A stretch of DNA of 64,000 nucleotides from a virus, in IMG/VR virus record IMGVR_UViG_3300009068_000028, positions 1-64,000 of that record, one strand, 5' to 3'. The translations under genes and the position numbers were made by a program. This document shows positions 1 through 64,000 of the stretch, one piece after another (within the stretch, counting starts at the first letter, position 1; each line of letters begins with the position of its first letter). The notes below the pieces were generated by a model, which was given only the letters and a program-made list of their open reading frames with translations, searched no databases and was not told where the DNA came from.

Positions 1-1
1 T

Positions 2-520
2 ACTGCAAATAGTTTTCTTGGATTAGCTAATCTTTCAGGTGCTACATTTACTGGTAATATTGCTGGTACTAATATAAGTCTTTCTGGTAATGTAAATGCA
101 GTTACTGTAAATGCTACAACTTTTATTGGAAATACAAATGCCGCAACAATTACAGGCACAGTAGCTGATGGAACAACAACTACCGCTGCGTCTGGTGTTG
201 GTTATATGGGTATTCCAAGAAGTGCTGCGGCAACAACTTTATCATACGGCGTTGTGGCTGCAGATGCTGGGAAACATATTTATACAACTGCAAATCGAAA
301 TGTAACGATTCCTGCAAACTCAAACGTAGCATTTCCTATTGGATCAACCTTAGTCTTTATCAACGGAAACGCTACATCAAATATTCTTATAAGTACAGAC
401 ACTATGTATCTTTCTGGTATTGGATCTACTGGGACAAGAACTCTTGCTCCGTGGGGAATGGCTACGGCAATTAAAATTTCAAGCAATATTTGGATGATTT
501 CAGGAAACGGATTGACATAA
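2..520 (+). CDS. Tail fibre/surface protein, C-terminal part (cut by window edge)
   Basis: The reading frame is open from base 2, so the gene starts to the left of the window; only the last 172 residues are seen. The visible part is rich in Thr, Ala, Asn and Gly with short repeats of the type LSGNV and ATFIGNT, a composition typical of beta-rich phage tail fibre and appendage proteins. An ATG at 206 lies inside this open frame and is not a convincing start. The stop overlaps the ATG of the glycine-rich protein by one base, so the two are probably translated together. The exact role cannot be set from a fragment. Confidence 0.6.
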   Translation, partial: TANSFLGLANLSGATFTGNIAGTNISLSGNVNAVTVNATTFIGNTNAATITGTVADGTTTTAASGVGYMGIPRSAAATTLSYGVVAADAGKHIYTTANRNVTIPANSNVAFPIGSTLVFINGNATSNILISTDTMYLSGIGSTGTRTLAPWGMATAIKISSNIWMISGNGLT

Positions 521-1437
521 TGCCTGGAGTGCTTGGTGGACTTATTGGTTCAATGTTTCAGACTATTGCTTTGTCAGAATATCTAGTTATTGCTGGTGGT
601 GGTGCTGGTGCATCTGCAAATCTTAGTTCTCAGGCTGCTGGTGGTGGTGGGGCTGGTGGTTATGTTGAAAATAATGCTGCTTCTGGATTGTTTTTTATAG
701 AAGGAAAATCTTATGCAGTAGTAGTAGGTGCTGGTGGTACTGGTGTTACTGGAGAATCTAATGGAGGCGGAGGAAGTAACTCTAGCTTTAATTATTCAAA
801 TATTGCATCAGTTCTTGTAACACTTACGGCTATTGGTGGTGGATATGGAGCACACCGAGGTTCTGCAGATGCTGGCTCTGGTGGTTCTGGTGGTGGGGCT
901 GGGTCGAGACAAGGTAACACTGGAACTCCTGGTACTGGAACAACTGGTCAAGGTACAAGTGGTGGACTTGGATATAGTTCTGGTTCAAATGAAAGCGGTG
1001 GTGGTGGTGGTGGTTCACTAAATAATACAAATACGGCTGCAACTTCTGGTAGGGCTGGTAATGGTGGTCAAGGAAAAACATCATCAATTACTGGAACATC
1101 TACCGTTTATGCTGGTGGTGGTGGTGGTCAGTCACGAACTCAGACTCCTGGTACTGCAGGAAATGATGGTGCAACTGGAGCAACTCTAGGAACTTCTGGT
1201 GCTTCACCAGGTAGAGGTACTACTAGTTCATCTACTAACGCTAGAGCAAACAGTGGTTCTGGTTCTGGTGGTGCAGTGACTAGCGGTAATGGTGGTTCTG
1301 GATTTGTTGTTTTAAAATATCTAGAAACATATCCAGACCTTAAAATTACTGGAGGAACTGCAACCAAAACTACATCTGGTGGATATAAAATTTACCAATT
1401 TACATCTACCGCAACGTTTACAGTAGGAGTTGACTAG
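520..1437 (+). CDS. Glycine-rich tail adhesin-like protein
   Basis: This 305-residue protein is dominated by glycine runs (GGGGAGG, GGGGGGS, GGGGGQS) between about residues 25 and 255. It ends in a short beta-rich part with the pattern GGSGFVVLKYL and a final FTSTATFTVGVD, which matches the closing strand of the Gly_rich_2-type domains of phage tail proteins. Such domains form polyglycine sandwiches in tail-tip adhesins, for example gp38 of T4-like phages, and bind the host surface. I chose the ATG at 520, which overlaps the upstream stop; a TTG 30 bases earlier lies within the previous gene. Receptor binding is inferred from family and position. Confidence 0.65.
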   Translation: MPGVLGGLIGSMFQTIALSEYLVIAGGGAGASANLSSQAAGGGGAGGYVENNAASGLFFIEGKSYAVVVGAGGTGVTGESNGGGGSNSSFNYSNIASVLVTLTAIGGGYGAHRGSADAGSGGSGGGAGSRQGNTGTPGTGTTGQGTSGGLGYSSGSNESGGGGGGSLNNTNTAATSGRAGNGGQGKTSSITGTSTVYAGGGGGQSRTQTPGTAGNDGATGATLGTSGASPGRGTTSSSTNARANSGSGSGGAVTSGNGGSGFVVLKYLETYPDLKITGGTATKTTSGGYKIYQFTSTATFTVGVD

Positions 1438-1778
1438 TGGCACATTTTGCAGAGATAAACGAAAATAATATTGTCACTCGTGTTCTTGTTGTTGATAATT
1501 CACTAGAACATCGTGGACAGGATTTTCTTGCTAATGATGTTGGTCTTGGTGGTACTTGGATTCAAACATCTTATAACAGAAACTTCCGTGGAAATTTTGC
1601 AGGTATTGGATATTTTTACGATTCAGATCTTGATGTATTTTACGGACCACAACCATATCCTTCTTGGACATTAAATACTGCTAACTGGATTTGGGTAGCA
1701 CCAGTTGCATATCCAGAAGATAACCTATTATATGACTGGGATGAAGAGTCTCAGTCTTGGGTAGAAGCAATAGAATAA
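1437..1778 (+). CDS. Conserved small phage tail-region protein
   Basis: This 113-residue protein starts at a GTG overlapping the stop of the glycine-rich gene. It opens with MAHFAEINENNIVTRVLVVD, a beginning shared by a family of small proteins beside tail fibre genes in many aquatic phages, where the function is not established. The sequence is rich in aromatic residues, with several Trp and Tyr, and holds a FYGPQPYPSW stretch. The tight coupling to the adhesin suggests a tail-surface or fibre-associated structural role. It is followed by a terminator shared with the convergent glycosyltransferase gene. Confidence 0.55.
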   Translation: MAHFAEINENNIVTRVLVVDNSLEHRGQDFLANDVGLGGTWIQTSYNRNFRGNFAGIGYFYDSDLDVFYGPQPYPSWTLNTANWIWVAPVAYPEDNLLYDWDEESQSWVEAIE

Positions 1779-1781
1779 AAA

Positions 1782-1803
1782 AATAGCCCCTTTCGGAGCT
1801 ATT
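1782..1803. terminator. Bidirectional terminator between convergent genes
   Basis: AATAGCCCC at 1782-1790 pairs with GGAGCTATT at 1795-1803 around a TTTC loop. Read on the minus strand it is a 9-pair stem (one G-U) with a GAAA loop followed by seven T, a strong terminator for the glycosyltransferase gene. On the plus strand it has one C-A mismatch and a T-rich tail. Confidence 0.75.
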
Positions 1804-1804
1804 C

Positions 1805-2587
1805 TTATTTCTTTTTAGTTTTAGGTTTTGGTTTTTCTTCTGGAACATCTTCAACTACCGATGCAGTTAGCATCATTGTCGAAGCAAAGCTTCCGCTAAA
1901 GATATACTCACCTGCGTGTACAATCTTGACCCAAGGGGCAGCAAATACTTCTCCACCAATTTCACGGTACTTACGGCAGAAGTGATAGTCTTCTGAAAGC
2001 AAGATTCCGTCTTCAGTAATGCTGGTAGCAAAGTATTCTGTAACCATCTGAGAAGCATCAAATGCACCAGTAGATGTGTTTAGCATATACTTTGAGCAAT
2101 GTGGCTTCATTTTTTCAAATACTTCTTTTTTAATAAAAAGCATTCCAGTACCAACTTCGGTTACAGGAACTGGCTCATTCATTTTAAATGTTGTTTCTCC
2201 AGGTAGCATATTCATAGCAAAGAATCCAGAATACTGTTCCAGGTTTTCTTTACCTTCTACTGCTGCACGACCAACATTTTCCCAGTTGATATTTTTCATG
2301 GGGTAGATAGCACCAATAACATCTTTGCCAGATTCAATCATAGAAATAACATCCATGTGGTCAAACCCTTCATCAGCATCAATGAATAGTAGTGCATCAG
2401 CACCAGATTTCTCAAACTCGTGTACTAGATTATTCCTAGCACGAGTAATGAGACTTTCGTTGTATATCTTAGAGAATGATACCTGATACCCCTTTTTTGC
2501 AAGCTCAAAGGTTAAAGCCATCAGACCATCTAGATATACACCCTTACAATTTCCCCCATACATGGGGGTAGCAATGTGTAAATGCAT
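1805..2587 (-). CDS. Glycosyltransferase-like protein (GT-A fold), minus strand
   Basis: This 260-residue protein begins MHLHIATPMYGG and has a nucleotide-sugar-binding type motif LLFIDADEGF near residue 85, resembling the DxD site of GT-A glycosyltransferases; later RARNNLVHEF and LSEDYHFCRK fit the same family in phages. The tail is basic (KPKTKKK). I chose the ATG at 2587 because GGAGAG lies 4 bases upstream and a TGGTATAAT promoter sits just before it; a longer in-frame ATG at 2617 lies inside that -10 element and cannot be in the mRNA. It is the only minus-strand gene among tail genes and has its own promoter and terminator, so it behaves as an inserted cargo (moron) gene. It may glycosylate the adhesins or the host surface. 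Confidence 0.65.
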   Translation of the reverse strand: MHLHIATPMYGGNCKGVYLDGLMALTFELAKKGYQVSFSKIYNESLITRARNNLVHEFEKSGADALLFIDADEGFDHMDVISMIESGKDVIGAIYPMKNINWENVGRAAVEGKENLEQYSGFFAMNMLPGETTFKMNEPVPVTEVGTGMLFIKKEVFEKMKPHCSKYMLNTSTGAFDASQMVTEYFATSITEDGILLSEDYHFCRKYREIGGEVFAAPWVKIVHAGEYIFSGSFASTMMLTASVVEDVPEEKPKPKTKKK

Positions 2588-2615
2588 TGTCTCTCCATCT
2601 GTTAGTTGTATAAAC

Positions 2616-2624
2616 ATTATACCA
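2616..2624 (-). promoter_or_regulatory. Extended -10 promoter for the minus-strand glycosyltransferase
   Basis: On the minus strand TGGTATAAT forms an extended -10. TTTACC lies 17 bases upstream as a weak -35. The expected start of transcription lies just upstream of the ribosome site GGAGAG, which fixes the gene start at 2587. Confidence 0.7.
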
Positions 2625-2660
2625 GATACTTTGCGTGTGGTAAACTTAATTAGAACAATT

Positions 2661-5600
2661 ATGGCTCAAAATCTTTATGCTACCAAGGTGTTTTCAAGAC
2701 ACCCCTCTGCGTTGTGGGCTTTAGACGAAAATTTAACTACGCCAGTCATTACTTCAACTCCAGCAAGCATACCCCTGACTAGCACTTATTCTTCAGAGGC
2801 AAAGTCTTATGGAGATTCTCAATTTTCTGCATACTACATTGGATCTTCATCTAATAGTTTAGGTGCAACAAATTACGGTGTACCGCTTGTTTATGGAGCA
2901 GACAGCATTACATCAATTGCTCCAGTAACAGGGGATAACCCTTCCCTTATAGTTCCAGGATTTGGATTATTTAATCAAGACGGTAAAGCAAAATCAATAA
3001 CCCTAGAAGCATGGGTAAGAATAGAAGCAAGATCTGTTCGTATTCCTAAAAAAATTATTGGACCAATATCTTCGACAGATGGTCTATATGTAAATGGTCC
3101 ATTTTTAACTTTAAAGGTTGAAGATTACGTTTCATCACACTTTGTTGGTGAGTGGGGTAGACCAATGCTTATTCACATTGGAATCTCTAACAATAGTGTT
3201 TTTCTTATGGTTAACGGAGAACAAGTTATAACAATTCTTTTAGACACAATGTCAATCGATTTTCCAACAAAATACAACGGCACATCTCAAGATCAAGACT
3301 GGATAGGGTTTTATGCATATGCCGATGTCTCTCCAATAAATGTAGACTGTGTATCAATTTTTCCATACCGTGTAGATGTTGAAGAAGCAAAGACAAGATT
3401 TATTTTTGGACAGTCTGTTGACTCTCCAGAAGTTGCTGGTACAGGAGAATCAACTCTTCCAGTAGTTATGGACTATTCTTTTTCTAAATATGCTAATAAC
3501 TACTCATATCCAGATAAGTATGATTGGCAGAACGGCATTCTTGATAATATATCATCTATAAATTCTGCACTCTCTGTTCCAAACTACTCTCTCCCCACTT
3601 TAATATTTGAAGAAACAAGAGACATTATGGACTGGTATGATGCACAAGAAGAAAATAATACTGAGACCATTGCTGCAGACTTGGCATCTGGAGAATTAAT
3701 TGATAACTCCATCTTTTTTGAAATGAATCCAACAAACTGGGGAATAAAGACATATATATTATTTCCTAAATTAAACATGATAGATGATACATTAGATGCA
3801 CTATATGCTGCATTAAAGTATACAACTCTGCCAACAGCAGTTGAAACTATTTTTAAAATATACAATTCTTCAAACGAATACTTTAGATGTTACTACAAGC
3901 CAACTGGATCAACTGTAGAGTATGAGTTTGTTTCAAACGGAATAACAACAACATTTGACGGACAGAACGTTACAGCAAATACATTGTTTGGAGTAGGAAT
4001 AAACATACCAACCCTTTTATCTAATGCTTTAGCAACAAATCAAATGAAATCTTTCTTTGCAAACAAGTCAAGTCTTAAACTTTATTTCTGTGGAGAGCGT
4101 GGCTTTGTTAATGGATACTCTGGTAAAGTTTATAAAATTGGATTCTCAAATGCAAAAAATTATGACCTAATTAAAACCTCATTTACTAGCGGTTTAGTTT
4201 CAAGTCAGTTGTTGTTGCTAGATAATTATGCAAACTATACTTTGTTTGGAGTTTATAATCTTGGATCATTTGCACTGGATATTGCTACATTCTCGTATTG
4301 GGAAGATTATATTCCTCTTACATTACTAGCAAAAAATTCTAATAGTGCAAATATAAACTACTCTCTTGACTTTATTCAATTTAATGTTGATTACCCAGCC
4401 TCTGAGTCAATAGTTTCTTCAAATGTTTCTACCGTAAATGAAATGGTAAAAACATATGCCTATTTTTCAGAACTAACAAAGCCATCATTAACAACATCAG
4501 ATTTATCAAGAACCTTATTTAATTTACCATCAACAAAAATAGTTTCTCCAGATGGATCATGGGCTACAAAAATTTACGAGGTAGTAGACGGTTCAATAAT
4601 TTATATTCCAAGCGTAACCGACTTTACAGAACTTGGATTAAACATTAAATTTGAGATGAAGGTTCCAGGTATTTTTAGAAATCCAGTAAAGATTAGAAAT
4701 ATGCAACTATCTTCACAATCATTAAACAATGATTCAAAAACACTTATTGGTTCAAAACTAGGAAGAGACCTATATCCTTATACAAAACCTTCAACAACAT
4801 TTGTTTATCAGGATTCAATAAATCCTTTTGTAACATATAAAGGAAAAACTCCATATCTTTATCTAAACAAAACAAGTGGTATTCAACTATTAGGATCAAC
4901 ATTTGACGGAACTCGTGGAATAGAAATATTAATTAATGAGTCAGCAAAAAGATTCTTTCTTCTTGATATTTTGCAATTTGGTTTTTATTACGACAAAACA
5001 TTTTCTTCGGGAGCACAGGAAATTTTAAGAATTGGTAGCGAAACCGAAGACAAGTTTTCTGTAGTAGTTGACGGAATTGGAGATAACACAAAAGGAATAG
5101 TTTATGTAAAAAACTTAAGTACTAACACGCCTTATTTAGATTTAGATCTGTATGTAAATGGCTTGGAAGATTCAACTGCATCTGGAGTAGTCACTACAGA
5201 CGGTAACGTTTTTTATAGAAACTGGAACTTTGTATCAATTAAGTTTAACCCAGCATTAAATTTTGAAGGTATTTCTGGTGCAATTAGAATAACTGGTCCA
5301 TTCCTTATTAATAATCTTTCACACTATCAAATTTCAGAAGAAGAGTACGCAAATAAAGTTAACTCAACAAACTGGGGTACTGTTCTAGATAGAGACCCAA
5401 TTGTTGCAGGTACAAATACATGGACACAAACTGTATCAACAACATACGAACCACTAAATGCAACCTGGTTTGATGTTTATTCAGATTCAATTGCCCCTGG
5501 TCTTGGAAAAAATCCTTCGGATGTTTACCGTGCATACTTTGGGGCTAGTATAAAATTACCAATTCAAACTAACATTCCACTAAACTTGTCAAAATATAGA

Positions 5601-5750
5601 TATGCTGCGTACCTAAATGTTGAAGGAACGTCTAGAAAAAATGTTACGACCATAGAAGTTGATGGAACATTGAAAACTGAAGAGGTTGTTAACAAAAATA
5701 CATACTTTCCATCTATTTTTATACCAGTTACAGGACAAAAAGTTAAGTAA
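2661..5750 (+). CDS. Large tail/appendage protein with LamG-like domain
   Basis: This 1029-residue protein starts at ATG 2661 (MAQNLYATKVFSRHPSALW); the frame stays open upstream but only through the divergent promoter region. Between about residues 105 and 240 the text ITLEAWVRIE followed by HIGISNNSVFLMVNG is the classic pattern of a concanavalin A-like lectin/LamG domain. A second related jelly-roll region seems to lie near residues 740-890 (GIEILINE, LYVNGLEDS, NWNFVSIKFNP). Such proteins are minor tail or appendage proteins of long-tailed phages and can bind sugars. It is divergent from the glycosyltransferase and is followed by the head genes. Sugar binding is inferred from the fold. 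Confidence 0.6.
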   Translation: MAQNLYATKVFSRHPSALWALDENLTTPVITSTPASIPLTSTYSSEAKSYGDSQFSAYYIGSSSNSLGATNYGVPLVYGADSITSIAPVTGDNPSLIVPGFGLFNQDGKAKSITLEAWVRIEARSVRIPKKIIGPISSTDGLYVNGPFLTLKVEDYVSSHFVGEWGRPMLIHIGISNNSVFLMVNGEQVITILLDTMSIDFPTKYNGTSQDQDWIGFYAYADVSPINVDCVSIFPYRVDVEEAKTRFIFGQSVDSPEVAGTGESTLPVVMDYSFSKYANNYSYPDKYDWQNGILDNISSINSALSVPNYSLPTLIFEETRDIMDWYDAQEENNTETIAADLASGELIDNSIFFEMNPTNWGIKTYILFPKLNMIDDTLDALYAALKYTTLPTAVETIFKIYNSSNEYFRCYYKPTGSTVEYEFVSNGITTTFDGQNVTANTLFGVGINIPTLLSNALATNQMKSFFANKSSLKLYFCGERGFVNGYSGKVYKIGFSNAKNYDLIKTSFTSGLVSSQLLLLDNYANYTLFGVYNLGSFALDIATFSYWEDYIPLTLLAKNSNSANINYSLDFIQFNVDYPASESIVSSNVSTVNEMVKTYAYFSELTKPSLTTSDLSRTLFNLPSTKIVSPDGSWATKIYEVVDGSIIYIPSVTDFTELGLNIKFEMKVPGIFRNPVKIRNMQLSSQSLNNDSKTLIGSKLGRDLYPYTKPSTTFVYQDSINPFVTYKGKTPYLYLNKTSGIQLLGSTFDGTRGIEILINESAKRFFLLDILQFGFYYDKTFSSGAQEILRIGSETEDKFSVVVDGIGDNTKGIVYVKNLSTNTPYLDLDLYVNGLEDSTASGVVTTDGNVFYRNWNFVSIKFNPALNFEGISGAIRITGPFLINNLSHYQISEEEYANKVNSTNWGTVLDRDPIVAGTNTWTQTVSTTYEPLNATWFDVYSDSIAPGLGKNPSDVYRAYFGASIKLPIQTNIPLNLSKYRYAAYLNVEGTSRKNVTTIEVDGTLKTEEVVNKNTYFPSIFIPVTGQKVK

Positions 5751-5752
5751 TA

Positions 5753-5761
5753 TGATATACT
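5753..5761 (+). promoter_or_regulatory. Extended -10 promoter, leaderless
   Basis: TGATATACT is an extended -10 whose last base is 7 bases before the ATG at 5769, so transcription should start at or next to the start codon. No ribosome site is visible. Confidence 0.6.
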
Positions 5762-5768
5762 GGTCGTT

Positions 5769-6152
5769 ATGGAACAAGAAAAACCAGACCCAATTGAGGA
5801 AGCTCTTAGTAAAGCAAAGTTAACAGTAGTTAAAGAAGAGTACTCTGACTTTGGTACATATATCTGGGTAAAAGCAAATGGCAAGCCATTTACCGACGGA
5901 GACAATAATGTTTTGTCTATTGAGTCAATGAAGAATGATCGTGAGCGTGTAAAGAAACTTATGGATGCCGCCGCATATTATGGAGAAGCAGAAGGTCAGG
6001 CTATCTTCTATCCAAATACACGACAGATTTCTGACGAAACTCACTCAGAGCAAATTGATCGTATGAAGCAAGGATTAATTCCAAACATGAATGACCTTGG
6101 TGCAGTTATTGCTGCAAAACAAACTTTAAAGTTGTATGGAGATGAAGGCTAA
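5769..6152 (+). CDS. Unknown protein upstream of the portal gene
   Basis: This 127-residue protein has an acidic N-terminus and a mixed helical sequence (RERVKKLMDAAAYYG, HSEQIDRMKQGL). I do not recognise a domain. It overlaps the portal start by one base, so it belongs to the head operon, and it is the first gene after a leaderless promoter. A head or packaging accessory role is possible from position only. Confidence 0.55.
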   Translation: MEQEKPDPIEEALSKAKLTVVKEEYSDFGTYIWVKANGKPFTDGDNNVLSIESMKNDRERVKKLMDAAAYYGEAEGQAIFYPNTRQISDETHSEQIDRMKQGLIPNMNDLGAVIAAKQTLKLYGDEG

Positions 6153-7756
6153 TGAACCAAGAACCTGTGGAATATATTATTCGTGCAAAAATGGATAATT
6201 TTGCAGAAGAAGAAAATGTATTTAAAACACAGGATCCATTTATTAAAAACTGGGACGGCATCAAATCACTTACTGGTCTTAATTCAAGCTTTAAGCGTCG
6301 TGCAACAAGAATGGCAAAGTACGCAGAAATAACTCCTGCCTACCTCGACAGTGCAATGGCTACAAGTTCAGGTGTTAATGGAGCACGTTCAAAAGAAATT
6401 AATCCTGGAACTGTCTATCACAATGGATACGGACTCTTTGATGTAATTACCCCACCCTGGAATCTTTATGAACTTGCAAACTACTACGACACATCATTTG
6501 CTAATCACGCCGCTATTGATGCAAAAGTAGAAAACATTGTTGGTCTTGGTTATGACTTCCAACCAACAAAAAGTACTATGTTCGCTATTGAAGGTTCTAC
6601 AGATTCAGCTGCAGAAAAAGCACGTAAGCGTATTGAACGTGCAAGAATTTCAATGCGTGAATGGATAGAAACACTCAACGATGATGATTCTTTTACAAAC
6701 ACAATGATGAAGTTTTATACAGATGTTCAGGCTACAGGAAATGGATACCTTGAAATTGGTCGAACTGTAACAGGTGAGATTGGATACGTTGGTCACATTC
6801 CCTCAACAACAATGCGAGTCCGTAGACTAAAGGATGGCTACGTTCAGATTATCGGTAACAAGGTTGTCTACTTCAGAAATTTCGGGGCAGCTAACCCAAA
6901 CCCAGTAAGTGACGACCCACGACCCAATGAGATTATTCACTACAAGGAATACTCTCCACTCAACACATACTACGGAATCCCAGATATTATGTCTGCAATC
7001 TCATCTCTTCATGGAGACCAGCTTGCCTCACAATACAACATTGACTACTTTAGCAACAAGGCTGTACCTCGCTATGTCATAACACTTAAAGGTGCAAAAC
7101 TTTCGGAAGATGCAGAAGACAAGATGTTCCGCTTCTTACAAACAAGCTTAAAGGGACAGTCACACCGTACACTATACATACCTTTACCAGCAGACTCGGA
7201 CACAAACAAGGTAGAGTTTAAGATGGAGCCAATTGAAAACAATGTTCAGGAGGCATCATTTGACCAATATCGCATTCGCAATCGTGATGATATCCTAGTT
7301 GCTCATCAAGTTCCACTTTCAAAAATTGGTGGTGGAGATGCTGCAAGCATTGCTGCTGCTCTTGCACAAGACCGTACATTTAAAGAACAGGTTGCACGTC
7401 CTGCACAAACTAATCTTGAAAAAGTTCTTGGCAAGATTATTAAAGAGAAGACAGACATACTTGAACTTAAGTTTAACGAGCTAACTCTTACAGATGAAAT
7501 TGCACAGTCACAAATTCTAGAACGTTATGTTAAGACACAAATTCTTACACCTAATGAGGCTCGTGAAAAGCTTGGTCTTGGTCAACGTCAAGACGGCGAT
7601 CAGGTTTTTCAAATGACTCCACGCCAAGCAACTGATGCTCGTGCAAATCTTGCAGATAATAGGCAACGTGATGCACAACGCACAAACAATAATTCAGATA
7701 GCACATCAACTACTACTGGAAGAAATGCACAGGGCGAAGGAAGAGCGTCTCAATAG
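6152..7756 (+). CDS. Portal protein
   Basis: This 534-residue protein forms the dodecameric ring at the capsid vertex through which DNA is packaged and released. The central region has patterns typical of the PBSX/HK97-like portal family: YLEIGR and VGHIPSTTMRV near residues 200-225, EIIHYKEYSP followed by YYGIPDI near 270, DYFSNKAVPRYV near 305, and the C-terminal LTPNEAREKLGL. The last 50 residues are polar (Asn, Gln, Ser, Thr) and probably disordered. It lies just upstream of the protease and capsid genes, the usual order. The ATG overlaps the preceding stop. Confidence 0.9.
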   Translation: MNQEPVEYIIRAKMDNFAEEENVFKTQDPFIKNWDGIKSLTGLNSSFKRRATRMAKYAEITPAYLDSAMATSSGVNGARSKEINPGTVYHNGYGLFDVITPPWNLYELANYYDTSFANHAAIDAKVENIVGLGYDFQPTKSTMFAIEGSTDSAAEKARKRIERARISMREWIETLNDDDSFTNTMMKFYTDVQATGNGYLEIGRTVTGEIGYVGHIPSTTMRVRRLKDGYVQIIGNKVVYFRNFGAANPNPVSDDPRPNEIIHYKEYSPLNTYYGIPDIMSAISSLHGDQLASQYNIDYFSNKAVPRYVITLKGAKLSEDAEDKMFRFLQTSLKGQSHRTLYIPLPADSDTNKVEFKMEPIENNVQEASFDQYRIRNRDDILVAHQVPLSKIGGGDAASIAAALAQDRTFKEQVARPAQTNLEKVLGKIIKEKTDILELKFNELTLTDEIAQSQILERYVKTQILTPNEAREKLGLGQRQDGDQVFQMTPRQATDARANLADNRQRDAQRTNNNSDSTSTTTGRNAQGEGRASQ

Positions 7757-7774
7757 TATGTTGCACTATATGTA

Positions 7775-7795
7775 ACAACAATATAACATTGTTGT
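7775..7795. repeat. Perfect inverted repeat at the protease-capsid promoter
   Basis: ACAACAAT (7775-7782) and ATTGTTGT (7788-7795) form a perfect 8-base palindrome with a 5-base centre. It lies where the -35 region of the next promoter should be (-10 at 7807-7812) and is not followed by a T-run, so an operator is more likely than a terminator. Confidence 0.5.
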
Positions 7796-7806
7796 AAAAA
7801 ACAGTA

Positions 7807-7812
7807 TATAAT
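7807..7812 (+). promoter_or_regulatory. Promoter -10 before protease gene, leaderless
   Basis: TATAAT ends 8 bases before the ATG at 7821. There is no clear -35 and no Shine-Dalgarno sequence, so the mRNA would start almost at the start codon. Confidence 0.55.
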
Positions 7813-7820
7813 TAATTAGT

Positions 7821-9074
7821 ATGACTATTTCTAAAGCTCATTGGCATTCTGAAGGCGATAATGTTCGTCTGTCTATGCCGTTCTCAAAAGTTGATGAAGA
7901 ACGACGTATTGTATCTGGTTTTGCTACCCTAGACAACCTTGACAAGCAAAACGATATTGTTACCCCAGAAGCTTCAGTAAAAGCTTTTGAAAAATTTCGT
8001 GGTAACATTCGTGAAATGCACCAGCCAAAAGCAGTAGGCAAGATGGTGTCATTCAAAGAAGACAAGTATTTTGACCCAGAGTCAAAGAAATTTTATTCAG
8101 GTGTTTATGTTTCAACATACATCTCAAAAGGTGCTCAGGACACTTGGGAAAAGGTTCTAGACGGAACACTCTCAGGATTTTCCATTGGCGGTAAAATGAA
8201 CCAGTGGGACGATGCCTTTGATGAAAAGATGGATGCCACTATTCGTATTATTAAAGACTACGACCTTGTAGAACTTTCGTTAGTTGATACCCCTGCAAAT
8301 CAGTTTGCAAATGTTTTGTCTGTCGAAAAGATAGACGGCATTGATGTAATCAAAGGAGATGCTATGGATGTAGAGATTGAAAATGTTTTCTGGGATGAAG
8401 CAAACGGTATTGTTATGCTCTCAGGAAACGAATCAGAACTCAGCCCAACAACTGGTGCTGAAATGAAAAACATCGGCTTTGTAGAGAAGTCGGATGCAGA
8501 AAAACCAGAAATGGTAAAGTTCTTAGTAGATAGTGCTAAAGGCATTAATACTTCTAAGATAACTAAGGAGGTAGGTCCTATGACTGATGAAGTAAATGAA
8601 ACAGTCGCTGAGACAGTAGAAGAAGTTGCTGTCGAAGCTGAGGTCGCTCCAGAGGCAGATGTTGAAGTAGCAGAAGAGGCAACAGAAGAAGTAGCAGCTG
8701 AAGAGGTTGTTGCTGATGAAGAAGTTGCTGAAAAGGTTGATTCAGTATCCACGTCAGACGAAGTTCTTGTAGACGCAGTTGCTGAAATCAAGGATACCGT
8801 TACAAAAGCCTTTAGCGATCTAACAGCAGTTGTTCAGGCACAAGCCGAACAAATTGCACAATTAAGCAAGTCAATTGACTCTGTAAAAAATGAGGTAACA
8901 GAGGCAAAGGGCGAGTTTAACGAGTTTGGAAAGAGGGTTGACGCTGTTGAAGCAGATACCGCTTTCCGCAAATCTGGCGATCTAGGCGAGATCGTACAGG
9001 AAAATCAATCAGATAAGATTGAGAAATCCCTATGGGACGGACGTTTCCTCAAAACTGCCGATCTATTCAAATAA
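7821..9074 (+). CDS. Prohead protease with C-terminal scaffold region
   Basis: This 417-residue protein is an XkdF/HK97-type prohead maturation protease, which cleaves scaffold and capsid proteins during head assembly. The first 170 residues carry the family pattern: GFATLDNLDKQNDIV near 33-47, the likely catalytic His67 in REMHQPKAVG, Ser121 in LSGFSIGGK, and ELSLVDTPAN at 151-160. From about residue 254 it changes to a very acidic Glu/Val/Ala-rich part and then a coiled-coil-like segment, the composition of scaffolding proteins. An internal start at 8580 can make that part separately. It lies between portal and capsid genes. Confidence 0.85.
   Translation: MTISKAHWHSEGDNVRLSMPFSKVDEERRIVSGFATLDNLDKQNDIVTPEASVKAFEKFRGNIREMHQPKAVGKMVSFKEDKYFDPESKKFYSGVYVSTYISKGAQDTWEKVLDGTLSGFSIGGKMNQWDDAFDEKMDATIRIIKDYDLVELSLVDTPANQFANVLSVEKIDGIDVIKGDAMDVEIENVFWDEANGIVMLSGNESELSPTTGAEMKNIGFVEKSDAEKPEMVKFLVDSAKGINTSKITKEVGPMTDEVNETVAETVEEVAVEAEVAPEADVEVAEEATEEVAAEEVVADEEVAEKVDSVSTSDEVLVDAVAEIKDTVTKAFSDLTAVVQAQAEQIAQLSKSIDSVKNEVTEAKGEFNEFGKRVDAVEADTAFRKSGDLGEIVQENQSDKIEKSLWDGRFLKTADLFK
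8580..9074 (+). CDS. Nested scaffolding protein (internal start in protease gene)
   Basis: AAGGAGGT at 8565-8572, a perfect Shine-Dalgarno, sits 7 bases before an in-frame ATG at 8580, exactly where the protease domain ends and the acidic region begins. The product would be 164 residues: an acidic Glu/Val/Ala-rich head, then a predicted coiled coil (IAQLSKSIDSVKNEVTEAKG). This is the arrangement of lambda C/Nu3, where a scaffold is translated in frame from inside the protease gene. The separate product is inferred from the ribosome site and the domain boundary. Confidence 0.75.
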   Translation: MTDEVNETVAETVEEVAVEAEVAPEADVEVAEEATEEVAAEEVVADEEVAEKVDSVSTSDEVLVDAVAEIKDTVTKAFSDLTAVVQAQAEQIAQLSKSIDSVKNEVTEAKGEFNEFGKRVDAVEADTAFRKSGDLGEIVQENQSDKIEKSLWDGRFLKTADLFK

Positions 9075-9097
9075 AAAATCACTTAGGAGGTGACAAA

Positions 9098-10204
9098 ATG
9101 TCTGAAGAAATTATTAAAAACTATCCAGCTGCAGCTGGTTTCGGAGCCGCAGAAGTAAACGGTGAAGGAGCATTCGCATCTGGAGGAGTTGGTGGTGTTG
9201 CAAGTCCTGGTGCAAATACAGTAGGAAACATCCCAACTGCAAACTTTGGTGTTACAACTGGTCCAAACGCTGTAAACCCTTCTAGTGATGGAGGTGCTGT
9301 CGGTATTCTAATGCCCGAACAAGCTCGTAGATTTATTGACTACGTTTGGGACGGTACTGTTCTCGCTAAAGATGGTCGTCGTGTCACAATGAGAGCCAAT
9401 ACAATGGAACTCGAAAAGGTCAACGTTGGAGAACGAGTTATTCGTGCTGCAAACCAGGCTAACGCGACATATACAAACGCAGGTGCAACCTTTGCTAAGG
9501 TTGAACTAACAACAAAGAAACTTCGCCTTGACTGGGAAGTTTCTGCTGAAGCATTAGAAGACAACATTGAAGGTGCAGCCCTTGAGGACCACCTTGTTCG
9601 TATGATGACTAATGCATTCGCAAATGACATTGAGGACCTTGCCATTAATGGTACAGGTACTGGAGGCAACGCATTCCTTAACATTATGGAAGGCTTTGTT
9701 CGCAAGGTTCGTTTCGGTGGAGATGCTCACGAGTATTCTGCAACTGTTACAAGCGGTGCGTGGACTCCAGAAGTTCTTCAAGGTGTCATTAACTCACTAC
9801 CACGCAAGTATCGTGCTCTAAAGAATGGTCTCAAGTTCTACACAGGAACTGCTACCTTCCAGAACATCGTTCGCAACCACGGAACAATCGGAACCAACAT
9901 CTGGACCGAACAGTACCGTAATGCATACCTTGCAGGTACTGACCAGGTTGTAGGAGAGGCTAGAACAACTCGTGTACTAGGTATTCCAATTATGGAGGTT
10001 CCTTACTACCCAGACAACTACATCGACCTTACATTCCCTTCAAACCGCATTTGGGGTTTCCAGCGAGACATCACTGTAAACCGTGAGTACGTTGCGAAGA
10101 AAGATACAATCGAATACACCGTATTCGTTCGTTTCGGACTTCAGTGGGAAGAGGAAGACGCTGTAGCTTGGGTTGATAGCGATAGCCAGGATTCATCTTC
10201 ATAA
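9098..10204 (+). CDS. Major capsid protein
   Basis: This 368-residue protein is the HK97-fold shell protein. It starts at ATG 9098 preceded by TAGGAGGTGAC, a very strong ribosome site fitting high expression; an earlier in-frame ATG lies inside the protease gene. The N-terminal 70 residues are rich in Gly and Ala. After that EQARRFIDYVWDGTVLA, LTTKKLRLDWEVSAEALEDN and MTNAFANDIEDLAINGTG match the spine-helix and P-domain patterns of HK97-like capsid proteins. It directly follows protease and scaffold and is followed by a terminator, as expected for a separately boosted gene. Confidence 0.9.
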   Translation: MSEEIIKNYPAAAGFGAAEVNGEGAFASGGVGGVASPGANTVGNIPTANFGVTTGPNAVNPSSDGGAVGILMPEQARRFIDYVWDGTVLAKDGRRVTMRANTMELEKVNVGERVIRAANQANATYTNAGATFAKVELTTKKLRLDWEVSAEALEDNIEGAALEDHLVRMMTNAFANDIEDLAINGTGTGGNAFLNIMEGFVRKVRFGGDAHEYSATVTSGAWTPEVLQGVINSLPRKYRALKNGLKFYTGTATFQNIVRNHGTIGTNIWTEQYRNAYLAGTDQVVGEARTTRVLGIPIMEVPYYPDNYIDLTFPSNRIWGFQRDITVNREYVAKKDTIEYTVFVRFGLQWEEEDAVAWVDSDSQDSSS

Positions 10205-10221
10205 TTTGAGTCTTACTCTTA

Positions 10222-10251
10222 GGGAGGCAGGGATTTCGGTCCTTGCCTCTC
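10222..10251 (+). terminator. Hairpin after the capsid gene
   Basis: A 12-pair stem (two G-U pairs), 10222-10233 with 10240-10251, closes a TTTCGG loop. The following bases are TTACTATC, a weak U-tract, so it may be a partial terminator or an RNA-stabilising hairpin. Confidence 0.65.
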
Positions 10252-10259
10252 TTACTATC

Positions 10260-10268
10260 TGATATAAT
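10260..10268 (+). promoter_or_regulatory. Extended -10 promoter after capsid gene
   Basis: TGATATAAT lies 18 bases before the ATG at 10287, with AAGGAGG at 10274-10280 in between. Unlike most promoters here it leaves room for a ribosome site. Confidence 0.65.
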
Positions 10269-10286
10269 TATTGAAGGAGGTTTCTA

Positions 10287-10751
10287 ATGTCAAATGAAAC
10301 AATTATCGAAACAGTCGAAGAGACAGTTGAAGAAGTACTAGAAACAATTGAAGAAGTAGTAGATAATTCTGTAGAAGTACTAGAAGAATCAATTGGAGAT
10401 TTAAAACAAAAATTAAAAGGTATACCAGAAACAGATGAAAATAACGTAATTGGTTCATCTCGTAACACTGCCAATGGTGGCAAAAAGTTTGGATCAATCA
10501 CACAAACAGAAAATGATGCTATCGGCTCAGGAGCCGCAAGTAAATCACCAAAAGTAAAGGCGGTAGAGCTTAAAGTTGTTAAGAAAGAAACAGTAGCATT
10601 GTTCTCTACACGAAATGTCTTGTGGGAAGGCGTAGGGAAGATTAATAAAGGGTACAACATTGTAGATAAAGCAGAAGCTGAAAAGTGGCTTAAGCGAGAT
10701 CACGTGCGTACCGCAACCCCAGAAGAGGTTGCAGAGGAGTACGGAATTTAA
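10287..10751 (+). CDS. Unknown head-region protein with acidic helical N-terminus
   Basis: This 154-residue protein begins with about 45 residues rich in Glu, Val and Ile that should form an acidic amphipathic helix or coiled coil. A basic middle (KSPKVKAVELKVVKKE) and a compact C-terminal part (LFSTRNVLWEGVGKINKGYN, then WLKRDHVRTATPEEVAEEYG) follow. It sits between capsid and connector genes and has its own promoter and strong ribosome site. I do not recognise the family; a head decoration or completion role is possible. Its acidic start resembles the scaffold composition. Confidence 0.55.
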   Translation: MSNETIIETVEETVEEVLETIEEVVDNSVEVLEESIGDLKQKLKGIPETDENNVIGSSRNTANGGKKFGSITQTENDAIGSGAASKSPKVKAVELKVVKKETVALFSTRNVLWEGVGKINKGYNIVDKAEAEKWLKRDHVRTATPEEVAEEYGI

Positions 10752-11662
10752 TGGAATTACTAAGGTTATCGCCATACACTAGCGTTGGATTTACATACAC
10801 TATACCAGCCAGCTATGCAACTAATGAGTTGTTTACAGCAACCATTACCGACTTGGCAGACCTTAGCTCAACCACACAAACTGTAACAGACAATGCAGCT
10901 TATGTATGGACAATTACATTGTCAGGAAAGTATGACTCAGACTATAGAGTTGTAATTACAGATGCATCTGGAGATGTTCTTCAAGACGAAACATATCAGG
11001 TTCGTAGACCATACCTAGACCCAAATACACTAGCAGATACAGCATCTGACATAGCTACAAAAACACTTAATGAAGAATTGGCAAGAGCAATTGTTGACTC
11101 TGTAATTCCACAAGGATTTTACTATAAGAAAACAACTTTTGAGACTACTGGTCTTGGAGCAGACTACTTGCCACTATGGGTAGATGCAAAGAAGCTTTTG
11201 CAGGTTTACGAGAACAACGTTCTTATTTATGATGCAAGCAACCCAACAGCCTATGTGCGTAATTTTGAGATTACAAAAGATAAAACTTCTATAACTCAAA
11301 GCTATACAGGAGAATTAAATAGAGGTGAAAGTGCAAGTCTTATTCTTCCTGCTGGAAGCACAGACTACTTAGATTTAAACTTTGGGGTATGGGGTGGCTT
11401 TCCTAAAACATACGACTATAGAGTTGTTGTAGAGTCTGGATACACATCAGTCCCATCAGACATTGCTCGTGCCGTCGGCTTACTGATAACAGACATTGAG
11501 TGCGGTCAACTTGACTATTACAAACGATATGTCACAGCATACAATACAGACCAGTATAAACTACAGTTTGACAAGCGATCATTCGAAGGAACAGGTAACA
11601 TTCTTGTAGACAAGATACTTTCTAAGTATGCAAAGTCAATCACAAGATTAGGGGTATTATAA
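10751..11662 (+). CDS. Head-tail connector/adaptor-like protein
   Basis: This 303-residue protein has a beta-rich N-terminal half and a helical C-terminal part (SVPSDIARAVGLLITDIECG, then FDKRSFEGTGNILVDKILSK) that resembles the helical core of gp6/gp15-type head-tail adaptors, which stack under the portal. It lies in the usual place, downstream of the capsid gene and upstream of the stopper- and neck-like genes. The N-terminal half may be an added domain with immunoglobulin-like strands. The start overlaps the upstream stop by one base. Confidence 0.6.
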   Translation: MELLRLSPYTSVGFTYTIPASYATNELFTATITDLADLSSTTQTVTDNAAYVWTITLSGKYDSDYRVVITDASGDVLQDETYQVRRPYLDPNTLADTASDIATKTLNEELARAIVDSVIPQGFYYKKTTFETTGLGADYLPLWVDAKKLLQVYENNVLIYDASNPTAYVRNFEITKDKTSITQSYTGELNRGESASLILPAGSTDYLDLNFGVWGGFPKTYDYRVVVESGYTSVPSDIARAVGLLITDIECGQLDYYKRYVTAYNTDQYKLQFDKRSFEGTGNILVDKILSKYAKSITRLGVL

Positions 11663-12111
11663 TGTCTATCTGTGAAACCCCAGACTTTATGTTCCCTATG
11701 ATGGCAGATGTTTATTATCCAATTGCTGAAACAACTGCCTATGGCAATGTTACAAAAACTTGGATTTTAGATAAAACAATTGTTTGCTCATTTAATGAAG
11801 CTGGCGTATCCTACAAAGAAGATATTAAGCCAGACCCAAACATCAAAACAGACACACTGCTTCTTGGAAGAGTTAAAAAAGATATTCGTATTTCAAGCGT
11901 TGATGCAAAGAATGCAGCAACCAATGTTGTCATAACAAATATTCGTGATAAATTTAACAATCCAATCTACCTTGAAACATCTGGACCAAGAAACGGAAGA
12001 TCAACACTATTTGAGATTGCAACTCAAGCACCATTTGTTAATCCATTTGGAACAGTAGAATACCACAAGGTTGTCCTACGCCGCTCTGAAAACCAGGGAG
12101 CAGATGTATAA
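11662..12111 (+). CDS. Putative head closure (stopper) protein
   Basis: This 149-residue protein starts with MSICETPDFMFPMMADVYYP and is mostly beta strand, the size and style of stopper proteins (SPP1 gp16/HK97 gp7 type) that close the portal channel after packaging. The call rests on size, fold impression and the conserved gene order adaptor, stopper, neck, terminator. It overlaps both neighbours by one base. Confidence 0.5.
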   Translation: MSICETPDFMFPMMADVYYPIAETTAYGNVTKTWILDKTIVCSFNEAGVSYKEDIKPDPNIKTDTLLLGRVKKDIRISSVDAKNAATNVVITNIRDKFNNPIYLETSGPRNGRSTLFEIATQAPFVNPFGTVEYHKVVLRRSENQGADV

Positions 12112-12785
12112 TGAGAGCAAAGTTTAATGACACCCTATTCCTTAAAGAGATGAACAATATTGTTCAGTATTCTTTTGGATTTAATGAAGGTGTTAAGCGA
12201 GGAAGAAATCACATTCTTAATGCTGTAGGTAAAGATGCTATTCAATTAATTAAACAGTATATTGATTCTTCTGCTAGAACCAATCCTGGACTTCTTCACC
12301 ACATGTATGAATGGAATCAGACTGGAAGTCCTAACGCAAGATTGTTTGACATTGACTACACAATATCTGGAATGGGACTATCTATCAAAACAACATTTAG
12401 ACAGTCAACATCTGTAAAAAATGGCTCTACCGTTCCATTTTACGACAAAGCAAGAATTATAGAGAATGGTATCCCTGTTACAATCAGACCTCGTAATGCA
12501 TCTGTGCTTGCGTTTGAAGATGGTGGAGAGCAAGTATTTACTAAAGGTCCAATAGTAATTGACAGTCCTGGAGGAGCTCAGGCTCAGGGTGGATTTGAAA
12601 AAACATTTGATTCATTCTTTAACAGTTTTTTCTCACAAGCCTTTTTAAGAATTAGTGGTGTAATGGATTACATTCAAAACCCTACAGTTTTTGCAAAAAA
12701 TCTATCAGCAGGAAAACGTGGCGGTAGAGCAGTTGGTATTTCAACAGGCTACACTTGGGTAGCAAACATAGGAGTTAAACGATAA
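12111..12785 (+). CDS. Putative neck/tail-connection protein (gp10-like)
   Basis: This 224-residue protein occupies the slot of HK97 gp10-like neck proteins, between the stopper- and tail-terminator-like genes. It has a helical start (GVKRGRNHILNAVGKDAIQL) and a beta-rich centre ending in a region rich in Phe and Gly. I cannot identify a diagnostic motif, so the function is inferred from gene order. Confidence 0.5.
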   Translation: MRAKFNDTLFLKEMNNIVQYSFGFNEGVKRGRNHILNAVGKDAIQLIKQYIDSSARTNPGLLHHMYEWNQTGSPNARLFDIDYTISGMGLSIKTTFRQSTSVKNGSTVPFYDKARIIENGIPVTIRPRNASVLAFEDGGEQVFTKGPIVIDSPGGAQAQGGFEKTFDSFFNSFFSQAFLRISGVMDYIQNPTVFAKNLSAGKRGGRAVGISTGYTWVANIGVKR

Positions 12786-13369
12786 TGGCTATTTACTATC
12801 CCCCAATCTTTATAAATAAATACCTACAAGAAAAACTTGCAGGTAGAGGGTTTGGAGCAGTCCCAATGTTTCCAACATACCCTAGCGATTTTACTGTTGC
12901 AGAAAGCTTCAGTCTTGATGTGCTAACTTCTAGCGGTACATCAAGGTATCAATTTCAGGGACAAGCAGCGGTATTTGACAGAATGTTTAAAATGCGTAGG
13001 GGACCATTTCCATACATTAAGTGTGAACAACTATTATATTATTTTTATGCACTTACAGAAACAGCTGTAGTAAACCTTATAGAAATGACACAAGAAATAC
13101 AAGATCTTCTGGACAACGGAGATGATTCTGCTAAAGACTTAAATGCTTGGATTGCTTCGAAGGTAAGCGGTACAGTAACGGTAGATGGCAAAGTTCACAA
13201 GAAAGTCACCTTCGATGGAACAGACTTTTTACTGCCATACTTTCACGAAATTAAAATCTACCAACTTGAGGAAACTCGTGACATTATAGATTTTGGTACT
13301 GCTCGTACATATGCAGGGAATAAAATAATTATTGACTATGATTGGCACAAATCAGATTCATTTGCATAA
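12785..13369 (+). CDS. Putative tail completion/terminator protein
   Basis: This 194-residue protein lies directly before the tail tube gene, where the tail terminator usually lies. It begins MAIYYPPIFINKYLQEKLAG and ends with strands such as HEIKIYQLEETRDIIDF. No diagnostic motif is seen and the call is positional. It is translated in overlap with the neck gene. Confidence 0.5.
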   Translation: MAIYYPPIFINKYLQEKLAGRGFGAVPMFPTYPSDFTVAESFSLDVLTSSGTSRYQFQGQAAVFDRMFKMRRGPFPYIKCEQLLYYFYALTETAVVNLIEMTQEIQDLLDNGDDSAKDLNAWIASKVSGTVTVDGKVHKKVTFDGTDFLLPYFHEIKIYQLEETRDIIDFGTARTYAGNKIIIDYDWHKSDSFA

Positions 13370-13377
13370 TAACCATA

Positions 13378-13383
13378 TATAAT
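13378..13383 (+). promoter_or_regulatory. Promoter -10 before tail tube gene
   Basis: TATAAT is followed by a leader of about 50 bases and a ribosome site GAAAGAGGTG just before the ATG at 13439. No good -35 is visible. Confidence 0.5.
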
Positions 13384-13438
13384 TATAAAGAGGAAACACC
13401 CACCCAAACTCTATAACAAGAAAGAGGTGAAATAAAAT

Positions 13439-14149
13439 ATGCCCTATTCACGTGGTACAAGTGCTAACATCATCGTTGGTGCAGCAGCACTTTTCGCATA
13501 TCAAGATGGTCCAATCGGTCAAAACACAAGTGGTGGTATTACTAACACTCAAGCTGAAATCGATTTGCCCAACTTCCAAACTAACATTTCGTACAAGGAA
13601 ACTCTTGCAAATGCAACAAATAGCGTTGACTTCCGTAACGTTGGTTACACCATGAACGGTCTTGAAATCGTTTTTCAGCCTGACTTCGGTGAGGTACAGG
13701 TTGACCAGGTTCTTGACGTTGCTAAGCTTTACAAGCAGGGAATGCAGGTTAATCTTAACACAGCATTTGCTGAAGCAACACTAGATAACTTGCTCTTTGC
13801 AATTGCAGGACAGTCAAGCGACCTTTCAGCTACATACACCAGTGTTACATCACAGAGTGCATTCGGAACACCAACTTACGACGGTGACCGAGTTCTAAAT
13901 CTTGGTGCAGGAAACATTGGCGAATGTCCAGTTGAGCGTGGTCTCGTTGCAGTTGGTCCAGGTACAGGAGACTGTGCAGCTGGTTCATCAATTGAGCGAA
14001 TCTACGTTGCATTCCGTGCTCTTTCAATTGAAAGTGTTACAGTATCAGCAAAGCGTGACGAAGCTACAATGTTTGAAGTCTCATTTAGACTTCTTCCTAA
14101 CGACAATGCGTCTTATGGAAAGATTGTAGACCGCACACTCGCATCATAA
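13439..14149 (+). CDS. Major tail tube protein
   Basis: This 236-residue, mostly beta protein has its own promoter, long leader, strong ribosome site and strong terminator, the signature of an abundant structural protein. It lies between connector and tail chaperone genes, the usual slot of the tail tube. Features include a Ser/Thr/Gly-rich centre and a C-terminal ALSIESVTVSAKRDEATMFEVSFRLLP with alternating strand pattern typical of tube proteins. No sheath gene accompanies it, which supports a non-contractile tail. Confidence 0.75.
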   Translation: MPYSRGTSANIIVGAAALFAYQDGPIGQNTSGGITNTQAEIDLPNFQTNISYKETLANATNSVDFRNVGYTMNGLEIVFQPDFGEVQVDQVLDVAKLYKQGMQVNLNTAFAEATLDNLLFAIAGQSSDLSATYTSVTSQSAFGTPTYDGDRVLNLGAGNIGECPVERGLVAVGPGTGDCAAGSSIERIYVAFRALSIESVTVSAKRDEATMFEVSFRLLPNDNASYGKIVDRTLAS

Positions 14150-14164
14150 TTTAATATAATCAGG

Positions 14165-14200
14165 ACTGCTCAGAGTTTCGGCTCTGGGCAGTTTTGTTTT
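14165..14200 (+). terminator. Strong intrinsic terminator after tail tube gene
   Basis: ACTGCTCAGAG (14165-14175) pairs over 11 bases with CTCTGGGCAGT (14182-14192), one G-U, around a TTTCGG loop, and TTTGTTTTT follows. Confidence 0.9.
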
Positions 14201-14209
14201 TGGTACAAT
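14201..14209 (+). promoter_or_regulatory. Extended -10 promoter, leaderless, for first tail chaperone
   Basis: TGGTACAAT ends 6 bases before the ATG at 14216; no ribosome site fits between. The promoter abuts the upstream terminator. Confidence 0.65.
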
Positions 14210-14215
14210 AGATGT

Positions 14216-14905
14216 ATGGCAACAGAAATTTATGAAACAGGAACTACTACACTAGTAGACGGAACAGAGATATATTTAACACCGCTAAAGATTAAATACC
14301 TTAGAGAATTTATGAAAGAGTTTGAAAATGTTAAACTTGCAAAAGATGATGCAGAAGCAATCTCAGCATTAGCACAATGTGCGAGGGTATGTATGAAACA
14401 ATTCTATCCATCTATAAAAACAATAGAAGACTTAGAAGACAACCTTAACCTTCCAGCTATCTATAAAGTATTAGACATTGGAGCTGGAATTAAAATTGAC
14501 GGCGACGATGAAGAAGAACCAGTAAAAGATCAGGCAGTAGACAGTGGATCTACCTGGGAGACTCTTGATCTAGCAACACTAGAAGCAGAAGTATTTCTTT
14601 TAGGAATATGGAAAGATTTTGAAGAGCTTGAGTCATCAATATCTATGCCAGAACTAACATCAATACTTAACGTAAAAAGAGATTTAGATTACCAGGAAAA
14701 AAAGTTTATGGCTGGAATCCAGGGGGTAGACCTTGATAAAGAGAGTGGTAGCCAAGATCTATGGGAGCAGAAGAAAGCCAAGTTCTTTAGTGGCGGAGCA
14801 ACCAGTAATTCAAATGACGTAGTAGCCCTACAAGGAGCAAATGCTGCACAAGCTGGATTTGGAATAGGTATGGGATTAGGCTATGAAAAACTAGTCGAAA
14901 ACTAA
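14216..14905 (+). CDS. Tail assembly chaperone, long form (G-T like)
   Basis: This 229-residue protein has an N-terminal chaperone domain (residues 1-97: LVDGTEIYLTPLKIKYLREFMKEFE and LEDNLNLPAIYKVLDIGAG) that is clearly paralogous to the next gene. It continues through an acidic linker into a T-like domain with VFLLGIWKDFEELESSISMPELTSIL and LDYQEKKFMAGIQGVDLD, typical of the extended tail chaperone of actinophages. Normally the long form arises by frameshifting from the short one; here it is encoded in one frame. It should bind the tape measure during tail assembly and is absent from the virion in known cases. Confidence 0.8.
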   Translation: MATEIYETGTTTLVDGTEIYLTPLKIKYLREFMKEFENVKLAKDDAEAISALAQCARVCMKQFYPSIKTIEDLEDNLNLPAIYKVLDIGAGIKIDGDDEEEPVKDQAVDSGSTWETLDLATLEAEVFLLGIWKDFEELESSISMPELTSILNVKRDLDYQEKKFMAGIQGVDLDKESGSQDLWEQKKAKFFSGGATSNSNDVVALQGANAAQAGFGIGMGLGYEKLVEN

Positions 14906-14915
14906 ACTTCTTCTG

Positions 14916-14924
14916 TGATATAAT
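14916..14924 (+). promoter_or_regulatory. Extended -10 promoter for second tail chaperone
   Basis: TGATATAAT precedes AAGGAGG (14939-14945) and the ATG at 14951, so the short chaperone has its own promoter and a near-perfect ribosome site. Confidence 0.65.
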
Positions 14925-14950
14925 TTAATAAGCCTAACAAGGAGGAAACA

Positions 14951-15268
14951 ATGGCAACAACAATTAATGAAGCTACACAGCTCACACTTATGGACGGAAC
15001 AGTACTTAATGTTCGTCCACTTAAGATCTCACTACTTCGTGACTTTATGAAGGAGTTTGAGGGTATTGCTAAGGTAGCAGATGATAACGCAAAGTCAATG
15101 GATATACTTATGAAGTGTGTTCAAATTGCAATGAAGCAGTATAGTCCAGAACTAGCAGCAGATGTAGCCGCTCTTGAGGACAATATTGATCTACCAACCG
15201 TTTATAAGGTGGTAGAAGCAGCATCTGGAATTAACCTTTCAGATACTGTAGCTGGTCTTATGGGCTAG
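14951..15268 (+). CDS. Tail assembly chaperone, short form (G-like), paralogue
   Basis: This 105-residue protein aligns along its whole length with the first part of the upstream gene: LMDGTVLNVRPLKISLLRDFMKEFE versus LVDGTEIYLTPLKIKYLREFMKEFE, and LEDNIDLPTVYKVVEAASG versus LEDNLNLPAIYKVLDIGAG. It ends where the T-like part would begin. It thus looks like the G-type short chaperone made as a separate gene. The tape measure gene starts 25 bases downstream. The strong ribosome site suggests it is made in excess over the long form, as the unshifted product is in other phages. Confidence 0.8.
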   Translation: MATTINEATQLTLMDGTVLNVRPLKISLLRDFMKEFEGIAKVADDNAKSMDILMKCVQIAMKQYSPELAADVAALEDNIDLPTVYKVVEAASGINLSDTVAGLMG

Positions 15269-15292
15269 ACTAAAAAGGGGAAGTGTTAATGA

Positions 15293-18200
15293 ATGGCTGA
15301 AGATGCAAATGCTAATATACGCATAGATATTGACACTACCGCTGCTACTGCAGCACTTAAAGCACTACAAGGTCAAATCGCAAGATTTCACACAGAGATG
15401 GCTCGTGGTGGAGCAGTAGCTGGTCAAAACGCTTCCAAACTACAGCAAGACCTAATAAACTCTATTAATGCTGGTGGTCAGTTCCAAGCTGGAATGACTA
15501 AGGTTCAGTCAACCACCGAAGCATTTACTACTGCCCTTGAGAAAAACAAACTTTCGATGGGGCAGTATTTTAGATACGCTGGGGCATCAACAAAAACATT
15601 CGGACGATTCTTCCGTGGCGAATTTGAAACAATTACAAAGGTAGCTACCGAAAGAGTCAAAGATCTTCAGACTCAATATATCTCAATGGGTCGTGATGCC
15701 AACGGAGCACTACAATCAATCAAGGTTAGACCACTAACTCTTGATATGAATGACCTTGCAACACAAACAATGATTACTGCACAGAAGCAGCAATTATATA
15801 ATCAATTGCTTAAGCAAGGGTCTACTAATCTTCTAAACTTTGGTAAGAATACTCAGTGGGCTGGTCGTCAGCTTATGGTTGGTTTTACCCTTCCCCTCAC
15901 ATTATTTGCTAGTTCAGCTGCCAGATCTTTTATGGAAATTGAAAAGCAGGTAATTAGAATTCGTCGTGTTTATGGAGACTTCTCTACAACAGTTGCAGAA
16001 ACCGACCAGATGATTGATTCAATCAAAACTCTTGCAGGAGAGTATACCAAGTACGGTGTTGCAGTTTCAGACACCCTAGGACTTGCGGCTGAAGCGGCAG
16101 CTGCTGGTAAGTCAGGTCAAGAGCTTTTAGCTCAAATATCTCAAGCTACTCGTCTAGCAGTTCTTGGTAACGTAGAACAAACCCAGGCTCTTGAAACAAC
16201 CATGTCTGTTACTAACGCTTTTGGTGTTGCTACTGAAGATCTTGCCAATAAAATTGACTTCCTTAACGCAGTAGAAAACCAATCTGTTACATCGATTGAA
16301 GACCTTACCATTGCTATTCCCAAGGCTGGACCTGTTGTTCAACAGCTTGGTGGAGACGTAGAGGACTTGGCATTCTTCCTTACAGCAATGAAGGAAGGTG
16401 GAATTAATGCTTCTGAAGGTGCTAACGCACTCAAGTCTGGTCTTGCTGCACTCATTAATCCAACTGGAAAAGCAAAAGAAATGCTTCAAGGATTTGGAAT
16501 TAACATTGAAAAAATTGTTAACTCAAACAAGGGAGACATTAAAGGACTAGTGCTTGATTTTGCTTCCGCACTTGATACACTTAACCCACTAGATCGTGCT
16601 CGTGCAATTGAGCAACTATTTGGTAAGTTCCAATTCTCACGTCTATCTACACTTTTCCAAAACGTCATTGGCGAGGGTACACAAGCAAGCCGTGTTCTTG
16701 AGCTAACAAAAGCAACTACACAAGAACTTGCAATTTTATCCCAACGAGAACTTAAAAAGGTAGAAGAGACAACTACCTATAAATTTGAAAAAGCTTTTGC
16801 AGATTTCCAAGCAGCTTTAGCACCTGTTGGAGAACAGTTCCTAAAAGCCATTACGCCAGTTATTGAATTTGGAACAAAACTTCTTAATCAGTTTAATAGC
16901 ATGGGTGATGGTGCAAAGAGTTTTGCTGTTATTCTGACTACCGTTGTGGCAGGTATTGGTCCTGTCTTGCTTATGACTGTTGGTCTTGTTGCTAACGGTG
17001 TTGCCAACCTTATCAAAATGTTCCAGGCACTTGGAACTATATTTAAGAAATCTGGGGCAGATACAACGACTCTCGGTCTACAAACAGACTATATGACTCA
17101 GCAACAAATTGAAGCAGCAGCAGTAGCAGCATCACTTAATCAGTCACACAGCAAACTTTCACAAACTTTTAGCGTAGAGGCTGCAGCATTAAATAACCTA
17201 ACGCTTGCTTATCAAAAAGCAGTTACTGCACAACGTGGATTTGCAATGCCTGGAGGTAGAGTTGCTGGATCAGCCACAAAGCCAAAAGGTTTTGCTAGTG
17301 GTGTAGTTAGCGTTCCTGGTCCGAAGGGTAAGGGTGATACAGTCCCTGCAATGCTATCACCAGGAGAAGCAGTTATTCCTGCTGACATGGCTAAGAAGTA
17401 TGGCGGTCTTATTCAGGGAATGGTTTTTGACAACATTCCTGGATACTCACAATCTAATATTAAAAAAGATGTTTCTATGTTTGGTGGACCACAAAGACTT
17501 CTTGCTCCATATACTGTTGGTGCTCGTGGAAACACTGCTGGTGGCTTTGGTGTAGATAGAACAGGAATTTCAGCACCAGACTCAATTGCAGAACTTGCAA
17601 TGTCTATGGTTGCAGCAACACTTACTGAGTCTGGTACTAGAATTTCAAACGGCGTAGTCGATTCTGTAGTTGGTCCAATTTCTTCTGCAGCAGAAGAAAT
17701 ATCTATATTACTACAAACTACCGCAGAAGAAATGGGTGACAATGCTACACATATCTCACAAGTAGTAAAAGCAAAACGAGAAGAAATAGATACAATTCTT
17801 AAAAGTAAGTCTGCACTACTTCCTTCAGATCAACAAGGAGCATTTGTTTCTGGATCCCAAAGACTCCTAGATCCAACACTAGAAGATGTTAGAACTGGAG
17901 GATATGCAAGAGTACCTGCAATTAGAGTTAATCCAGATACTGGAGTACCCACTAAAAAGGGTGCTTCTTGGTATACTGCACTAAAGGGTAAGGCACAATC
18001 ATTTAAAGCTAAATTAGCTACACTTAGAAGTAACCCAAATTTTGCAGGTCGTTTAATTGGATCTGCAGGAACACAGGCACACTTAGCACCAGAAAATCTT
18101 TCAATGTTAGGTGGAATGTCTCCAATGGGTGGTGCAGCTATGGGCTTATCGCCAGAATTACAGCAACCAGCTAGACAAAAATTATTAAATACAGTTAGAC

Positions 18201-21200
18201 TATATTTTACAAAATTGGGGCAAGAAGTTCCTAAAGAAATTGAAGCTGCAGTATTGGGTGGTGCTAGAGCGATCACTGCAACAGCATCGCCATCACAAGA
18301 AATGCATAATCTTGGAGTAGATATTGGTCAAGGAGCAATTAATGGGCTTGAGTCTAAAGTAGACGATGCAGCAAGAGCTGGAGAAAGTCTTGGACAAGCT
18401 GCTGCAAGTGGTACACAGGCTGGAGCAAGAGGACAACGAGGAAATAGAAGAGTTCAGACTGGAGTAGTCGGTGCAGGAGGATTCCCTGTAAGAACAACCC
18501 CAGAAGGATCTTCAATTATTATTGGTGATACAGGAAGATTTATACAAGAAGAAGAAAAGCCAGGTAAAAAACCGCTAACCCCATCTCAACAAGCTGCAAG
18601 AGATAAGATGATCCGTCGTCGTGCCATGAATGTAAAGATGCATTCTATGGGTGGACGAATTGCTGCTGGAGTTAAGGGTATGGGCGGTATGGGTGCAGGT
18701 ATGGGGCTTGCTATGGCTGGTGGAGCAGTAGGCATGATACCTGGTCTTCAAGAACTTGGAATGGCTATATCCCTGATTGGTCCACTTTTTATGATGATGA
18801 AGCCAGCAACTGTTGGTGTTATTGCAGCTTTAGGTTTACTAGCTTATGGAATTTATAAAACAATAGAGGCAGGAGAAGAGCAGCGTAAACAAGCATTAGC
18901 CCTTGGAAATTCTTTTGCTATGGGGTCAAAGGCATTACAGTCTATGTCTGAGGATATGGGAACAGTAAGTCTTAGTCAAAAACGTCAGGCAGATACAAAT
19001 GAATTACTTACAAGTACAACAGAAAAACAAATTTCTGCTGGAGAGCAATACTTAACAGAAACAGATAGCGGAAAGGCTCTTGTAGATGAAATAAAAACGT
19101 TACAGTCTAATAATATGTCTACTCAAGAAATTGGAGAACTTCTTGGAAATAAAATTTCTTATGCTGTTTCTCAAAATGTAATTACACAGCAACAAGGTGA
19201 AGGAATAATTGCTGCACTTGGAGTTATTTCTGGAAATCTTGGAGTAAGTACAATAGCTTCCAGCACATTAGAAAATACACAAAACCTTACACCAGGATTG
19301 GCTGCTAGTGGAGCTGCAAAAACAGCTTTTAATGCTGCTAAGAAATCAGACAGTTCTCTAACACAGCTTAGTGGTTCAGTATCTGCACTGTCAGTTGCTA
19401 CTGGTGGAGAAGACATAATTAACTCAAGATATGATTCATTAATTAAAGAATTAAAACTTCAAAAAGAGAAAGCAAAAACAAAAGAAGAAGAGCTTCTTTT
19501 AGAAGGAAAAATTGGAGATTTAGAGTCACAAAGAATAACTGATCTAAAAGATCAAAGAGAACTTCAAAAAGAAATTAAAACTTATATAGAAACAAAAGCA
19601 TTTGCCTTAACGCGAGGCGGAGCTTTTAATGCAGCACCCTATATATCTATGATGAAAGAAATTTTTGGAGAGACTAGCGACGAGTATAAAGCCGCATTGA
19701 GTCTTATGACAGATGAAAATAACAAAGCATTTGGTAGAGAATTTTTAGTTAATATCGGAACAAGTCTTGCAACTAAAGAGCTAAATCCAGGAGCTTTAGA
19801 AACACTACTATCATATGCCAAAGAAAACAAAAATTTTGTTGCAGCATATAACCTATCAGTTACAACTTCTGGCGATATTGAAACACTTGATACTCTTGGA
19901 AAACTTCAAGCATTAGACGCAACATCAGATCAAGTAACAGTTGCCTTAAACTTAATAAATTCTGGAAAATCTGCAGAAGATGTAACTGGAGCTTATCAAG
20001 ATCTTCTTGGTGCTAAGGCTGGAGGTATTGGTGTCGGCGTTGATATTGACGAATCCGCAATTAGAAAATATTTAAATGATCTAAATGCAATAAAAGAAGC
20101 AACACCAAAAGATGGAAAGTTTACAGTTCAATTTCTTGCAGATTACGTCGGAGGAGAAGAGGCTGCAAAAGCAATTTTAGATAGCGAAACTTTTCAGAAA
20201 CTTCCTAAAAAGAAAAAGGCAGAATATATTGCAACCTATAAAGCTTTTCTTACAGGAAGTATTGATAAAGGATCAACTGCATATACTGCCTGGAAAACAT
20301 TAATGAACAAAACTGGTGAAGATACTAGTGATACAGCATTTGTTCGATGGACCCTAAGTAAAATTGAAGGTGCTGGAGAAGGCGGCGGTAGTGGTCCAGG
20401 TCCTACCCCTACTCCCGATCCTCCTGTTGGGGGCGGTGGAAGCCCTGCCGATACTACTACAGAAGATTCAGTAATGGCAAGACTTCAAAAAAGATTAGCT
20501 AAACAAAATGCATTATTAAATGTTATTTCTCTTAAAGAAGCTAAAATTAATAAAAGATTTGATGAACGTAAAAAAGCCCTTGAAGAAATTGCAAAGCTTA
20601 ATGGCAAAATTGCAGAACAACAAAAAGGTCAGCTAGACGTTGCGGATGCGTTAACACGTGGAGACATTGCTTCCGCTGCACGAGCGGTACAAGCAGAAAG
20701 AGTCCGTGCTGCTGCCCTTGCTCAAGAACAACAAATGCTTTCTCTTGAACGACAAAGACAAGCAGAACTTGCAAACGTTATGTTTAAAGGAAAAACAAGA
20801 GAAGAAGTAGAAGCAAAAATTGCTAGATTAAATATGAAAATTGCAAAACGTGAATACAGAACTGCTGCTAGTGGAGGTATGATAAGAGGATACGCTAGTG
20901 GAGGTATGATGAATGGATACTCTGGTGGAGGAATGATGAAAAGATATTCTGTTGGTGGTAAAGTTGTTTCATATTTTGCCGATGGTGGAAGTCCTTTAGG
21001 TTCAGATACCGTTCCTGCCATGCTTACTCCTGGAGAGTTTGTTATTAAACGACCTGCCGTTCAAGATTTCGGGGTAAAGAATCTACAAGCAATCAATAGT
21101 GGCAGTAATCCATCTTCAGGCGTGTATAATTATAGTATCAGCGTAAACGTTAGCACAGAGGCAAACCCAGATCAGATTGCACGAGCAGTAGCACAAAACG

Positions 21201-21244
21201 TAAAGCGTACAGAATCTTACAGAATAAGGGGTAACAGGCTATAA
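15293..21244 (+). CDS. Tail tape measure protein
   Basis: This 1983-residue protein sets tail length and helps DNA ejection. Residues 180-420 hold the TP901-type core (NTQWAGRQLMVGFTLPLTLF, GKSGQELLAQISQATRLAVL, LTAMKEGGINASEGANAL). Hydrophobic stretches lie near residues 540-580 and 1125-1190. A KGDTVPAMLSPGEAVIPADM motif near residue 680 recurs near the C-terminus as GSDTVPAMLTPGEFVIKRP. Just before the second copy are four GGM/GGK-type repeats (ASGGMIRGY, ASGGMMNGY). At the usual 1.5 angstrom per residue the tail would be about 300 nm. A Pro/Gly-rich hinge lies near residue 1700. Arginine codon choice moves from CGT towards AGA along the gene. Confidence 0.92.
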   Translation: MAEDANANIRIDIDTTAATAALKALQGQIARFHTEMARGGAVAGQNASKLQQDLINSINAGGQFQAGMTKVQSTTEAFTTALEKNKLSMGQYFRYAGASTKTFGRFFRGEFETITKVATERVKDLQTQYISMGRDANGALQSIKVRPLTLDMNDLATQTMITAQKQQLYNQLLKQGSTNLLNFGKNTQWAGRQLMVGFTLPLTLFASSAARSFMEIEKQVIRIRRVYGDFSTTVAETDQMIDSIKTLAGEYTKYGVAVSDTLGLAAEAAAAGKSGQELLAQISQATRLAVLGNVEQTQALETTMSVTNAFGVATEDLANKIDFLNAVENQSVTSIEDLTIAIPKAGPVVQQLGGDVEDLAFFLTAMKEGGINASEGANALKSGLAALINPTGKAKEMLQGFGINIEKIVNSNKGDIKGLVLDFASALDTLNPLDRARAIEQLFGKFQFSRLSTLFQNVIGEGTQASRVLELTKATTQELAILSQRELKKVEETTTYKFEKAFADFQAALAPVGEQFLKAITPVIEFGTKLLNQFNSMGDGAKSFAVILTTVVAGIGPVLLMTVGLVANGVANLIKMFQALGTIFKKSGADTTTLGLQTDYMTQQQIEAAAVAASLNQSHSKLSQTFSVEAAALNNLTLAYQKAVTAQRGFAMPGGRVAGSATKPKGFASGVVSVPGPKGKGDTVPAMLSPGEAVIPADMAKKYGGLIQGMVFDNIPGYSQSNIKKDVSMFGGPQRLLAPYTVGARGNTAGGFGVDRTGISAPDSIAELAMSMVAATLTESGTRISNGVVDSVVGPISSAAEEISILLQTTAEEMGDNATHISQVVKAKREEIDTILKSKSALLPSDQQGAFVSGSQRLLDPTLEDVRTGGYARVPAIRVNPDTGVPTKKGASWYTALKGKAQSFKAKLATLRSNPNFAGRLIGSAGTQAHLAPENLSMLGGMSPMGGAAMGLSPELQQPARQKLLNTVRLYFTKLGQEVPKEIEAAVLGGARAITATASPSQEMHNLGVDIGQGAINGLESKVDDAARAGESLGQAAASGTQAGARGQRGNRRVQTGVVGAGGFPVRTTPEGSSIIIGDTGRFIQEEEKPGKKPLTPSQQAARDKMIRRRAMNVKMHSMGGRIAAGVKGMGGMGAGMGLAMAGGAVGMIPGLQELGMAISLIGPLFMMMKPATVGVIAALGLLAYGIYKTIEAGEEQRKQALALGNSFAMGSKALQSMSEDMGTVSLSQKRQADTNELLTSTTEKQISAGEQYLTETDSGKALVDEIKTLQSNNMSTQEIGELLGNKISYAVSQNVITQQQGEGIIAALGVISGNLGVSTIASSTLENTQNLTPGLAASGAAKTAFNAAKKSDSSLTQLSGSVSALSVATGGEDIINSRYDSLIKELKLQKEKAKTKEEELLLEGKIGDLESQRITDLKDQRELQKEIKTYIETKAFALTRGGAFNAAPYISMMKEIFGETSDEYKAALSLMTDENNKAFGREFLVNIGTSLATKELNPGALETLLSYAKENKNFVAAYNLSVTTSGDIETLDTLGKLQALDATSDQVTVALNLINSGKSAEDVTGAYQDLLGAKAGGIGVGVDIDESAIRKYLNDLNAIKEATPKDGKFTVQFLADYVGGEEAAKAILDSETFQKLPKKKKAEYIATYKAFLTGSIDKGSTAYTAWKTLMNKTGEDTSDTAFVRWTLSKIEGAGEGGGSGPGPTPTPDPPVGGGGSPADTTTEDSVMARLQKRLAKQNALLNVISLKEAKINKRFDERKKALEEIAKLNGKIAEQQKGQLDVADALTRGDIASAARAVQAERVRAAALAQEQQMLSLERQRQAELANVMFKGKTREEVEAKIARLNMKIAKREYRTAASGGMIRGYASGGMMNGYSGGGMMKRYSVGGKVVSYFADGGSPLGSDTVPAMLTPGEFVIKRPAVQDFGVKNLQAINSGSNPSSGVYNYSISVNVSTEANPDQIARAVAQNVKRTESYRIRGNRL

Positions 21245-21873
21245 TGGGATATTTTGACGGTAGACAGAAATACGGCAGACCACAAGGAATGATGTGGACT
21301 GAGAGTAAAGACACTTATAATGCACTTACAGTACCAGCTACAGTAACAGGTCAATCAACTATTCTGATTCTTTCAGACCACAACCGCTCTCCAATCAATG
21401 TTGATAAAATAAGAATTGAAACAAGAGATCGAATGATTAATGGTCGTATGCGTTCTTATCACACTGCAGACAAAATGTCAATTTCTGTTTCTTGGGAAAT
21501 GCTACCTTCACGATCATTTGCTGGAAATCCCCTCTTTAGCTCATCGACTGGTCTTCCACAGAACCCATTTATTGATAGAATAACTAATCCTAAAAATCCT
21601 GCTAACACTGCAGAATTTCAATACACGGTAGATGGTGGTGCAGGTGGGGTAGAGATTCTAGACTGGTACGAAAATCACACTGGACCATTCTGGGTATACC
21701 TTGCTTATGACAAATATAGTAACTTTGAAGCACAAAATAATCCATATGGATATTTAGATGTATACAACGAAGGTGTTGAAATGTACTTTGCAGACTTCTC
21801 TTATTCAATTGAAAAACGTGGGGCAAATAACTTTGATTACTACAACGTTTCTGTTACACTAGAAGAGGTATAA
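21244..21873 (+). CDS. Minor tail protein, distal-tail-like
   Basis: This 209-residue protein starts directly after the tape measure, overlapping its stop, where distal tail proteins lie in siphophages. It is beta-rich, with MSISVSWEMLPSRSFAG and a C-terminal FADFSYSIEKRG followed by YYNVSVTLEEV, a strand-rich ending typical of tail tube-like and distal-tail folds. The call is from position and fold impression. It overlaps the next large tail gene. Confidence 0.55.
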   Translation: MGYFDGRQKYGRPQGMMWTESKDTYNALTVPATVTGQSTILILSDHNRSPINVDKIRIETRDRMINGRMRSYHTADKMSISVSWEMLPSRSFAGNPLFSSSTGLPQNPFIDRITNPKNPANTAEFQYTVDGGAGGVEILDWYENHTGPFWVYLAYDKYSNFEAQNNPYGYLDVYNEGVEMYFADFSYSIEKRGANNFDYYNVSVTLEEV

Positions 21874-24800
21874 TGTTTGTAAATAGTAATGTTCAGTCAT
21901 ATCTGGAAACATCTGCAACTATTAATAGTGAGTCTCTAATCCTTGCTGAAATTAATATGAACTATGCCGAGAACTTTGATGCAATTGGAAACTATAGATA
22001 CCGCACAACAATTGCAAATCCAAATACTGCAAACTTTGGAGTTATAACAACAACGTATGACTCTACAGACGCTCTGAACGCCTACACAGGGGCAACGGAT
22101 TCTGATGTTGTTATTGATGGTGGAGTATCTGCAGATGCTAATAGCACCCCAGTAGTCTTTACATCTGTACAAGAAAGAAAGAAACTTTTGTTTTCTTTAG
22201 AAGATTGTTTTAATAGATTTAGACCAAGATCTGGAATTAACAAAGCAATATATTACGGTGACACAGTAAACTCACGATACTCGCACAGCGATGGTCCAGA
22301 CATGATGAGCAGACCTCGTTATTATGTTTCAGACAAAGAAGATAAGTTTAAATACTGGACATCGTTTAGACAAGAACAGTCTGGAAATGTGGCGGTAGAG
22401 AGAGGTATCTCTGCTAAAGCATGTGTAGTATCTGAAACACTAACAACATACCTAATCGACGATGCTGCACCATTTATTGTTTATAAAGAAAAAGTTCCAG
22501 TAAACAGGATTATTATTAAAATGCAAACACATGTTGGCTCAGTAAAACAAGACCCAATTAATTCAGGTTTATATCAAATGGTTTCAGACCCACTGTTTGA
22601 TGATACTAATACTATTGTAAACAGAACAGTGCCAATGGATTGGAAAGTTCAATACCTTGAAGAAAATTATGAAACAGGTGTTTTAACTTGGCAAGATGCA
22701 GTAGATTTTGGAACGCTTTACCCAGACGGTAAGAGCAGTGGCTCTCCAGTTATTTCAAGGGATGGGTATGTAGAACTTCATTACGGTAAAAACGAAGGCG
22801 ACTATAAATGGTATCTTGGCTCACAGTCACAATCAAGCAATACAGCAATTATGACTGATTTGAGCAATGTTGTAGAGCTTGGTCCACCAAATCAAATTGG
22901 TGAATACGAACAGTTTATGTTTATTAAAGGCTTAAGAATTGTTGTAAAAACAATGAGTAGACAAGATGTTCCATTTGAACTTATTGAACTTTCTCCACGA
23001 CTTGCTGCAGATTTTTCTTCAATTACAAAAGAATATAATACCAGCAGGGTTGCCTCAGATCTTGGAGTGAGCGGTATGCCAGTAGGACAGTTACTAGCCT
23101 CAACTGGATCAATTACAATAGCAGACTATGATCAAGTTCTAAATAAAAATAATCAAATTTCAAGCTCAAATCCAACTGGTAGCGTTATTGCTAATTTTGT
23201 AAATAGAAACCTTCAGCTAAAATTCTTTGAAGTAATTAAAGAAAATTTAGAAGATACTTCAACATGGTGTTATGTTCCAATCAAAACACTCTATGCAGAA
23301 TCATTTCCAGAGTTTGACAATGACTCTAGAATGGCAACCATACGATTACGAGACATGTTTTTTCATTTTGAATCAATGACTGCTCCACAAATTTTATTAA
23401 CAAATGTGTCTTTTAGTTATGCAATAGCAATGATTATGGACTCGATTGGATTTTCAAATTATGCATACTATAAATCAGTTAATGATAATGATCCGATTAT
23501 ACCGTTTTTCTTTGTAGCACCAGACACAAGCGTTGCACAAGTCCTTGAAGATTTGGCGGTATCAACTCAAACGGCTATGTTCTTTGACGAATACAATAAC
23601 TTTATTCTTATGAGCAAAAGATACATGATGCCAAATCCTGGAGATCGTCAACCAAACAATCCAGATGAAGAAATTAACTTTACTTTATATGGGACAACAG
23701 ACTTTGTTAAGACTGGTATATTAAATAATAAAACAGCTAACAATACATCCGTATTATCAAACATTAAGTCCGTCGGTTCAGTAAACAAAAACATTTTTAA
23801 TGATGGCTCAATTAAATATACTTCACGATACATTCAAAAAAGCTATGGAGAAATTAGGCAAGCTTCTTTTATTGACCAGGATAAAACTTGGCAATATAAG
23901 CCAGTATTGCTTTGGGAAATTGAACCTAGTGAAAACTCAAAGTCAATAAACGAAGAAAAAGCAAAGCAGGGGTCTTATGTTTTGTCTGCTATCCCTCTTA
24001 ACTCAAATCTATCTAATGTTATTCCTACAGTGCAGAGCAACCAAATAGTAAATAACATAATGGACTTGGGAGAAGGTGTTTATTGGATACCACGCTACAA
24101 TGGATATTTCTATGCAAACGGAGAAATGATTAAGTTTGATGCAGTAGAATATAACGTTGCAAAAGCACTGATTGGCTCTAACCTAACAACAACTACATCT
24201 ACAACCAGTAATGCTACTATTATTACAACTGCTTCTAGGATATTTAAAAATGTAAAACCTGGTCAAAAAGTTGTAAAAGTTTCTGGTGCTGGAAACGTTG
24301 CAGCCAACACAACCATATCTTCGGTAACACAAACAGAATCAGCTATTGATATATACGGAAAAGCAGGTATACAGATAATAACAACAATTACTTTATCATC
24401 TGCTGCAACAGCCGCTGGATCTATGACGTTTAATATTGAAGATACTTCAAGCAATGTTTTTATAAATAATGTTCAAGAATACCAAGATTATTTTGCACAA
24501 ATTCCATTTAATGGAAAAATGTATCCAACTGGACGTGTAAGAATTTTTGCAGAACCATTCTATGAATCATATACCGAAAACGGAATTGCAAAAACTAGAC
24601 TTAAAAATGGTGTAGTAAATAAACATGGTCGTGGTCAATTTAATACAAAGATAGTAGAACACTCTGCAGGTTTAGGAACACACTGGACAGACGACAATAA
24701 TATTTTTGGAATGTTTATGGATTCTGACTATTTGTTTGGTGATAAATCAAAGAAAGAACTTCCAGTACGAGTAGCGGTAGCAATACCAAGTCAGACTCCT

Positions 24801-27005
24801 AGTACACAAATTACTCTTGTTAGCAATAGAGGAATAAGCAAGGGAAATACTGTTACTGGCTTAGGTATTCCAGAAAACACTAAAGTTACAAAAGTAAAAG
24901 GTACAAATATTATAATTGTAAGTAATCCATGTGCAAACCTAGTTGTTGATCAAGAAATCTATATTACTGGAAAGGGAATTAAGGCAAGAGATTTATTATT
25001 AGCTGATCCAATTACAACAACAGGGCTTGGTTTGGGAAATCCAAATGATTTAGAAACAGCAGCACGAACTATAGCAAAAGAAACAGTAAGAACTGGAATT
25101 ATTAAAAACATGCTTTCTTCTGCTTATTATTCTGAAGATACCTTAAATTCTTTAAAATCTACCCAAACAGGAACAGTGCAATCATCAGCTTTAATTATGA
25201 CTGGATCTACAGCAAAACCAACATATGGAAAACCACAAAATCTTATATCTTATATTAAAAAAGATTTAGCAAACACCGATGTCGATACTCCAAAACTTTT
25301 TGGCTGTAGGTTAAGGATTATTGGAAGATTAGACAATAATGATTTCAGCGTTCAGAGTCCATATGGTTCTAATCCAATAACTACAATTACTACCGCAAAC
25401 TCTAATGAAAACAAAACGATTTATGCATCATCTGGTGGCATAAGTTTTATGTTTGATGAAACTAGGAGTCGTGGTTATTTCTTTGAAATTGCAGCACTTA
25501 CTGCAGCTAACATAGATCAGTATGGCGATCAAGATGGACTTGCAAATCTATTATTTTATAAAACAGTAATCAAGTCAGATGCTATTTTAAAATCAATAAA
25601 AAGAGAAGACAAGTCAAAAGAAATTACATTTATTGGAAAAAACTCCTTTAAACCTGGAGACCTTGTATCTGTGTCAATAAGTGGAGACACCTATAGCTCA
25701 TATGAAAAAACAGCAGAGGAACCGTATACGGTTTTGACAGCAGACTCAACTGAATTTACCGTAAAAGGAGAAAAAGCAACATCTACACAAACTATTGACT
25801 TGTCTGCTCTAACCGCTGTTGCATCTTATACTACAGCAAACAAAGCAATTCCATATACGTTGTGGGAAGGTCTTTCAAACATAGTTGTTGATGATGGTAA
25901 ATTTACTGGTCAGCACAGATTAAAGGGTGAGCAAAATCCAAGCGTCTACGACTTAGCAGTTGAGTATGAGGATATTACCGAGGGAAGAAAGTTTTATTTA
26001 TACTTAAATCAAAAACTAATTGGAACAGTAATAGATCCATTACCATTACCAGTAATTAATAACATTGCTCCATTTGTTAGAAGTACTTCTAAAGTAATGT
26101 TTGAAAACATCTATGCTATTGGTCAAGACATTGCCAACAATGGAGTTAACCTCCAGGATGCTCCCTTAAGATCTGGCTCACTCTTTAATGAAGAGACAGA
26201 TAGTGACAACTCATTTAGAAAATATTCTGTAAGTAGTGCTGTTCAAGACACATACATAAAGGGTATTAGTCCATTCCAACCGCCAAAATATAAGATGTAT
26301 TTTGAAGAGTTTGGAACAATTATGAGAGAGTCTGCCTACTTTAACTTTAGATATGATAAAGCATATCCTGCATTTATTTCAAAAATTGCACCAACGTTTA
26401 ATAGCCTAAAAGGGTATGCTGTTTCTGGATATGTTGGAAACGCATATGGTGCAGAGTTTTTAATATTTAATACAACAGATTCAGCAGTAAACTTAGACGA
26501 AACAAGCGGCAACTATCTTAGAATTCTTGGTGTTACATTTACACAAGAATCAGATCGTCAACTAACTCTTGATGAATACTTAAAAGCAAAAAGCGATTTG
26601 TCAAATCCAGATTTTAATAATTCTGTTTTAGAAAGTTCAATAGATAATCCTAACACTGCAGCAAAAAATTTAAGACTTGTAAAAAATAGTCGTGTAACAA
26701 ATGGACGTAATGAGTTTTCAATTGACGGAACATATATACAAAATGCAGACCAAGCAGAAGAATTAATGGGATGGCTAATAGAAAAAATGTTAGATCCAAG
26801 ATTATCAGTAGGTCTATCAATTTTCCCAGTGCCAACTTTACAACTTGGAGACATTGTTACAATTAATTATAAAACTAGAAATACTAACGGAAACCTTATT
26901 GATGAAATTGCTAGTTCATCTAAACGATTTGTAATCTATAATATTGAATATAATAAAAATGAAAATGGTCCTGAAATGACAATATATTTAAGTGAGGTAT
27001 CATAA
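21873..27005 (+). CDS. Very large minor tail/tail-tip protein
   Basis: This 1710-residue protein follows the distal-tail-like gene and probably forms part of the tail tip. I do not recognise a catalytic domain. The region around residues 770-860 and again 965-1030 holds small Thr/Val-rich beta modules, and one near 1245-1290 reads KEITFIGKNSFKPGDLVSVS. A GRKFYLYLNQKLIG stretch near 1370 looks like a lectin jelly-roll strand. The C-terminal 150 residues (LSVGLSIFPVPTLQLGDIVTINYK) resemble the hub-like end of tail proteins. It is rich in Asn, Thr and Lys with AGA arginine codons. Confidence 0.6.
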   Translation: MFVNSNVQSYLETSATINSESLILAEINMNYAENFDAIGNYRYRTTIANPNTANFGVITTTYDSTDALNAYTGATDSDVVIDGGVSADANSTPVVFTSVQERKKLLFSLEDCFNRFRPRSGINKAIYYGDTVNSRYSHSDGPDMMSRPRYYVSDKEDKFKYWTSFRQEQSGNVAVERGISAKACVVSETLTTYLIDDAAPFIVYKEKVPVNRIIIKMQTHVGSVKQDPINSGLYQMVSDPLFDDTNTIVNRTVPMDWKVQYLEENYETGVLTWQDAVDFGTLYPDGKSSGSPVISRDGYVELHYGKNEGDYKWYLGSQSQSSNTAIMTDLSNVVELGPPNQIGEYEQFMFIKGLRIVVKTMSRQDVPFELIELSPRLAADFSSITKEYNTSRVASDLGVSGMPVGQLLASTGSITIADYDQVLNKNNQISSSNPTGSVIANFVNRNLQLKFFEVIKENLEDTSTWCYVPIKTLYAESFPEFDNDSRMATIRLRDMFFHFESMTAPQILLTNVSFSYAIAMIMDSIGFSNYAYYKSVNDNDPIIPFFFVAPDTSVAQVLEDLAVSTQTAMFFDEYNNFILMSKRYMMPNPGDRQPNNPDEEINFTLYGTTDFVKTGILNNKTANNTSVLSNIKSVGSVNKNIFNDGSIKYTSRYIQKSYGEIRQASFIDQDKTWQYKPVLLWEIEPSENSKSINEEKAKQGSYVLSAIPLNSNLSNVIPTVQSNQIVNNIMDLGEGVYWIPRYNGYFYANGEMIKFDAVEYNVAKALIGSNLTTTTSTTSNATIITTASRIFKNVKPGQKVVKVSGAGNVAANTTISSVTQTESAIDIYGKAGIQIITTITLSSAATAAGSMTFNIEDTSSNVFINNVQEYQDYFAQIPFNGKMYPTGRVRIFAEPFYESYTENGIAKTRLKNGVVNKHGRGQFNTKIVEHSAGLGTHWTDDNNIFGMFMDSDYLFGDKSKKELPVRVAVAIPSQTPSTQITLVSNRGISKGNTVTGLGIPENTKVTKVKGTNIIIVSNPCANLVVDQEIYITGKGIKARDLLLADPITTTGLGLGNPNDLETAARTIAKETVRTGIIKNMLSSAYYSEDTLNSLKSTQTGTVQSSALIMTGSTAKPTYGKPQNLISYIKKDLANTDVDTPKLFGCRLRIIGRLDNNDFSVQSPYGSNPITTITTANSNENKTIYASSGGISFMFDETRSRGYFFEIAALTAANIDQYGDQDGLANLLFYKTVIKSDAILKSIKREDKSKEITFIGKNSFKPGDLVSVSISGDTYSSYEKTAEEPYTVLTADSTEFTVKGEKATSTQTIDLSALTAVASYTTANKAIPYTLWEGLSNIVVDDGKFTGQHRLKGEQNPSVYDLAVEYEDITEGRKFYLYLNQKLIGTVIDPLPLPVINNIAPFVRSTSKVMFENIYAIGQDIANNGVNLQDAPLRSGSLFNEETDSDNSFRKYSVSSAVQDTYIKGISPFQPPKYKMYFEEFGTIMRESAYFNFRYDKAYPAFISKIAPTFNSLKGYAVSGYVGNAYGAEFLIFNTTDSAVNLDETSGNYLRILGVTFTQESDRQLTLDEYLKAKSDLSNPDFNNSVLESSIDNPNTAAKNLRLVKNSRVTNGRNEFSIDGTYIQNADQAEELMGWLIEKMLDPRLSVGLSIFPVPTLQLGDIVTINYKTRNTNGNLIDEIASSSKRFVIYNIEYNKNENGPEMTIYLSEVS

Positions 27006-27517
27006 TGGCAAGAGGAAGAAGAAGAAAAGGAAAAAACAAGGAAACACCATTAGCTAATAATATATTTTTACCAGAGCCATTATACAGAAGAGACAAACGT
27101 GGTATAAAGGTAGCAAGACCAGACATTATTCTTAGTGAGGACGAGCTTTCTCTAGAAGCTATGTCAGACTTTATTTTTGCTGAAATTGGTGGTCAAGAAA
27201 TTTTAGATATTTCAAGATCTGATTTTGTAAACAGCCCACTAAATCAACAATATACTTCTACTCCAGGAACTGGAACATCTTATATTCAAAAAGAACCAAT
27301 CAGTTTTTCTGACGGTATAACAAATACCTTTGCTTCTTTCAATATGCTACTAGAGAACTATACTCCACAAGATACAACAACAAATCTTTTAGAACTAAAC
27401 AATGAAACAGGCGTAATCACTATTAGATTAACAAACGTAAGAGCTACAGATAATATAGAGGTTCAATTTTTGACATATGCAGATGTATCAGATGATATAA
27501 TATTTGAAGGGATATAA
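27005..27517 (+). CDS. Unknown tail-region protein with basic N-terminus
   Basis: This 170-residue protein begins with a highly basic head (MARGRRRKGKNKE), then a helical stretch (SEDELSLEAMSDFIFAEIGG) and a beta-rich C-terminal half. It lies in overlap with the large tail protein, so it is likely a tail component or assembly factor. I do not recognise the family. Confidence 0.5.
   Translation: MARGRRRKGKNKETPLANNIFLPEPLYRRDKRGIKVARPDIILSEDELSLEAMSDFIFAEIGGQEILDISRSDFVNSPLNQQYTSTPGTGTSYIQKEPISFSDGITNTFASFNMLLENYTPQDTTTNLLELNNETGVITIRLTNVRATDNIEVQFLTYADVSDDIIFEGI
27493..27501 (+). promoter_or_regulatory. Possible extended -10 promoter inside a gene end
   Basis: TGATATAAT lies in the last codons of the upstream gene, 18 bases before the ATG at 27520. 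TTGACA lies 20 bases upstream, too far for an ideal -35. It may boost the following tail gene. Confidence 0.35.
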
Positions 27518-27519
27518 AT

Positions 27520-29136
27520 ATGCTGACAACAAAAGGTAAAAACGTACTTGCCAAATACTTGGTAAACCAAGCTCCAGGGTACGCTGGATACATTGCTGTT
27601 GGTTGTGGGACTAACCCACTATCAACAATGACAGTTAATGTTGAATCTGGAACACTTGTATCAAACATTATAACTTTTGTAACAAGTACCCCACATAACT
27701 TTTTGCCTGGACAGGGTGTATTTGTTGATGGACTAGACAACGCAGTTGATGGTTCATATTCGATTGCTACAGTGCCAAATACATCAGCTTTTACTGTTAG
27801 TAAAGTTGCTGCTAATATTGCAACTACACCATCAACTCCTGGTACAGCAACACGAAATTTTATAAATAGGGATCAAATGACTTTTGAAATGTTTAGAGTG
27901 CCAATTGTTTCTCGTGGAATTATTACTGAAAACAATTTAACTAAAGTTGTATTTACTGCAGAACTTCCAAACCTTGAACAATACGGAATGACAGAAATTG
28001 GAATCTACCCTTCTGGAAGTAATCCAACAGCAAGCACTATTGACAGCAGGGTATTATTTAATTTTTCAGATACAGAAAACTGGGAGTACCACTCTGACGT
28101 TGTTGAAAAGCCAGTATCATACGTAGATGGTGCAGGATATGCAAATGCTGCAATAAAAATAAGCGGAAATGATAATTTTGCTTTAATTAATTCCTATGAT
28201 CCAATTTTTAGTACTTACTATAGAATGACATCAAAAGAACAACCAAGATTTGAATCAAAGACACTAATGCTTAGGGGAAATACTTCGGCAATAAACACCT
28301 CCCCTACAATATACTCAATCTATGAAAACAGTTCTTTTCCCGAAAATCAATCGCACATTCATCATACAAACGTTTCTTTTTCCTTCGATAAAAACTCTGC
28401 AGACGATCTGTTAAAGTTAGCCTTCTCAGTAATTACAGAAGCTACAAGTGCTACACAATATTCAGAAATAGGTGGACTTAATATAATTGTTCAGTTTGCA
28501 GACTCTGAGACACTTGGAAGTAGTGAGTATGCCAATATGCAATTTTCATTAAACTCAACAGATTTAAAAGCAAACAACGCAAACACACAATATTATGTTG
28601 CCCAAAAATCATTGTCAGAACTTAAAACAACTTCAAACTTTCAATGGTCTTCTGTAAACACTGTCAAAGTTTTTGCATCAGCTTTTGCTAATGTTGGAAC
28701 AAACGTTTCTGCATCAATTCTTACAAGCAATGTGGCTACAATAACAACTTCCACTGTTCATGATTTGCTTGTAGGAGATAAAATTGCAATAAATAATAGA
28801 CCTGGCTATAGCGGTGTATATGAAATTGCTACAGTACCAACTACAACAACATTTACATATTCAACAACAACGGCAAACATAGCCTCTAATACAACAGATG
28901 GTGGCACAGTAACAAAACTTCTAGGAAATCACTGGATAGCACTAGACGGACTTCGTTTTGAAAACATATCTTCTGCTGCTGCAAATCCACTATACGGACT
29001 TACTGGATATTCTTTGCTTGCAGAAACAGCGGTATCGTCTAACGGTGCATCAATTACAAACTATCCAATAGTAAAACAAAGAAATACAAACAACCTTATA
29101 GAGTTTAAGTTTGCTGTAGATACTGGTGGTGTATAG
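27520..29136 (+). CDS. Tail structural protein with duplicated beta module
   Basis: This 538-residue protein begins MLTTKGKNVLAKYLVNQAPG, typical of tail or baseplate-periphery proteins of this phage type. Residues 48-110 and about 400-460 are two copies of one module: both run from a TSTxH region through a (V/I)GxxV turn to GxYxIATVP and a final TFT strand. Between them lies a region with jelly-roll-like text. The duplicated module is probably a small beta barrel acting as spacer or binding domain. It is followed without gap by the next tail gene (GTG start overlapping its stop). Confidence 0.6.
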   Translation: MLTTKGKNVLAKYLVNQAPGYAGYIAVGCGTNPLSTMTVNVESGTLVSNIITFVTSTPHNFLPGQGVFVDGLDNAVDGSYSIATVPNTSAFTVSKVAANIATTPSTPGTATRNFINRDQMTFEMFRVPIVSRGIITENNLTKVVFTAELPNLEQYGMTEIGIYPSGSNPTASTIDSRVLFNFSDTENWEYHSDVVEKPVSYVDGAGYANAAIKISGNDNFALINSYDPIFSTYYRMTSKEQPRFESKTLMLRGNTSAINTSPTIYSIYENSSFPENQSHIHHTNVSFSFDKNSADDLLKLAFSVITEATSATQYSEIGGLNIIVQFADSETLGSSEYANMQFSLNSTDLKANNANTQYYVAQKSLSELKTTSNFQWSSVNTVKVFASAFANVGTNVSASILTSNVATITTSTVHDLLVGDKIAINNRPGYSGVYEIATVPTTTTFTYSTTTANIASNTTDGGTVTKLLGNHWIALDGLRFENISSAAANPLYGLTGYSLLAETAVSSNGASITNYPIVKQRNTNNLIEFKFAVDTGGV

Positions 29137-29906
29137 TGGCTGAACAAGAAATATTTGAAGCAAAAATATCTACGGCATCATTTCCTCCTAGACTGCCAGG
29201 CAATAAGCTTGCACTTAGGTATAAAGTAAAATCTTCTGATCTTAATCAAACCACTCAATGGTCTCCAGTCTATTATATAAATGGACCAACTAGACTTCAG
29301 GCAACCACAAATTCAATCGATAATTTAACAGCCACAAAATTTGTAGTAGATTGGGTAGATGACAATGTATCTGGTTACGATCTATTTGTTTCATATTCTA
29401 TAGATCTTTCAACTTATACTGGAACAGTCAACTCTGTTGGAACTACTAAGACTATTTATTTTACTTCAACATTTATTCCCGAAGAACTTAAAAATTTTAA
29501 GGTTGGCGATTTAATAGATGTGGCTGGGGTAGCCAACGCACTTAATGGAACTGCTACTGAGGGTGGGGCAGATATGAAAATTACTGAACTTAATTTAACA
29601 ACAAGTCCATATTACATTAGATATATTGGTGACTCTAGTAATACAACAGCTAATACATCAATCTCAGCTGGTTATTTTGCAACAGCAAATCTTGCAAGTC
29701 CAGAACAAAGATATCGTCAATATAGATATTTAGCAACCTATCCATTAACTGGAGAGGGAGAAAAAACCTACACTTTTCAATCAGCAATAACGCAGAATGG
29801 TGTTTTGCGTTATCAAACAGCAGCGGCAATAATTCAAATCGAAGGCACTAGTAAAGTTTTAGACTCATCTCTTCAAATTGCAAAGACTACCAGAGTGTCC
29901 CTCTAA
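29136..29906 (+). CDS. Minor tail protein, fibronectin-like
   Basis: This 256-residue protein starts at a GTG overlapping the preceding stop. LALRYKVKSSDLNQTTQWSP and LTATKFVVDWVDDNVSGYDL look like paired beta-sandwich strands of a fibronectin type III-like domain. Between about residues 95 and 150 it holds one more copy of the small module seen upstream (FKVGDLIDVAGVANALNG). A structural tail role is inferred from composition and context. Confidence 0.5.
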   Translation: MAEQEIFEAKISTASFPPRLPGNKLALRYKVKSSDLNQTTQWSPVYYINGPTRLQATTNSIDNLTATKFVVDWVDDNVSGYDLFVSYSIDLSTYTGTVNSVGTTKTIYFTSTFIPEELKNFKVGDLIDVAGVANALNGTATEGGADMKITELNLTTSPYYIRYIGDSSNTTANTSISAGYFATANLASPEQRYRQYRYLATYPLTGEGEKTYTFQSAITQNGVLRYQTAAAIIQIEGTSKVLDSSLQIAKTTRVSL

Positions 29907-29908
29907 TC

Positions 29909-29917
29909 TGATATAAT
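29909..29917 (+). promoter_or_regulatory. Extended -10 promoter, leaderless
   Basis: TGATATAAT begins just after the upstream stop and ends 6 bases before the ATG at 29924. Confidence 0.7.
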
Positions 29918-29923
29918 AATAGT

Positions 29924-30370
29924 ATGAAACTTCCACTTCCAAATAGAGGTCAGCCATTTGACCTAGCCTTAGTATATAGAATAATTGAAGAGATCAATAA
30001 TTTATGGAACGAGATTGGACTTCGTGTTTCTTCATACTCTTCAATACAAACCGCAAAAGAAGCTATTAGTAGTGTTCGATCAAGCGACGTAAGAACTGTT
30101 GCTGGGTTTGTAAATGTTATTGATAATACTAGCGTAAAAACAAATGACGACAAGCCATTTACCTATACATTTGATAGAGCATTTAAGTATCCACCAATTG
30201 TATCCACATCGTTAGAAACTATTGGTGAAAGTAATACTGAAGCAACTAAAAGCTCTACTGTAATTCTTACAAAGGTTAGCACGAGCACAATTGAGGGAAT
30301 TATTAAATTTGAAACAGCAGGAACGGCTGCTGTACGAGTTAATCTTATTGCCGTTGGCATTCCTGTATAA
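29924..30370 (+). CDS. Tail-end structural protein, unknown family
   Basis: This 148-residue protein has a helical first third (LALVYRIIEEINNLWNEIG) that could trimerise, followed by a beta-rich domain (FTYTFDRAFKYPPIVSTSLE and strands to the end). A helical stalk plus beta head is typical of small fibre or receptor-contact proteins such as H-type lectin-like domains. It has a leaderless promoter and is the last tail-like gene before replication genes. Confidence 0.5.
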   Translation: MKLPLPNRGQPFDLALVYRIIEEINNLWNEIGLRVSSYSSIQTAKEAISSVRSSDVRTVAGFVNVIDNTSVKTNDDKPFTYTFDRAFKYPPIVSTSLETIGESNTEATKSSTVILTKVSTSTIEGIIKFETAGTAAVRVNLIAVGIPV

Positions 30371-30891
30371 TGGACAGAGAGCAGTATAATTCTGCCCCAA
30401 TAATTCCAGGTAGCAAAAAGGTTTGGTTTTTAAATGGTGACCTTGTTCGCATCTATCACTTTAATAGATCTAATGGAATAATGTCCGTATATAACATTAT
30501 TAAAGATCAAGTTGAAAGTTGTTTAGTTACAGATTTTAAACGGAATCGTGAAAGAGCATACACTGTAGGCGAGACAGCAACAATGGTAAACAGACACAAG
30601 AAGTATATGCCTAGCCTTATGAAACGTGGAGTAATCCCCGAACCAATGGGTTCTCAGAAGGGCGGAGAGCGTGGCTGGCAAGTTCGATGTTACTACTCAG
30701 AATCACAGGTGCGTGACATTCGTGATATACTTGCTACCTATCACATTGGTAGACCAAGAAAAGACAATCTGGTTACTAATGACATTACGCCTTCGCCACA
30801 GGAGTTGACAAGACGTATGGGAGATGGTATACTGACATATACGAGAACTGAAGACGGCAGGTTTGTTCCTGTTTGGTCTGAAAGTATTTAA
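30370..30891 (+). CDS. MerR-like helix-turn-helix DNA-binding protein
   Basis: This 173-residue protein holds a winged helix of MerR/excisionase type in the middle: YTVGETATMVNRHKKYMPSL (residues about 83-102), then a wing with GGERGWQVRCYYSESQVRDI. The N-terminal 75 residues form a small beta domain (KVWFLNGDLVRIYHFN). The gene opens the replication region, in overlap with the last tail gene, so it may regulate transcription or act in replication initiation. The target site is unknown. Confidence 0.65.
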   Translation: MDREQYNSAPIIPGSKKVWFLNGDLVRIYHFNRSNGIMSVYNIIKDQVESCLVTDFKRNRERAYTVGETATMVNRHKKYMPSLMKRGVIPEPMGSQKGGERGWQVRCYYSESQVRDIRDILATYHIGRPRKDNLVTNDITPSPQELTRRMGDGILTYTRTEDGRFVPVWSESI

Positions 30892-30905
30892 CCGAAGGGT
30901 ATGAG

Positions 30906-31115
30906 ATGGAAAACGAAAACACAAAAATTAACATTGCATTGGGCTATACGCTCAATCTTGGTAACTTTCAATCACTCCGCATTGATCTAGGCGTTGAGGA
31001 TTCACGTCGTGAGGGTGAGACTGTACAACAGGCATTTGACCGTGTGTACGAGTTTGTGGAAGCACGACTTGTTGAAAAGATTAACGAGTCAAAAGACGAG
31101 ATCGATAGCAAGTAA
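30906..31115 (+). CDS. Conserved small protein of replication region
   Basis: This 69-residue protein has a strand pair (LGYTLNLGNFQSLRIDLGVE) and a helix (VQQAFDRVYEFVEARLVEKI). Similar small proteins beginning with an NLGN-IDLGVE pattern occur next to replication genes in several actinophages, but I know of no assigned function. It is weakly preceded by GAAGGG as ribosome site. Confidence 0.55.
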   Translation: MENENTKINIALGYTLNLGNFQSLRIDLGVEDSRREGETVQQAFDRVYEFVEARLVEKINESKDEIDSK

Positions 31116-31423
31116 TGGCTGAACGCAAAGACCGAATGGCTTTGCTCAGTAGATACTCTAAGCTTTATCTTATAAAGTACGAGGAAAAGCCATTAGTAAA
31201 TTTAAACGTAGAGCAGTGGGCTGCAGATGCACTCATTGAGTCATATGGCATATCTATGTGCTATGACCTATTAGAATATTATTTTGATGTAGCACAGAAC
31301 CCAACATGGAAGTATTTTGCAAACTATACAGATAATCTAATATCTGCACAACAACAACAAAAAAATGACATATCCGAACGAGCAGTTCGCCGTGAACAAG
31401 CAAGGAAGTGGTTAAGTGAATGA
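31115..31423 (+). CDS. Small helical protein next to the helicase
   Basis: This 102-residue, mainly helical protein (MALLSRYSKLYLIKYEEKPL, then AVRREQARKWLSE) overlaps both neighbours and lies directly upstream of the DnaB-type helicase. That position and style are seen for helicase-loading or replisome accessory proteins in phages. No diagnostic motif is present, so a loader role is only a suggestion. Confidence 0.5.
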   Translation: MAERKDRMALLSRYSKLYLIKYEEKPLVNLNVEQWAADALIESYGISMCYDLLEYYFDVAQNPTWKYFANYTDNLISAQQQQKNDISERAVRREQARKWLSE

Positions 31424-32636
31424 TTCAGAAGCAAAGCTTATCTCAGCAGTACTACAGGATAAGCAGGTACACGTATTACTACAAGCTAACGTGGAAAACA
31501 TTCTTCGTACTCACAATGACATATGGCAGTTTATTAGGAACTACTCTGAGCATAACGGTACTGTCCCACCTGTTACCCTTGTAGTAGACAAGTTCCGTGA
31601 TTTTCATCCTGTTGATGGGGTTGGTGCAACTAAGCACCACCTAGAAGAACTACAGGCAGACTATCTTAATGACAGCCTAAAAGATATCTTACGCAACACT
31701 GCCGCAGATGTGCAGGGTGGCAAGGGTACAGAAGCCCTAGAGTCACTTATTCAAATGACTTCAGAGCTTAAGAAGAATACTGCCTCAATCCGTGACATTG
31801 ACGTTACAGACATTGACGATGCGATTGCGTATTATGAAAATGTGCAGAGGCAGAATGAGCTAGGACAGATTGGCATTAAGACTGGTCTTCCTGGATTTGA
31901 TAACTATCTTCCTGCTGGCATTATGCCAGGACAACTTGGAGTCTTTCTTGCCTATCCAGGCATTGGCAAGTCGTGGCTATCTCTTTACTTTGCTGTACAG
32001 GCTTGGAAGCAGGGCAAGTCACCAATGGTTGTAAGCCTTGAAATGAGCGAGACAGAGGTTCGTAACCGTGTCTACACAATTATGGGCAATGGTCTTTGGT
32101 CGCACCGCAAGCTGTCTTCTGGCGAGGTAGAGCTAGATATGCTTAAGTCTTGGCACGAAAAGAATCTTCAGGGTAAGTCTGAGTTCCACATTATCTCTAA
32201 TGATTCTGGTGGAGAGGTTACGCCATCAGTTATGCGAGGGAAGATCGACCAGTACAAGCCAGACTTTGTAATTGTAGACTACCTACAACTAATGTCACCA
32301 AACCAGAAGTCAGACAATGAAACTGTTCGTATGAAGAACCTTTCTCGTGAACTTAAGCTAATGGCTATCTCTGAGGAAGTGCCTATCATTGCTATTTCAT
32401 CTGCAACACCAGATGATGTTAATAAGCTAGACACTGTTCCTACACTGGGTCAAACCGCTTGGTCACGTCAAATTGCTTACGATGCTGACTGGGTAATGGC
32501 TCTTGGTCGTGGTGCTAACTCAGATGTTATTGAGTGTGTATTCCGTAAGAACCGTAATGGATTTATGGGTGAGTTTATGGTTCAGGTTGACTTCGACAAG
32601 GGTCTATATAAATACAAAGATTTTGAAGATAACTAG
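31416..32636 (+). CDS. dnaB: Replicative DNA helicase, DnaB family
   Basis: This 406-residue protein unwinds DNA at the phage fork. It has a helical N-terminal domain (about 1-150) and a RecA-fold motor with Walker A at residues 182-186 (PGIGKS), Walker B in FVIVDYLQLM near residue 287, and the conserved MVVSLEMSE and IAISSATPDD segments. An arginine-rich C-terminal region (FRKNRNGFMGEF) is typical of DnaB. It is slightly shorter than bacterial DnaB. It is followed by the primase gene. Confidence 0.9.
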   Translation: MNDSEAKLISAVLQDKQVHVLLQANVENILRTHNDIWQFIRNYSEHNGTVPPVTLVVDKFRDFHPVDGVGATKHHLEELQADYLNDSLKDILRNTAADVQGGKGTEALESLIQMTSELKKNTASIRDIDVTDIDDAIAYYENVQRQNELGQIGIKTGLPGFDNYLPAGIMPGQLGVFLAYPGIGKSWLSLYFAVQAWKQGKSPMVVSLEMSETEVRNRVYTIMGNGLWSHRKLSSGEVELDMLKSWHEKNLQGKSEFHIISNDSGGEVTPSVMRGKIDQYKPDFVIVDYLQLMSPNQKSDNETVRMKNLSRELKLMAISEEVPIIAISSATPDDVNKLDTVPTLGQTAWSRQIAYDADWVMALGRGANSDVIECVFRKNRNGFMGEFMVQVDFDKGLYKYKDFEDN

Positions 32637-32637
32637 T

Positions 32638-32643
32638 TATAAT
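32638..32643 (+). promoter_or_regulatory. Promoter -10, leaderless
   Basis: TATAAT, starting two bases past the helicase stop, ends 5 bases before the ATG at 32649. No ribosome site is visible. Confidence 0.5.
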
Positions 32644-32648
32644 GGAGT

Positions 32649-32975
32649 ATGCAAAATCAGCATCATAAATCAATCAAGCGATTTGGTTTAGATGGCATTA
32701 TTCACGACGAAGCTGCAATACCAAGGCTAAAGCAAGAATATGTTAGACTGTTAAAAACTGAAATGATTCTAACTGGGTACGCACCCAGGCTAGATCTTGA
32801 CCCAGATTTTACAATCTTTTACAACCACGAGAAAGAAATTTTTGAATTTCAATTATCACTATATGGAACATACCTAGGAAAGAATAAAACACAATGGATA
32901 ACAGGAATAGACGGAACAAAAATAGTTCCTACACACAAGAACAAATCAAAAGAGTCCTTACAGGATCAGGCGTAG
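32649..32975 (+). CDS. Unknown small protein between helicase and primase
   Basis: This 108-residue protein has a helical start (IPRLKQEYVRLLKTEMILTG) and a beta-rich part (FTIFYNHEKEIFEFQLSLYG). Its last 27 codons overlap the primase start in another frame. I do not recognise it; its place suggests a replisome accessory role. Confidence 0.5.
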   Translation: MQNQHHKSIKRFGLDGIIHDEAAIPRLKQEYVRLLKTEMILTGYAPRLDLDPDFTIFYNHEKEIFEFQLSLYGTYLGKNKTQWITGIDGTKIVPTHKNKSKESLQDQA

Positions 32976-33838
32976 ATATTGAATCAGAAGTAGATTCAGA
33001 CTACATTATCTTCTGCCCATTTCATCCTAATCATCGCTCACCAGCAGGTGAAGTTGATAAGCACAACGGAACATTCTTTTGTTTTTCCTGTCACCACGTT
33101 GCTGACCTAGTAGAGTTAGTTGTCAAGACCTCTGGTCGTACATACTTTGAGGCAGTACGTTTTATTAAATCTAAAGCAACTGAGTCCGACCTTACGTCAG
33201 AGATTAATCGTAAACTATATACTAAGCCAGACTATGTACAGTTTGACGAATTGTTAATTAAAAGATTAAATACGCAAGCACTAGAAGGACCTCGTGCAAT
33301 GCGTTACTTTGCAGGTCGATCAGTAACAGAACAGTCAGTTAAAAAGTTTGCTCTTGGATTTTCTGAGAGACAAGATATGGTGACAATTCCTGTACACGCT
33401 CCAGATGGAATGTGCATCGGGTTTGTTGGTCGATCAATTGAAGGCAAGGAGTTTAAGAATACTCCAGGAATGCCTAAATCAAAACTTCTGTTTAACCTAC
33501 ATAGGGTCAAAACAGCAGACAAGGTATATGTAGTTGAATCATCTTTCGATGCCATACGCCTTGACCAAGTTGGATTTCCAGCGGTAGCAACTCTAGGTTC
33601 TAACGTATCCAACATACAGATTGAATTGCTAAAGAAGTATTTCAATAACATAATAGTTATTGCAGATAACGATGAAGCAGGAGGAAACATGAAGTCAAAG
33701 ATTATTGATAAGCTTGGCTCTCGTGTATCCGTGATCACACTAGAAAAACAATACAAGGATATTGGAGATATGACGGATGAAGATATTGCAAATCTGGATG
33801 TTGCATTTGACAAAACCATCATGTCTATGCTAAACTGA
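32894..33838 (+). CDS. dnaG: DNA primase, DnaG type
   Basis: This 314-residue protein makes RNA primers. A CHC2-type zinc finger is seen with Cys41-His44 (CPFHPNH) and Cys63-Cys66 (CFSC). The TOPRIM domain follows with VYVVESSFDAIR (Glu) and IIVIADNDEAG (DxD). There is no helicase-binding C-terminal domain of bacterial length. The ATG at 32894 overlaps the upstream gene by 82 bases; a later start would approach the zinc finger, so the long start is kept with some doubt. Confidence 0.85.
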   Translation: MDNRNRRNKNSSYTQEQIKRVLTGSGVDIESEVDSDYIIFCPFHPNHRSPAGEVDKHNGTFFCFSCHHVADLVELVVKTSGRTYFEAVRFIKSKATESDLTSEINRKLYTKPDYVQFDELLIKRLNTQALEGPRAMRYFAGRSVTEQSVKKFALGFSERQDMVTIPVHAPDGMCIGFVGRSIEGKEFKNTPGMPKSKLLFNLHRVKTADKVYVVESSFDAIRLDQVGFPAVATLGSNVSNIQIELLKKYFNNIIVIADNDEAGGNMKSKIIDKLGSRVSVITLEKQYKDIGDMTDEDIANLDVAFDKTIMSMLN

Positions 33839-33865
33839 TAACCTCAACAAAACAAGGAGAAAAAT

Positions 33866-34516
33866 ATGAGTGCAATTAAGGGACTTAAAAATCTAAACGC
33901 CCTACTCGAAAAACCAAAGTACGAAGGTACAAAGGTTCGTTGGCTTAAGCTTGCTGACGGACAGTCTGCTACGATTCGTTTCGTAGAAGAGCTAGATGCA
34001 GATTCACCCTACTACGATGAAAGTCGTGGAGAGGCTTGTGTATTTGCAGAGCACACCAACCCAAAGGACTACAAGCGTAAGGCTGCTTGTACAGTCGATT
34101 CGGAAGGTCGCTGCTACGGCTGTGAAATGGCTCGTAAAGAGCCTAAGTCTGGCTGGAGAGCACGTAACCGCTTCTACTGCAACGTCCTCGTTGAAGACGG
34201 TCTTGAAGACCCCTACGTGGCTGTATGGTCACAGGGTATCTCAAAGCAGTCTGCTGTACCCACATTGATGGAATACTTTGACGACACCAAGGGTATTTCA
34301 AATGTTGTTTGGAAGATCAAGCGTAACGGTCAGGGAACTGAAACAAGTTACACGCTTCTTCCCAAGGGACCTGACACAGAGCCTTTTGACTGGTCAACCC
34401 ACGAGTTCCACAACTTGGAAAACGTTCTTCGTGAGATTCCTTACGCTGAACAGGAAGCATTCTATTTCGGTTTCGATGCTCCATCCATTACCTCTGCTAC
34501 TAACGCAGACTGGTAA
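33866..34516 (+). CDS. Single-stranded DNA-binding protein, zinc-containing phage type
   Basis: This 216-residue protein starts after a good ribosome site (AAGGAG). It has a gp32-like pattern: a beta barrel with WLKLADGQSATIRFVEELD, a CCCC or CCCH-type metal loop (ACTVDSEGRCYGCEMARKE) near residues 73-91, and an aromatic-rich strand (RARNRFYCNVLVEDG). The C-terminus ends acidic and Trp-tipped, as in SSB tails that contact partners. It lies between primase and polymerase genes. It should coat single strands during replication and recombination. Confidence 0.75.
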   Translation: MSAIKGLKNLNALLEKPKYEGTKVRWLKLADGQSATIRFVEELDADSPYYDESRGEACVFAEHTNPKDYKRKAACTVDSEGRCYGCEMARKEPKSGWRARNRFYCNVLVEDGLEDPYVAVWSQGISKQSAVPTLMEYFDDTKGISNVVWKIKRNGQGTETSYTLLPKGPDTEPFDWSTHEFHNLENVLREIPYAEQEAFYFGFDAPSITSATNADW

Positions 34517-34528
34517 TAAAGACTGTGC

Positions 34529-34552
34529 TGGGCAAACACACTAAACTGCCCA
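34529..34552 (+). terminator. Weak hairpin between SSB and polymerase genes
   Basis: TGGGCA (34529-34534) pairs with TGCCCA (34547-34552) around a 12-base loop, and CTTTTCATTT follows some bases later. This may slow or attenuate transcription; a true terminator is doubtful. Confidence 0.3.
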
Positions 34553-34584
34553 CCTAAACTTTTCATTTCTAACGTAAGGACTCT

Positions 34585-37500
34585 ATGAGTTACGCTGGGC
34601 TTCATGTTCATACCCACTACTCGCTTTTCGATGGCATTGCTACCCCACAGGAATATGTAAATCGTGCAGTTGCACTGGGAATGCCAGCCATTGCTATCAC
34701 AGACCACGGAAGTCTTTCAGGACACCGTGAGTTATACCGCTCTGCTAAAGAAGCTGGCATCAAGCCAATTCTTGGCATTGAAGGGTACATTACTAAAGAC
34801 CGCCTAGACCACACAGATAAAAAAGACAAGAACGACCCACTTGATCTTAACTATAATCACCTTATTATTCTTGCAAAGAATACCACAGGTCTAGAGAATT
34901 TAAATAAGCTTAACGAACTTGCCTGGACAGAAGGTTTCTACAAGAAGCCTCGTATTGACTGGCAGATTCTTGAAAAATACAAGGAAGGTCTTATTGTTAC
35001 CTCTGGCTGTTTGTCGGGGGTACTGGCTAAAGCAATTGAATCAGACAATCTAGCCTATGCTAAGGAACACATCAGGTGGTGTAAGGATATCTTTGGTGAC
35101 GACTATTACATTGAGGTTATGCCACATAATCCTGCAGAAGTAAACAAGATGTTGCTTGAGCTTGCAGACGAGTTTGGCATTACACCTGTAGTCACACCTG
35201 ACTGCCATCACTCAGATAAGAGCCAGAAAGAAATTCAAGAACTTAAACTAATCCTTAACTCATACTCAAATAAAACTGTTGGAGATTCAACATACAACGG
35301 TACAAAGAAGTATGACAATCTCATGGACAAGCTCGACTACCTCTATGGTGAAGACCGTCAGATGTCATTTAATAAGTTTGACATTCATTTGTTGTCAGAT
35401 GAAGAGATGCACGATGCCATGAAAGCTCAGGGTATTGACCGTGAGGATATGTATGAGGCAACTCTTGAGATTGTAAACAAGATTGAAGATTATGATATCC
35501 AAGACTACCGTGACCTACTGCCTGTTCAGTACCAGGACCCAGACGGAGAGCTCCTCAGCCTCGCTCTGGAGGGCTTAAAGGCTAAAGGCTTAGATCAGAA
35601 CCAAGAATATATTGATCGTCTTAACGAGGAGCTGACGATCATTAAGGACAAGAACTTTGGTCCTTACTTTCTAGTTGTACGCTCTATGATTGCTTGGGCT
35701 AAGAAGGAAGGCATTATGGTTGGACCAGGACGTGGTTCGTCTGCTGGTTCGCTACTCTGCTATTCTCTTGGCATTACAGATATTGACCCTATCATACACG
35801 GTCTACTGTTCTTTCGATTTATTAATCCAGAACGTAATGACTTTCCAGATATTGATACAGATATTCAAGACACACGACGTGAAGAGGTAAAGGATTACCT
35901 TGTACGTCAGTATCGTCACGTTGCCTCTATTGCTACATTCTTGCAGTTTAAGGATAAAGGTGTCGTGCGAGACATTGCTCGTGTGCTAAAGGTTCCACTT
36001 CCTGACGTTAATAAAGTTATGAAGCTTGTGGATACTTGGGAAGACTACTGCTCTTCATCATCTACAGCAGAGTTTCGTGAGAAATATCCAGAGATTGAAC
36101 TATATGGAGAGCAACTGCGTGGTCGTATCCGTGGTACTGGTATCCACGCTGCTGGTGTTGTTACATCCAAGGAGCCTATCTTTAAGTTTGCTCCAATGGA
36201 GACTCGTACAGCACCAGGAACCAAGGAGCGTATTCCTGTTGTTGCAGTAGATATGACAGAAGCAGAGCGTATTGGTCTTATTAAAATTGATGCTCTTGGT
36301 CTCAAGACACTATCGGTTTTGCAGGACACGCTTGCAATCATTAAAGACCGTGGTGGCAAAAACATCGATCTTCTTAAGATTGATATGGATGATAAGAATG
36401 TCTACGCCATGCTCTCTGACGGATTCACTAAGGGTGTCTTTCAGTGTGAAGCCACACCATACACCAACTTGCTAGTTAAGATGGGTGTCAAGAACTTTGC
36501 AGAGCTTGCTGCCTCTAACGCTCTTGTCCGTCCAGGTGCTATGAACACTATTGGTAAAGACTACATTGCTCGTAAGCACGGTAAGCAAAAAATTACCTAT
36601 CTTCACAGTGTTATGAAAGAGTTTACAGACGACACCTATGGATGCGTTCTGTACCAAGAACAGGTCATGCTTGCTTGTACAAATCTTGGCGGTATGACAA
36701 TGGCAGAGGCTGACAAGGTTCGTAAGATTATTGGTAAAAAGAAAGATGCTCGTGAGTTTGATGCCTATAAGGATCAGTTTGTAAGAGGAGCCTCTAGATA
36801 TGTAACTACATTCCAAGCAGAAGAACTCTGGCATGATTTTGAGGCACACGCTGGTTACTCCTTTAACAAGTCTCACGCCGTTGCATACTCAACACTTTCT
36901 TACTGGACTGCGTGGCTAAAGTATCACTACCCAATTGAGTTTATGTTTGCACTTCTCAAGAACGAGAAGGACAAGGATGCTCGTACAGAGTACCTTATTG
37001 AAGCAAAGCGTATGGGCATTCCAATTAAGTTGCCACACGTCAACGATTCAGATGCTGACTTTAAGATTGAGGGCAAGGGTATTCGATTTGGTCTTAGTGG
37101 TATCAAGTTTATTAGTGATAACATTGCAGAAAAGTATATTGCTGCTCGTCCCTTCAACTCTTACAAAGAGCTAGAGGAGTTCTCGTTTGGCAAGGGCAAC
37201 GGAGTTAACTCTCGTGCATTGTCAGCACTTAGACTAATCGGTGCTGCCACCTTCCCTGACCAGCCTCGCAATGATGAAGAGATTCGGGAGAACCTTTACG
37301 AGTATTTGAACCTGCCAGAATTTAATACAGCAATTCCACAGCACTATCACGCATTTATTAATGATGTTGAAGAGTATGAGGAAAAGGGTTCATTTATTAT
37401 CATGGGCATTGTCAAGGGGATTAAGCGAGGCAAGGGCTGGTCACGAGTAGAGGTGCTAGATAAGACAGGTGCTATCGGTATCTTTGATGAAGAGCAGTCC

Positions 37501-37863
37501 AAGGTTGAGGCAGGACGTACCTACCTTATCCTTGCAAGTGATAATCGTATCGTTACTGCAATCCCTGCAGATGAAATTAAGGGTAACGATTCAGGTCTTG
37601 TAAAGATTCTTAACTACCGTATGCTACCATATACAGACGACCAGTTAATGGTTGTGTCATTTAGACCACGCATTACTAAGGCTGGTAAAAAGATGGCATC
37701 AATGGTAGTCGCAGACTCGTCACGAGAACTGCACTCAATCACAATCTTCCCAACTTCATTTCCTAAAGCATATATGAAGATTAAGGAAGGTAATGTATAT
37801 AAATTCTCTTTTGGTAAAACAAAAGACGGAACAACAATAATGGAGGATGTATTCGATGTTTGA
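34585..37863 (+). CDS. dnaE: DNA polymerase III alpha subunit (DnaE type)
   Basis: This 1092-residue C-family polymerase replicates the phage genome. The PHP domain opens with GLHVHTHYSLFDG and AIAITDHGSLSG. The active-site triad is visible as Asp422 and Asp424 in FPDIDTD and Asp569 in LIKIDALGLKTL; GPGRGSSAGSLLCY lies just before. Finger motifs (ALVRPGAM, YGCVLYQEQVM, FNKSHAVAYS) and a C-terminal OB-fold (IIMGIVKGIKRGKGWSRVEV) follow. It is nearly the length of bacterial DnaE, unusual for phages, which more often carry A- or B-family enzymes. No separate proofreading exonuclease is seen in this window. Confidence 0.93.
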   Translation: MSYAGLHVHTHYSLFDGIATPQEYVNRAVALGMPAIAITDHGSLSGHRELYRSAKEAGIKPILGIEGYITKDRLDHTDKKDKNDPLDLNYNHLIILAKNTTGLENLNKLNELAWTEGFYKKPRIDWQILEKYKEGLIVTSGCLSGVLAKAIESDNLAYAKEHIRWCKDIFGDDYYIEVMPHNPAEVNKMLLELADEFGITPVVTPDCHHSDKSQKEIQELKLILNSYSNKTVGDSTYNGTKKYDNLMDKLDYLYGEDRQMSFNKFDIHLLSDEEMHDAMKAQGIDREDMYEATLEIVNKIEDYDIQDYRDLLPVQYQDPDGELLSLALEGLKAKGLDQNQEYIDRLNEELTIIKDKNFGPYFLVVRSMIAWAKKEGIMVGPGRGSSAGSLLCYSLGITDIDPIIHGLLFFRFINPERNDFPDIDTDIQDTRREEVKDYLVRQYRHVASIATFLQFKDKGVVRDIARVLKVPLPDVNKVMKLVDTWEDYCSSSSTAEFREKYPEIELYGEQLRGRIRGTGIHAAGVVTSKEPIFKFAPMETRTAPGTKERIPVVAVDMTEAERIGLIKIDALGLKTLSVLQDTLAIIKDRGGKNIDLLKIDMDDKNVYAMLSDGFTKGVFQCEATPYTNLLVKMGVKNFAELAASNALVRPGAMNTIGKDYIARKHGKQKITYLHSVMKEFTDDTYGCVLYQEQVMLACTNLGGMTMAEADKVRKIIGKKKDAREFDAYKDQFVRGASRYVTTFQAEELWHDFEAHAGYSFNKSHAVAYSTLSYWTAWLKYHYPIEFMFALLKNEKDKDARTEYLIEAKRMGIPIKLPHVNDSDADFKIEGKGIRFGLSGIKFISDNIAEKYIAARPFNSYKELEEFSFGKGNGVNSRALSALRLIGAATFPDQPRNDEEIRENLYEYLNLPEFNTAIPQHYHAFINDVEEYEEKGSFIIMGIVKGIKRGKGWSRVEVLDKTGAIGIFDEEQSKVEAGRTYLILASDNRIVTAIPADEIKGNDSGLVKILNYRMLPYTDDQLMVVSFRPRITKAGKKMASMVVADSSRELHSITIFPTSFPKAYMKIKEGNVYKFSFGKTKDGTTIMEDVFDV

Positions 37864-38194
37864 TGAAATAACAGAACACTTGCACGAGATTGCAGTTGAA
37901 AAAGGATTTTGGGATCCAGTAGTAAGCAATGTATCTCAAGATCAAATTGATATCTTTATGACCAAGCAGTTGATGATGATTGTATCAGAGGCTGTAGAGG
38001 TTATGGAAGCTATTCGTAAGTCAAAAGGTCCAGAGGAGATCGCTGACGAAATGGCAGACATTCTTATTCGCACACTTGACCTATATGCAGGTCTACGTGA
38101 ATTTGAATACACACACGTCTCTCTTGACGAGGCATTTGAAAAGAAGACAGCGTTTAATAAAACACGACCAGAAAAGCACGGAGTAAAATTCTAA
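37856..38194 (+). CDS. mazG: MazG-like nucleotide pyrophosphohydrolase
   Basis: This 112-residue all-helical protein hydrolyses nucleoside triphosphates and may trim abnormal dNTPs or lower the alarmone response. It shows the MazG helix pattern with acidic metal ligands: MIVSEAVEVMEAIRKS and EEIADEMADILIRTLDL. I chose ATG 37856, which has GGAGGA 8 bases upstream; an ATG 9 bases earlier sits on that site. It overlaps the polymerase end and is followed by nrdH, so it belongs to a nucleotide pool set. Confidence 0.8.
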   Translation: MFDEITEHLHEIAVEKGFWDPVVSNVSQDQIDIFMTKQLMMIVSEAVEVMEAIRKSKGPEEIADEMADILIRTLDLYAGLREFEYTHVSLDEAFEKKTAFNKTRPEKHGVKF

Positions 38195-38418
38195 TGACAG
38201 TAACAGTATACACAAAAGACAATTGCGTACAGTGTGAAGCAACTAAGCGTCACCTAAACAAGATTGATGTTGCCTATGAGACAGTTAATATTACAAACAA
38301 TATTGGTGCTCTTGACAAGTTGATTGCTTTGGGATATCGTTCTGCACCTGTAGTGGTCACAGACGACGACAGCTGGGCAGGGTACATTCCAGAGAAGCTA
38401 GATAAGTTGGCTATCTAG
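38194..38418 (+). CDS. nrdH: NrdH-type glutaredoxin
   Basis: This 74-residue thioredoxin-fold protein supplies electrons to class Ib ribonucleotide reductase. The active site is Cys11-Val-Gln-Cys14, the signature of NrdH, and SAPVVVTDDDSWAGYIPEKLD matches the substrate-binding end. It lies about 6.4 kb upstream of nrdI, nrdE and nrdF, while in most bacteria the four are adjacent. Confidence 0.88.
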   Translation: MTVTVYTKDNCVQCEATKRHLNKIDVAYETVNITNNIGALDKLIALGYRSAPVVVTDDDSWAGYIPEKLDKLAI

Positions 38419-39428
38419 TGACAACAATGGAAGAAGCACTAGCACAGCTAGATCCACGTATCCGTAAGCGTCTTAGCAATGGTGCAGGGTTCAAGACTGA
38501 CTTTCAGCCTACCCCTAGCTACGGTCTAAATCGTGCTTTGGGTGGTGGGTTGCCATATGGTCGCCAGGTTCTTATCTGGGGTTCTAAGTCTTCAGCCAAG
38601 TCTTCATTGTGTCTCCAGATGGTTGGTCTTGCACAGTCAGAAGGAAAGCTTTGTGCATGGATTGATGCAGAGATGTCATACGACGAGGCTTGGGCTAAGA
38701 AACTTGGGGTAGACACAGAGAACCTTATTGTCTCACAGGCTCGTACTATTAATGAGATGGTAGACGTAGGCACAGCACTAATCAATGCAGGTGTAGACCT
38801 AGTGGTAGTTGATTCAATTACCTCACTACTCCCTGCCATCTACTTTGAAAAAGACTCTGACGAACTCAAGCAACTTGAGAACACTAAGCAGATTGGTGCT
38901 GAGTCACGAGACTTTAGTAACGCTTGGAAGATGATCAACTATGCTAACAATAAGGTCAAGCCAACCCTGTTTGTTTTGATCTCGCAGTCACGCAACAATA
39001 TCTCTGCTATGTACACACAGCAACAGCCTACAGGTGGACAGGCTACAAAGTTTTACTCGTCTACAGTAATTAAACTGTTCTCTTCTGAGTCAGACAATCA
39101 AGCCATTAAGGGTAAGATTCGAATGGGAGACAAGTTAATTGAACAGAAGATTGGTCGTAAGGTCAAGTGGGAATTACAGTTCTCTAAGACCTCTCCAGGC
39201 TTCCAGAGCGGCGAATACGACTTTTACTTCCGTGGGGATAGGGTAGGAATTGACAGCGTTGGTGACCTTGTGGACACCGCTGAGATGGCAGGTATTGTAT
39301 CTCGTACAGGTGCATGGTACATAGTGTCAGAAGACAAAAAGGTTCAGGGTAGAGAAGCATTCATTAACTATGTTAAAGAGAATGACGACTTCCGTAAAAG
39401 CATTGAGGACCAGCTAAATGTCAGCTAA
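38418..39428 (+). CDS. recA: RecA-like recombinase
   Basis: This 336-residue protein starts at a GTG overlapping the nrdH stop. It has the RecA/UvsX core: Walker A at residues 55-62 (GSKSSAKS), ACAWIDAE-type segment LCAWIDAEMSYDEAWAKKLG, Walker B DLVVVDSITSLLPA, and LFVLISQSRNNI followed by the TGGQATKFYSS loop. It catalyses strand exchange in recombination-dependent replication and repair. The second invariant glycine of Walker A is Ala60, which is unusual. The C-terminal DNA-binding domain is short. Confidence 0.88.
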   Translation: MTTMEEALAQLDPRIRKRLSNGAGFKTDFQPTPSYGLNRALGGGLPYGRQVLIWGSKSSAKSSLCLQMVGLAQSEGKLCAWIDAEMSYDEAWAKKLGVDTENLIVSQARTINEMVDVGTALINAGVDLVVVDSITSLLPAIYFEKDSDELKQLENTKQIGAESRDFSNAWKMINYANNKVKPTLFVLISQSRNNISAMYTQQQPTGGQATKFYSSTVIKLFSSESDNQAIKGKIRMGDKLIEQKIGRKVKWELQFSKTSPGFQSGEYDFYFRGDRVGIDSVGDLVDTAEMAGIVSRTGAWYIVSEDKKVQGREAFINYVKENDDFRKSIEDQLNVS

Positions 39429-39606
39429 ATATGATGTTCATAAAGGTAGGTTTAACTGTCATACCTGTAAAGTAGAAGTATCATCAGTTAGATGGTACTG
39501 GACATTAAAAGAATTAACTTGGCTATGTCCAGGTGGACATCTTAGTAAAGTTAGCCTCAACACTAAAAAAAGTAAGGGTAGTTATGAGCGAGAAGAACGA
39601 AAGTAA
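39418..39606 (+). CDS. Small zinc-ribbon protein
   Basis: This 62-residue protein has FNCHTC near residue 13 and WLCPGGH near residue 35, a four-ligand zinc site, and a basic tail. It overlaps the RecA end and the next nuclease gene. It may be an accessory DNA- or RNA-binding protein; no further function can be seen. Confidence 0.5.
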   Translation: MSAKYDVHKGRFNCHTCKVEVSSVRWYWTLKELTWLCPGGHLSKVSLNTKKSKGSYEREERK

Positions 39607-39871
39607 GAGAATTGGTGCAAAACAACATAAAAATTCTGGACGTAATACGACCAAAGGTGATGCTACTTGGGGACAGTTTGTTGTTGATTTTAAAGAAGTG
39701 TCGAAATCGTTTACTATTAACAAGGAAGTTTGGGCTAAGGCTACAACTGATGCAATACGTGGTAAGAAAGACCCAGCAATTATTATTGTTCTTGGCGAGG
39801 GTAATTCTAAAGTAAGACTAGCAGTCATTGAGCTGGGTATCCTAGAGCAATTGACTGAATCACAAGAGTAG
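39584..39871 (+). CDS. PD-(D/E)XK endonuclease, Holliday junction resolvase-like
   Basis: This 95-residue protein shows the small phage resolvase pattern: KGDATWG with Asp26, a strand FVVDFKE with Asp35-Phe-Lys37 as the (D/E)XK pair, then KSFTINKEVWAKATTDAIR and a strand PAIIIVLGEG. Related small proteins in actinophages are called Holliday junction resolvases. I chose ATG 39584, after AAGGG; the open frame extends upstream through the zinc-ribbon gene. It sits with RecA, a Cas4-like nuclease and a RuvC-like protein, which suggests processing of recombination intermediates. Confidence 0.55.
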   Translation: MSEKNESKRIGAKQHKNSGRNTTKGDATWGQFVVDFKEVSKSFTINKEVWAKATTDAIRGKKDPAIIIVLGEGNSKVRLAVIELGILEQLTESQE

Positions 39872-39879
39872 TGTATAAT
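39851..39879 (+). promoter_or_regulatory. Strong sigma70-type promoter
   Basis: TTGACT at 39851-39856 and TATAAT at 39874-39879 are spaced by exactly 17 bases. Transcription would start near 39886, leaving about 20 bases before the ATG at 39905, which has GGAAA as a weak ribosome site. Confidence 0.8.
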
Positions 39880-39904
39880 AGAAGGATAGTAGAAATTGGA
39901 AACA

Positions 39905-40210
39905 ATGGAAGAAACAAAGACAACATTAGAACGAGTCAATGGTCTCAGTGAGATCGCTGACTTTATGAACGATGAAGAGCTTACCGAAGCCCTCACGTTT
40001 ATTGCAAAGGTTATTTTCAAGCCAGAGATTCCTGCACAGGTAGCCTCTATTGAGATTGTTCGCTTGCAAGCCATTGCTGCTAAAATGTCGTTCAAGGCTA
40101 CTTGGATGGCAAACGTAGATAAGGGAGATAGGGCGAAGAAGAATATTTATTTTACAGCTGCTAGTTCAATTAATGAACTTGTTGCTGCACTTAAATATAT
40201 TACTCGTTAA
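39905..40210 (+). CDS. Unknown helical protein under a strong promoter
   Basis: This 101-residue protein is acidic at the start and helical (LSEIADFMNDEELTEALTFI, then a region rich in Ala and Ile). It follows a near-consensus promoter, so it may be strongly expressed early. I start it at ATG 39905; a TTG nine bases earlier would lie on the likely ribosome site. No domain is recognised. It is followed by the Cas4-like nuclease gene. Confidence 0.55.
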   Translation: MEETKTTLERVNGLSEIADFMNDEELTEALTFIAKVIFKPEIPAQVASIEIVRLQAIAAKMSFKATWMANVDKGDRAKKNIYFTAASSINELVAALKYITR

Positions 40211-40217
40211 AAACATT

Positions 40218-41021
40218 ATGGCTAAAAACTTACTAAATCAGGTTATGCTCAAAGGTGCATCAGATAAAAAGAAAACATTCTTAGATACGGACGAGCTTAT
40301 CCAAAAGATTCAACATGGATATATAATTAACCGTGTTGATAAGCATCAGCAAAAGAAGACCTTTGCACCAAGCACGATTGCATTCTCTCACGGAGAGTGT
40401 CCTCGTTACTGGTACATCGCTTTTGAGGGTGCAACATTTACAGACAACGCAGATGCCTATGGTGCAGCAAACATGACTGCTGGTACAAAGTCACACGAAC
40501 GTATCCAAGCAGCTATGGCAAGTGTTCCAGATCTTCTCGTTGACTCCGAGTTTAAAATCACAAGTCAGGACCCACCTATTTTTGGTTACGGTGACGTAAT
40601 CCTTAAGTGGGGTGGTGAAGATTTGCTTGGCGAAATTAAAACAATGCCAAACGAAGGATTTGAATATCGAAAAGCAGCAGGGAAGCCAAAGATTGGTCAC
40701 CTAGTACAGTTGCTTATCTATATGAAAATTCTGGGGAGAGAACGTGCGGTACTAATCTATGAGAACAAGAATAACCACGAGTTGCTTGTACTTCCAGTAG
40801 TACTAAACGATTATCTTAAAGGGTGGGTAGACAACACGTTTGATTGGATGAGAGAAGTTCGTAGTGCTTGGGAGAATAAAACTCTTCCTACTAAGAACTA
40901 CCGATCAAATTCAAAGATTTGCAAGACTTGTCCAGTAAGGGCAACTTGCAATATCGCTGGTCCAGGGACGCTACAAATAAAGTCTATGGAGCCAATCAAT
41001 GAAGCATTGTCAATGGTGTGA
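40218..41021 (+). CDS. Cas4/RecB-like nuclease with iron-sulfur cluster
   Basis: This 267-residue protein belongs to the PD-(D/E)XK superfamily. Visible are His93 (TKSHERIQ), Asp126 (GYGDVILKW), Glu139-Ile-Lys141 (LLGEIKTM) and Gln164-Tyr168 (VQLLIYMK). Cys61 (GECPRYWY) with Cys235, Cys238 and Cys244 (CKTCPVRATC) makes the four-cysteine iron-sulfur site of Cas4/AddB-type exonucleases. Phage Cas4-like proteins resect DNA ends for recombination. No cas1, cas2 or CRISPR array is near, so a recombination role with RecA is more likely than spacer capture. Confidence 0.82.
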   Translation: MAKNLLNQVMLKGASDKKKTFLDTDELIQKIQHGYIINRVDKHQQKKTFAPSTIAFSHGECPRYWYIAFEGATFTDNADAYGAANMTAGTKSHERIQAAMASVPDLLVDSEFKITSQDPPIFGYGDVILKWGGEDLLGEIKTMPNEGFEYRKAAGKPKIGHLVQLLIYMKILGRERAVLIYENKNNHELLVLPVVLNDYLKGWVDNTFDWMREVRSAWENKTLPTKNYRSNSKICKTCPVRATCNIAGPGTLQIKSMEPINEALSMV

Positions 41022-41292
41022 CAGCCAGTTTAAACCAAATGTATCTTATCAAATATACTGCTCTGCTGAGTGTAGAGAAAAAGCAACAAGAGAAAAAATA
41101 GCTGAACGTTATGCTAAAAATCGTTTACAAAAGCCTTCTCGCAAAAATAGAAAATGTAAAAATTGTGGATCAACTCTTTCAATTTATAATGACGAGCCGA
41201 TCTGCTCTGGATGTGACATCAATCCTTCAGAAGTAAATAAAGTATTAAAAGAGTTAAAGGGGATAGCTGATGGTAAAATTGAGTTTGATTAA
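40999..41292 (+). CDS. Double zinc-finger protein
   Basis: This 97-residue protein has two metal sites: CQWCDSQF with YCSAECR (residues 4-25), and CKNCGSTL with ICSGCD (residues 53-75), with a basic helix between them (RERYAKNRLQKPSRKNRK-like, Arg/Lys-rich). This layout suggests a nucleic-acid-binding accessory protein. It overlaps both the Cas4-like and the RuvC-like genes, which supports a joint role in recombination. Confidence 0.6.
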   Translation: MKHCQWCDSQFKPNVSYQIYCSAECREKATREKIAERYAKNRLQKPSRKNRKCKNCGSTLSIYNDEPICSGCDINPSEVNKVLKELKGIADGKIEFD

Positions 41293-41845
41293 TCCAAAAC
41301 CAAAAACAATTTGCTCAATTGATGCAAGTACAAATAGCCTAGCTTTTGCTATCTTTGAGGACAAGTCTTTAGTTAGATTTGGCAAAATTAATTTTACTGG
41401 TCGTAATACATATGAAAAAGTTGGAGATGCAGCAAAGAAGTGCTTGGCTTTTTTTAAACAATTTAATATTAATTCTATTATTATTGAGCATACTGTATTT
41501 ATTAATAGTCCTAAGACTGCTGCAGATCTTGCACTTGTTCAAGGGGCTATGCTTGGGTCAGCTCAAATTAATGGCATAAAGATTGCTGGATCAGTTAATC
41601 CAATTACCTGGCAATCATTTATTGGTAACACAAAACTCTCGGCGGTAGAAAAACAAGAACTTCGCAAAGAGAATCCTAACAAATCCGAATCTTGGTATAA
41701 GGGGCAAGAACGTGAAATCAGAAAACAAAAAACAATACGCTATGTTGGCACGTATTATAATAAGTCTATTAGTGATAACGATGTGGCAGACGCTATCGGA
41801 ATTGGTCACTGGGCTATCCACAATTGGGAAAAGGTTGACAAATAA
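41270..41845 (+). CDS. RuvC-like Holliday junction nuclease
   Basis: This 191-residue RNase H-fold protein has the RuvC acidic residues in order: Asp18 in SIDASTNSLAFA, Glu73 in IIIEHTVF, and Asp169, Asp171 and Asp174 in SDNDVADAIGIGHWA. It should cut branched DNA before packaging or after recombination. It is a second candidate junction resolvase beside the small PD-(D/E)XK protein. The start lies inside the zinc-finger gene. Confidence 0.8.
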   Translation: MVKLSLINPKPKTICSIDASTNSLAFAIFEDKSLVRFGKINFTGRNTYEKVGDAAKKCLAFFKQFNINSIIIEHTVFINSPKTAADLALVQGAMLGSAQINGIKIAGSVNPITWQSFIGNTKLSAVEKQELRKENPNKSESWYKGQEREIRKQKTIRYVGTYYNKSISDNDVADAIGIGHWAIHNWEKVDK

Positions 41846-41849
41846 AATT

Positions 41850-42005
41850 ATGGCTGCTAAACTGTATCAAAGCGAGGCATGGCTTCGCAAACGCTACCAC
41901 CTTGACCGCAAGACTCCAGAAGAGATTGCAAAAGAGTGTGGCACAAGTGTTGAAACAATTTATGTATACCTCGCAAAGTTTGGATTAAGAAAGAGTAAAC
42001 GATGA
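41850..42005 (+). CDS. Small helix-turn-helix protein (51 residues)
   Basis: This short gene starts at ATG 41850 right after the RuvC-like stop. The sequence LDRKTPEEIAKECGTSVETI followed by YVYLAKFGLRKSKR is a compact helix-turn-helix of the resolvase/sigma-like type with a basic tail. Its stop overlaps the next start as ATGA. It could be a small regulator or DNA-binding accessory factor. Confidence 0.6.
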   Translation: MAAKLYQSEAWLRKRYHLDRKTPEEIAKECGTSVETIYVYLAKFGLRKSKR

Positions 42006-42238
42006 GCGAAAATCTTAAAATCACGGTAGACCAAGTTAATCACCCACCTCACTATACACAAGACCCAAGTGGCGTTGAGTGTATTCAAATAACACGCCAT
42101 CGTAATTTTAATGTTGGCAATGCATTTAAGTACCTATGGAGAGCAGGACTTAAGGACCAGGCTAAGACAATCCAAGATCTTGAAAAAGCTATTTTTTATA
42201 TTCAAGACGAAATTCAAAGACTTGAAGGAAAGTTCTAA
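42002..42238 (+). CDS. DUF3310 family protein
   Basis: This 78-residue protein has the DUF3310 signature: VNHPPHYT near residue 13, GVECIQITRHRNFNVGNAFK, YLWRAGLKDQAKTIQDLEKA and a final IFYIQDEIQRLE. The family is common in phages near nucleotide metabolism or replication genes; its biochemical role is not settled, and some members are annotated as nucleotide kinase-like. Confidence 0.88.
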   Translation: MSENLKITVDQVNHPPHYTQDPSGVECIQITRHRNFNVGNAFKYLWRAGLKDQAKTIQDLEKAIFYIQDEIQRLEGKF

Positions 42239-42540
42239 TGGCTAGATTACGCAAAATCGATTTCTCTAGTGTTAAGATAAATGATCCATTTATTCGTGTA
42301 AACAAAATGAAGTATGAAAATTTTACAATTGAGCGTGGAGAGCTTATTAAAATTACTGGAGAATACGGAACACGCTTTAAGTTTGAGTCTATTACAACTA
42401 ACCCAGTAAACGGTGCAATTTGGGTAGACTGTTTTGAAATGTGGCGAGGACGACAAGGTGCGTACCGATCATTTTCTATTGACCGTGTAAAACGTATTCC
42501 AAAGCGTAGATCAAGAAAGGCTAAACCCAGTGTCGTTTGA
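42238..42540 (+). CDS. Unknown basic beta-rich protein
   Basis: This 100-residue protein has several strands (FTIERGELIKITGEYGTRFK, GAIWVDCFEMWRGR) and a basic C-terminus (KRIPKRRSRKAKPS), a style of nucleic-acid-binding proteins. It overlaps the small terminase start and the DUF3310 stop. No family is recognised. Confidence 0.5.
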   Translation: MARLRKIDFSSVKINDPFIRVNKMKYENFTIERGELIKITGEYGTRFKFESITTNPVNGAIWVDCFEMWRGRQGAYRSFSIDRVKRIPKRRSRKAKPSVV

Positions 42541-43063
42541 AGACCTTACTGTAGAACACCTTGATGAAATAAACAAGGTTGTAGAAAAGTATCTTCAGGG
42601 TTCTGAGCCTACACAAATTTCTAAAGAGCTTGCTATGCCACGCACAAAGGTTGTTGCTCACATCAACCAGTGGAAGCTTATGGCTGCAGACAATGCTGCA
42701 ATCCGTGCTCGTGCAAAAGAAGCATTGGTCGTTGCAGATACACACTATAATAAACTAATTAGCAAGGCATATGAAGTCATTGACGATGCCACTACCATAG
42801 CTAACCTTGGTGCAAAAACTGCAGGGATTAAGCTAGTTCTTGATATTGAGTCTAGGCGTATTGATATGCTACAAAAAGCAGGACTGCTAGAAAACAAAGA
42901 GTTAGCAGACGAAATGTTGGAGATTGAGCGTAGACAAGATATCTTAAAAGATATTCTAAAAGATATTGCTGCAGAGCATCCAGAAGTTCGTGACAAGATT
43001 ATGCGTAGACTATCGGAGATCTCTAAAAATCAAGAGGTGATTACCGTTGTCAGAGATGTTTGA
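42530..43063 (+). CDS. Terminase small subunit
   Basis: This 177-residue protein starts at GTG 42530. The N-terminal 50 residues form a helix-turn-helix (YLQGSEPTQISKELAMPRTK, VVAHINQW), followed by long helices with heptad pattern (MLEIERRQDILKDILKDI). This is the layout of DNA-recognising small terminases, and the large terminase gene follows in overlap. It selects the viral DNA end for packaging. Confidence 0.72.
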   Translation: MSFEDLTVEHLDEINKVVEKYLQGSEPTQISKELAMPRTKVVAHINQWKLMAADNAAIRARAKEALVVADTHYNKLISKAYEVIDDATTIANLGAKTAGIKLVLDIESRRIDMLQKAGLLENKELADEMLEIERRQDILKDILKDIAAEHPEVRDKIMRRLSEISKNQEVITVVRDV

Positions 43064-44831
43064 CGATTTCTTTGAGGTTCTAAAAGATAGCAACTTTGAT
43101 GAAACTCCTGTCAATGCTAGGACGTTTGTTGAGGGTGAGGCATATCTTGGACAACCACCGCTATCTCAAATTCAGTATGACATTGTAGAAGCTATGAGCC
43201 AGGTCTACAAGCTTGAAGACTTAATTGATATTATGGGTACAGAAGAGGGTACACGTTATTACAAGAAGTATACTAAAAATGAAATTATTCTTCAGCTTGG
43301 CAAGGGTAGCGGTAAAGATTTTGTATCTACCGTAGCCTGTGCCTATATTGTATATAAACTATTATGCCTTAAAGATCCAGCTCGTTATTTTGGGAAGCCA
43401 TCTGGCGATGCTATTGATATTATTAACGTAGCTATTAACGCACAACAAGCTAAGAACGTTTTCTTCAAAGGATTTAAGACCAAGATTGAACGCTCCCCTT
43501 GGTTTGCTGGTAAGTTCTACGCAAAAGTAGACAGCATTGAGTTTGATAGTGCTATCACTGTTTACTCTGGTCACTCAGAACGAGAGTCCCACGAAGGTCT
43601 TAACCTTATCTTAGCCGTACTCGACGAGATCTCTGGGTTTGCACAAGAAACAAATACTGGCAATGACCAGGGAAAGACCGCAGACAACATTTATAAGGCG
43701 TTCCGTGCCTCTGTGGACTCTCGATTCCCAGACTTAGGCAAGGTTGCACTGCTTTCGTTCCCTCGTTATCCTGGAGACTTTATCTCACAACGATATGACG
43801 ATGTAATTATGGATAAAGAAATTATTACAAAGACTCACAAGTTTATTATGAATCCAGATCTTCCAGAAGATGCAGATGGAAATACCCTAGAAATTTCGTG
43901 GGACGAAGATGTAATTATTAATTATAAGTATCCTGGTATGTTTGCAATCAAGAGACCTACGTGGGTAGTAAACCCAACTCGCAAGGTTGACGATTTTAAG
44001 TTAGCATTCTATACAGACCTTGGAGACGCTATGATGCGATTCGCCTGTGTACCTACCTATAGCTCAGATGCGTTTTTTAAGCAGATTGAGAAAGTTCAAG
44101 GTGCAATGACACTTCGTAACCCATTAGATGCCAACCGACGCTTTGACGAGACATTTGTTCCAGACCCAGATAAGATTTATTACGTTCACGCTGACCTTGC
44201 ACAACGCCATGACAAATGTGCTGTTGCAATTGCTCACGTAGACAAATGGGTAAATATTCAAGTAATTAAAGACTACCAGCAGGTTGCACCAGTAGTTGTG
44301 GTAGATGCTATAGCATGGTGGGAACCAAAGGTAGAGGGTCCTATAAACCTGTCAGAAGTAAAGCAGTGGATTCAGAACCTTCGTCGTCTAGGATTTAATT
44401 TAGGTATGGTAAGTTTTGACCGCTGGCAATCTTTTGATATTCAGAATGAACTTAAACAAGTTGGTATTAGAACAGAGACTGTTTCTGTTGCCAAGAAACA
44501 CTATGAAGATATGGCAATGCTTATTTATGAAGAGCGTCTTGCTATGCCATCAATTGACCTTTTGTTTGAGGAATTAACAGAGCTTAAGATTATGAGAAAC
44601 AACAGAGTTGACCACCCTCGTAAAAAATCTAAAGACCTTGCAGATGCTGTGTGTGGTGCAGTCTTTGGAGCAATTTCTCACACACCAAAAGACCTTAACC
44701 TTCAGGTAGAGATTCATACGTTTAAGCAAAAACCCAAAAATCAACTTGCGGAAAGTGCTAAAGGCGTGATAGAATATAACTCTATACCAAATGATGTACG
44801 TGACTATCTTGATCAATTTAAAACAATTTAA
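43047..44831 (+). CDS. terL: Terminase large subunit
   Basis: This 594-residue packaging motor has Walker A at residues 85-91 (GKGSGKD), Walker B in LILAVLDE (Asp193, Glu194), and a C-terminal RNase H-like nuclease with YYVHADLAQRHDKCAVAI, MVSFDRWQSFD and DLADAVCGAVFGA supplying acidic residues. I use the TTG start because AGAGGTGA lies 7 bases upstream; an ATG three codons later is 16 bases from it. It is far from the portal gene (36 kb downstream in this window), unlike most siphophages. Confidence 0.92.
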   Translation: MSEMFDDFFEVLKDSNFDETPVNARTFVEGEAYLGQPPLSQIQYDIVEAMSQVYKLEDLIDIMGTEEGTRYYKKYTKNEIILQLGKGSGKDFVSTVACAYIVYKLLCLKDPARYFGKPSGDAIDIINVAINAQQAKNVFFKGFKTKIERSPWFAGKFYAKVDSIEFDSAITVYSGHSERESHEGLNLILAVLDEISGFAQETNTGNDQGKTADNIYKAFRASVDSRFPDLGKVALLSFPRYPGDFISQRYDDVIMDKEIITKTHKFIMNPDLPEDADGNTLEISWDEDVIINYKYPGMFAIKRPTWVVNPTRKVDDFKLAFYTDLGDAMMRFACVPTYSSDAFFKQIEKVQGAMTLRNPLDANRRFDETFVPDPDKIYYVHADLAQRHDKCAVAIAHVDKWVNIQVIKDYQQVAPVVVVDAIAWWEPKVEGPINLSEVKQWIQNLRRLGFNLGMVSFDRWQSFDIQNELKQVGIRTETVSVAKKHYEDMAMLIYEERLAMPSIDLLFEELTELKIMRNNRVDHPRKKSKDLADAVCGAVFGAISHTPKDLNLQVEIHTFKQKPKNQLAESAKGVIEYNSIPNDVRDYLDQFKTI

Positions 44832-44840
44832 GGGCATAGG

Positions 44841-45236
44841 GTGAGTTTAGGCATTGTTTATTTTTCTAACTATTCTGGAAACACTAAAAGATTTGTAGAA
44901 AAGTTAGGGCTAGAATCAATTAGAATTCCAATTAAGGATTCTGATAATCCAATTATAGTACCAGATAGATACGTACTATTTGTTCCTACATATGGTGGTG
45001 GGAGCGAGAATCACGCTATTCCAAAACAGGTTCGCTCATTCCTAAACGTAGAGTCGAACAGGCAGAAGATGATTGCTGTCGTAGGTCTAGGAAACACAAA
45101 CTTTGGGGAAGACTACTGCAAGGCTGCAGACATGATTGCAGCTAAAACAGGTGTCCCCATATTAGGCAGGGTAGAGATATTCGGCACAGAAGAAGACACA
45201 ATAACAATTAAGGAAAGGTTGGCGATGTTAGTATGA
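44841..45236 (+). CDS. nrdI: NrdI flavodoxin for class Ib ribonucleotide reductase
   Basis: This 131-residue protein starts at GTG 44841. It has the NrdI pattern [15 protein letters not shown] with the FMN phosphate loop, then VPTYGGG and [16 protein letters not shown]. It delivers the oxidant that builds the manganese-tyrosyl radical in NrdF. The stop overlaps the nrdE start as ATGA. Confidence 0.92.
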
Positions 45237-47350
45237 CAAACGCATACAGTTACCACGAGCTAAACGCAATGCTGAATCTTTATGACGAGAACGGTCAAAT
45301 TCAGTTTAACAAGGACAAGGAGGCTGCAAAGGCATACTTTCTTGACCACGTAAACCAAAATACTGTTTTCTTTCACAGCCTTGAAGAAAAGCTAGACTAT
45401 CTAGTTGAACACGAATACTACGACAAAGATGTTTTAGACCTGTATGACTTTCCATTTATTAAGTCAGCATTTCAACACGCATACGCCAAGCGTTTCCGCT
45501 TCCCAACATTCCTTGGAGCATACAAGTTCTATACTTCATATGCCCTCAAGACGTTCGATGGCTCACGCTACCTAGAACGATTTGAAGATCGTGTAGTTGT
45601 TACAGCTCTTATGCTTGCCAATGGAAACAAAAAACTTGCGATGGATATAGTCGATGAACTAATTTCTGGTCGCTTCCAACCTGCTACACCAACATTTCTC
45701 AATGCTGCTAAGAAACAAAGGGGAGAGTTTGTTTCTTGCTTCCTACTCCGTATTGAGGATAACATGGAATCGATTGCTCGTGCAATTAATTCCTCACTCC
45801 AGCTTTCAAAACGTGGTGGTGGTGTAGCACTAAACCTTACAAACCTTCGTGAAGCAGGTGCTCCAATTAAAAAGATTGAAAACCAGTCTTCTGGGGTCAT
45901 TCCAGTAATGAAGCTTCTCGAAGACTCATTCTCTTATGCTAACCAGCTAGGTGCTCGTCAGGGGGCTGGGGCAGTGTATCTAAACGCACACCACCCAGAT
46001 ATCCTTAGCTTCCTAGACACTAAGCGTGAGAATGCAGACGAGAAGATACGTATCAAGACTCTTAGTATTGGTGTCGTTATTCCAAACATTACATTAGAAC
46101 TTGCTAAGACTAACGAAGATATGTATCTCTTCTCACCATATGACGTTGAACGTATCTACGGATTGCCTATGAGTGATATTTCTGTTACTGAAAAGTATCA
46201 AGAGATGGTTGACAATCCTGAAATTCGCAAGAGCAAGATCAAGGCTCGTGTCTTGTTTGAACGTATCGCAGAACTTCAGTTTGAGTCAGGGTATCCTTAC
46301 ATTGTCTACGAAGACACGGTAAACGATGCTAACCCAATTGATGGTCGTATCAATATGTCCAACCTTTGCTCTGAGATTCTTCAGGTAAACACACCAACAA
46401 CGTATAATGCAGACCTAAGCTACGATAGCATTGGTAAGGATATCTCTTGCAACCTTGGTTCACTAAACATTGCTGCAGTTATGGATGGTCAAAACTTTGA
46501 GAAGACTATCGAAACATCAATCCGTGCATTGACAGCAGTTGCAGATATGTCTTACATCGAATCTGTAATGTCAATTGCTGAAGGCAACAAGAAGTCTCGT
46601 GCTATTGGTCTAGGGCAGATGAACCTACACGGCTACCTTGGTCGTGAGCAGATCCACTACGGCTCTGAAGAGGGTATTGACTTCACCAATATCTATTTCT
46701 ACACTGTCCTGTACTACGCTCTAAAGGCATCTAACAAGCTTGCCAAAGAAACTGGTAGCCCATTCGACGGCTTTGAGCGTTCCAAGTATGCAACTGGTAA
46801 GTTCTTCACTAAGTACATTGAACAGGAGTGGAAGCCATCTACAAAGAAGGTTTCTAAGCTATTTACAGATTCAAAGATTGAGATTCCAACACAGCAGGAT
46901 TGGGAATCACTTGCTAAGTCTGTCAAGAAGCACGGTATCTATAACCAGAACCTTCAGGCAGTACCACCAACAGGATCAATCTCATATATCAATAACTCAA
47001 CATCATCGATTCACCCTATCGCTTCTCAGATTGAGATTCGTAAGGAAGGAAAGCTTGGTCGTGTCTACTACCCTGCACCATTCCTTACCAACGATAACCG
47101 TGAATACTTTGCGGATGCGTATGAGATCGGACCAGAGGCTATCATTGATACCTACGCTGCAGCAACACAGCACGTAGACCAGGGGTTGTCACTGACCCTA
47201 TTCTTCAAGGATACAGCTACAACACGTGACATTAACAAGGCACAGATTTATGCCTTCAGTAAGGGAATTAAAACAATTTATTACATCAGAATTCGACAGA
47301 TGGCTCTAGAAGGCACTGACGTATCAGAGTGTGTAAGTTGTATGCTTTAG
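45233..47350 (+). CDS. nrdE: Ribonucleotide reductase class Ib, large subunit
   Basis: This 705-residue protein reduces ribonucleoside diphosphates to deoxy forms. Seen are Cys169 (GEFVSCFLL), the active-site region [11 protein letters not shown], the [11 protein letters not shown] loop, and the C-terminal redox pair Cys700 and Cys703 (CVSCML) that NrdH reduces. Length and sequence fit the class Ib NrdE family well. It forms an operon with nrdI and nrdF. Confidence 0.95.
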
Positions 47351-48310
<960 letters not shown>

Positions 48311-48325
48311 TAAAAACAAAAGATT

Positions 48326-48352
48326 GGGCTACTTTGGTAGCCCTTTTCTTTT
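48326..48352 (+). terminator. Intrinsic terminator after nrdF
   Basis: GGGCTAC (48326-48332) pairs perfectly with GTAGCCC (48337-48343) around TTTG and is followed by TTTTCTTTT. Confidence 0.92.
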
Positions 48353-48361
48353 GCAATAAAA

Positions 48362-48370
48362 TGGTATAAT
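48362..48370 (+). promoter_or_regulatory. Extended -10 promoter for the secreted-protein operon
   Basis: TGGTATAAT is followed by a leader of about 35 bases with AAGGAG at 48400-48405, 9 bases before the proposed ATC start at 48415. Confidence 0.65.
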
Positions 48371-48414
48371 TAGATAGTTAAGCTTCCCCAGGTTTAACAA
48401 AGGAGTGAAGGGAA

Positions 48415-49707
48415 ATCAAAAAATTAGTCTCGTATTTGAGTCTTATATTTTTAATGGCAATCTACATTGTAGTTGCCTTTGCCGTACCTGCAAGAGCTGA
48501 AGGGTGCGTATACAATCACCAGATCTATACCCCTGCGTCTGGCGATGTAGCAATATTTAATACTTGTGGTGGAGATGATTCAGCCTACAGAATTCCACTA
48601 GCAACACCAATCGTATTTGATGGAGTAGAATACTCAACGATTTATGCAACCACAAATTCAACAATAACATTCGGAACCCCCGACGGTACTTATTCTGATT
48701 ACCCAATGACACCATCATTATCAATTATGTCAATGGACTGGGTTGTATACCCACAAACTAGAGCAGATGAACATTTAATTATTACAGTTAGCGACGCAGG
48801 ATTTCAAATAGCTATTTCAGCTAGACCAATTTGGAATCAGGGAACGCCAAATACAACAAATATTACAGTTACAGCAATTAAAAGAACAGATGGCTCATAT
48901 GAATTAACATACACAATGAACGGAACAGACTGGAGCCAACAAACTCAACTAAGAACTGGTGCTCGTCTACACAATAGAAGTATTGTGACCCTAGAAGAAG
49001 CAGGATTTACTCAGGTAACAGAGCCTCCAGTCGTTCCCCCAACACCAGAACCCACACCAGAACCTACTACGGAACCAACCCCTGAGCCAACTATAGAACC
49101 TACTCCAGAACCCACTGTAGAGCCCACACCAGAGCCTACGATAGATCCTACACCCGAACCAACCATAGAACCAACTCCAGAGCCTACACAGCCTACAGAG
49201 CCTCCCGTGGACCCTGAGCCACCAACAGATCCTTCAGTAAAACCAGAAGTTCCTGTTGAACCAGAAGTTCCTGTTGAGCCAGTAGACAAGGTAGACCCAC
49301 AAACTGAAGAGGTAATCGAACAGCCAACAACAGAAGAACTTTTAGCAGAGTCTCCACAAGATCTAACAGCACAAGAAATTGTACAAATTATGAGCGAAGC
49401 ATACGAAACTTTAAACACATCTGAGCAAGGCTCTCCAGAATATGAAGAAGCACTAGATGCAATATTCTTTGTTGCACAAGCAGACGATATTGTTCTTGAC
49501 GAAGAGTTGTTAGCAATTCCACTTGTTGGTAATATTGCTCAAGCATTAACAGATTTAATTAACTTTGCAGGAAACGTAGGATCAGACATAAGTCCAAAAG
49601 TACGTGAATCTGCAAAGAAAACAATTGTTGCGGCAGTAATTGTCGGGCAGATAGCACAAATTAGTACAATGTCAGCAATGACCTCAGCATCACTAAGGAG
49701 GATATAA
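48415..49707 (+). CDS. Secreted proline-rich repeat protein (apparent ATC start)
   Basis: Read from codon ATC at 48415 the product is 430 residues and opens with a textbook signal peptide: two Lys, a hydrophobic core (LSLIFLMAIYIVVAFAV) and a PARA-EG cleavage site. Starting at TTG 48436 would lose the charged end and leave the ribosome site 30 bases away. Residues about 33-195 form a beta domain. Then comes a TPEPTxEP repeat stretch (about 200-265), a VPVEPE repeat and an acidic helical end with one hydrophobic segment. The Pro/Glu/Thr stretch should span cell wall or act as a stalk. Function is unknown; wall binding or a lysis/exclusion role are options. Confidence 0.7.
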   Translation: MKKLVSYLSLIFLMAIYIVVAFAVPARAEGCVYNHQIYTPASGDVAIFNTCGGDDSAYRIPLATPIVFDGVEYSTIYATTNSTITFGTPDGTYSDYPMTPSLSIMSMDWVVYPQTRADEHLIITVSDAGFQIAISARPIWNQGTPNTTNITVTAIKRTDGSYELTYTMNGTDWSQQTQLRTGARLHNRSIVTLEEAGFTQVTEPPVVPPTPEPTPEPTTEPTPEPTIEPTPEPTVEPTPEPTIDPTPEPTIEPTPEPTQPTEPPVDPEPPTDPSVKPEVPVEPEVPVEPVDKVDPQTEEVIEQPTTEELLAESPQDLTAQEIVQIMSEAYETLNTSEQGSPEYEEALDAIFFVAQADDIVLDEELLAIPLVGNIAQALTDLINFAGNVGSDISPKVRESAKKTIVAAVIVGQIAQISTMSAMTSASLRRI

Positions 49708-49899
49708 ATGAAGAAATTTTTTGCAGATTTACTCAAAGATATAATTGAGCAATCTTGGACACTTCTTGGTATGGCTATTGCTTGGCTAGTACTAGAAGGG
49801 TCTGCCAGAGAGTTAACAGGGTATCTAATCCTAATAACTATCTCAGTTTGGATAATAACATTCAGACTACGCAATCCAAAAGATAAAGGAAAGGAGTGA
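49708..49899 (+). CDS. Small two-helix membrane protein
   Basis: This 63-residue protein follows the secreted protein after AAGGAGG. It has two hydrophobic segments (WTLLGMAIAWLVLEG and LTGYLILITISVWIITF) and a charged end (RNPKDKGKE). It could be a holin partner or a membrane anchor for the neighbouring secreted protein. No family is recognised. Confidence 0.6.
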   Translation: MKKFFADLLKDIIEQSWTLLGMAIAWLVLEGSARELTGYLILITISVWIITFRLRNPKDKGKE

Positions 49900-49904
49900 T
49901 ATAT

Positions 49905-50150
49905 ATGGATAAAGAAACAACAATGAGCATTATTGGAAGAATGGTTGCATTATTCTTAGTCTCAGCATTAACAACAGTTGGTGCTGGTGCAATCATCGGA
50001 ATTGACACATTACAGACTGCAATTCTTGCAGGTGTAATGGGAGTTGCAAATGTTGTTGAGGACCTTTCTCGTAGCTACCTAAATGATGGCAAGCTTTCAA
50101 AGAAAGAAATCAACGATGCATTTGCTGGAAACACACCAGACCCACGATAA
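49905..50150 (+). CDS. Holin-like membrane protein
   Basis: This 81-residue protein starts at ATG 49905, 8 bases after GGAG. It has two hydrophobic helices (MVALFLVSALTTVGAGAIIG and ILAGVMGVANVV) and a hydrophilic end with an EF-hand-like stretch (YLNDGKLSKKEINDAF), a layout common among small phage holins. It would permeabilise the membrane for the endolysin encoded 2 kb downstream. Another holin-like gene lies at 56139. Confidence 0.55.
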   Translation: MDKETTMSIIGRMVALFLVSALTTVGAGAIIGIDTLQTAILAGVMGVANVVEDLSRSYLNDGKLSKKEINDAFAGNTPDPR

Positions 50151-50155
50151 GGTAC

Positions 50156-50184
50156 TTGACAGCCCTCTTAGGTTCCTGTATAAT
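50156..50184 (+). promoter_or_regulatory. Perfect consensus promoter for tRNA-Asn
   Basis: TTGACA (50156-50161) and TATAAT (50179-50184) are both perfect and spaced by 17 bases. The tRNA-Asn gene starts 29 bases after the -10. Confidence 0.92.
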
Positions 50185-50204
50185 AAATATACAACTTAAG
50201 AGGG
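50163..50204. repeat. Inverted repeat flanking the tRNA promoter -10
   Basis: CCCTCTTA (50163-50170), inside the promoter spacer, is repeated inverted as TAAGAGGG (50197-50204) just past the transcription start. The centres are 34 bases apart. Because only the second copy is transcribed this is a DNA-level element, such as a pair of operator half sites. Confidence 0.5.
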
Positions 50205-50213
50205 TTTGTCTAT

Positions 50214-50285
50214 TCCTCCTTAGCTCAACGGCAGAGCGTTTCACTGTTAATGAATTGGTTCGTGGTTCGAATCCACGAGGGGGAG
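50214..50285 (+). tRNA. tRNA-Asn (GTT)
   Basis: A full cloverleaf can be drawn: acceptor TCCTCCT/AGGGGGA, D stem GCTC/GAGC, anticodon loop CTGTTAA with GTT at 50246-50248, and T stem CGTGG/CCACG around TTCGAAT. The discriminator is G and CCA is not encoded. The anticodon stem has one T-T mismatch at its base. Confidence 0.92.
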
Positions 50286-50288
50286 CAA

Positions 50289-50297
50289 TGCTATAAT
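50289..50297 (+). promoter_or_regulatory. Extended -10 promoter, leaderless
   Basis: TGCTATAAT, starting 4 bases past the tRNA-Asn, ends 5 bases before the ATG at 50303. Confidence 0.65.
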
Positions 50298-50302
50298 TAA
50301 TC

Positions 50303-51313
50303 ATGGGTAAAATTTTAATATTAACAGATGCATGGTCACCTCAAACAAATGGGGTAGTCACGACATTAAAAAATCTAGTAAAAGAGCTTGAAAAAAAGTA
50401 TGATGTACATGTAATACATCCAGGACTATTTAAAAGCGTTACTCTTTCTTTTTACAAAGATATATCATTGGCTATACCAATAAGTATATTTAAGATGATC
50501 GATGATTATGATCCTGATTATATTCACATTGTCACTGAAGGTCCAATCGGTCTGGCTGGCAAAAATTATTGTCAGATAAAAAATAAAAAATACAACACCA
50601 GCTTTCACACAAATTTCCCACACATGATGAAAGATATTTTTTATGTTCCAGAAGATATTACATGGGAAACAATGAGATGGTTCCATGAGTCAAGTGAAAA
50701 AATTTTAGTTACAAACAAAAATATGAAAGACATCCTGCAGCAAAAAGATTTTAAAAACAAGATTATTCTTTGGTCTAGAGGAATAGACACAAAGAAATTC
50801 TTTTTTACAGAAAAGAAAATTAAATCTGAAAAAACAATTGTTTTATGTGTAAGCAGAGTAAGCAAAGAAAAAAACTTAAAACAGTTTTGCAAACTTTCGC
50901 TAAATGAAAAATATGAATGTGTTTTAATTGGAGATGGTCCACATTTAGAAAAACTAAGATCTAAATATCCAAAGGTAAGGTTTGTTGGTAAGGTAGAAAA
51001 TAGTAAACTAAGATCTTGGTATGCTTCAGCAGACGTATTCTTTTTCCCAAGTCTATTTGATACGTTTGGAATTGTAATGATCGAAAGCATGGCTTGTGGA
51101 ACACCTGTTGTTGCTTATGATGTTACTGGTCCAAAGACAATTGTTGAAAATAGTGTTAATGGATATTTAATAAAATCTGAAGATGATATACACAAGGCAA
51201 TCGTAAAAGCTTCTAAACTAAATCGTGTAAAAGTGTCAAACTCTGTAAAAAAATACACTTGGGAAAACGTGGCAAAAATATTTATAGAAAACTTAACTAG
51301 GACAACAACCTGA
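50303..51313 (+). CDS. GT4-family glycosyltransferase
   Basis: This 336-residue GT-B enzyme moves a sugar from a nucleotide sugar to an acceptor. The N-terminal half has ILTDAWSPQTNGVVTTLKNL and SFHTNFPHMM; the C-terminal half has CVSRVSKEKNLKQF, GDGPHLEKLRSKYP and the donor-site motif FGIVMIESMACGTPVVAYD with the two glutamates. It resembles MgtA/PimB-type mannosyl- or glucosyltransferases common in Actinobacteria. It has a leaderless promoter and is followed by a sugar isomerase, so the two may act in one surface-glycan path. Many Lys and AT-rich codons set it apart from the polymerase region. Confidence 0.85.
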   Translation: MGKILILTDAWSPQTNGVVTTLKNLVKELEKKYDVHVIHPGLFKSVTLSFYKDISLAIPISIFKMIDDYDPDYIHIVTEGPIGLAGKNYCQIKNKKYNTSFHTNFPHMMKDIFYVPEDITWETMRWFHESSEKILVTNKNMKDILQQKDFKNKIILWSRGIDTKKFFFTEKKIKSEKTIVLCVSRVSKEKNLKQFCKLSLNEKYECVLIGDGPHLEKLRSKYPKVRFVGKVENSKLRSWYASADVFFFPSLFDTFGIVMIESMACGTPVVAYDVTGPKTIVENSVNGYLIKSEDDIHKAIVKASKLNRVKVSNSVKKYTWENVAKIFIENLTRTTT

Positions 51314-51319
51314 TATAAT
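51311..51319 (+). promoter_or_regulatory. Extended -10 promoter, near-leaderless
   Basis: TGATATAAT overlaps the glycosyltransferase stop codon and ends 9 bases before the ATG at 51329. Confidence 0.65.
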
Positions 51320-51328
51320 TGTATTAAT

Positions 51329-52111
51329 ATGAAGATTGGTCTAGGGTCAAGTAGCGTTTATCCCTTAAGTTTAGAATCGGCTTTTAGGTTAAGTTCTGAG
51401 CTTGGGTTTGATGGAATTGAAATTATGGTGACAGAAGATAGGGATACTCAAGATGTTGAAACAATAAAAAGATTAATTAAAAAATACAATCATCCAGTTT
51501 TGTCTATACATGCTCCAGTCTTAATTATGACCTCAAATGTATTTGGACGAACCCCGAAAGAAAAATTAATAAGAACAGCAGAGCTTGCTAATGATCTTGG
51601 GGCAAAAACAATTGTGGTTCATCCTCCATACAAATGGCAAGTGGTTTATAAAAACACCTTTAAAAAGCTTATGGAGTCCGTAGAAGACACCTATGGCATA
51701 ACTGTTGCTGTTGAAAACATGTTTGGATGGAATCTTGGTGGCAAAGAGTTCGATGTCTTTTATCCATCTTGGGACCCAAATGCTGCAGGAATAAGATCAA
51801 TAACTTTAGACTTTTCACACTCAGCATCTCAAGGAGTTAATTCGTTAGATCTTGCAAGATCTTGGGGGAGCAAGATAAAGCATGTTCATCTTTGTGATGG
51901 TCATAGTCAAAAAGATAAGTTCCACATATTTGATGAACATTTAGCACCAGGAAAAGGAACACAGTTAGTAAAAGAAACTTTAGAATATCTTAGAGATATT
52001 GGGTTTGATGGATACATTGTTGCAGAAATTAATACAAGAACAAAAACAAAGAAAAAAAGAAATAAAATTCTAAAAAACACACTTGACTTTGCTAGAGATT
52101 ATACTCTATAG
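51329..52111 (+). CDS. TIM-barrel sugar phosphate isomerase/epimerase
   Basis: This 260-residue protein belongs to the xylose isomerase-like/AP endonuclease 2 superfamily. Barrel strands with metal ligands can be seen: GFDGIEIMV (Glu), SIHAPV (His), IVVHPPYKW (His), VAVENMF (Glu), ITLDFSHS (Asp, His), HVHLCDG (His, Asp) and YIVAEIN (Glu). Similar proteins are frequent in Actinobacteria and may isomerise sugars or inositol-type compounds. It looks like a gene taken from a host, placed beside a glycosyltransferase. The substrate cannot be read from sequence. Confidence 0.8.
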   Translation: MKIGLGSSSVYPLSLESAFRLSSELGFDGIEIMVTEDRDTQDVETIKRLIKKYNHPVLSIHAPVLIMTSNVFGRTPKEKLIRTAELANDLGAKTIVVHPPYKWQVVYKNTFKKLMESVEDTYGITVAVENMFGWNLGGKEFDVFYPSWDPNAAGIRSITLDFSHSASQGVNSLDLARSWGSKIKHVHLCDGHSQKDKFHIFDEHLAPGKGTQLVKETLEYLRDIGFDGYIVAEINTRTKTKKKRNKILKNTLDFARDYTL

Positions 52112-52154
52112 TTGATTATAGCAAAACCGCTTTGTTTAAAAGTAAAAATTGTAT

Positions 52155-52227
52155 GCCGCCTTAGCTCATTTGGTAGAGCAGGTCCTTTGTAACGATCAGG
52201 TGCTCGGTTCGATTCCGAGAGGTGGCT
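52155..52227 (+). tRNA. tRNA-Thr (TGT)
   Basis: The cloverleaf has acceptor GCCGCCT/AGGTGGC (one G-T), D stem GCTC/GAGC, anticodon loop TTTGTAA with TGT at 52188-52190, and T stem CTCGG/CCGAG around TTCGATT. The discriminator is T and CCA is not encoded. The last pair of the anticodon stem is a C-C mismatch. It should read the ACA codon. Confidence 0.9.
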
Positions 52228-52237
52228 CAAAGAATCC

Positions 52238-52246
52238 TGATATACT
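52238..52246 (+). promoter_or_regulatory. Extended -10 promoter for the endolysin gene
   Basis: TGATATACT precedes AAGGAGG (52254-52260) and the ATG at 52271. Confidence 0.65.
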
Positions 52247-52270
52247 TGTATAGAAGGAGGTCATAAAACT

Positions 52271-52876
52271 ATGACTAAAGCACAATATGCAATTGATGGT
52301 CGTCCAGGAAATAAATGGAAGGTAACATCATACATGGGTTGGCGTATTCACCCAGTCCACAAGGACAAAAGACACCACAACGGTACAGATATCTGGGCTT
52401 CACAGGAGCCTTGTTGGATTGAAGCACCATACGCAGGTAAGGTAGTAGCAATTGGTAACAACCCAGCTGGATTTGGAAACTCTGTAACTCTTATGCACAA
52501 GATCAAGGGTGAATGGTACACAACACTCTACGCTCACATGGCTGATGGATCTATCAAGGTTAAAAAGGGTCAGAAGGTTGAAGCAGGACACCCTCTTGGT
52601 AAAATGGGTTCAACTGGTATGTCAACTGGTAAGCACCTTCACTGGGAGCTTCACAAAGGAAAGCAGCACATCTGGAGTGCTACTGGACAGGGATACATTG
52701 AGCCTGTCAAATTCTTTACACGTCTTATTGAGTGGGAAAAGTCTATTGCTACCGCTCCAGTAGAAGCAAAGCCAGAAGACCCAGTACTTCCTACACCAAC
52801 TCACGACGAAGCTGGAGCAACAACTGCAGAAGCAAGTTTAACTGCACCAGTTAAGCCAGTAGTTAAGAAACCATAA
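52271..52876 (+). CDS. M23-family peptidase, likely endolysin
   Basis: This 201-residue zinc peptidase cuts peptidoglycan cross-bridges. The LytM/M23 signature is complete: His36 and Asp40 (HHNGTD), His89 (YAHM) and His122-x-His124 (KHLHWE). There is no signal peptide, so a holin would be needed for release. The last 55 residues are rich in Pro, Ala and Thr and probably unfolded. A strong ribosome site and own promoter fit a late lysis gene. A tail-bound lysin is the other option, but the gene lies outside the tail module. Confidence 0.85.
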   Translation: MTKAQYAIDGRPGNKWKVTSYMGWRIHPVHKDKRHHNGTDIWASQEPCWIEAPYAGKVVAIGNNPAGFGNSVTLMHKIKGEWYTTLYAHMADGSIKVKKGQKVEAGHPLGKMGSTGMSTGKHLHWELHKGKQHIWSATGQGYIEPVKFFTRLIEWEKSIATAPVEAKPEDPVLPTPTHDEAGATTAEASLTAPVKPVVKKP

Positions 52877-52897
52877 GCAAGCAAGTAAGTAAGTTAA

Positions 52898-53080
52898 ATG
52901 GCTTTATATGATTACACTTGTTCTAAGTGCGGTCTAGAAAAAGTTATCACGAGACCCATCAGTGAAAATGAACCCACTGGTGGGTATTCGTGTAGCACTT
53001 GCAATTCTGTACTAACTAGGGTATACTCTAATATAGGAGTTGCTTTTAAAGGTAGCGGATTTTATTCCACTGATAAATAG
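52898..53080 (+). CDS. FmdB-type zinc ribbon protein
   Basis: This 60-residue protein matches the FmdB/CxxC_CxxC_SSSS family: MALYDYTCSKCG at the start, then YSCSTCNS, and the closing FKGSGFYSTD. Members occur widely in bacteria and phages as putative regulators; no precise function is known. Confidence 0.85.
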   Translation: MALYDYTCSKCGLEKVITRPISENEPTGGYSCSTCNSVLTRVYSNIGVAFKGSGFYSTDK

Positions 53081-53088
53081 GAGACACA

Positions 53089-53310
53089 TTGATAGAATTA
53101 GAAACCAAACAGTGGACACTCACTGCAAATGACCGATGCGATGCTTGCCTATCACAGGCGTATGTACACGTCAAGGGCGTTGCAGGAGAGTTGTTCTTAT
53201 GTGGACATCACTACAACAAAGCAGACAAAGTAAAGCTTGAAGACTTTGCCTTTGAAATTATTGACGAACGTGAACAACTTATTAAAAATCAATTGAAGGG
53301 CAATGGCTAA
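53089..53310 (+). CDS. DUF7455-like actinobacterial zinc protein
   Basis: This 73-residue protein starts at TTG 53089 with GGAG 5 bases upstream. The pattern DRCDACLSQAYVHVKGVAGE followed by LFLCGHHYNKA resembles the short zinc proteins (DUF7455) found almost only in Actinobacteria and their phages. That supports the host assignment. The function is unknown. Confidence 0.7.
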   Translation: MIELETKQWTLTANDRCDACLSQAYVHVKGVAGELFLCGHHYNKADKVKLEDFAFEIIDEREQLIKNQLKGNG

Positions 53311-53639
53311 TGGAAGAAAATATAACTAGGCTTGACGAGTTAATTCTTGAAGGCGGAATAGAGGTTGCAAGTCTTTCTGAGTCTGGTGAATTTTTGTATA
53401 AGTTTACAGACAAGCTAAAGGATATCGATCCACAAATTTATAACAATGTTATTCAGATGATGTATAAAGAGATTATTTTTCTTTGGGAAAACGGATTTAT
53501 TTCTATGGATATTACTGCAGCTAATCCTCTGATAACCTTAACAGACAAGGCATCTGATTCCGAAGCAATTGATGGACTATCTGAATCTGCACGAATAAAT
53601 CTTTTTGCAGTAATTCGATCAATTGTAGAACAGTCGTAG
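53310..53639 (+). CDS. Unknown acidic protein
   Basis: This 109-residue acidic, helical protein (LDELILEGGIEVASLSESGE, YNNVIQMMYKEIIFLWENGF) starts in overlap with the preceding stop. No family is recognised. Confidence 0.5.
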   Translation: MEENITRLDELILEGGIEVASLSESGEFLYKFTDKLKDIDPQIYNNVIQMMYKEIIFLWENGFISMDITAANPLITLTDKASDSEAIDGLSESARINLFAVIRSIVEQS

Positions 53640-53645
53640 TATAAT
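53640..53645 (+). promoter_or_regulatory. Promoter -10 with short leader
   Basis: TATAAT ends 12 bases before the ATG at 53658, overlapping or touching the end of the upstream gene. AGGTG lies 2 bases before the ATG. Confidence 0.45.
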
Positions 53646-53657
53646 TAATTAGGTGCT

Positions 53658-54050
53658 ATGTTAGAATATTCTCTAGGTTCAATAATTACTGCAGCCACTA
53701 TGTTTTTTACATATAGATGGTTGCAAAAAAGCGGTATCTCAGTAAGGTCAGTAAAAATTATTAACACTCAAAGTCGTACTAACGAACTAATTAAACAAAC
53801 CTTTATGCCAAATCAATCATTTCCGCCAGCAAAAAGTCAATCAACAAAACACTTTGACAGCAGAAGTCTTCGCATACTTATAGTAGATAGCCAGGCTTAT
53901 TGGATTACTAACAATACTGTTTTTACAGCAGATGTTATAGACGGAGAAGTTGAAAAAGAAACAGCCAGACAGGTTGACACAATGACTATGGATAAGGTAC
54001 AATTAAAGAAGATGATATTTATTGTTGAAAAACTAAAAGAAGGATTGTAA
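53658..54050 (+). CDS. Membrane-anchored protein of unknown function
   Basis: This 130-residue protein has one N-terminal hydrophobic helix (SLGSIITAATMFFTYRWL) and a soluble part with a beta core (SLRILIVDSQAYWITNNTVF). It may face the cytoplasm or cell exterior depending on topology. Its family is not recognised. Confidence 0.5.
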   Translation: MLEYSLGSIITAATMFFTYRWLQKSGISVRSVKIINTQSRTNELIKQTFMPNQSFPPAKSQSTKHFDSRSLRILIVDSQAYWITNNTVFTADVIDGEVEKETARQVDTMTMDKVQLKKMIFIVEKLKEGL

Positions 54051-54051
54051 A

Positions 54052-54402
54052 ATGAAGGTCGGTATCCAAGGAACTAAAACCTTTGATGATTACAACGTAT
54101 TTCTACGTGCAATGCGTGTTGCTCTTTCAGAGATTAAGGAAGGCGATGAAGAATTTTTTATTTACACTTCTGGACCTACAAGAGTTAATGCGTTTGCAAT
54201 GGAATTTATCAATATAACAGAGCGTAGCCTAAAGGCTCAGGGTATTCGTACAAGAGTATTTAAGCTGCCACCAAAGGTACTAAAGGATTCTATGCATACT
54301 CTAGACTACTTTGCATTTTTTAGTAAGCCAAAAGAATCAACCTCTGATCTTGTGCGTGAGGCAGAGGATAAAGATATTGAAGTTGGGATCTTTAGATACT
54401 AA
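54052..54402 (+). CDS. SLOG-like (YspA-type) nucleotide-binding protein
   Basis: This 116-residue protein looks like a small Rossmann fold: an opening strand with a glycine turn (MKVGIQGTKTFDDY), FFIYTSGPTRVNAFAMEFIN in the place of the GxRxG..xxA region of SLOG/DUF2493 proteins, and strands to the end. The resemblance is partial. SLOG proteins bind nucleotides or nucleotide signals. It overlaps the deaminase gene, which also handles nucleotides. Confidence 0.45.
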   Translation: MKVGIQGTKTFDDYNVFLRAMRVALSEIKEGDEEFFIYTSGPTRVNAFAMEFINITERSLKAQGIRTRVFKLPPKVLKDSMHTLDYFAFFSKPKESTSDLVREAEDKDIEVGIFRY

Positions 54403-54782
54403 TGGAGTATGACCTGAGTAACAAAGAAAAAGCTTACCTATCTGTTGCACGATACTTTGCTTCGAAGTCGAAGTCTCGTAGAATGCACGGAGCGGTAGTA
54501 GTAAAGTCTGGACGAGTAATTGGTACAGGCTATAATAAGAATCGTAATAATCCTTATTATGTTTCACCTGAGCACATCAAAACGCACTGTTCTGTTCACG
54601 CAGAAGTTGATGCAATCAGAGATGCAAACTGGAATGTCAAAGGTGCAGTTATCTATGTAGCTAGAATAAATAGCAATGGTATAGATAGAGATAGCAAACC
54701 TTGCATTCGATGCCAATCAGTAATTGATGCGGCAGAAATCAAAAAAGTAATATACACAATAGGAGAAGATAATGAAGATTAA
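54402..54782 (+). CDS. Cytidine/deoxycytidylate deaminase-like enzyme
   Basis: This 126-residue protein shows the zinc deaminase motifs His66-Ala-Glu68 (CSVHAEVDAI) and Pro100-Cys101-x-x-Cys104 (KPCIRC), with the HGAVVVKSGRVIGTGYNK opening strands. It could convert dCMP to dUMP for dTTP supply, although the substrate could also be cytidine or a modified base. It is shorter than most dCMP deaminases. Confidence 0.78.
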   Translation: MEYDLSNKEKAYLSVARYFASKSKSRRMHGAVVVKSGRVIGTGYNKNRNNPYYVSPEHIKTHCSVHAEVDAIRDANWNVKGAVIYVARINSNGIDRDSKPCIRCQSVIDAAEIKKVIYTIGEDNED

Positions 54783-54993
54783 CTCTCTAGAACAAATGGA
54801 GACCATTGTAGAAAACAATAAGTCTCTTCTCTGGGATGGTTGGAATGTAAAAGAAATTACGCCATCACCAACTGGATGGACAAAGCCAAGCGGCATGTTC
54901 CGTAATAACGAGTGGTTCATTCAGAAACACTACAATCTTAGATATGATGGTTGGGATATCCCCAATAAGTTTGTGGGGAATGATGCAAAGTGA
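54772..54993 (+). CDS. Unknown Trp-rich small protein
   Basis: This 73-residue protein has many Trp residues (LLWDGWNVKEI, PTGWTKPSGMF, RNNEWFIQKH, YDGWDIP). Both ends overlap neighbours (deaminase, WhiB). Similar short proteins are seen in actinophages but have no known role. Confidence 0.5.
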   Translation: MKINSLEQMETIVENNKSLLWDGWNVKEITPSPTGWTKPSGMFRNNEWFIQKHYNLRYDGWDIPNKFVGNDAK

Positions 54994-55267
54994 AGAATGG
55001 AAAAAACAAGCACGATGCGAAGGTTACGACACAAACCTATTCTTCGACAAATATGAAGAAGATCTTGACCTCAGAGTGGGGATAGACAATCTTTGTGCAG
55101 GGTGTCCTGTTGCAAGACTATGTTTTGCTACTGGAGTTTCTCAAAAAGCTTGGGGAGTCTGGGGTGGGGTATATCTTGAAAACGGAAAGATCTCACGAGA
55201 ATTCAATAAACACAGGTCAAAGGCTGATTGGGCTGAGACCTGGCAATCTTTAGTAACGGATAGATAA
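54980..55267 (+). CDS. WhiB-family transcription factor
   Basis: This 95-residue protein has the four WhiB cysteines: Cys13 (ARCEGYD), Cys39 and Cys42 (LCAGCPVARLC) and Cys48, which hold a 4Fe-4S cluster, and the GVWGG turn at residues 59-63. A basic end follows (REFNKHRSKADW). WhiB proteins act on the main sigma factor and occur only in Actinobacteria and their phages; phage members such as the one of TM4 alter host gene expression and exclusion. The start overlaps the preceding gene; ATG 54980 or 54983 are equal choices. Confidence 0.92.
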   Translation: MMQSEEWKKQARCEGYDTNLFFDKYEEDLDLRVGIDNLCAGCPVARLCFATGVSQKAWGVWGGVYLENGKISREFNKHRSKADWAETWQSLVTDR

Positions 55268-55269
55268 TT

Positions 55270-55494
55270 ATGGAACTATGGTCTTGGGTACTTGCGGCAA
55301 TTGGCGTATCAGGAATTTATTTTGTTGGCAGAAAAACTGTTTGGGGTTGGCTAATCCTATTGTTTAATGAAATAATTTGGATTGCTTACGCAATAATTAC
55401 TGAGCAATATGGCTTTATTGTTTCTGCTGTAGCATATGCAGTAGTATATATTAGATCATATTTGCACTGGAAGGAGGATTCGAATGTACACTGA
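55270..55494 (+). CDS. Small membrane protein, PnuC-like fragment
   Basis: This 74-residue protein has three hydrophobic stretches (VLAAIGVSGIYFVG, WLILLFNEIIWIAYAII, FIVSAVAYAVVYI) and a charged end. Its style resembles the small PnuC-like or transporter-like proteins of phages, but it is too short for a complete transporter. The role is unknown. Confidence 0.5.
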   Translation: MELWSWVLAAIGVSGIYFVGRKTVWGWLILLFNEIIWIAYAIITEQYGFIVSAVAYAVVYIRSYLHWKEDSNVH

Positions 55495-55729
55495 TGCAAT
55501 GAAACGTGCTGTTCACTCAATTACTGCACCAAAAGGATTTGGTCTAGATATCGTTGAGCATAATACTGAAGGCATTACCTGGATTGAGCTGGTAGCAGAT
55601 GAAATTAACTTTATGAAACTACTTGACAGAGACAAGCGTATTGCTGTAGAATATATGGTAAGGGTAAAAAAAGCACTAGAAGACAACGGTGCAATAGTAC
55701 AACTAACACGAAAGGCAGTGCCACAGTGA
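55484..55729 (+). CDS. Unknown small protein
   Basis: This 81-residue protein starts after AAGGAGG. It is of alpha/beta type (FGLDIVEHNTEGITWIELVA, YMVRVKKALEDNGAIVQLTR). No motif is recognised. It overlaps genes on both sides. Confidence 0.5.
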   Translation: MYTDAMKRAVHSITAPKGFGLDIVEHNTEGITWIELVADEINFMKLLDRDKRIAVEYMVRVKKALEDNGAIVQLTRKAVPQ

Positions 55730-56139
55730 TTGAAGCAATTACAATTGGAATATTTTCAGTAGTAATCATAGTGCTAACTGGGATGCTTGTTAGAGAAAAA
55801 CTTTTTACAAAAAACTTAGCAAATGAATTACTACAAGTAATGGTTGACAATAGAACATTATTAACAAAAATAGAACATAGATCTACTGAAAAAGATATTG
55901 AGCAAACTGAAGGGTTTGTAAGATTTCTATCGGAATCACGAAACTGGGCATTTGAGTATATTGAAACTGTTCAGAGTGGTTTAAATAGTTTTGTCGAACA
56001 AGCAGGTCCACGACTTGAATACTTCGACAAATATGGCAGGGTAACGGCAAGTCCACATACAGAAGGGCTAGAAGATATTCTGGCTGCATATCGTGAACTA
56101 CAAAAACTGTTACCTGAAGAAAACAACAAGGAGAAATAA
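55726..56139 (+). CDS. Membrane-anchored coiled-coil protein
   Basis: This 137-residue protein starts at GTG 55726. It has an N-terminal membrane helix (ITIGIFSVVIIVLTGMLV) and a long helical region (LANELLQVMVDNRTLLTKIE, WAFEYIETVQSGLNSFV). This topology resembles spanin- or Rz-like and holin-partner proteins, but actinobacterial phages rarely need classical spanins. It lies directly before a holin-like gene. Confidence 0.5.
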   Translation: MIEAITIGIFSVVIIVLTGMLVREKLFTKNLANELLQVMVDNRTLLTKIEHRSTEKDIEQTEGFVRFLSESRNWAFEYIETVQSGLNSFVEQAGPRLEYFDKYGRVTASPHTEGLEDILAAYRELQKLLPEENNKEK

Positions 56140-56366
56140 TGAATAAGCAAATGATCGCAATGCTTGCATCGTATGGACGTAGCCTTTTGGCTGCTGGGCT
56201 TGCACTATATGCTGCAGGAGTAACAGAGCCAATGCAGCTTGCAAACGCACTATGGGCTGCACTACTTCCAGTAGTGATTCGCTACGTTAATCCAAATGAT
56301 CCAGGTTTTGGTCGTGTACCAACACCAGAAGAAGTTGATGCTGCAGTTAAGACTGAACAGAACTAA
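56139..56366 (+). CDS. Second holin-like membrane protein
   Basis: This 75-residue protein has two hydrophobic segments (LLAAGLALYAAGV and LANALWAALLPVVIRYV) and a hydrophilic end (NPNDPGFGRVPTPEEVDAAV). The pattern YGRSLLAAGLALYAAG with RYVNPNDPGFG is found in small membrane proteins annotated as holins in aquatic phages. It ends at a strong terminator. Confidence 0.55.
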   Translation: MNKQMIAMLASYGRSLLAAGLALYAAGVTEPMQLANALWAALLPVVIRYVNPNDPGFGRVPTPEEVDAAVKTEQN

Positions 56367-56380
56367 TCTAGCACTAGAAG

Positions 56381-56407
56381 GTGGGCTATTTCGGTAGCCC
56401 ACTTTTT
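56381..56407 (+). terminator. Intrinsic terminator after the holin-like gene
   Basis: GTGGGCTA (56381-56388) pairs perfectly with TAGCCCAC (56395-56402) around TTTCGG, followed by TTTTT. It lies at the convergent end of the minus-strand glycosyltransferase operon. Confidence 0.92.
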
Positions 56408-57440
56408 ATTGCCCTAAAATATTTAAGTATCTAGACTTTAATACACTTGGTGAAAAAGAGTTATAGCCAATATTAAATGCACGTTGCTTTTCAATATTTT
56501 TGTCAGACATTGCTACATAGTAGTCAATATTTTCTGCAAGCTTTTGTGCATTAACATCATAACAAATAACAGGAGTAGCCAGTCTGATTACTCCAAGTTC
56601 TTCAGAAACAGTCAGCCATTCTTTTGGAAGAATCAAGTTGTTTGGAGAAACGTCTGTCATAAAAACTGGTAAACCACTAAGCAAGGCTTCATTCATAGGC
56701 AAGCACAAGCCAGCATATCTTCTAGGTAGAATCATACCATCAAAGCCAGTGTACATATCTTGTCTATGTTTTACATTATCAATCTCAACAGTGATGCGTG
56801 AGTCTAATCTTTTAGTGTTGATTGGTGTTTGACTCTTGACTACTAACTCAAAATCTGCCTTAGAGTGTCGCATCATTTCAAAAATACTCTCTGTTCCATT
56901 ACGATCATTTGCAGCAGCCTTACCAGCAATGTGTAGCATACGCTTATGATCTTTAGACATATTTGTTTCTAGTGCTTTTTCAAATAACTCTGGTCTTGTT
57001 GGTGGAGGAATGTGATATACCTTGGCTTGGTTAAAAAATCTTTTATTAACTTTTTCAATCATCCAGGGACTTGGCGATATAAGAACATCTGCAAGAGATC
57101 TTTTATCTGCTTTTAAATTTCCAAATAGCTCGTAATTATATTGAAGATATGTTCTGACACCTTTTGACCTTGCAAGTGTGGGAGTATTGTCATTATAAAA
57201 TGTCTCACAACTTAACAAAGCATCAAGGTCTTTTAAAAAATTATTCATTTCTTCATCCGTTGGAAAACCTTTACAGATAATATAGTCACGTTCTGCATAC
57301 CACTCAAAGTGCTGTTGATTACCGTTATAAGATGTAAAATCAATAATCATAATCTTGTATGGATTTAACATTTGTGTTAGCTCATATGTCTGATTGCCAA
57401 GACCAGTATTGTCTGCTCTTACAATTATTCCTAATTTCAT
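56406..57440 (-). CDS. Glycosyltransferase-like protein (GT-B), minus-strand operon
   Basis: This 344-residue protein starts at ATG 57440, whose ATGA overlaps the upstream stop; a longer start is less likely. It begins MKLGIIVRADNTGLGNQTYE, a GT-B N-terminal pattern, and the C-terminal half has RRYAGLCLPMNEALLSGLPVF, where a Glu/Gly-rich donor-site segment like EALLSGLPV is expected. It is last in an operon of four sugar-active genes. The donor and acceptor are unknown. Confidence 0.72.
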   Translation of the reverse strand: MKLGIIVRADNTGLGNQTYELTQMLNPYKIMIIDFTSYNGNQQHFEWYAERDYIICKGFPTDEEMNNFLKDLDALLSCETFYNDNTPTLARSKGVRTYLQYNYELFGNLKADKRSLADVLISPSPWMIEKVNKRFFNQAKVYHIPPPTRPELFEKALETNMSKDHKRMLHIAGKAAANDRNGTESIFEMMRHSKADFELVVKSQTPINTKRLDSRITVEIDNVKHRQDMYTGFDGMILPRRYAGLCLPMNEALLSGLPVFMTDVSPNNLILPKEWLTVSEELGVIRLATPVICYDVNAQKLAENIDYYVAMSDKNIEKQRAFNIGYNSFSPSVLKSRYLNILGQ

Positions 57441-58198
57441 GCCTCTGTAAGTCCCCAAGCTTCATCATCATCAGTAAACTTTTTTAAATGTCTGCGTCCA
57501 TCTAAATTGTTTACAACTCTAATGTCATCTTTGTTTTGTGGATTGTACAACCACAGCCTGTGCTCCATCCAACCTGTATCACTATCCTTGCAATCTGATA
57601 AAAGTTTTCCATAATACTTATCTTCAATAAAAAGTTTGGGGGTAGTATTAGGTAGCACCATATTTCGATAATACCAGACGTGAGAGAAATGCGGTTGCTG
57701 ACTCCACTGGTAGCATTTGAGAAAGTCTCCTTCTTGCTCTTTCATAAGATACATATGGTCTGGCTCAACTACTTTATTAAATGTATAAAATCTAACTGTG
57801 TATGCTTTTTCAGAATCAAGCATATCCATTATTTCTTGCCAGTTAATATTTAAGTTATCTTGTAAAGCAATATCACCTTCAATGTAAAACATTATTGATG
57901 TTTTAATAAGATCAATTGTTTTTTGCATCATTGTTGATTGATGGCTATGTTCATCAAAAATAATTGGTAAAACATTATGCCATTCATGTAGACACTTCCA
58001 AAGAATTCTATTTTTATATTCGTCATACATTTCTTTACGATGATTCTGTTCTCCCCTAAGACCATCAACTTGTAGAATAATTTCATTGTCTGGAAAGTAT
58101 TGTCTTACACTTCTAATTACTTCATCAATAATTTCGGTACTAGGGTGTAGTGGACTAACTGATGTTGGAATAACTATAGTTACGTCTTTAATATGCAT
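57437..58198 (-). CDS. Glycosyltransferase-like protein (GT-A), minus-strand operon
   Basis: This 253-residue protein has a GT2-like beginning, VTIVIPTSVSPLHPSTEIID, then IILQVDGLRG and a FYIEGDIAL segment in the place of the DxD metal site. The end is rich in charged residues (RRHLKKFTDDDEAW). It overlaps both neighbours in the operon, so it is co-translated with them. Confidence 0.65.
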   Translation of the reverse strand: MHIKDVTIVIPTSVSPLHPSTEIIDEVIRSVRQYFPDNEIILQVDGLRGEQNHRKEMYDEYKNRILWKCLHEWHNVLPIIFDEHSHQSTMMQKTIDLIKTSIMFYIEGDIALQDNLNINWQEIMDMLDSEKAYTVRFYTFNKVVEPDHMYLMKEQEGDFLKCYQWSQQPHFSHVWYYRNMVLPNTTPKLFIEDKYYGKLLSDCKDSDTGWMEHRLWLYNPQNKDDIRVVNNLDGRRHLKKFTDDDEAWGLTEA

Positions 58199-59033
58199 TT
58201 ATTTGCTCCATAATCTTATATGCAAAATCCCTCTTCTGCTTAATCCACCAAGAGACTGCCCTGTGCATATTTGCTGGATAGTCTTCTAACAATTGTTGGA
58301 CTAACACTCGAAGTTTATTCCAATCACTTATCTGACTTACTGGCATATCCGTAAACAATGTTTCCCAAAAACCGTAGGCTTCTCCAACACTACTTATCTT
58401 GTCAGCAATCGGTAGAGCCAACATTTCTAATCCTTCGTAAAATCTAAAAGAATCAATTGTAGCGTTGCCAGCAGGGGCAGGAGCAAACCTAGCAGAAGCC
58501 AATAGATTGTAGTAGTCTTTTGGTGTCTCACCCTGTGTAAAGCCTTCTGTAAACTTATAGACTGTGTTTGAAAGTTTCTTTAGGGCTTGTGCAAGCTCTT
58601 TCCTACGTGGGTGAGTTATCTGACCAGCAAAGTAAATATCTGTTGTTTTTGTTGGATAATCTGGAATAACATTGTTTTTGTGGTTTGGAGTTCCAAGCGG
58701 CAACTTGTTGTATGACGAATGACGAGGGTAGGGAGATTGAATCCAAATTTCAACATTAGGGTGAGAGATCTTTTCAACACCAAACACACCAAGCTCGTCT
58801 GCTGTAACAAACAACACAAGCCTTCTAATGTTAGATAAACTTTTATTTAAAGTTTCTTCGAGACCAGTCCACTCAAAACCAGGAATAACAACAAATGCTC
58901 TGTCTGTTTTTGGTAGTTTGTTTACTTTAACAACATCAACACGGTTTCTTGTAAAGGCTTCTTGCAAAAATCCAAAGTCCCACTTATCATCTGGAAATCC
59001 TTTTCCTTTTGGAGTAAAAGAATAAGCTATCAA
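58188..59033 (-). CDS. Glycosyltransferase-like protein, minus-strand operon
   Basis: This 281-residue protein has features of a GT-B enzyme: PNHKNNVIPDYPTKTTDIYF followed by AGQITHPRRKELAQALKKLS and SARFAPAPAGNATIDSFRFY with EGLEMLALPI in the donor region. I place the start at a TTG at 59033, overlapping the upstream TGA, as the upstream ATG (59066) lies in the preceding coding region. The start is uncertain. It shares the exostosin-like text (fearful of lost sites) with surface polysaccharide enzymes. Confidence 0.6.
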   Translation of the reverse strand: MIAYSFTPKGKGFPDDKWDFGFLQEAFTRNRVDVVKVNKLPKTDRAFVVIPGFEWTGLEETLNKSLSNIRRLVLFVTADELGVFGVEKISHPNVEIWIQSPYPRHSSYNKLPLGTPNHKNNVIPDYPTKTTDIYFAGQITHPRRKELAQALKKLSNTVYKFTEGFTQGETPKDYYNLLASARFAPAPAGNATIDSFRFYEGLEMLALPIADKISSVGEAYGFWETLFTDMPVSQISDWNKLRVLVQQLLEDYPANMHRAVSWWIKQKRDFAYKIMEQINAY

Positions 59034-59986
59034 TTTATTCCAAGTTCCTTTAAGATTGTTGCCCATCTATGCTTGTATGTGTGTTCATTCTTTGCACGTT
59101 CGTGTCCAGCAAACCTAATTGCTTCTCGTTCTTCGTTGTGTTCAATATAATAATCAATTTTTTCTTTTAAATCCCTAATGTTTCCGTGTTCATAGAACAC
59201 AATCTCTTTCTTGTTTTCAAAAAAAGTATCAAGCCCTAGAATGTTTGGGTAGATTGTAAATCCTGCACGACCAGTAGACTCAAACAATCTGTCCGAAGAG
59301 TAGTAAGGATAGTTAAAGTTAATGTTGAGCGTATCTCCAATTGCAATTTTACTACGAGCATAGATACGATTTAAATCGTTACCCCTTACAACACCTGTAT
59401 CTCCATCTCCACCAACGTGAAGAAATCTTTTGCCATAAAGTTCTCTTAAAGCAGTTACAAGTCTTGGGCGGTATGGGTATTCAGGATGATAGTTCTTGCT
59501 ACCAACAAAGATAACATCATAATCAAACGTGCCGTTATAGTCTGGGTGAACATAACACTCAGGACCGAAGACTCCAGCAGGAAGGAAGTGACCTTTAACC
59601 TTAGTATTCTCGTTAAACCAATCAGCCATTAATTTATCAGTGGCAAAGAAGTGACCGATGTTTTTATAGAAAGGATCATTCTCAAGATCGTGCTGACGCT
59701 TAAGACCAAACCATAGGTCTAAGTGATAGGTCATAGTTGGTACATTAGAATCTTTAAGTTCCTGAAGAATATCTATTCTTTCTTGACCAGGCGTATTCCA
59801 TCCGTGAGTATGAACCCAAACAAAAAGGTCTGAGGTAACCGCCTCACGAAGAACCTTCCCAATGGTTGTTCCTCGTCCTTCTTGAAACTTAACTACGGTA
59901 TGACCTAATGCTTCTAAAGATTTTGCGTGATGATTCTCACTGCTAAAATCTACCTGGAAGTTTCCAAGAAATGTAATCTTTGCCAA
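59030..59986 (-). CDS. Glycosyltransferase family 1-like protein, first gene of minus-strand operon
   Basis: This 318-residue protein starts at TTG 59986 with AGAGG upstream. The C-terminal half matches the Glyco_trans_1_2 type: YDVIFVGSKNYHPEYPYRPR, KIAIGDTLNINF and SDRLFESTGRAGFTIYPNIL. The N-terminal half has WVHTHGWNTPG and MTYHLDLWFG. Similar genes in phages and bacteria use nucleotide sugars. It leads the operon and is divergent from the candidate small RNA. Confidence 0.72.
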   Translation of the reverse strand: MAKITFLGNFQVDFSSENHHAKSLEALGHTVVKFQEGRGTTIGKVLREAVTSDLFVWVHTHGWNTPGQERIDILQELKDSNVPTMTYHLDLWFGLKRQHDLENDPFYKNIGHFFATDKLMADWFNENTKVKGHFLPAGVFGPECYVHPDYNGTFDYDVIFVGSKNYHPEYPYRPRLVTALRELYGKRFLHVGGDGDTGVVRGNDLNRIYARSKIAIGDTLNINFNYPYYSSDRLFESTGRAGFTIYPNILGLDTFFENKKEIVFYEHGNIRDLKEKIDYYIEHNEEREAIRFAGHERAKNEHTYKHRWATILKELGIN

Positions 59987-60010
59987 AATAACCTCTTCTG
60001 TTATGTTTCT

Positions 60011-60019
60011 ATTTTATCA
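60011..60019 (-). promoter_or_regulatory. Extended -10 promoter of the glycosyltransferase operon
   Basis: On the minus strand TGATAAAAT lies about 25 bases before the TTG start at 59986. The -35 region is not consensus. Confidence 0.5.
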
Positions 60020-60029
60020 TATTGTGTTG

Positions 60030-60035
60030 TATACT
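60030..60035 (+). promoter_or_regulatory. Possible promoter -10 of the candidate small RNA
   Basis: TATACT ends 6 bases before the first base of the closing stem at 60042, where transcription would begin. No good -35 is seen, so promoter strength is uncertain. Confidence 0.45.
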
Positions 60036-60041
60036 ATAAGT

Positions 60042-60133
60042 GTCCCTCACACTATCTTAGGATGGATTAGTTACCCAAATGATAAGACCGTGGCTAACTG
60101 CAGCGGATTTCGGTGTGAGGGACTCTATTTTTT
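60042..60133 (+). ncRNA. Candidate structured small RNA with kissing loops
   Basis: The ends form a perfect 11-pair stem, GTCCCTCACAC (60042-60052) with GTGTGAGGGAC (60113-60123), followed by TCTATTTTTT. Within it a hairpin can form from TCTTA (60055-60059) with TAAGA (60083-60087) plus TGG/CCA (63-65 with 75-77 of the 60000s), and another from CCGT (60088-60091) with GCGG (60103-60106). The loops can kiss: AGTTA (60069-60073) with TAACT (60095-60099). Three helices on one junction with a loop-loop contact and a U-tract look like an independent RNA or a riboswitch-like element. Pairings are read by eye; no known family is recognised. Confidence 0.6.
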
Positions 60134-60134
60134 A

Positions 60135-60143
60135 TGGTATAAT
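60135..60143 (+). promoter_or_regulatory. Extended -10 promoter, leaderless
   Basis: TGGTATAAT follows the U-tract of the candidate RNA and ends 6 bases before the ATG at 60150, so the gene does not depend on read-through. Confidence 0.7.
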
Positions 60144-60149
60144 ATTTGT

Positions 60150-61277
60150 ATGCCATATAGCGTTGGAGAAAAAGGGTCTTACGGTTGCTCAGGTTACCCA
60201 GCCGTTAAAGACGACGGAACAGTAATGGGATGCCATAAGACAGCTGAAGAAGCTGCTAATCAAATTTATGCCATCAATGTCAGTGAGGGCAACATCGATC
60301 CAAAGTCTGGACATTCTGGAATGAGCGATGAAGAAGAACGTATGAAGCGTCGTGAAAGAATGTACAAAGCTGATATTAAAGAAGGCGACTACGTAATGGG
60401 AATGACTGTAGAAGGAATGGCTCACGGAAGAGTAGAACACATTATGCTAGAAGGTGGAACTCTTGGGGAGCCTGGAACAGCATACGCACTTGAGTCTATG
60501 CCACCAGAGAACCCAGCAATGTCCGTAAGAGTTTATGAAGAGGGTGAAGACGGAATGTGGGAAGCAACTGCCTATAGCATTGGAATGATGTATCAAGATG
60601 CTACACGTCTTGACGATTTACAAGGACACCACATGGAAGACGAAGAAAATGATTATCAAATGGATATGATGGCTAAGGCTGAAACATATTCTCCAACAGA
60701 AGGAATGAAGTCTGCTGCTCGTCGTGCTCTTAAATGGAAAGCTGAAGGCAAGGCTACAGGTGCAGGAACTCCAGTCGGATGGGGAAGAGCATCAGATATC
60801 GTAGCAGGAAGAGCTATGTCTCTTAGTGTAGTTAAGCGTATGTATTCTTTCTTCTCACGTCACGAAGTAGACAAGAAAGGCAAAGACTTTAATAACACTG
60901 CTAACCCTAGCAATGGTCGCATTATGTGGGATGCTTGGGGTGGAGATGCAGGATTTTCCTGGTCACGTGGCATTGCCGAGCGTATGAAGGATAAAGCTTT
61001 GTTTGCTAATTTTGGTAAAGACTATACAAAGTCTAAGCCAGTAGATCTATTTAAAGCAATTGGTGTTGGCTCTATGGTTAGTTGGAATTCTTCTGGCGGT
61101 AGAGCAACAGGTAAGATTACTAGAATTATTCGTAATGGATCTTACAATGTTCCAGGCACAGATGTTACAATCAATGGTACTCCAGATAATCCTGCTGCAG
61201 TAATCACTCTATACCGTGACGGTAAGCCAACAGACACAATTGTTTCACACAGAATGAACACTCTTAGAGCCTCCTAG
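60150..61277 (+). CDS. Modular protein with phage head-associated and Tudor-like domains
   Basis: This 375-residue protein has several parts. Residues 1-45 read GEKGSYGCSGYPAVKDDGTV then MGCHKTAEEAANQIYAINVSE, a short domain often joined to capsid maturation proteases in actinophages. An acidic Met-rich middle follows. Residues about 180-275 (SPTEGMKSAARRALKWKAEG, then SFFSRHEVDKKG and AWGGDAGFSWS) match a domain seen beside phage portal and protease genes. The end (GSMVSWNSSGGRATGKITRI) resembles the HVA1/DUF2945 Tudor-like fold. It lies far from the head genes. Its own role is unknown. Confidence 0.65.
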   Translation: MPYSVGEKGSYGCSGYPAVKDDGTVMGCHKTAEEAANQIYAINVSEGNIDPKSGHSGMSDEEERMKRRERMYKADIKEGDYVMGMTVEGMAHGRVEHIMLEGGTLGEPGTAYALESMPPENPAMSVRVYEEGEDGMWEATAYSIGMMYQDATRLDDLQGHHMEDEENDYQMDMMAKAETYSPTEGMKSAARRALKWKAEGKATGAGTPVGWGRASDIVAGRAMSLSVVKRMYSFFSRHEVDKKGKDFNNTANPSNGRIMWDAWGGDAGFSWSRGIAERMKDKALFANFGKDYTKSKPVDLFKAIGVGSMVSWNSSGGRATGKITRIIRNGSYNVPGTDVTINGTPDNPAAVITLYRDGKPTDTIVSHRMNTLRAS

Positions 61278-61279
61278 AC

Positions 61280-61308
61280 TTGACAATCCTTGTCAGTTGC
61301 TGTAAAAT
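61280..61308 (+). promoter_or_regulatory. Strong promoter with palindrome over the -35
   Basis: TTGACA (61280-61285) and TAAAAT (61303-61308) are spaced by 17 bases. TGACAA (61281-61286) and TTGTCA (61290-61295) form an inverted repeat over the -35 and spacer, a possible operator. Confidence 0.8.
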
Positions 61309-61341
61309 ATAAGTATAACAACTAACGCATTAGGAGAGACA

Positions 61342-61518
61342 ATGCATACTGATGAATTGCTTGAGGTAATGTTTGGACTCGAACACGTTATTGCAGAAAT
61401 GTTCTGGAATACTGTTTGGTTTGGCATTGCTTTTTTGCTTGGACAATTTATTGCATTCCGCAAGGTACACAAGTACATTGACGAGAAGCACGGAGTAACC
61501 CACGAGGAAGGCTATTGA
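61342..61518 (+). CDS. Small membrane protein (58 residues)
   Basis: This short gene starts at ATG 61342, 4 bases after AGGAGAG. It has one membrane helix (FWNTVWFGIAFLLGQFIAF) flanked by acidic N- and basic C-terminal parts. It follows one of the strongest promoters in the window, so it is probably made early or in quantity. Superinfection exclusion or host takeover is possible, but nothing in the sequence decides. Confidence 0.7.
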   Translation: MHTDELLEVMFGLEHVIAEMFWNTVWFGIAFLLGQFIAFRKVHKYIDEKHGVTHEEGY

Positions 61519-61523
61519 TGGGG

Positions 61524-61529
61524 TATAAT
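61524..61529 (+). promoter_or_regulatory. Promoter -10, leaderless
   Basis: TATAAT ends 6 bases before the ATG at 61536, just past the stop of the small membrane gene. Confidence 0.55.
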
Positions 61530-61535
61530 TATCTT

Positions 61536-62216
61536 ATGGAACAAGAAGATGCAAACAGTTATCCTCGTGCATATTTTGGGAAAACTATTCCCATAGAAGA
61601 AAATACAAACGTAGTTGTTATTGGTGAAACACCAGTAGCACCACCAAAAGGAGAAGATAAAGTGGTAACAGTAAAACGTAAAAGAATTAGCCAACAGCAA
61701 TCTGCATTAAAGAAAGCTGAAAGAGTTAAGAATGCATTGTATGCAAAGCAAGAAGCAAAACGTGCTCCAAAAGTACAGATTGACCAAGGAATAGTTCTTT
61801 GGACCTGGATTATTGGTGTTGTAATTGCTTTCGGAACTTCGGCGGTAGTGTCCTTTAATGGAATCACTGCAGTAGCAGAGTATGTAGGACTAGCAGCACC
61901 CTGGATGGCAACATTATTCTTCTTCTTTGTTGAGTTGATGTATGTGCTATTCCTTATGGCTTACCTTGTTCTTAAATCTCGAATTGATGAACAGGGAAAT
62001 CCTGAACGAACAGGTGGTGCATTCTGGGGCATGTTTATGTTTGGCTCTATTGCAGTTGCTGCTAATGGATTTCATACCCTTGACTTCTGGCAGTATGAGT
62101 GGACTAACCCACAAATGTGGGCAGGTATTGTTCTAAGTATTGCTGCTCCTATCGCTATTATTAGTGCCTCAAAGATGGCTTCTAGAGTAGTGTTTGCCAA
62201 GTCTATACAGCTCTAG
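61536..62216 (+). CDS. Four-helix membrane protein, DUF2637-like
   Basis: This 226-residue protein has a soluble N-terminal part of about 85 residues with a basic helix (RKRISQQQSALKKAERVKNA), then four hydrophobic segments (WIIGVVIAFGTSAVVSF, LAAPWMATLFFFFVEL, MFMFGSIAVAANGF, WAGIVLSIAAPIAIISA). The arrangement resembles the actinobacterial DUF2637/SpdB-type membrane proteins of plasmids and phages. Superinfection exclusion or DNA transfer functions are possible. Two tRNA genes follow within 8 bases. Confidence 0.6.
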   Translation: MEQEDANSYPRAYFGKTIPIEENTNVVVIGETPVAPPKGEDKVVTVKRKRISQQQSALKKAERVKNALYAKQEAKRAPKVQIDQGIVLWTWIIGVVIAFGTSAVVSFNGITAVAEYVGLAAPWMATLFFFFVELMYVLFLMAYLVLKSRIDEQGNPERTGGAFWGMFMFGSIAVAANGFHTLDFWQYEWTNPQMWAGIVLSIAAPIAIISASKMASRVVFAKSIQL

Positions 62217-62223
62217 GTTAACT

Positions 62224-62297
62224 GGGGCAGTAGCATAACAGGTAAATGCAATACTCTTATAAGGTATCGATAATGGGTTCAAGCCCCATCTGCCCTA
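62224..62297 (+). tRNA. tRNA-Ile (TAT)
   Basis: The cloverleaf has acceptor GGGGCAG/CTGCCCT (first pair G-T), D stem GCAT/ATGC, anticodon stem ATACT/GGTAT with loop CTTATAA and anticodon TAT at 62258-62260, and T stem ATGGG/CCCAT around TTCAAGC. It reads the ATA codon. CCA is not encoded. Confidence 0.88.
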
Positions 62298-62298
62298 C

Positions 62299-62370
62299 GC
62301 CCTTGTAGCTCAGAGGAAGAGCAGCAGGTTTCTACCCTGCGTGTCGCTGGTTCGATTCCAGTCAGGGGTT
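62299..62370 (+). tRNA. tRNA-Arg (TCT)
   Basis: The cloverleaf has acceptor GCCCTTG/CAGGGGT (two G-T), D stem GCTC/GAGC, anticodon stem GCAGG/CCTGC with loop TTTCTAC and anticodon TCT at 62331-62333, and T stem GCTGG/CCAGT around TTCGATT. It reads AGA. It follows tRNA-Ile after one base, and its 3' end overlaps the stop of the minus-strand gene by 9 bases. Confidence 0.92.
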
Positions 62371-63054
62371 CTCGTATTGCGAAGGATCTGGAAACATATC
62401 CTTTAAGATAAAATCAAGTATAAAGTCAAAGTTTGAGTCGTGACTAGATATGTAGTTTAGGTCTTCTTTAATGAGGTCGTGGAACTTACCCTTTAATTCT
62501 GTATTACTATATACTTTCACATCGTAAGTCTTTGTGCCACCTACATTATAAACATTTCCATATGTTGATCTATGCAGTGTTTTATGATTTAATACTTCAA
62601 GAAGCTTTGCCTTGTTCATAGGCATAGGAACATGTAGTTCGTAATCTAAAGTATTTGCAATACCCATTCTATTTAAATAGTTTTGTGTCTTGCTAAACAG
62701 TCTTTGATATCCATAATTGGTTTGTCCTGTGTCTGAATAAGATGCAAGAACTTCTTGGATTGTTCCAGAATAAAAGTATTCAACCTTATCTAATTTTTTT
62801 ACAGTAAAAAAGTCATCATTCATTAAAACAAAATCATCACTTATATCCTCTGTTGCACAGATAACATCTAATTGTTTCCAGACGTTAGGATGTCCTATAC
62901 CAGTTTGTTGTACATAAATATAATCTCCTGTATACCAGTCTGGCTTGCCACCGACTACCCAGATACGACCTTCTGGTAAATTTTTCACGGTAGATCTAAT
63001 TGAGTATCTTAACTCTTCATTGTCTCCAGGACGGCAAACATAAACGTAATCCAT
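62362..63054 (-). CDS. Stealth-like hexose-phosphate transferase
   Basis: This 230-residue protein begins MDYVYVCRPGDNEELRYSIR then GRIWVVGGKPDWY, close to the first conserved region of Stealth proteins, and DDFVLMNDDFF matches the second. HVPMPMNKAKLLEVL and HKTLHRSTYGN fit the third. Stealth enzymes transfer hexose-1-phosphate to surface polymers and help pathogens hide. Here it would be a further glycan enzyme. Its end overlaps the tRNA-Arg gene on the other strand. Confidence 0.8.
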   Translation of the reverse strand: MDYVYVCRPGDNEELRYSIRSTVKNLPEGRIWVVGGKPDWYTGDYIYVQQTGIGHPNVWKQLDVICATEDISDDFVLMNDDFFTVKKLDKVEYFYSGTIQEVLASYSDTGQTNYGYQRLFSKTQNYLNRMGIANTLDYELHVPMPMNKAKLLEVLNHKTLHRSTYGNVYNVGGTKTYDVKVYSNTELKGKFHDLIKEDLNYISSHDSNFDFILDFILKDMFPDPSQYENP

Positions 63055-63075
63055 TGTTAATCCAATCTTTATTTT

Positions 63076-63084
63076 ATTATATCA
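63076..63084 (-). promoter_or_regulatory. Extended -10 promoter for the Stealth-like gene
   Basis: On the minus strand TGATATAAT lies 21 bases before the ATG at 63054. Confidence 0.65.
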
Positions 63085-63089
63085 TTAAC

Positions 63090-63098
63090 TGGTATAAT
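63090..63098 (+). promoter_or_regulatory. Extended -10 promoter, leaderless, divergent
   Basis: TGGTATAAT ends 7 bases before the ATG at 63106. Only 5 bases separate it from the opposite extended -10, so the two promoters cannot easily be used at once. Confidence 0.65.
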
Positions 63099-63105
63099 GG
63101 TTGTA

Positions 63106-63354
63106 ATGAGCGTGTCAGAACATCTGGCGGTCCTTAGAGCCTACAAAGAGGACAAGGGTTGCACTGACTGCGGTTATAAATACCCTCATTTTATTCTTGA
63201 GTTTGACCACAAGCCAGGTTATCGTAAGCTTGATAACGTCTATAGAGTACTAAAGAAGTACGGAATAGAGATGGCTTGGAAAGAAATAAGAAAGTGTGAA
63301 GTTGTTTGTTCTAACTGCCACAAGATAAGAACAAACGATAGAGAAGAATCTTAA
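63106..63354 (+). CDS. HNH endonuclease-like protein
   Basis: This 82-residue protein has Cys19 and Cys22 (GCTDCGY), Asp34-His35 (LEFDHKPG) and Cys68 with Cys71-His72 (VVCSNCHKIRT), the zinc-stabilised HNH nuclease fold. I use ATG 63106; an ATG at 63097 lies within the -10 element. Small HNH proteins in phages serve packaging, homing or host DNA cleavage. It converges on the next minus gene with a 4-base overlap. Confidence 0.82.
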   Translation: MSVSEHLAVLRAYKEDKGCTDCGYKYPHFILEFDHKPGYRKLDNVYRVLKKYGIEMAWKEIRKCEVVCSNCHKIRTNDREES

Positions 63355-63563
63355 ACCTTTTTGTTAAGACGATCAATGACCCATTTGATTATAGAAATAC
63401 TGTCGTGATCTCCACGCTCAGTTTTTTCTTTAACAAGTAATCTAAGCTCATTCATAATACGTGAACGCTCTTCCAGTACAGCTGCTTGATAAAGCTCAAT
63501 AATATGATTTTCAATAATAGATATTTGTATCTGTGACTTTTTGTCAATGTGTAAGTTGCTCAT
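63351..63563 (-). CDS. Unknown helical small protein
   Basis: This 70-residue protein starts at ATG 63563 (MSNLHIDKKSQ), 6 bases after a minus-strand TATACT; an ATG 18 bases upstream lies in or before the promoter. It is helical (VLEERSRIMNELRLLVKEKT, IIKWVIDRL). No family is recognised. Confidence 0.6.
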   Translation of the reverse strand: MSNLHIDKKSQIQISIIENHIIELYQAAVLEERSRIMNELRLLVKEKTERGDHDSISIIKWVIDRLNKKV

Positions 63564-63569
63564 CTTATA

Positions 63570-63575
63570 AGTATA
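63570..63575 (-). promoter_or_regulatory. Promoter -10, leaderless, minus strand
   Basis: On the minus strand TATACT ends 6 bases before the ATG at 63563. It shows that the leaderless spacing is used on both strands. Confidence 0.5.
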
Positions 63576-63604
63576 CACCAATCAACACAAGATAGGTGTT
63601 GGCG

Positions 63605-63613
63605 TGGTATGAT
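63605..63613 (+). promoter_or_regulatory. Extended -10 promoter, leaderless
   Basis: TGGTATGAT ends 6 bases before the ATG at 63620. Confidence 0.6.
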
Positions 63614-63619
63614 AGAGCT

Positions 63620-63742
63620 ATGACTTTTGAATATCCAATATACCCAGACCGCACCTATCGCATTGATGTAGATGGTGAACAGCATTACATTACAGGCGAC
63701 AACCTTATTGCCCTAGTACTTGACAAACTTAACGAGTCGTGA
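63620..63742 (+). CDS. Very small protein (40 residues)
   Basis: The frame encodes MTFEYPIYPDRTYRIDVDGE, then QHYITGDNLIALVLDKLNES. It has a leaderless promoter and its end contains the -35 of the next promoter. Its sequence looks like a compact beta-beta-alpha unit. Being flanked by promoters with the same layout as confirmed genes supports that it is real. Function is unknown. Confidence 0.55.
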   Translation: MTFEYPIYPDRTYRIDVDGEQHYITGDNLIALVLDKLNES

Positions 63743-63748
63743 GATAAT
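63720..63748 (+). promoter_or_regulatory. Strong promoter, leaderless
   Basis: TTGACA (63720-63725) and GATAAT (63743-63748) are spaced by 17 bases, and the -10 ends 6 bases before the ATG at 63755. Confidence 0.75.
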
Positions 63749-63754
63749 GGGGGT

Positions 63755-63997
63755 ATGAGAAAAATATTCATACCCACACCTAGTAACCTTAAGCGTAGAG
63801 ACGAGCTAATGATGAAGCGTGGTGCTCAAAGAATGAAGAGCCGCCTTGTAGACCTTGTAGAAAGCCGTATGGAAAACGGTATCTTTGAGGCTCAGGCTGC
63901 TTATGACCAGGGTCATCCAGACACTGGAGCGTACCTTAGTGGTGCTGTTGCTGCTTGTACTGCAATTATTGGTTCTATCAGAAAGAGTGAATTCTAA
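63755..63997 (+). CDS. Unknown basic helical protein
   Basis: This 80-residue protein starts basic (MRKIFIPTPSNLKRRDELMM) and has a helical C-terminal half (GAYLSGAVAACTAIIGSIRK). No family is recognised. Its TAA overlaps an ATG at 63997, so another gene probably begins there and runs out of the window. Confidence 0.55.
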   Translation: MRKIFIPTPSNLKRRDELMMKRGAQRMKSRLVDLVESRMENGIFEAQAAYDQGHPDTGAYLSGAVAACTAIIGSIRKSEF

Positions 63998-64000
63998 TGA

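Follow-up and report, generated by a model that had tools for sequence, protein, structure and literature searches.

Short and Long Tail Assembly Chaperones Encoded by Two Genes in a Siphovirus Clade with Frameshifting Sister Lineages

Introduction

How does a long-tailed phage come by a short (G) and a long (GT) tail assembly chaperone if its locus carries two genes and no evident slip site? Most long-tailed phages have kept the frameshift in their tail chaperones, and the available part of one account likewise describes the G/GT slip as conserved and gives a ratio of 30:1 for lambda (PMC5009743). The locus that raised this question lies in the window, by which we mean the whole stretch of DNA analyzed, 64,000 of the 91,679 bases of IMG/VR virus record IMGVR_UViG_3300009068_000028.

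Results

The Chaperone Locus and Its Two Proteins

The genes for the major tail protein, a long chaperone, a short chaperone and the tape measure protein follow one another 5' to 3' in the window, with these features:

13439..14149, + strand: major tail protein gene, the upstream neighbor; phrog_2175 (Ig domain), E 3.3e-31; weak match to phrog_885, major tail protein, E 0.035
14161..14196, + strand: predicted intrinsic terminator hairpin in the gap between the major tail and long chaperone genes; 16-pair stem, -24.4 kcal/mol, z -6.66
14201..14209, + strand: extended -10 TGGTACAAT, predicted leaderless promoter of the long gene; +1 predicted at the A of ATG 14216
14216..14905, + strand: long tail assembly chaperone gene (GT-like), 229 aa, single frame; phrog_10504 over residues 1-99, phrog_10474 over residues 131-177
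14216..14500, + strand: N-terminal, G-like domain of the long protein; 45% identity with the short protein, same secondary-structure order in separate models
14555..14902, + strand: C-terminal, T-like domain of the long protein; match to the -1 frame T region of Streptomyces phages and of IMG/VR locus L160
14916..14924, + strand: extended -10 TGATATAAT for the short gene, with a leader predicted at ~20 nt
14940..14945, + strand: Shine-Dalgarno (SD) sequence AGGAGG of the short gene; -11.2 kcal/mol
14951..15268, + strand: short tail assembly chaperone gene (G-like), 105 aa; phrog_10504, E 1.4e-16; weak match to phrog_1932, tail assembly chaperone, E 0.009
15293..21244, + strand: tape measure protein gene, the downstream neighbor; phrog_10030, tail length tape measure protein, E 1.8e-97

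The original prediction held that the long form is one uninterrupted frame and that the second gene repeats only its G-like part, and both statements were borne out. The frame from 14216 to 14905 is open throughout, and residues 1-96 of the short protein aligned to residues 1-94 of the long protein with 45% identity (E 6e-28), a relationship also recovered by profile-profile comparison (99.9% probability, E 1.2e-36). Structure prediction, which had been proposed as a check alongside alignment, was consistent with homologous domains. The order of elements was identical between the separately built AlphaFold2 models, namely E9-12, E18-21, H26-40, H45-63, H70-76 and H79-90 in the long protein and E9-12, E18-21, H26-41, H46-64, H72-78 and H81-92 in the short protein, whose model was of moderate quality (pLDDT 67.8) and had an extra four-residue helix at 66-69. 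Both genes are under purifying selection (dN/dS 0.025-0.157, three relatives compared).

A fold search of BFVD produced matches to "Tail assembly chaperone" (E 1.6e-3) and to N15 GT (E 0.037), and a fold search of the PDB gave nothing below E 1.5. The matches from a solved-structure search were considered to be chance (one designed protein, E 1, and many helical chains of unrelated mammalian proteins, E 0.28 or higher), as was a match to Rhodococcus phage GuyFagieri, which was antisense. In addition, the short gene has a short open -1 extension into the tape measure start, which we attribute to the overlap with the tape measure gene.

Relatives of the Locus

The nearest phage isolates were Streptomyces phages, which made up 127 of the 130 records at E 0.01 and whose best matches had ~44% identity over G and T; their assignment to the Stanwilliamsviridae comes from four records (Targaryen, Karp, Stanimal and Wakanda). 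These phages share the gene order of the window, with a gene annotated as the major tail protein at the upstream position, and differ in having a single G gene that stops ahead of T, with T in the -1 frame after CCCAAAT or CCCGGAA; the tape measure gene follows, and there is no second G. In the GenBank records of L161, L162, L163 and L164, all Streptomyces phages, G and T are given as two CDS and the joining -1 frameshift is unannotated. L160, which was matched by the long-protein query, likewise has G and T in different frames and is without a second G.

The IMG/VR set was widened with the G of L160, the G of Karp (L162), the G of L211 and alignment A1 as queries, and at least 472 loci were gathered, which are a sample and not a census. 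After 14 of the 472 that were cut by contig ends had been left out, 458 complete loci remained. Among those listed, 235 had a fused G-T gene followed by a separate G (pair loci) and 223 had G with T in the -1 frame (frameshift loci), and none combined a frameshift with a second G. The single-gene frameshift relatives for which a survey had been suggested were thus found, all 223 of them without a second G. Grouping the complete loci by shared 11-mers gave 228 clusters, 139 pair and 89 frameshift (164 and 129 when grouped by exact sequence). A tape-measure-size ORF came next downstream in every cluster with room for one among the loci listed (129/129 pair, 78/78 frameshift). Relative to the long gene, the short gene occupied all three frames (93/81/61 of the 235 pair loci listed), which argues that the short gene starts on its own. 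No isolates of the pair clade were found in the phage collection searched.

Slip Sites

All 89 frameshift clusters had a slippery heptamer in the right frame, located at codons 95-107 and at codon 98 in 74 of them among the loci listed. The heptamers were CCCAAAC (44 clusters), GGGAAAC (30), CCCAAAT (12), CCCGGAA (2) and GGGAAAT (1); CCCGGAA, the type of Targaryen and Stanimal, fits the X XXY YYZ rule less well. In the same scan, GGGAAAN, CCCAAAN and CCCGGAA were absent from codons 80-125 of the long gene in all 139 pair clusters listed. A hidden frameshift in the long gene was also searched for and not found. The original proposal of a duplicated gene in place of frameshifting was supported by the single frame of the long gene and by the distribution of the heptamer.

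Start Signals and Terminators

A leaderless promoter had been proposed for the long gene. In the window, TGGTACAAT lies 3' of the strong terminator hairpin and ends six bases before ATG 14216, which has no SD. Six bases from the hexamer to the ATG is the established sigma-70-type spacing for a transcript that starts at the A of the ATG, and on this basis transcription would be expected to begin with the A of ATG 14216. For the short gene, an extended -10 of its own and a near-perfect ribosome site had been proposed, and these are TGATATAAT and AGGAGG. Consensus scans of this stretch alone found 5 promoters versus 4.6 in shuffles and 1 terminator versus 1.3, so that the case for promoters and terminator rests on their conservation in relatives.

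Promoters were counted in the pair clusters with enough upstream sequence, 2 of the 139 long genes being dropped. Among the loci listed, 132 of 137 pair clusters had TGNTANNNT at 4-9 nt from the start of the long gene on its 5' side, and none had it at 18-46 nt. The positions were reversed for the short gene (0 at 4-9 nt, 139/139 at 18-46 nt) and for the G gene of the aquatic frameshift clusters (0 and 79/79, respectively). The exceptions among the long genes were 5 of 137 without the motif and 1 of 137 with an SD. The leaderless range was widened to 4-9 nt after inspection of the data and admits leaders of 0-3 nt; a narrower count at 4-7 nt gave 71/113 with the TG extension and 81 without it. 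Shuffle means in the first, smaller set were 2.2/113 (leaderless, long) and 5.1/114 (leadered, short). An SD below -5 kcal/mol preceded 1/137 long, 139/139 short and 78/79 frameshift genes among the loci listed. Terminator-like hairpins within 90 nt upstream were identified for 81/112 long genes (1 in one shuffle), 0/114 short genes and 19/25 frameshift genes.

These clusters share descent and are not independent counts. The -10 spacing has been kept while the long proteins diverged to ~42% identity from that of the window, which indicates that it was maintained despite sequence change. The counts agreed with what had been claimed for both genes. By these counts, the leader that belonged to the old G gene is now found at the short gene and has been lost from the long one.

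An extended -10 at 4-9 nt, with a weak SD or none, also precedes the window starts at 5769, 29924, 50303 and 51329, and leaderless expression is probably used elsewhere in the same phage. In a separate study (available part of PMC4351075), leaderless promoters are mentioned elsewhere in the genome concerned.

Codon Usage

Codon adaptation was scored with the major tail genes from these loci as the reference, on the assumption that they are highly expressed. Mean adaptation over 101 pair loci was 0.638 for the short gene, 0.509 for the G part and 0.529 for the T part of the long gene, 0.571 for the tape measure gene and 0.687 for the major tail gene, and the short gene exceeded the long G part in 97 of the 101. 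The values for 24 frameshift loci were 0.661 for G and 0.522 for T. Thus, the G part of the long gene has drifted until its codon usage resembles that of a stretch with poor expression, with the short gene keeping the pattern of an abundant protein. Codon usage is independent of the start signals and points in the same direction, and the two kinds of evidence suggest that there is more short than long protein.

Evolutionary History

We relied on careful trees, as the quick G and T trees were poor searches (constrained trees reached higher likelihoods); to save time and avoid long branches, the careful G tree was built without 16 of the 49 pairs and without 8 of the 30 frameshift rows. In the tape measure tree rooted on the Streptomyces phages, frameshift lineages branched at several depths and at the base, and the pair lineage was one clade (100/99) with one nested frameshift group, L211 and L218. 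Two changes were counted on this tree, and the 5-95% range of the bootstrap trees gave the same number. With an earlier tape measure tree, monophyly of the pair had been rejected (AU p 0.00015). L207, L211 and L218 have a tape measure gene that falls inside the pair clade and a chaperone locus of the CCCAAAC frameshift type. Their T regions group with frameshift lineages of the CCCAAAC type (96/88), and their G is not part of the short clade, so the likely event is a recombination in which a frameshift locus replaced the pair.

In the careful G tree the long G domains were one clade (100/94) and the short G were one clade (99/91), so the copies have been inherited apart, and there was no sign of gene conversion between them in this tree. 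A wider short-G tree also had the short genes as one derived clade (100/98). Grouping of long and short G together was not rejected (AU p 0.49), and long G may join the tree at more than one point. The T tree mixed pair and frameshift rows, with pair monophyly still not rejected (p 0.44), and the mixing of classes in older T trees was counted as lack of signal or exchange. Taken together, the trees indicate that frameshifting was ancestral, that the pair arose once and that there was one later replacement by a frameshift locus.

Discussion

The explanation that we favor, with a probability of roughly 0.85, is that the short (G) and long (GT) chaperones of a siphovirus are made from two genes, with initiation replacing the slip. 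The frameshift relatives carry a single G gene whose -1 slippery heptamer leads into T. In the pair clade G and T are fused in frame, the slip site is absent and a second, free-standing G gene lies downstream. Conservation places the long gene behind a terminator and an extended -10 of its own, positioned for an mRNA start at or within ~3 nt of its ATG, with no SD; the short gene has a separate extended -10, a strong SD and a leader of ~20 nt. Both transcripts would then serve the short gene, with its strong ribosome site, and the long gene would be translated from the upstream transcript only, without a ribosome site, with the presumed result that short exceeds long and initiation does what slipping does in the relatives. 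By analogy with lambda, the tape measure protein may be coated by many short and few long copies, and major tail subunits may be recruited through the T part. In its comparative part this interpretation of the pair is well supported by sequence; that the promoter and ribosome-site signals set the short:long ratio is what we infer. We also think it fairly probable that frameshifting was abandoned once and the ratio rebuilt, the rare long form being driven by a leaderless promoter and the abundant short form by a leadered one with a strong SD, and that the two solutions are exchangeable.

An alternative would be that a hidden frameshift at the G-T junction still yields the short G and that the downstream gene is a specialized paralogue with another job. 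A -1 or +1 shift near the junction in the window would soon meet a stop and give a G-sized product, and other X XXY YYZ heptamers, mostly A/T-rich, occur between codon 80 and T in 14 of 99 pair clusters. However, a GGGAAAN, CCCAAAN or CCCGGAA heptamer was present in 0/139 pair and 89/89 frameshift clusters in the same scan of the loci listed, and it is the short gene and not the long one that has kept the codon usage, SD and leader of the frameshift G genes, and we consider a hidden frameshift very improbable. A different objection is that the ratio is not set by these promoters, both genes being read mainly from one late transcript, with the leaderless promoter a minor or timing signal. The leaderless-type promoters at four other genes of the window would suit this arrangement, as would the failure of the stretch-only consensus scans to rise above chance, but the long gene has a terminator upstream, both in the window and in 81/112 relatives, the -10 spacing is kept in 132/137 clusters across the divergence of the long proteins, and the SD contrast would favor the short form regardless. 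We regard a single main transcript as unlikely.

It is also conceivable that the pair is ancestral and the frameshift relatives derived, as one Streptomyces-rooted tree puts long G outside short plus frameshift G (94/93) and as a frameshift group is nested inside the pair clade of the tape measure tree. With wider sampling, however, frameshift lineages were at successive depths below the pair clade in the tape measure and short-G trees, and the short genes of the latter were a single derived clade. The T of the nested group, placed among the CCCAAAC lineages, and its G, placed outside the short clade, fit replacement; moreover, the early position of long G is that expected of long-branch attraction, and a grouping of long with short G was not rejected. 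We give little credence to an ancestral pair.

If, as we propose, frameshifting was replaced by a gene pair and the two solutions are exchangeable, the one lineage inside the pair clade that regained a frameshift locus from other phages would constitute a natural swap experiment, and a lineage without the slip beside frameshifting sisters would make it testable whether the slip matters beyond the ratio. For annotation, a second G-like gene before the tape measure gene can be a short chaperone.

The pair shares with the lambda-type G/GT system its position between the major tail and tape measure genes and its two forms with a common N-terminal domain, to which the long form adds a T-like part. 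In the lambda type these forms come from a -1 frameshift, whereas here each form has a gene, and that of the short form carries a promoter and a ribosome site of its own. Short and long chaperone gene pairs have already been reported in T4-like phages, which the original prediction did not mention. The available part of PMC10885494, citing Vladimirov, Gautam and Davidson 2022, states that a short gene and a long fusion gene replace frameshifting in some T4-like phages, and the same work is cited for poly-T slip signals in T4-like chaperone genes in the available part of PMC12846349. As in our locus, those phages have a short gene and, with no frameshift, a long gene in which the short part is joined to the downstream part. 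Gp26 and gp51, which we take to be the T4 short/long pair meant in the cited work, share one family (phrog_150, Pfam T4_baseplate) and differ from the present pair in being oppositely oriented in T4. The window proteins had no detectable homology to gp26 or gp51 (hhalign probability 0.8 and 3.1), and only 4 of 39 members matched phrog_150, at E 0.002 for the best, so we treat the T4 case as a parallel and not as a demonstrated relative.

The tail assembly chaperone (TAC) of Rhodococcus phage Francesca had a weak match to the T region (E 7e-6) and is annotated as a joined (frameshifted) gene. No recognizable chaperone is described for Gordonia cluster DJ in the available part of PMC12859696. 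A search of the literature by titles and abstract openings, with subscription papers mostly outside its scope, found no siphovirus chaperone pair of this kind. What is new here is a siphovirus clade with frameshifting sister lineages and a conserved leaderless/leadered split. As for leaderless starts, leaderless mRNAs are common in mycobacteria, and in one study (PMC7148126) their translation was roughly on a par with that of a leadered control, or lower under an alternative model, so leaderless alone does not imply weak. A similar idea comes from yeast, where translational errors led to adaptation via gene duplication according to the available part of PMC4526572.

Other Features of the Window

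A 1062-aa ORF (2562-5750), located 5' of the structural genes, had neither an SD nor a -10 at its listed start. A genome_contigs search for a host gave 66 pattern matches with no relative among them. The window is AT-rich, with 33-44% GC per 2 kb, and its kin are actinophages.

Follow-up and report, generated by a model that had tools for sequence, protein, structure and literature searches.

Phages have known ways of taking control of host translation, using proteins, tRNAs and the cleavage of rRNA or mRNA; an RNA of phage origin that pairs with large-subunit rRNA is not known to us, and none was reported in the open-access papers searched. The helices H69, H70 and H71 of 23S rRNA face the 30S subunit, and the rRNA targets of archaeal and eukaryotic guide RNAs of the box C/D and H/ACA types include H69. 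The actinobacterial toxins MazF-mt6 and MazF-mt3 cut the sequence UUCCU in H70, MazF-mt6 cleaving it in the free 50S subunit and not in the 70S ribosome, and a single mutation in the stretch cut by MazF-mt6 abolishes 50S-30S association (PMC5408214). Subunit separation exposes H69 (PMC4289901), and mutations in H69 impair translation or 70S formation (PMC1190176). The most conserved stretches of the phage RNA described here are complementary to this region at the subunit boundary; gripping or controlling the host ribosome through an RNA is thus suggested as a strategy of the virus.

The predicted RNA resembles the trans-acting antisense small RNAs known from bacteria and phages in having its own promoter, an intrinsic terminator and short complementary seeds, but its predicted target is 23S rRNA and not an mRNA, and a single core matching the target is carried by many scaffolds. 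The two types of guide RNA are likewise structured and present short antisense blocks against rRNA, whereas the phage RNA shows no C/D or H/ACA boxes, would leave 6 target bases unpaired and originates from a bacterial virus. MazF-mt6 and MazF-mt3 act in the same H70 region, and on free 50S only, as shown for MazF-mt6 (PMC5408214); these are cutting proteins, in contrast to an RNA that would pair.

The window analyzed here is the whole stretch of 64,000 nucleotides at the start of IMG/VR virus record IMGVR_UViG_3300009068_000028. The predicted transcript occupies positions 60042..60133 of its plus strand and reads GTCCCTCACAC ... GTGTGAGGGAC followed by TCTATTTTTT. Both the perfect 11-pair closing stem P1 (60042..60052 with 60113..60123) and the U-tract described in the first-pass annotation are present, the latter, TCTATTTTTT (60124..60133), lying directly 3' of P1 and forming a putative intrinsic terminator together with it, and a -10 box TATACT (60030..60035) is located six bases upstream of the first stem base. 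The minimum free energy (MFE) of the element is -32.6 kcal/mol; 200 dinucleotide shuffles gave -19.8 +/- 3.05 (z = -4.2), one of them being as good. The element is flanked by a minus-strand glycosyltransferase gene (59030-59986) and, outside the RNA on the plus strand, by an apparently leaderless gene with a Hva1_TUDOR domain (60150..61277), which does have its own promoter, as had been noted, with a -10 box TATAAT (60138..60143) six bases ahead of its ATG at 60150.

Start-proximal -10 boxes of this kind, 5-8 bases before the start codon, were seen at several window genes (60138-60150, 14216, 29924, 50303, 54944 and 61536), about threefold over background, a pattern expected of leaderless messages. 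The minus strand carries a glycosyltransferase-like gene cluster and a Stealth-like protein (56406-59986 and 62362-63054). A gene for a WhiB-family regulator (54944-55267) indicates an actinobacterial host.

Near-identical copies of the element were found with an exact pattern on six IMG/VR contigs, where the neighbouring genes partly differ, glycosyltransferase, ferritin-like and Hva1_TUDOR genes being found beside one copy or another. Diverged homologues were gathered from the loci of two nearby protein families and with a pattern for the core; the family is at least as large as given here. A covariance model built from 15 homologues returned 62 matches at E<=1, a few of which are reverse-strand shadows of real hits. 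The covariance search proposed in the first-pass annotation as a check led to a family alignment of 78 homologues (E<=0.05, within a chosen IMG/VR set), and against Rfam the element has no match at gathering thresholds and sub-threshold hits at E<=10, none of which is credible. Rfam searches with another subfamily (gathering and E<=10) and with the other scaffolds described below (gathering) gave tRNAs or sub-threshold hits only, and a pattern search of genome contigs gave 4 chance matches, all lacking the motif context.

In the 78-member alignment all 13 model pairs of P1 vary on both sides and 96.9% of cells are paired, which 0 of 500 shuffles equalled, and the covariation of the whole structure is 0.45 vs. 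0.21 +/- 0.01 in shuffles, with slid versions all far lower; this alignment was fitted to the structure and is hence biased towards it, P1 still being visible by eye in unaligned sequences. P1 has 11-15 pairs. In 74 of the 78 homologues a -10 box (no more than one mismatch) is found whose end lies 5-7 bases upstream of the start, vs. 3% of random positions, and exactly six bases separate the box from the first G in 61. Because this spacing is fixed, the transcript appears to begin at P1, in agreement with the start that had been assigned from TATACT. Most homologues have 3-6 T among the 8 bases 3' of P1 and some have only 1-2. As the U-tract is weak in some members (L014, L137, L147, L149), termination does not seem to be the sole reason for the maintenance of P1. 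One subfamily (L044, L111, L127, L128, L142, L145, L181, L200, L225, L241 and kin) has an additional conserved GGGCAAGG 3' of the P1 5' strand and GGUU ahead of the P1 3' strand. Judged by sequence comparison, the element is a real RNA family, and the independent small RNA that the first-pass annotation had favoured is well supported as a prediction by the promoter, the U-tract end and the covarying P1, together with its absence from Rfam.

Purine riboswitches (RF00167), to which it had been likened, resemble it in that a closing stem and two inner hairpins can be drawn, but there is no shared core, and no purine riboswitch hit was obtained in Rfam at gathering or at E<=10. In the window, inner hairpin P2 (60055..60059 with 60083..60087, by MFE and family alignment) is clade-specific and overlaps the conserved core, and P3 (60088..60106, by MFE) has a variable loop. 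P2 (TCTTA/TAAGA) is weakly kept, with 69.3% of cells paired among the 78 homologues, and the base pairs of P3 shift from one homologue to another. The sequences of the proposed kissing loops, AGTTA (60069-60073) and TAACT (60095-60099), are both present in the window; conservation of the contact did not hold up, TAACT being found 3' of the core in only 4 of the 78 homologues. Of the compensatory changes proposed as a check on all three helices and the loop-loop pairing, those in P1 were found, and with the first alignment RNAalifold predicted the closing stem alone with confidence. The second hairpin, ACC/GGU, was considered as a family feature and dropped. Nor does the element have the context of a cis-regulator of purine genes, its neighbours being as varied as described above.

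Conservation in the family resides in CUUAGGAUGnnnUAGUUACC and a second block. The core, CUUAGGAUG-n(2-4)-UAGUUACC, is nearly invariant, although the pattern used to search for it imposes part of this conservation, and is represented in the window by block A, CUUAGGAUGGAUUAGUUACC (60056..60075). The looser second block, 3' of the core, is UUCGUGC-nn-GAAUUUC in many members and UGCAG-n-GGAUUUCG in the window clade, the window copy (block B, 60099..60112) being degenerate compared to these fuller relatives. A minigene similar to lambda bar (ATG-GAY-TAG) was considered within the core and rejected, as GGATGATTAG, GGATGAGTAG and other sequences of relatives break it.

At least five further scaffolds, which may share ancestry and otherwise show no obvious resemblance in sequence to the window type, carry the same core: T1 and T2 (tRNA-array types), T3 (a terminator type with a strong terminal hairpin), T4 and a Streptomyces phage RNA. 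The T1 (L169, L171, L174, L195, L240, L245, L252, L261) and T2 (L206, L211, L214, L222, L256) elements, which are unannotated and have the core CUUAGGAUGnnUAGUUACC, are located next to or inside phage tRNA clusters. A blastn search from T3 gave 132 matching records, 126 of which are Streptomyces phages, and the RNA is present but unannotated in about 120 cultured Streptomyces phages (Stanwilliamsviridae), sited after the endolysin gene. Its parts are a -10 box, two hairpins, CUUAGGAUGnnUUAUAAUUACC and a terminator; the loop of the first hairpin is invariant, and that of the second contains UUCGUGC or CAUUCGUGC. The invariant hairpin is CUAUGGAAAUGAGUCCG in L280-L292 (Francob, StarPlatinum, LilMartin, Wakanda and others). 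The terminase of the window phage is about 52% identical to that of these phages.

What the first-pass annotation missed is that the sequence recurring in these seemingly unrelated scaffolds is complementary to 23S rRNA. With E. coli 23S rRNA as reference, which may differ from that of the actual host at the target positions, CUUAGGA (60056-60062) is complementary to 1923-1929 and UAGUUAC (60068-60074) to 1910-1916, block A leaving the 6 bases 1917-1922 unpaired between its halves. In block B, which is weak in the window copy, UGCAG (60099-60103) is complementary to 1962-1966 and AUUUCG (60107-60112) to 1934-1939. These targets flank the hairpin H71 at the 50S subunit interface, in a 76-base stretch of 23S rRNA that is at least 92% identical in sampled plasmid records from many phyla. 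The complementarity comes in short, interrupted pieces (5-12 bases), and the UG of the core is conserved, yet only its U could wobble-pair with 23S rRNA.

The 23S hypothesis was formed after inspection of the sequences. When all 12-base windows of 23S rRNA were scanned, the complement of 1961-1972, which adjoins the targets of block A, ranked first among the antisense windows (0.83 vs. a mean of 0.17, sd 0.10). The 16S antisense control reached 0.49 at best and the 23S sense control 0.70, the top sense window being the promoter motif TATAATG. The best 23S duplex site is at the core target for 7 of 7 core variants, with duplex energies better than those of most, not all, shuffled cores. After masking of the core, the upstream or downstream flanks have their best antisense match at 1928-2011 in about half of the T2, T3 and T4 members; for one flank of L211, L214 and L222 (T2), L188, L191 and L224 (T3) and L221 (T4) the best place in the whole 23S rRNA is within 1918-2011. 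Chained antisense alignment with the core included placed 18 of 18 T3/Streptomyces RNAs at, or overlapping, positions ~1906-2042, with scores of 17.7-27.1 vs. shuffled means of 16-20 and lower scores for 16S rRNA; seven scored above all 200 shuffles, and L284 and L287 of the Streptomyces members are singly not significant. For 72 of the 78 window-type RNAs the best place in all of 23S rRNA is 1905-1980, much of this contributed by block A, while block B alone has its best match at the target site in 23 of 60 members. Antisense 8-mer counts pooled across members are dominated by one subfamily and therefore uninformative. On the strength of these comparisons we consider the complementarity to one rRNA site to be above controls.

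The T3/Streptomyces RNAs are collinear with the 23S complement, skipping a piece that includes H71, and the window type has the permuted order, A then B. Read as block B then A, the window-type RNAs align better to the 23S site than in their native order in 78 of 78 cases, the gain being 4.33 vs. 1.54 with shuffled block B. Judging from the coordinates, the 3' end of block B and the 5' end of block A would adjoin on the rRNA (~1929-1935) with P1 placed there, and this meeting of the ends at P1 would explain both the permuted order and the fact that P1 always closes the molecule.

We somewhat favour a model in which a small phage RNA with its own promoter and terminator pairs by two blocks with host 23S rRNA and hinders the 50S subunit or sets it aside. 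Transcription would start from the -10 promoter at 60042 and be ended by P1 and the U-tract, and the RNA would offer two single-stranded or weakly paired blocks to the large subunit, block A pairing with the H69 loop (1910-1916) and 1923-1929, and block B with the strands flanking H71 (~1934-1942 and 1961-1972). That the RNA base-pairs with 23S rRNA is probable. Since the target sites become accessible only on separation of the subunits, it would most likely bind free or newly made 50S subunits, and once bound it might hinder their joining to 30S or reserve them for the phage. Interference with subunit joining as the main effect is plausible, if slightly short of an even chance; physical binding, this effect and a benefit to the phage are all inferred.

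One possible alternative is that the core and block B fold compactly into a binding site for a protein, of the phage or the host, or for some other ligand; the likeness to the 23S rRNA complement would then be coincidental or a remnant of how the RNA arose. In the core, GGAUG-nnn-UAGUUACC, fixed flanks enclose a centre of variable length, as in hairpins with non-canonical pairs, the hairpin of the Streptomyces RNA is invariant, and the UG is conserved despite its poor pairing. We nevertheless consider this rather unlikely, because one core occurs in scaffolds of differing architecture and permuted order, and because the second block falls beside the target of the first in the controlled scan of the whole 23S rRNA. 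Pairing with 23S rRNA might also serve to shield H69-H70, e.g. from MazF-type toxins released during abortive infection, or to direct how rRNA is folded or modified. In members that have it, the full block B (GAAUUUC) would cover 1935-1941 in H70 and overlap UUCCU, and 1917-1922 would be left unpaired between the halves of block A; however, the window copy covers 1934-1939 only and the gap is unlike that of a box H/ACA guide, being 6 bases and not 2, with no conserved 3' ACA. RUGAUGA and CUGA, as in C/D guides, are absent from the conserved columns of the alignment. Such a role has, in our view, a slim chance.

Action in cis as a riboswitch or attenuator of the downstream gene would fit the position of the window element upstream of a gene and the terminator at its end, but it is very improbable given that near-identical copies have different neighbouring genes, that a P1 of 11-15 pairs needs no ligand, that the following gene in many cases carries a -10 box of its own and that T1 and T2 are found next to or inside tRNA clusters. 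The first-pass annotation also allowed for a DNA element, such as a recombination or packaging site, based on the inverted repeat that P1 constitutes. Copies do occur in different gene contexts, as such a site might; the -10 box, kept at a fixed spacing from the stem in nearly all homologues (74 of 78), and the asymmetry of the conserved interior make this extremely improbable.

If pairing with the 50S subunit is the function, possible gains for the phage are host shut-off, storage of ribosomes, shielding from rRNA-cutting toxins and preference for its own messages. It is possible, though less likely than not, that these RNAs, with their many scaffolds and permuted orders, are a class that evolved to pair with H69-H71 and thereby governs how host 70S ribosomes assemble or what state they are in. 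Such a class may favour phage genes that look leaderless, which are able to start on undissociated 70S ribosomes. The RNA is carried by viruses of freshwater and soil actinobacteria, and its presence in about 120 cultured Streptomyces phages makes direct testing possible. It would provide a natural RNA that recognizes the 50S interface, which is also a site for drugs, toxins and recycling factors.
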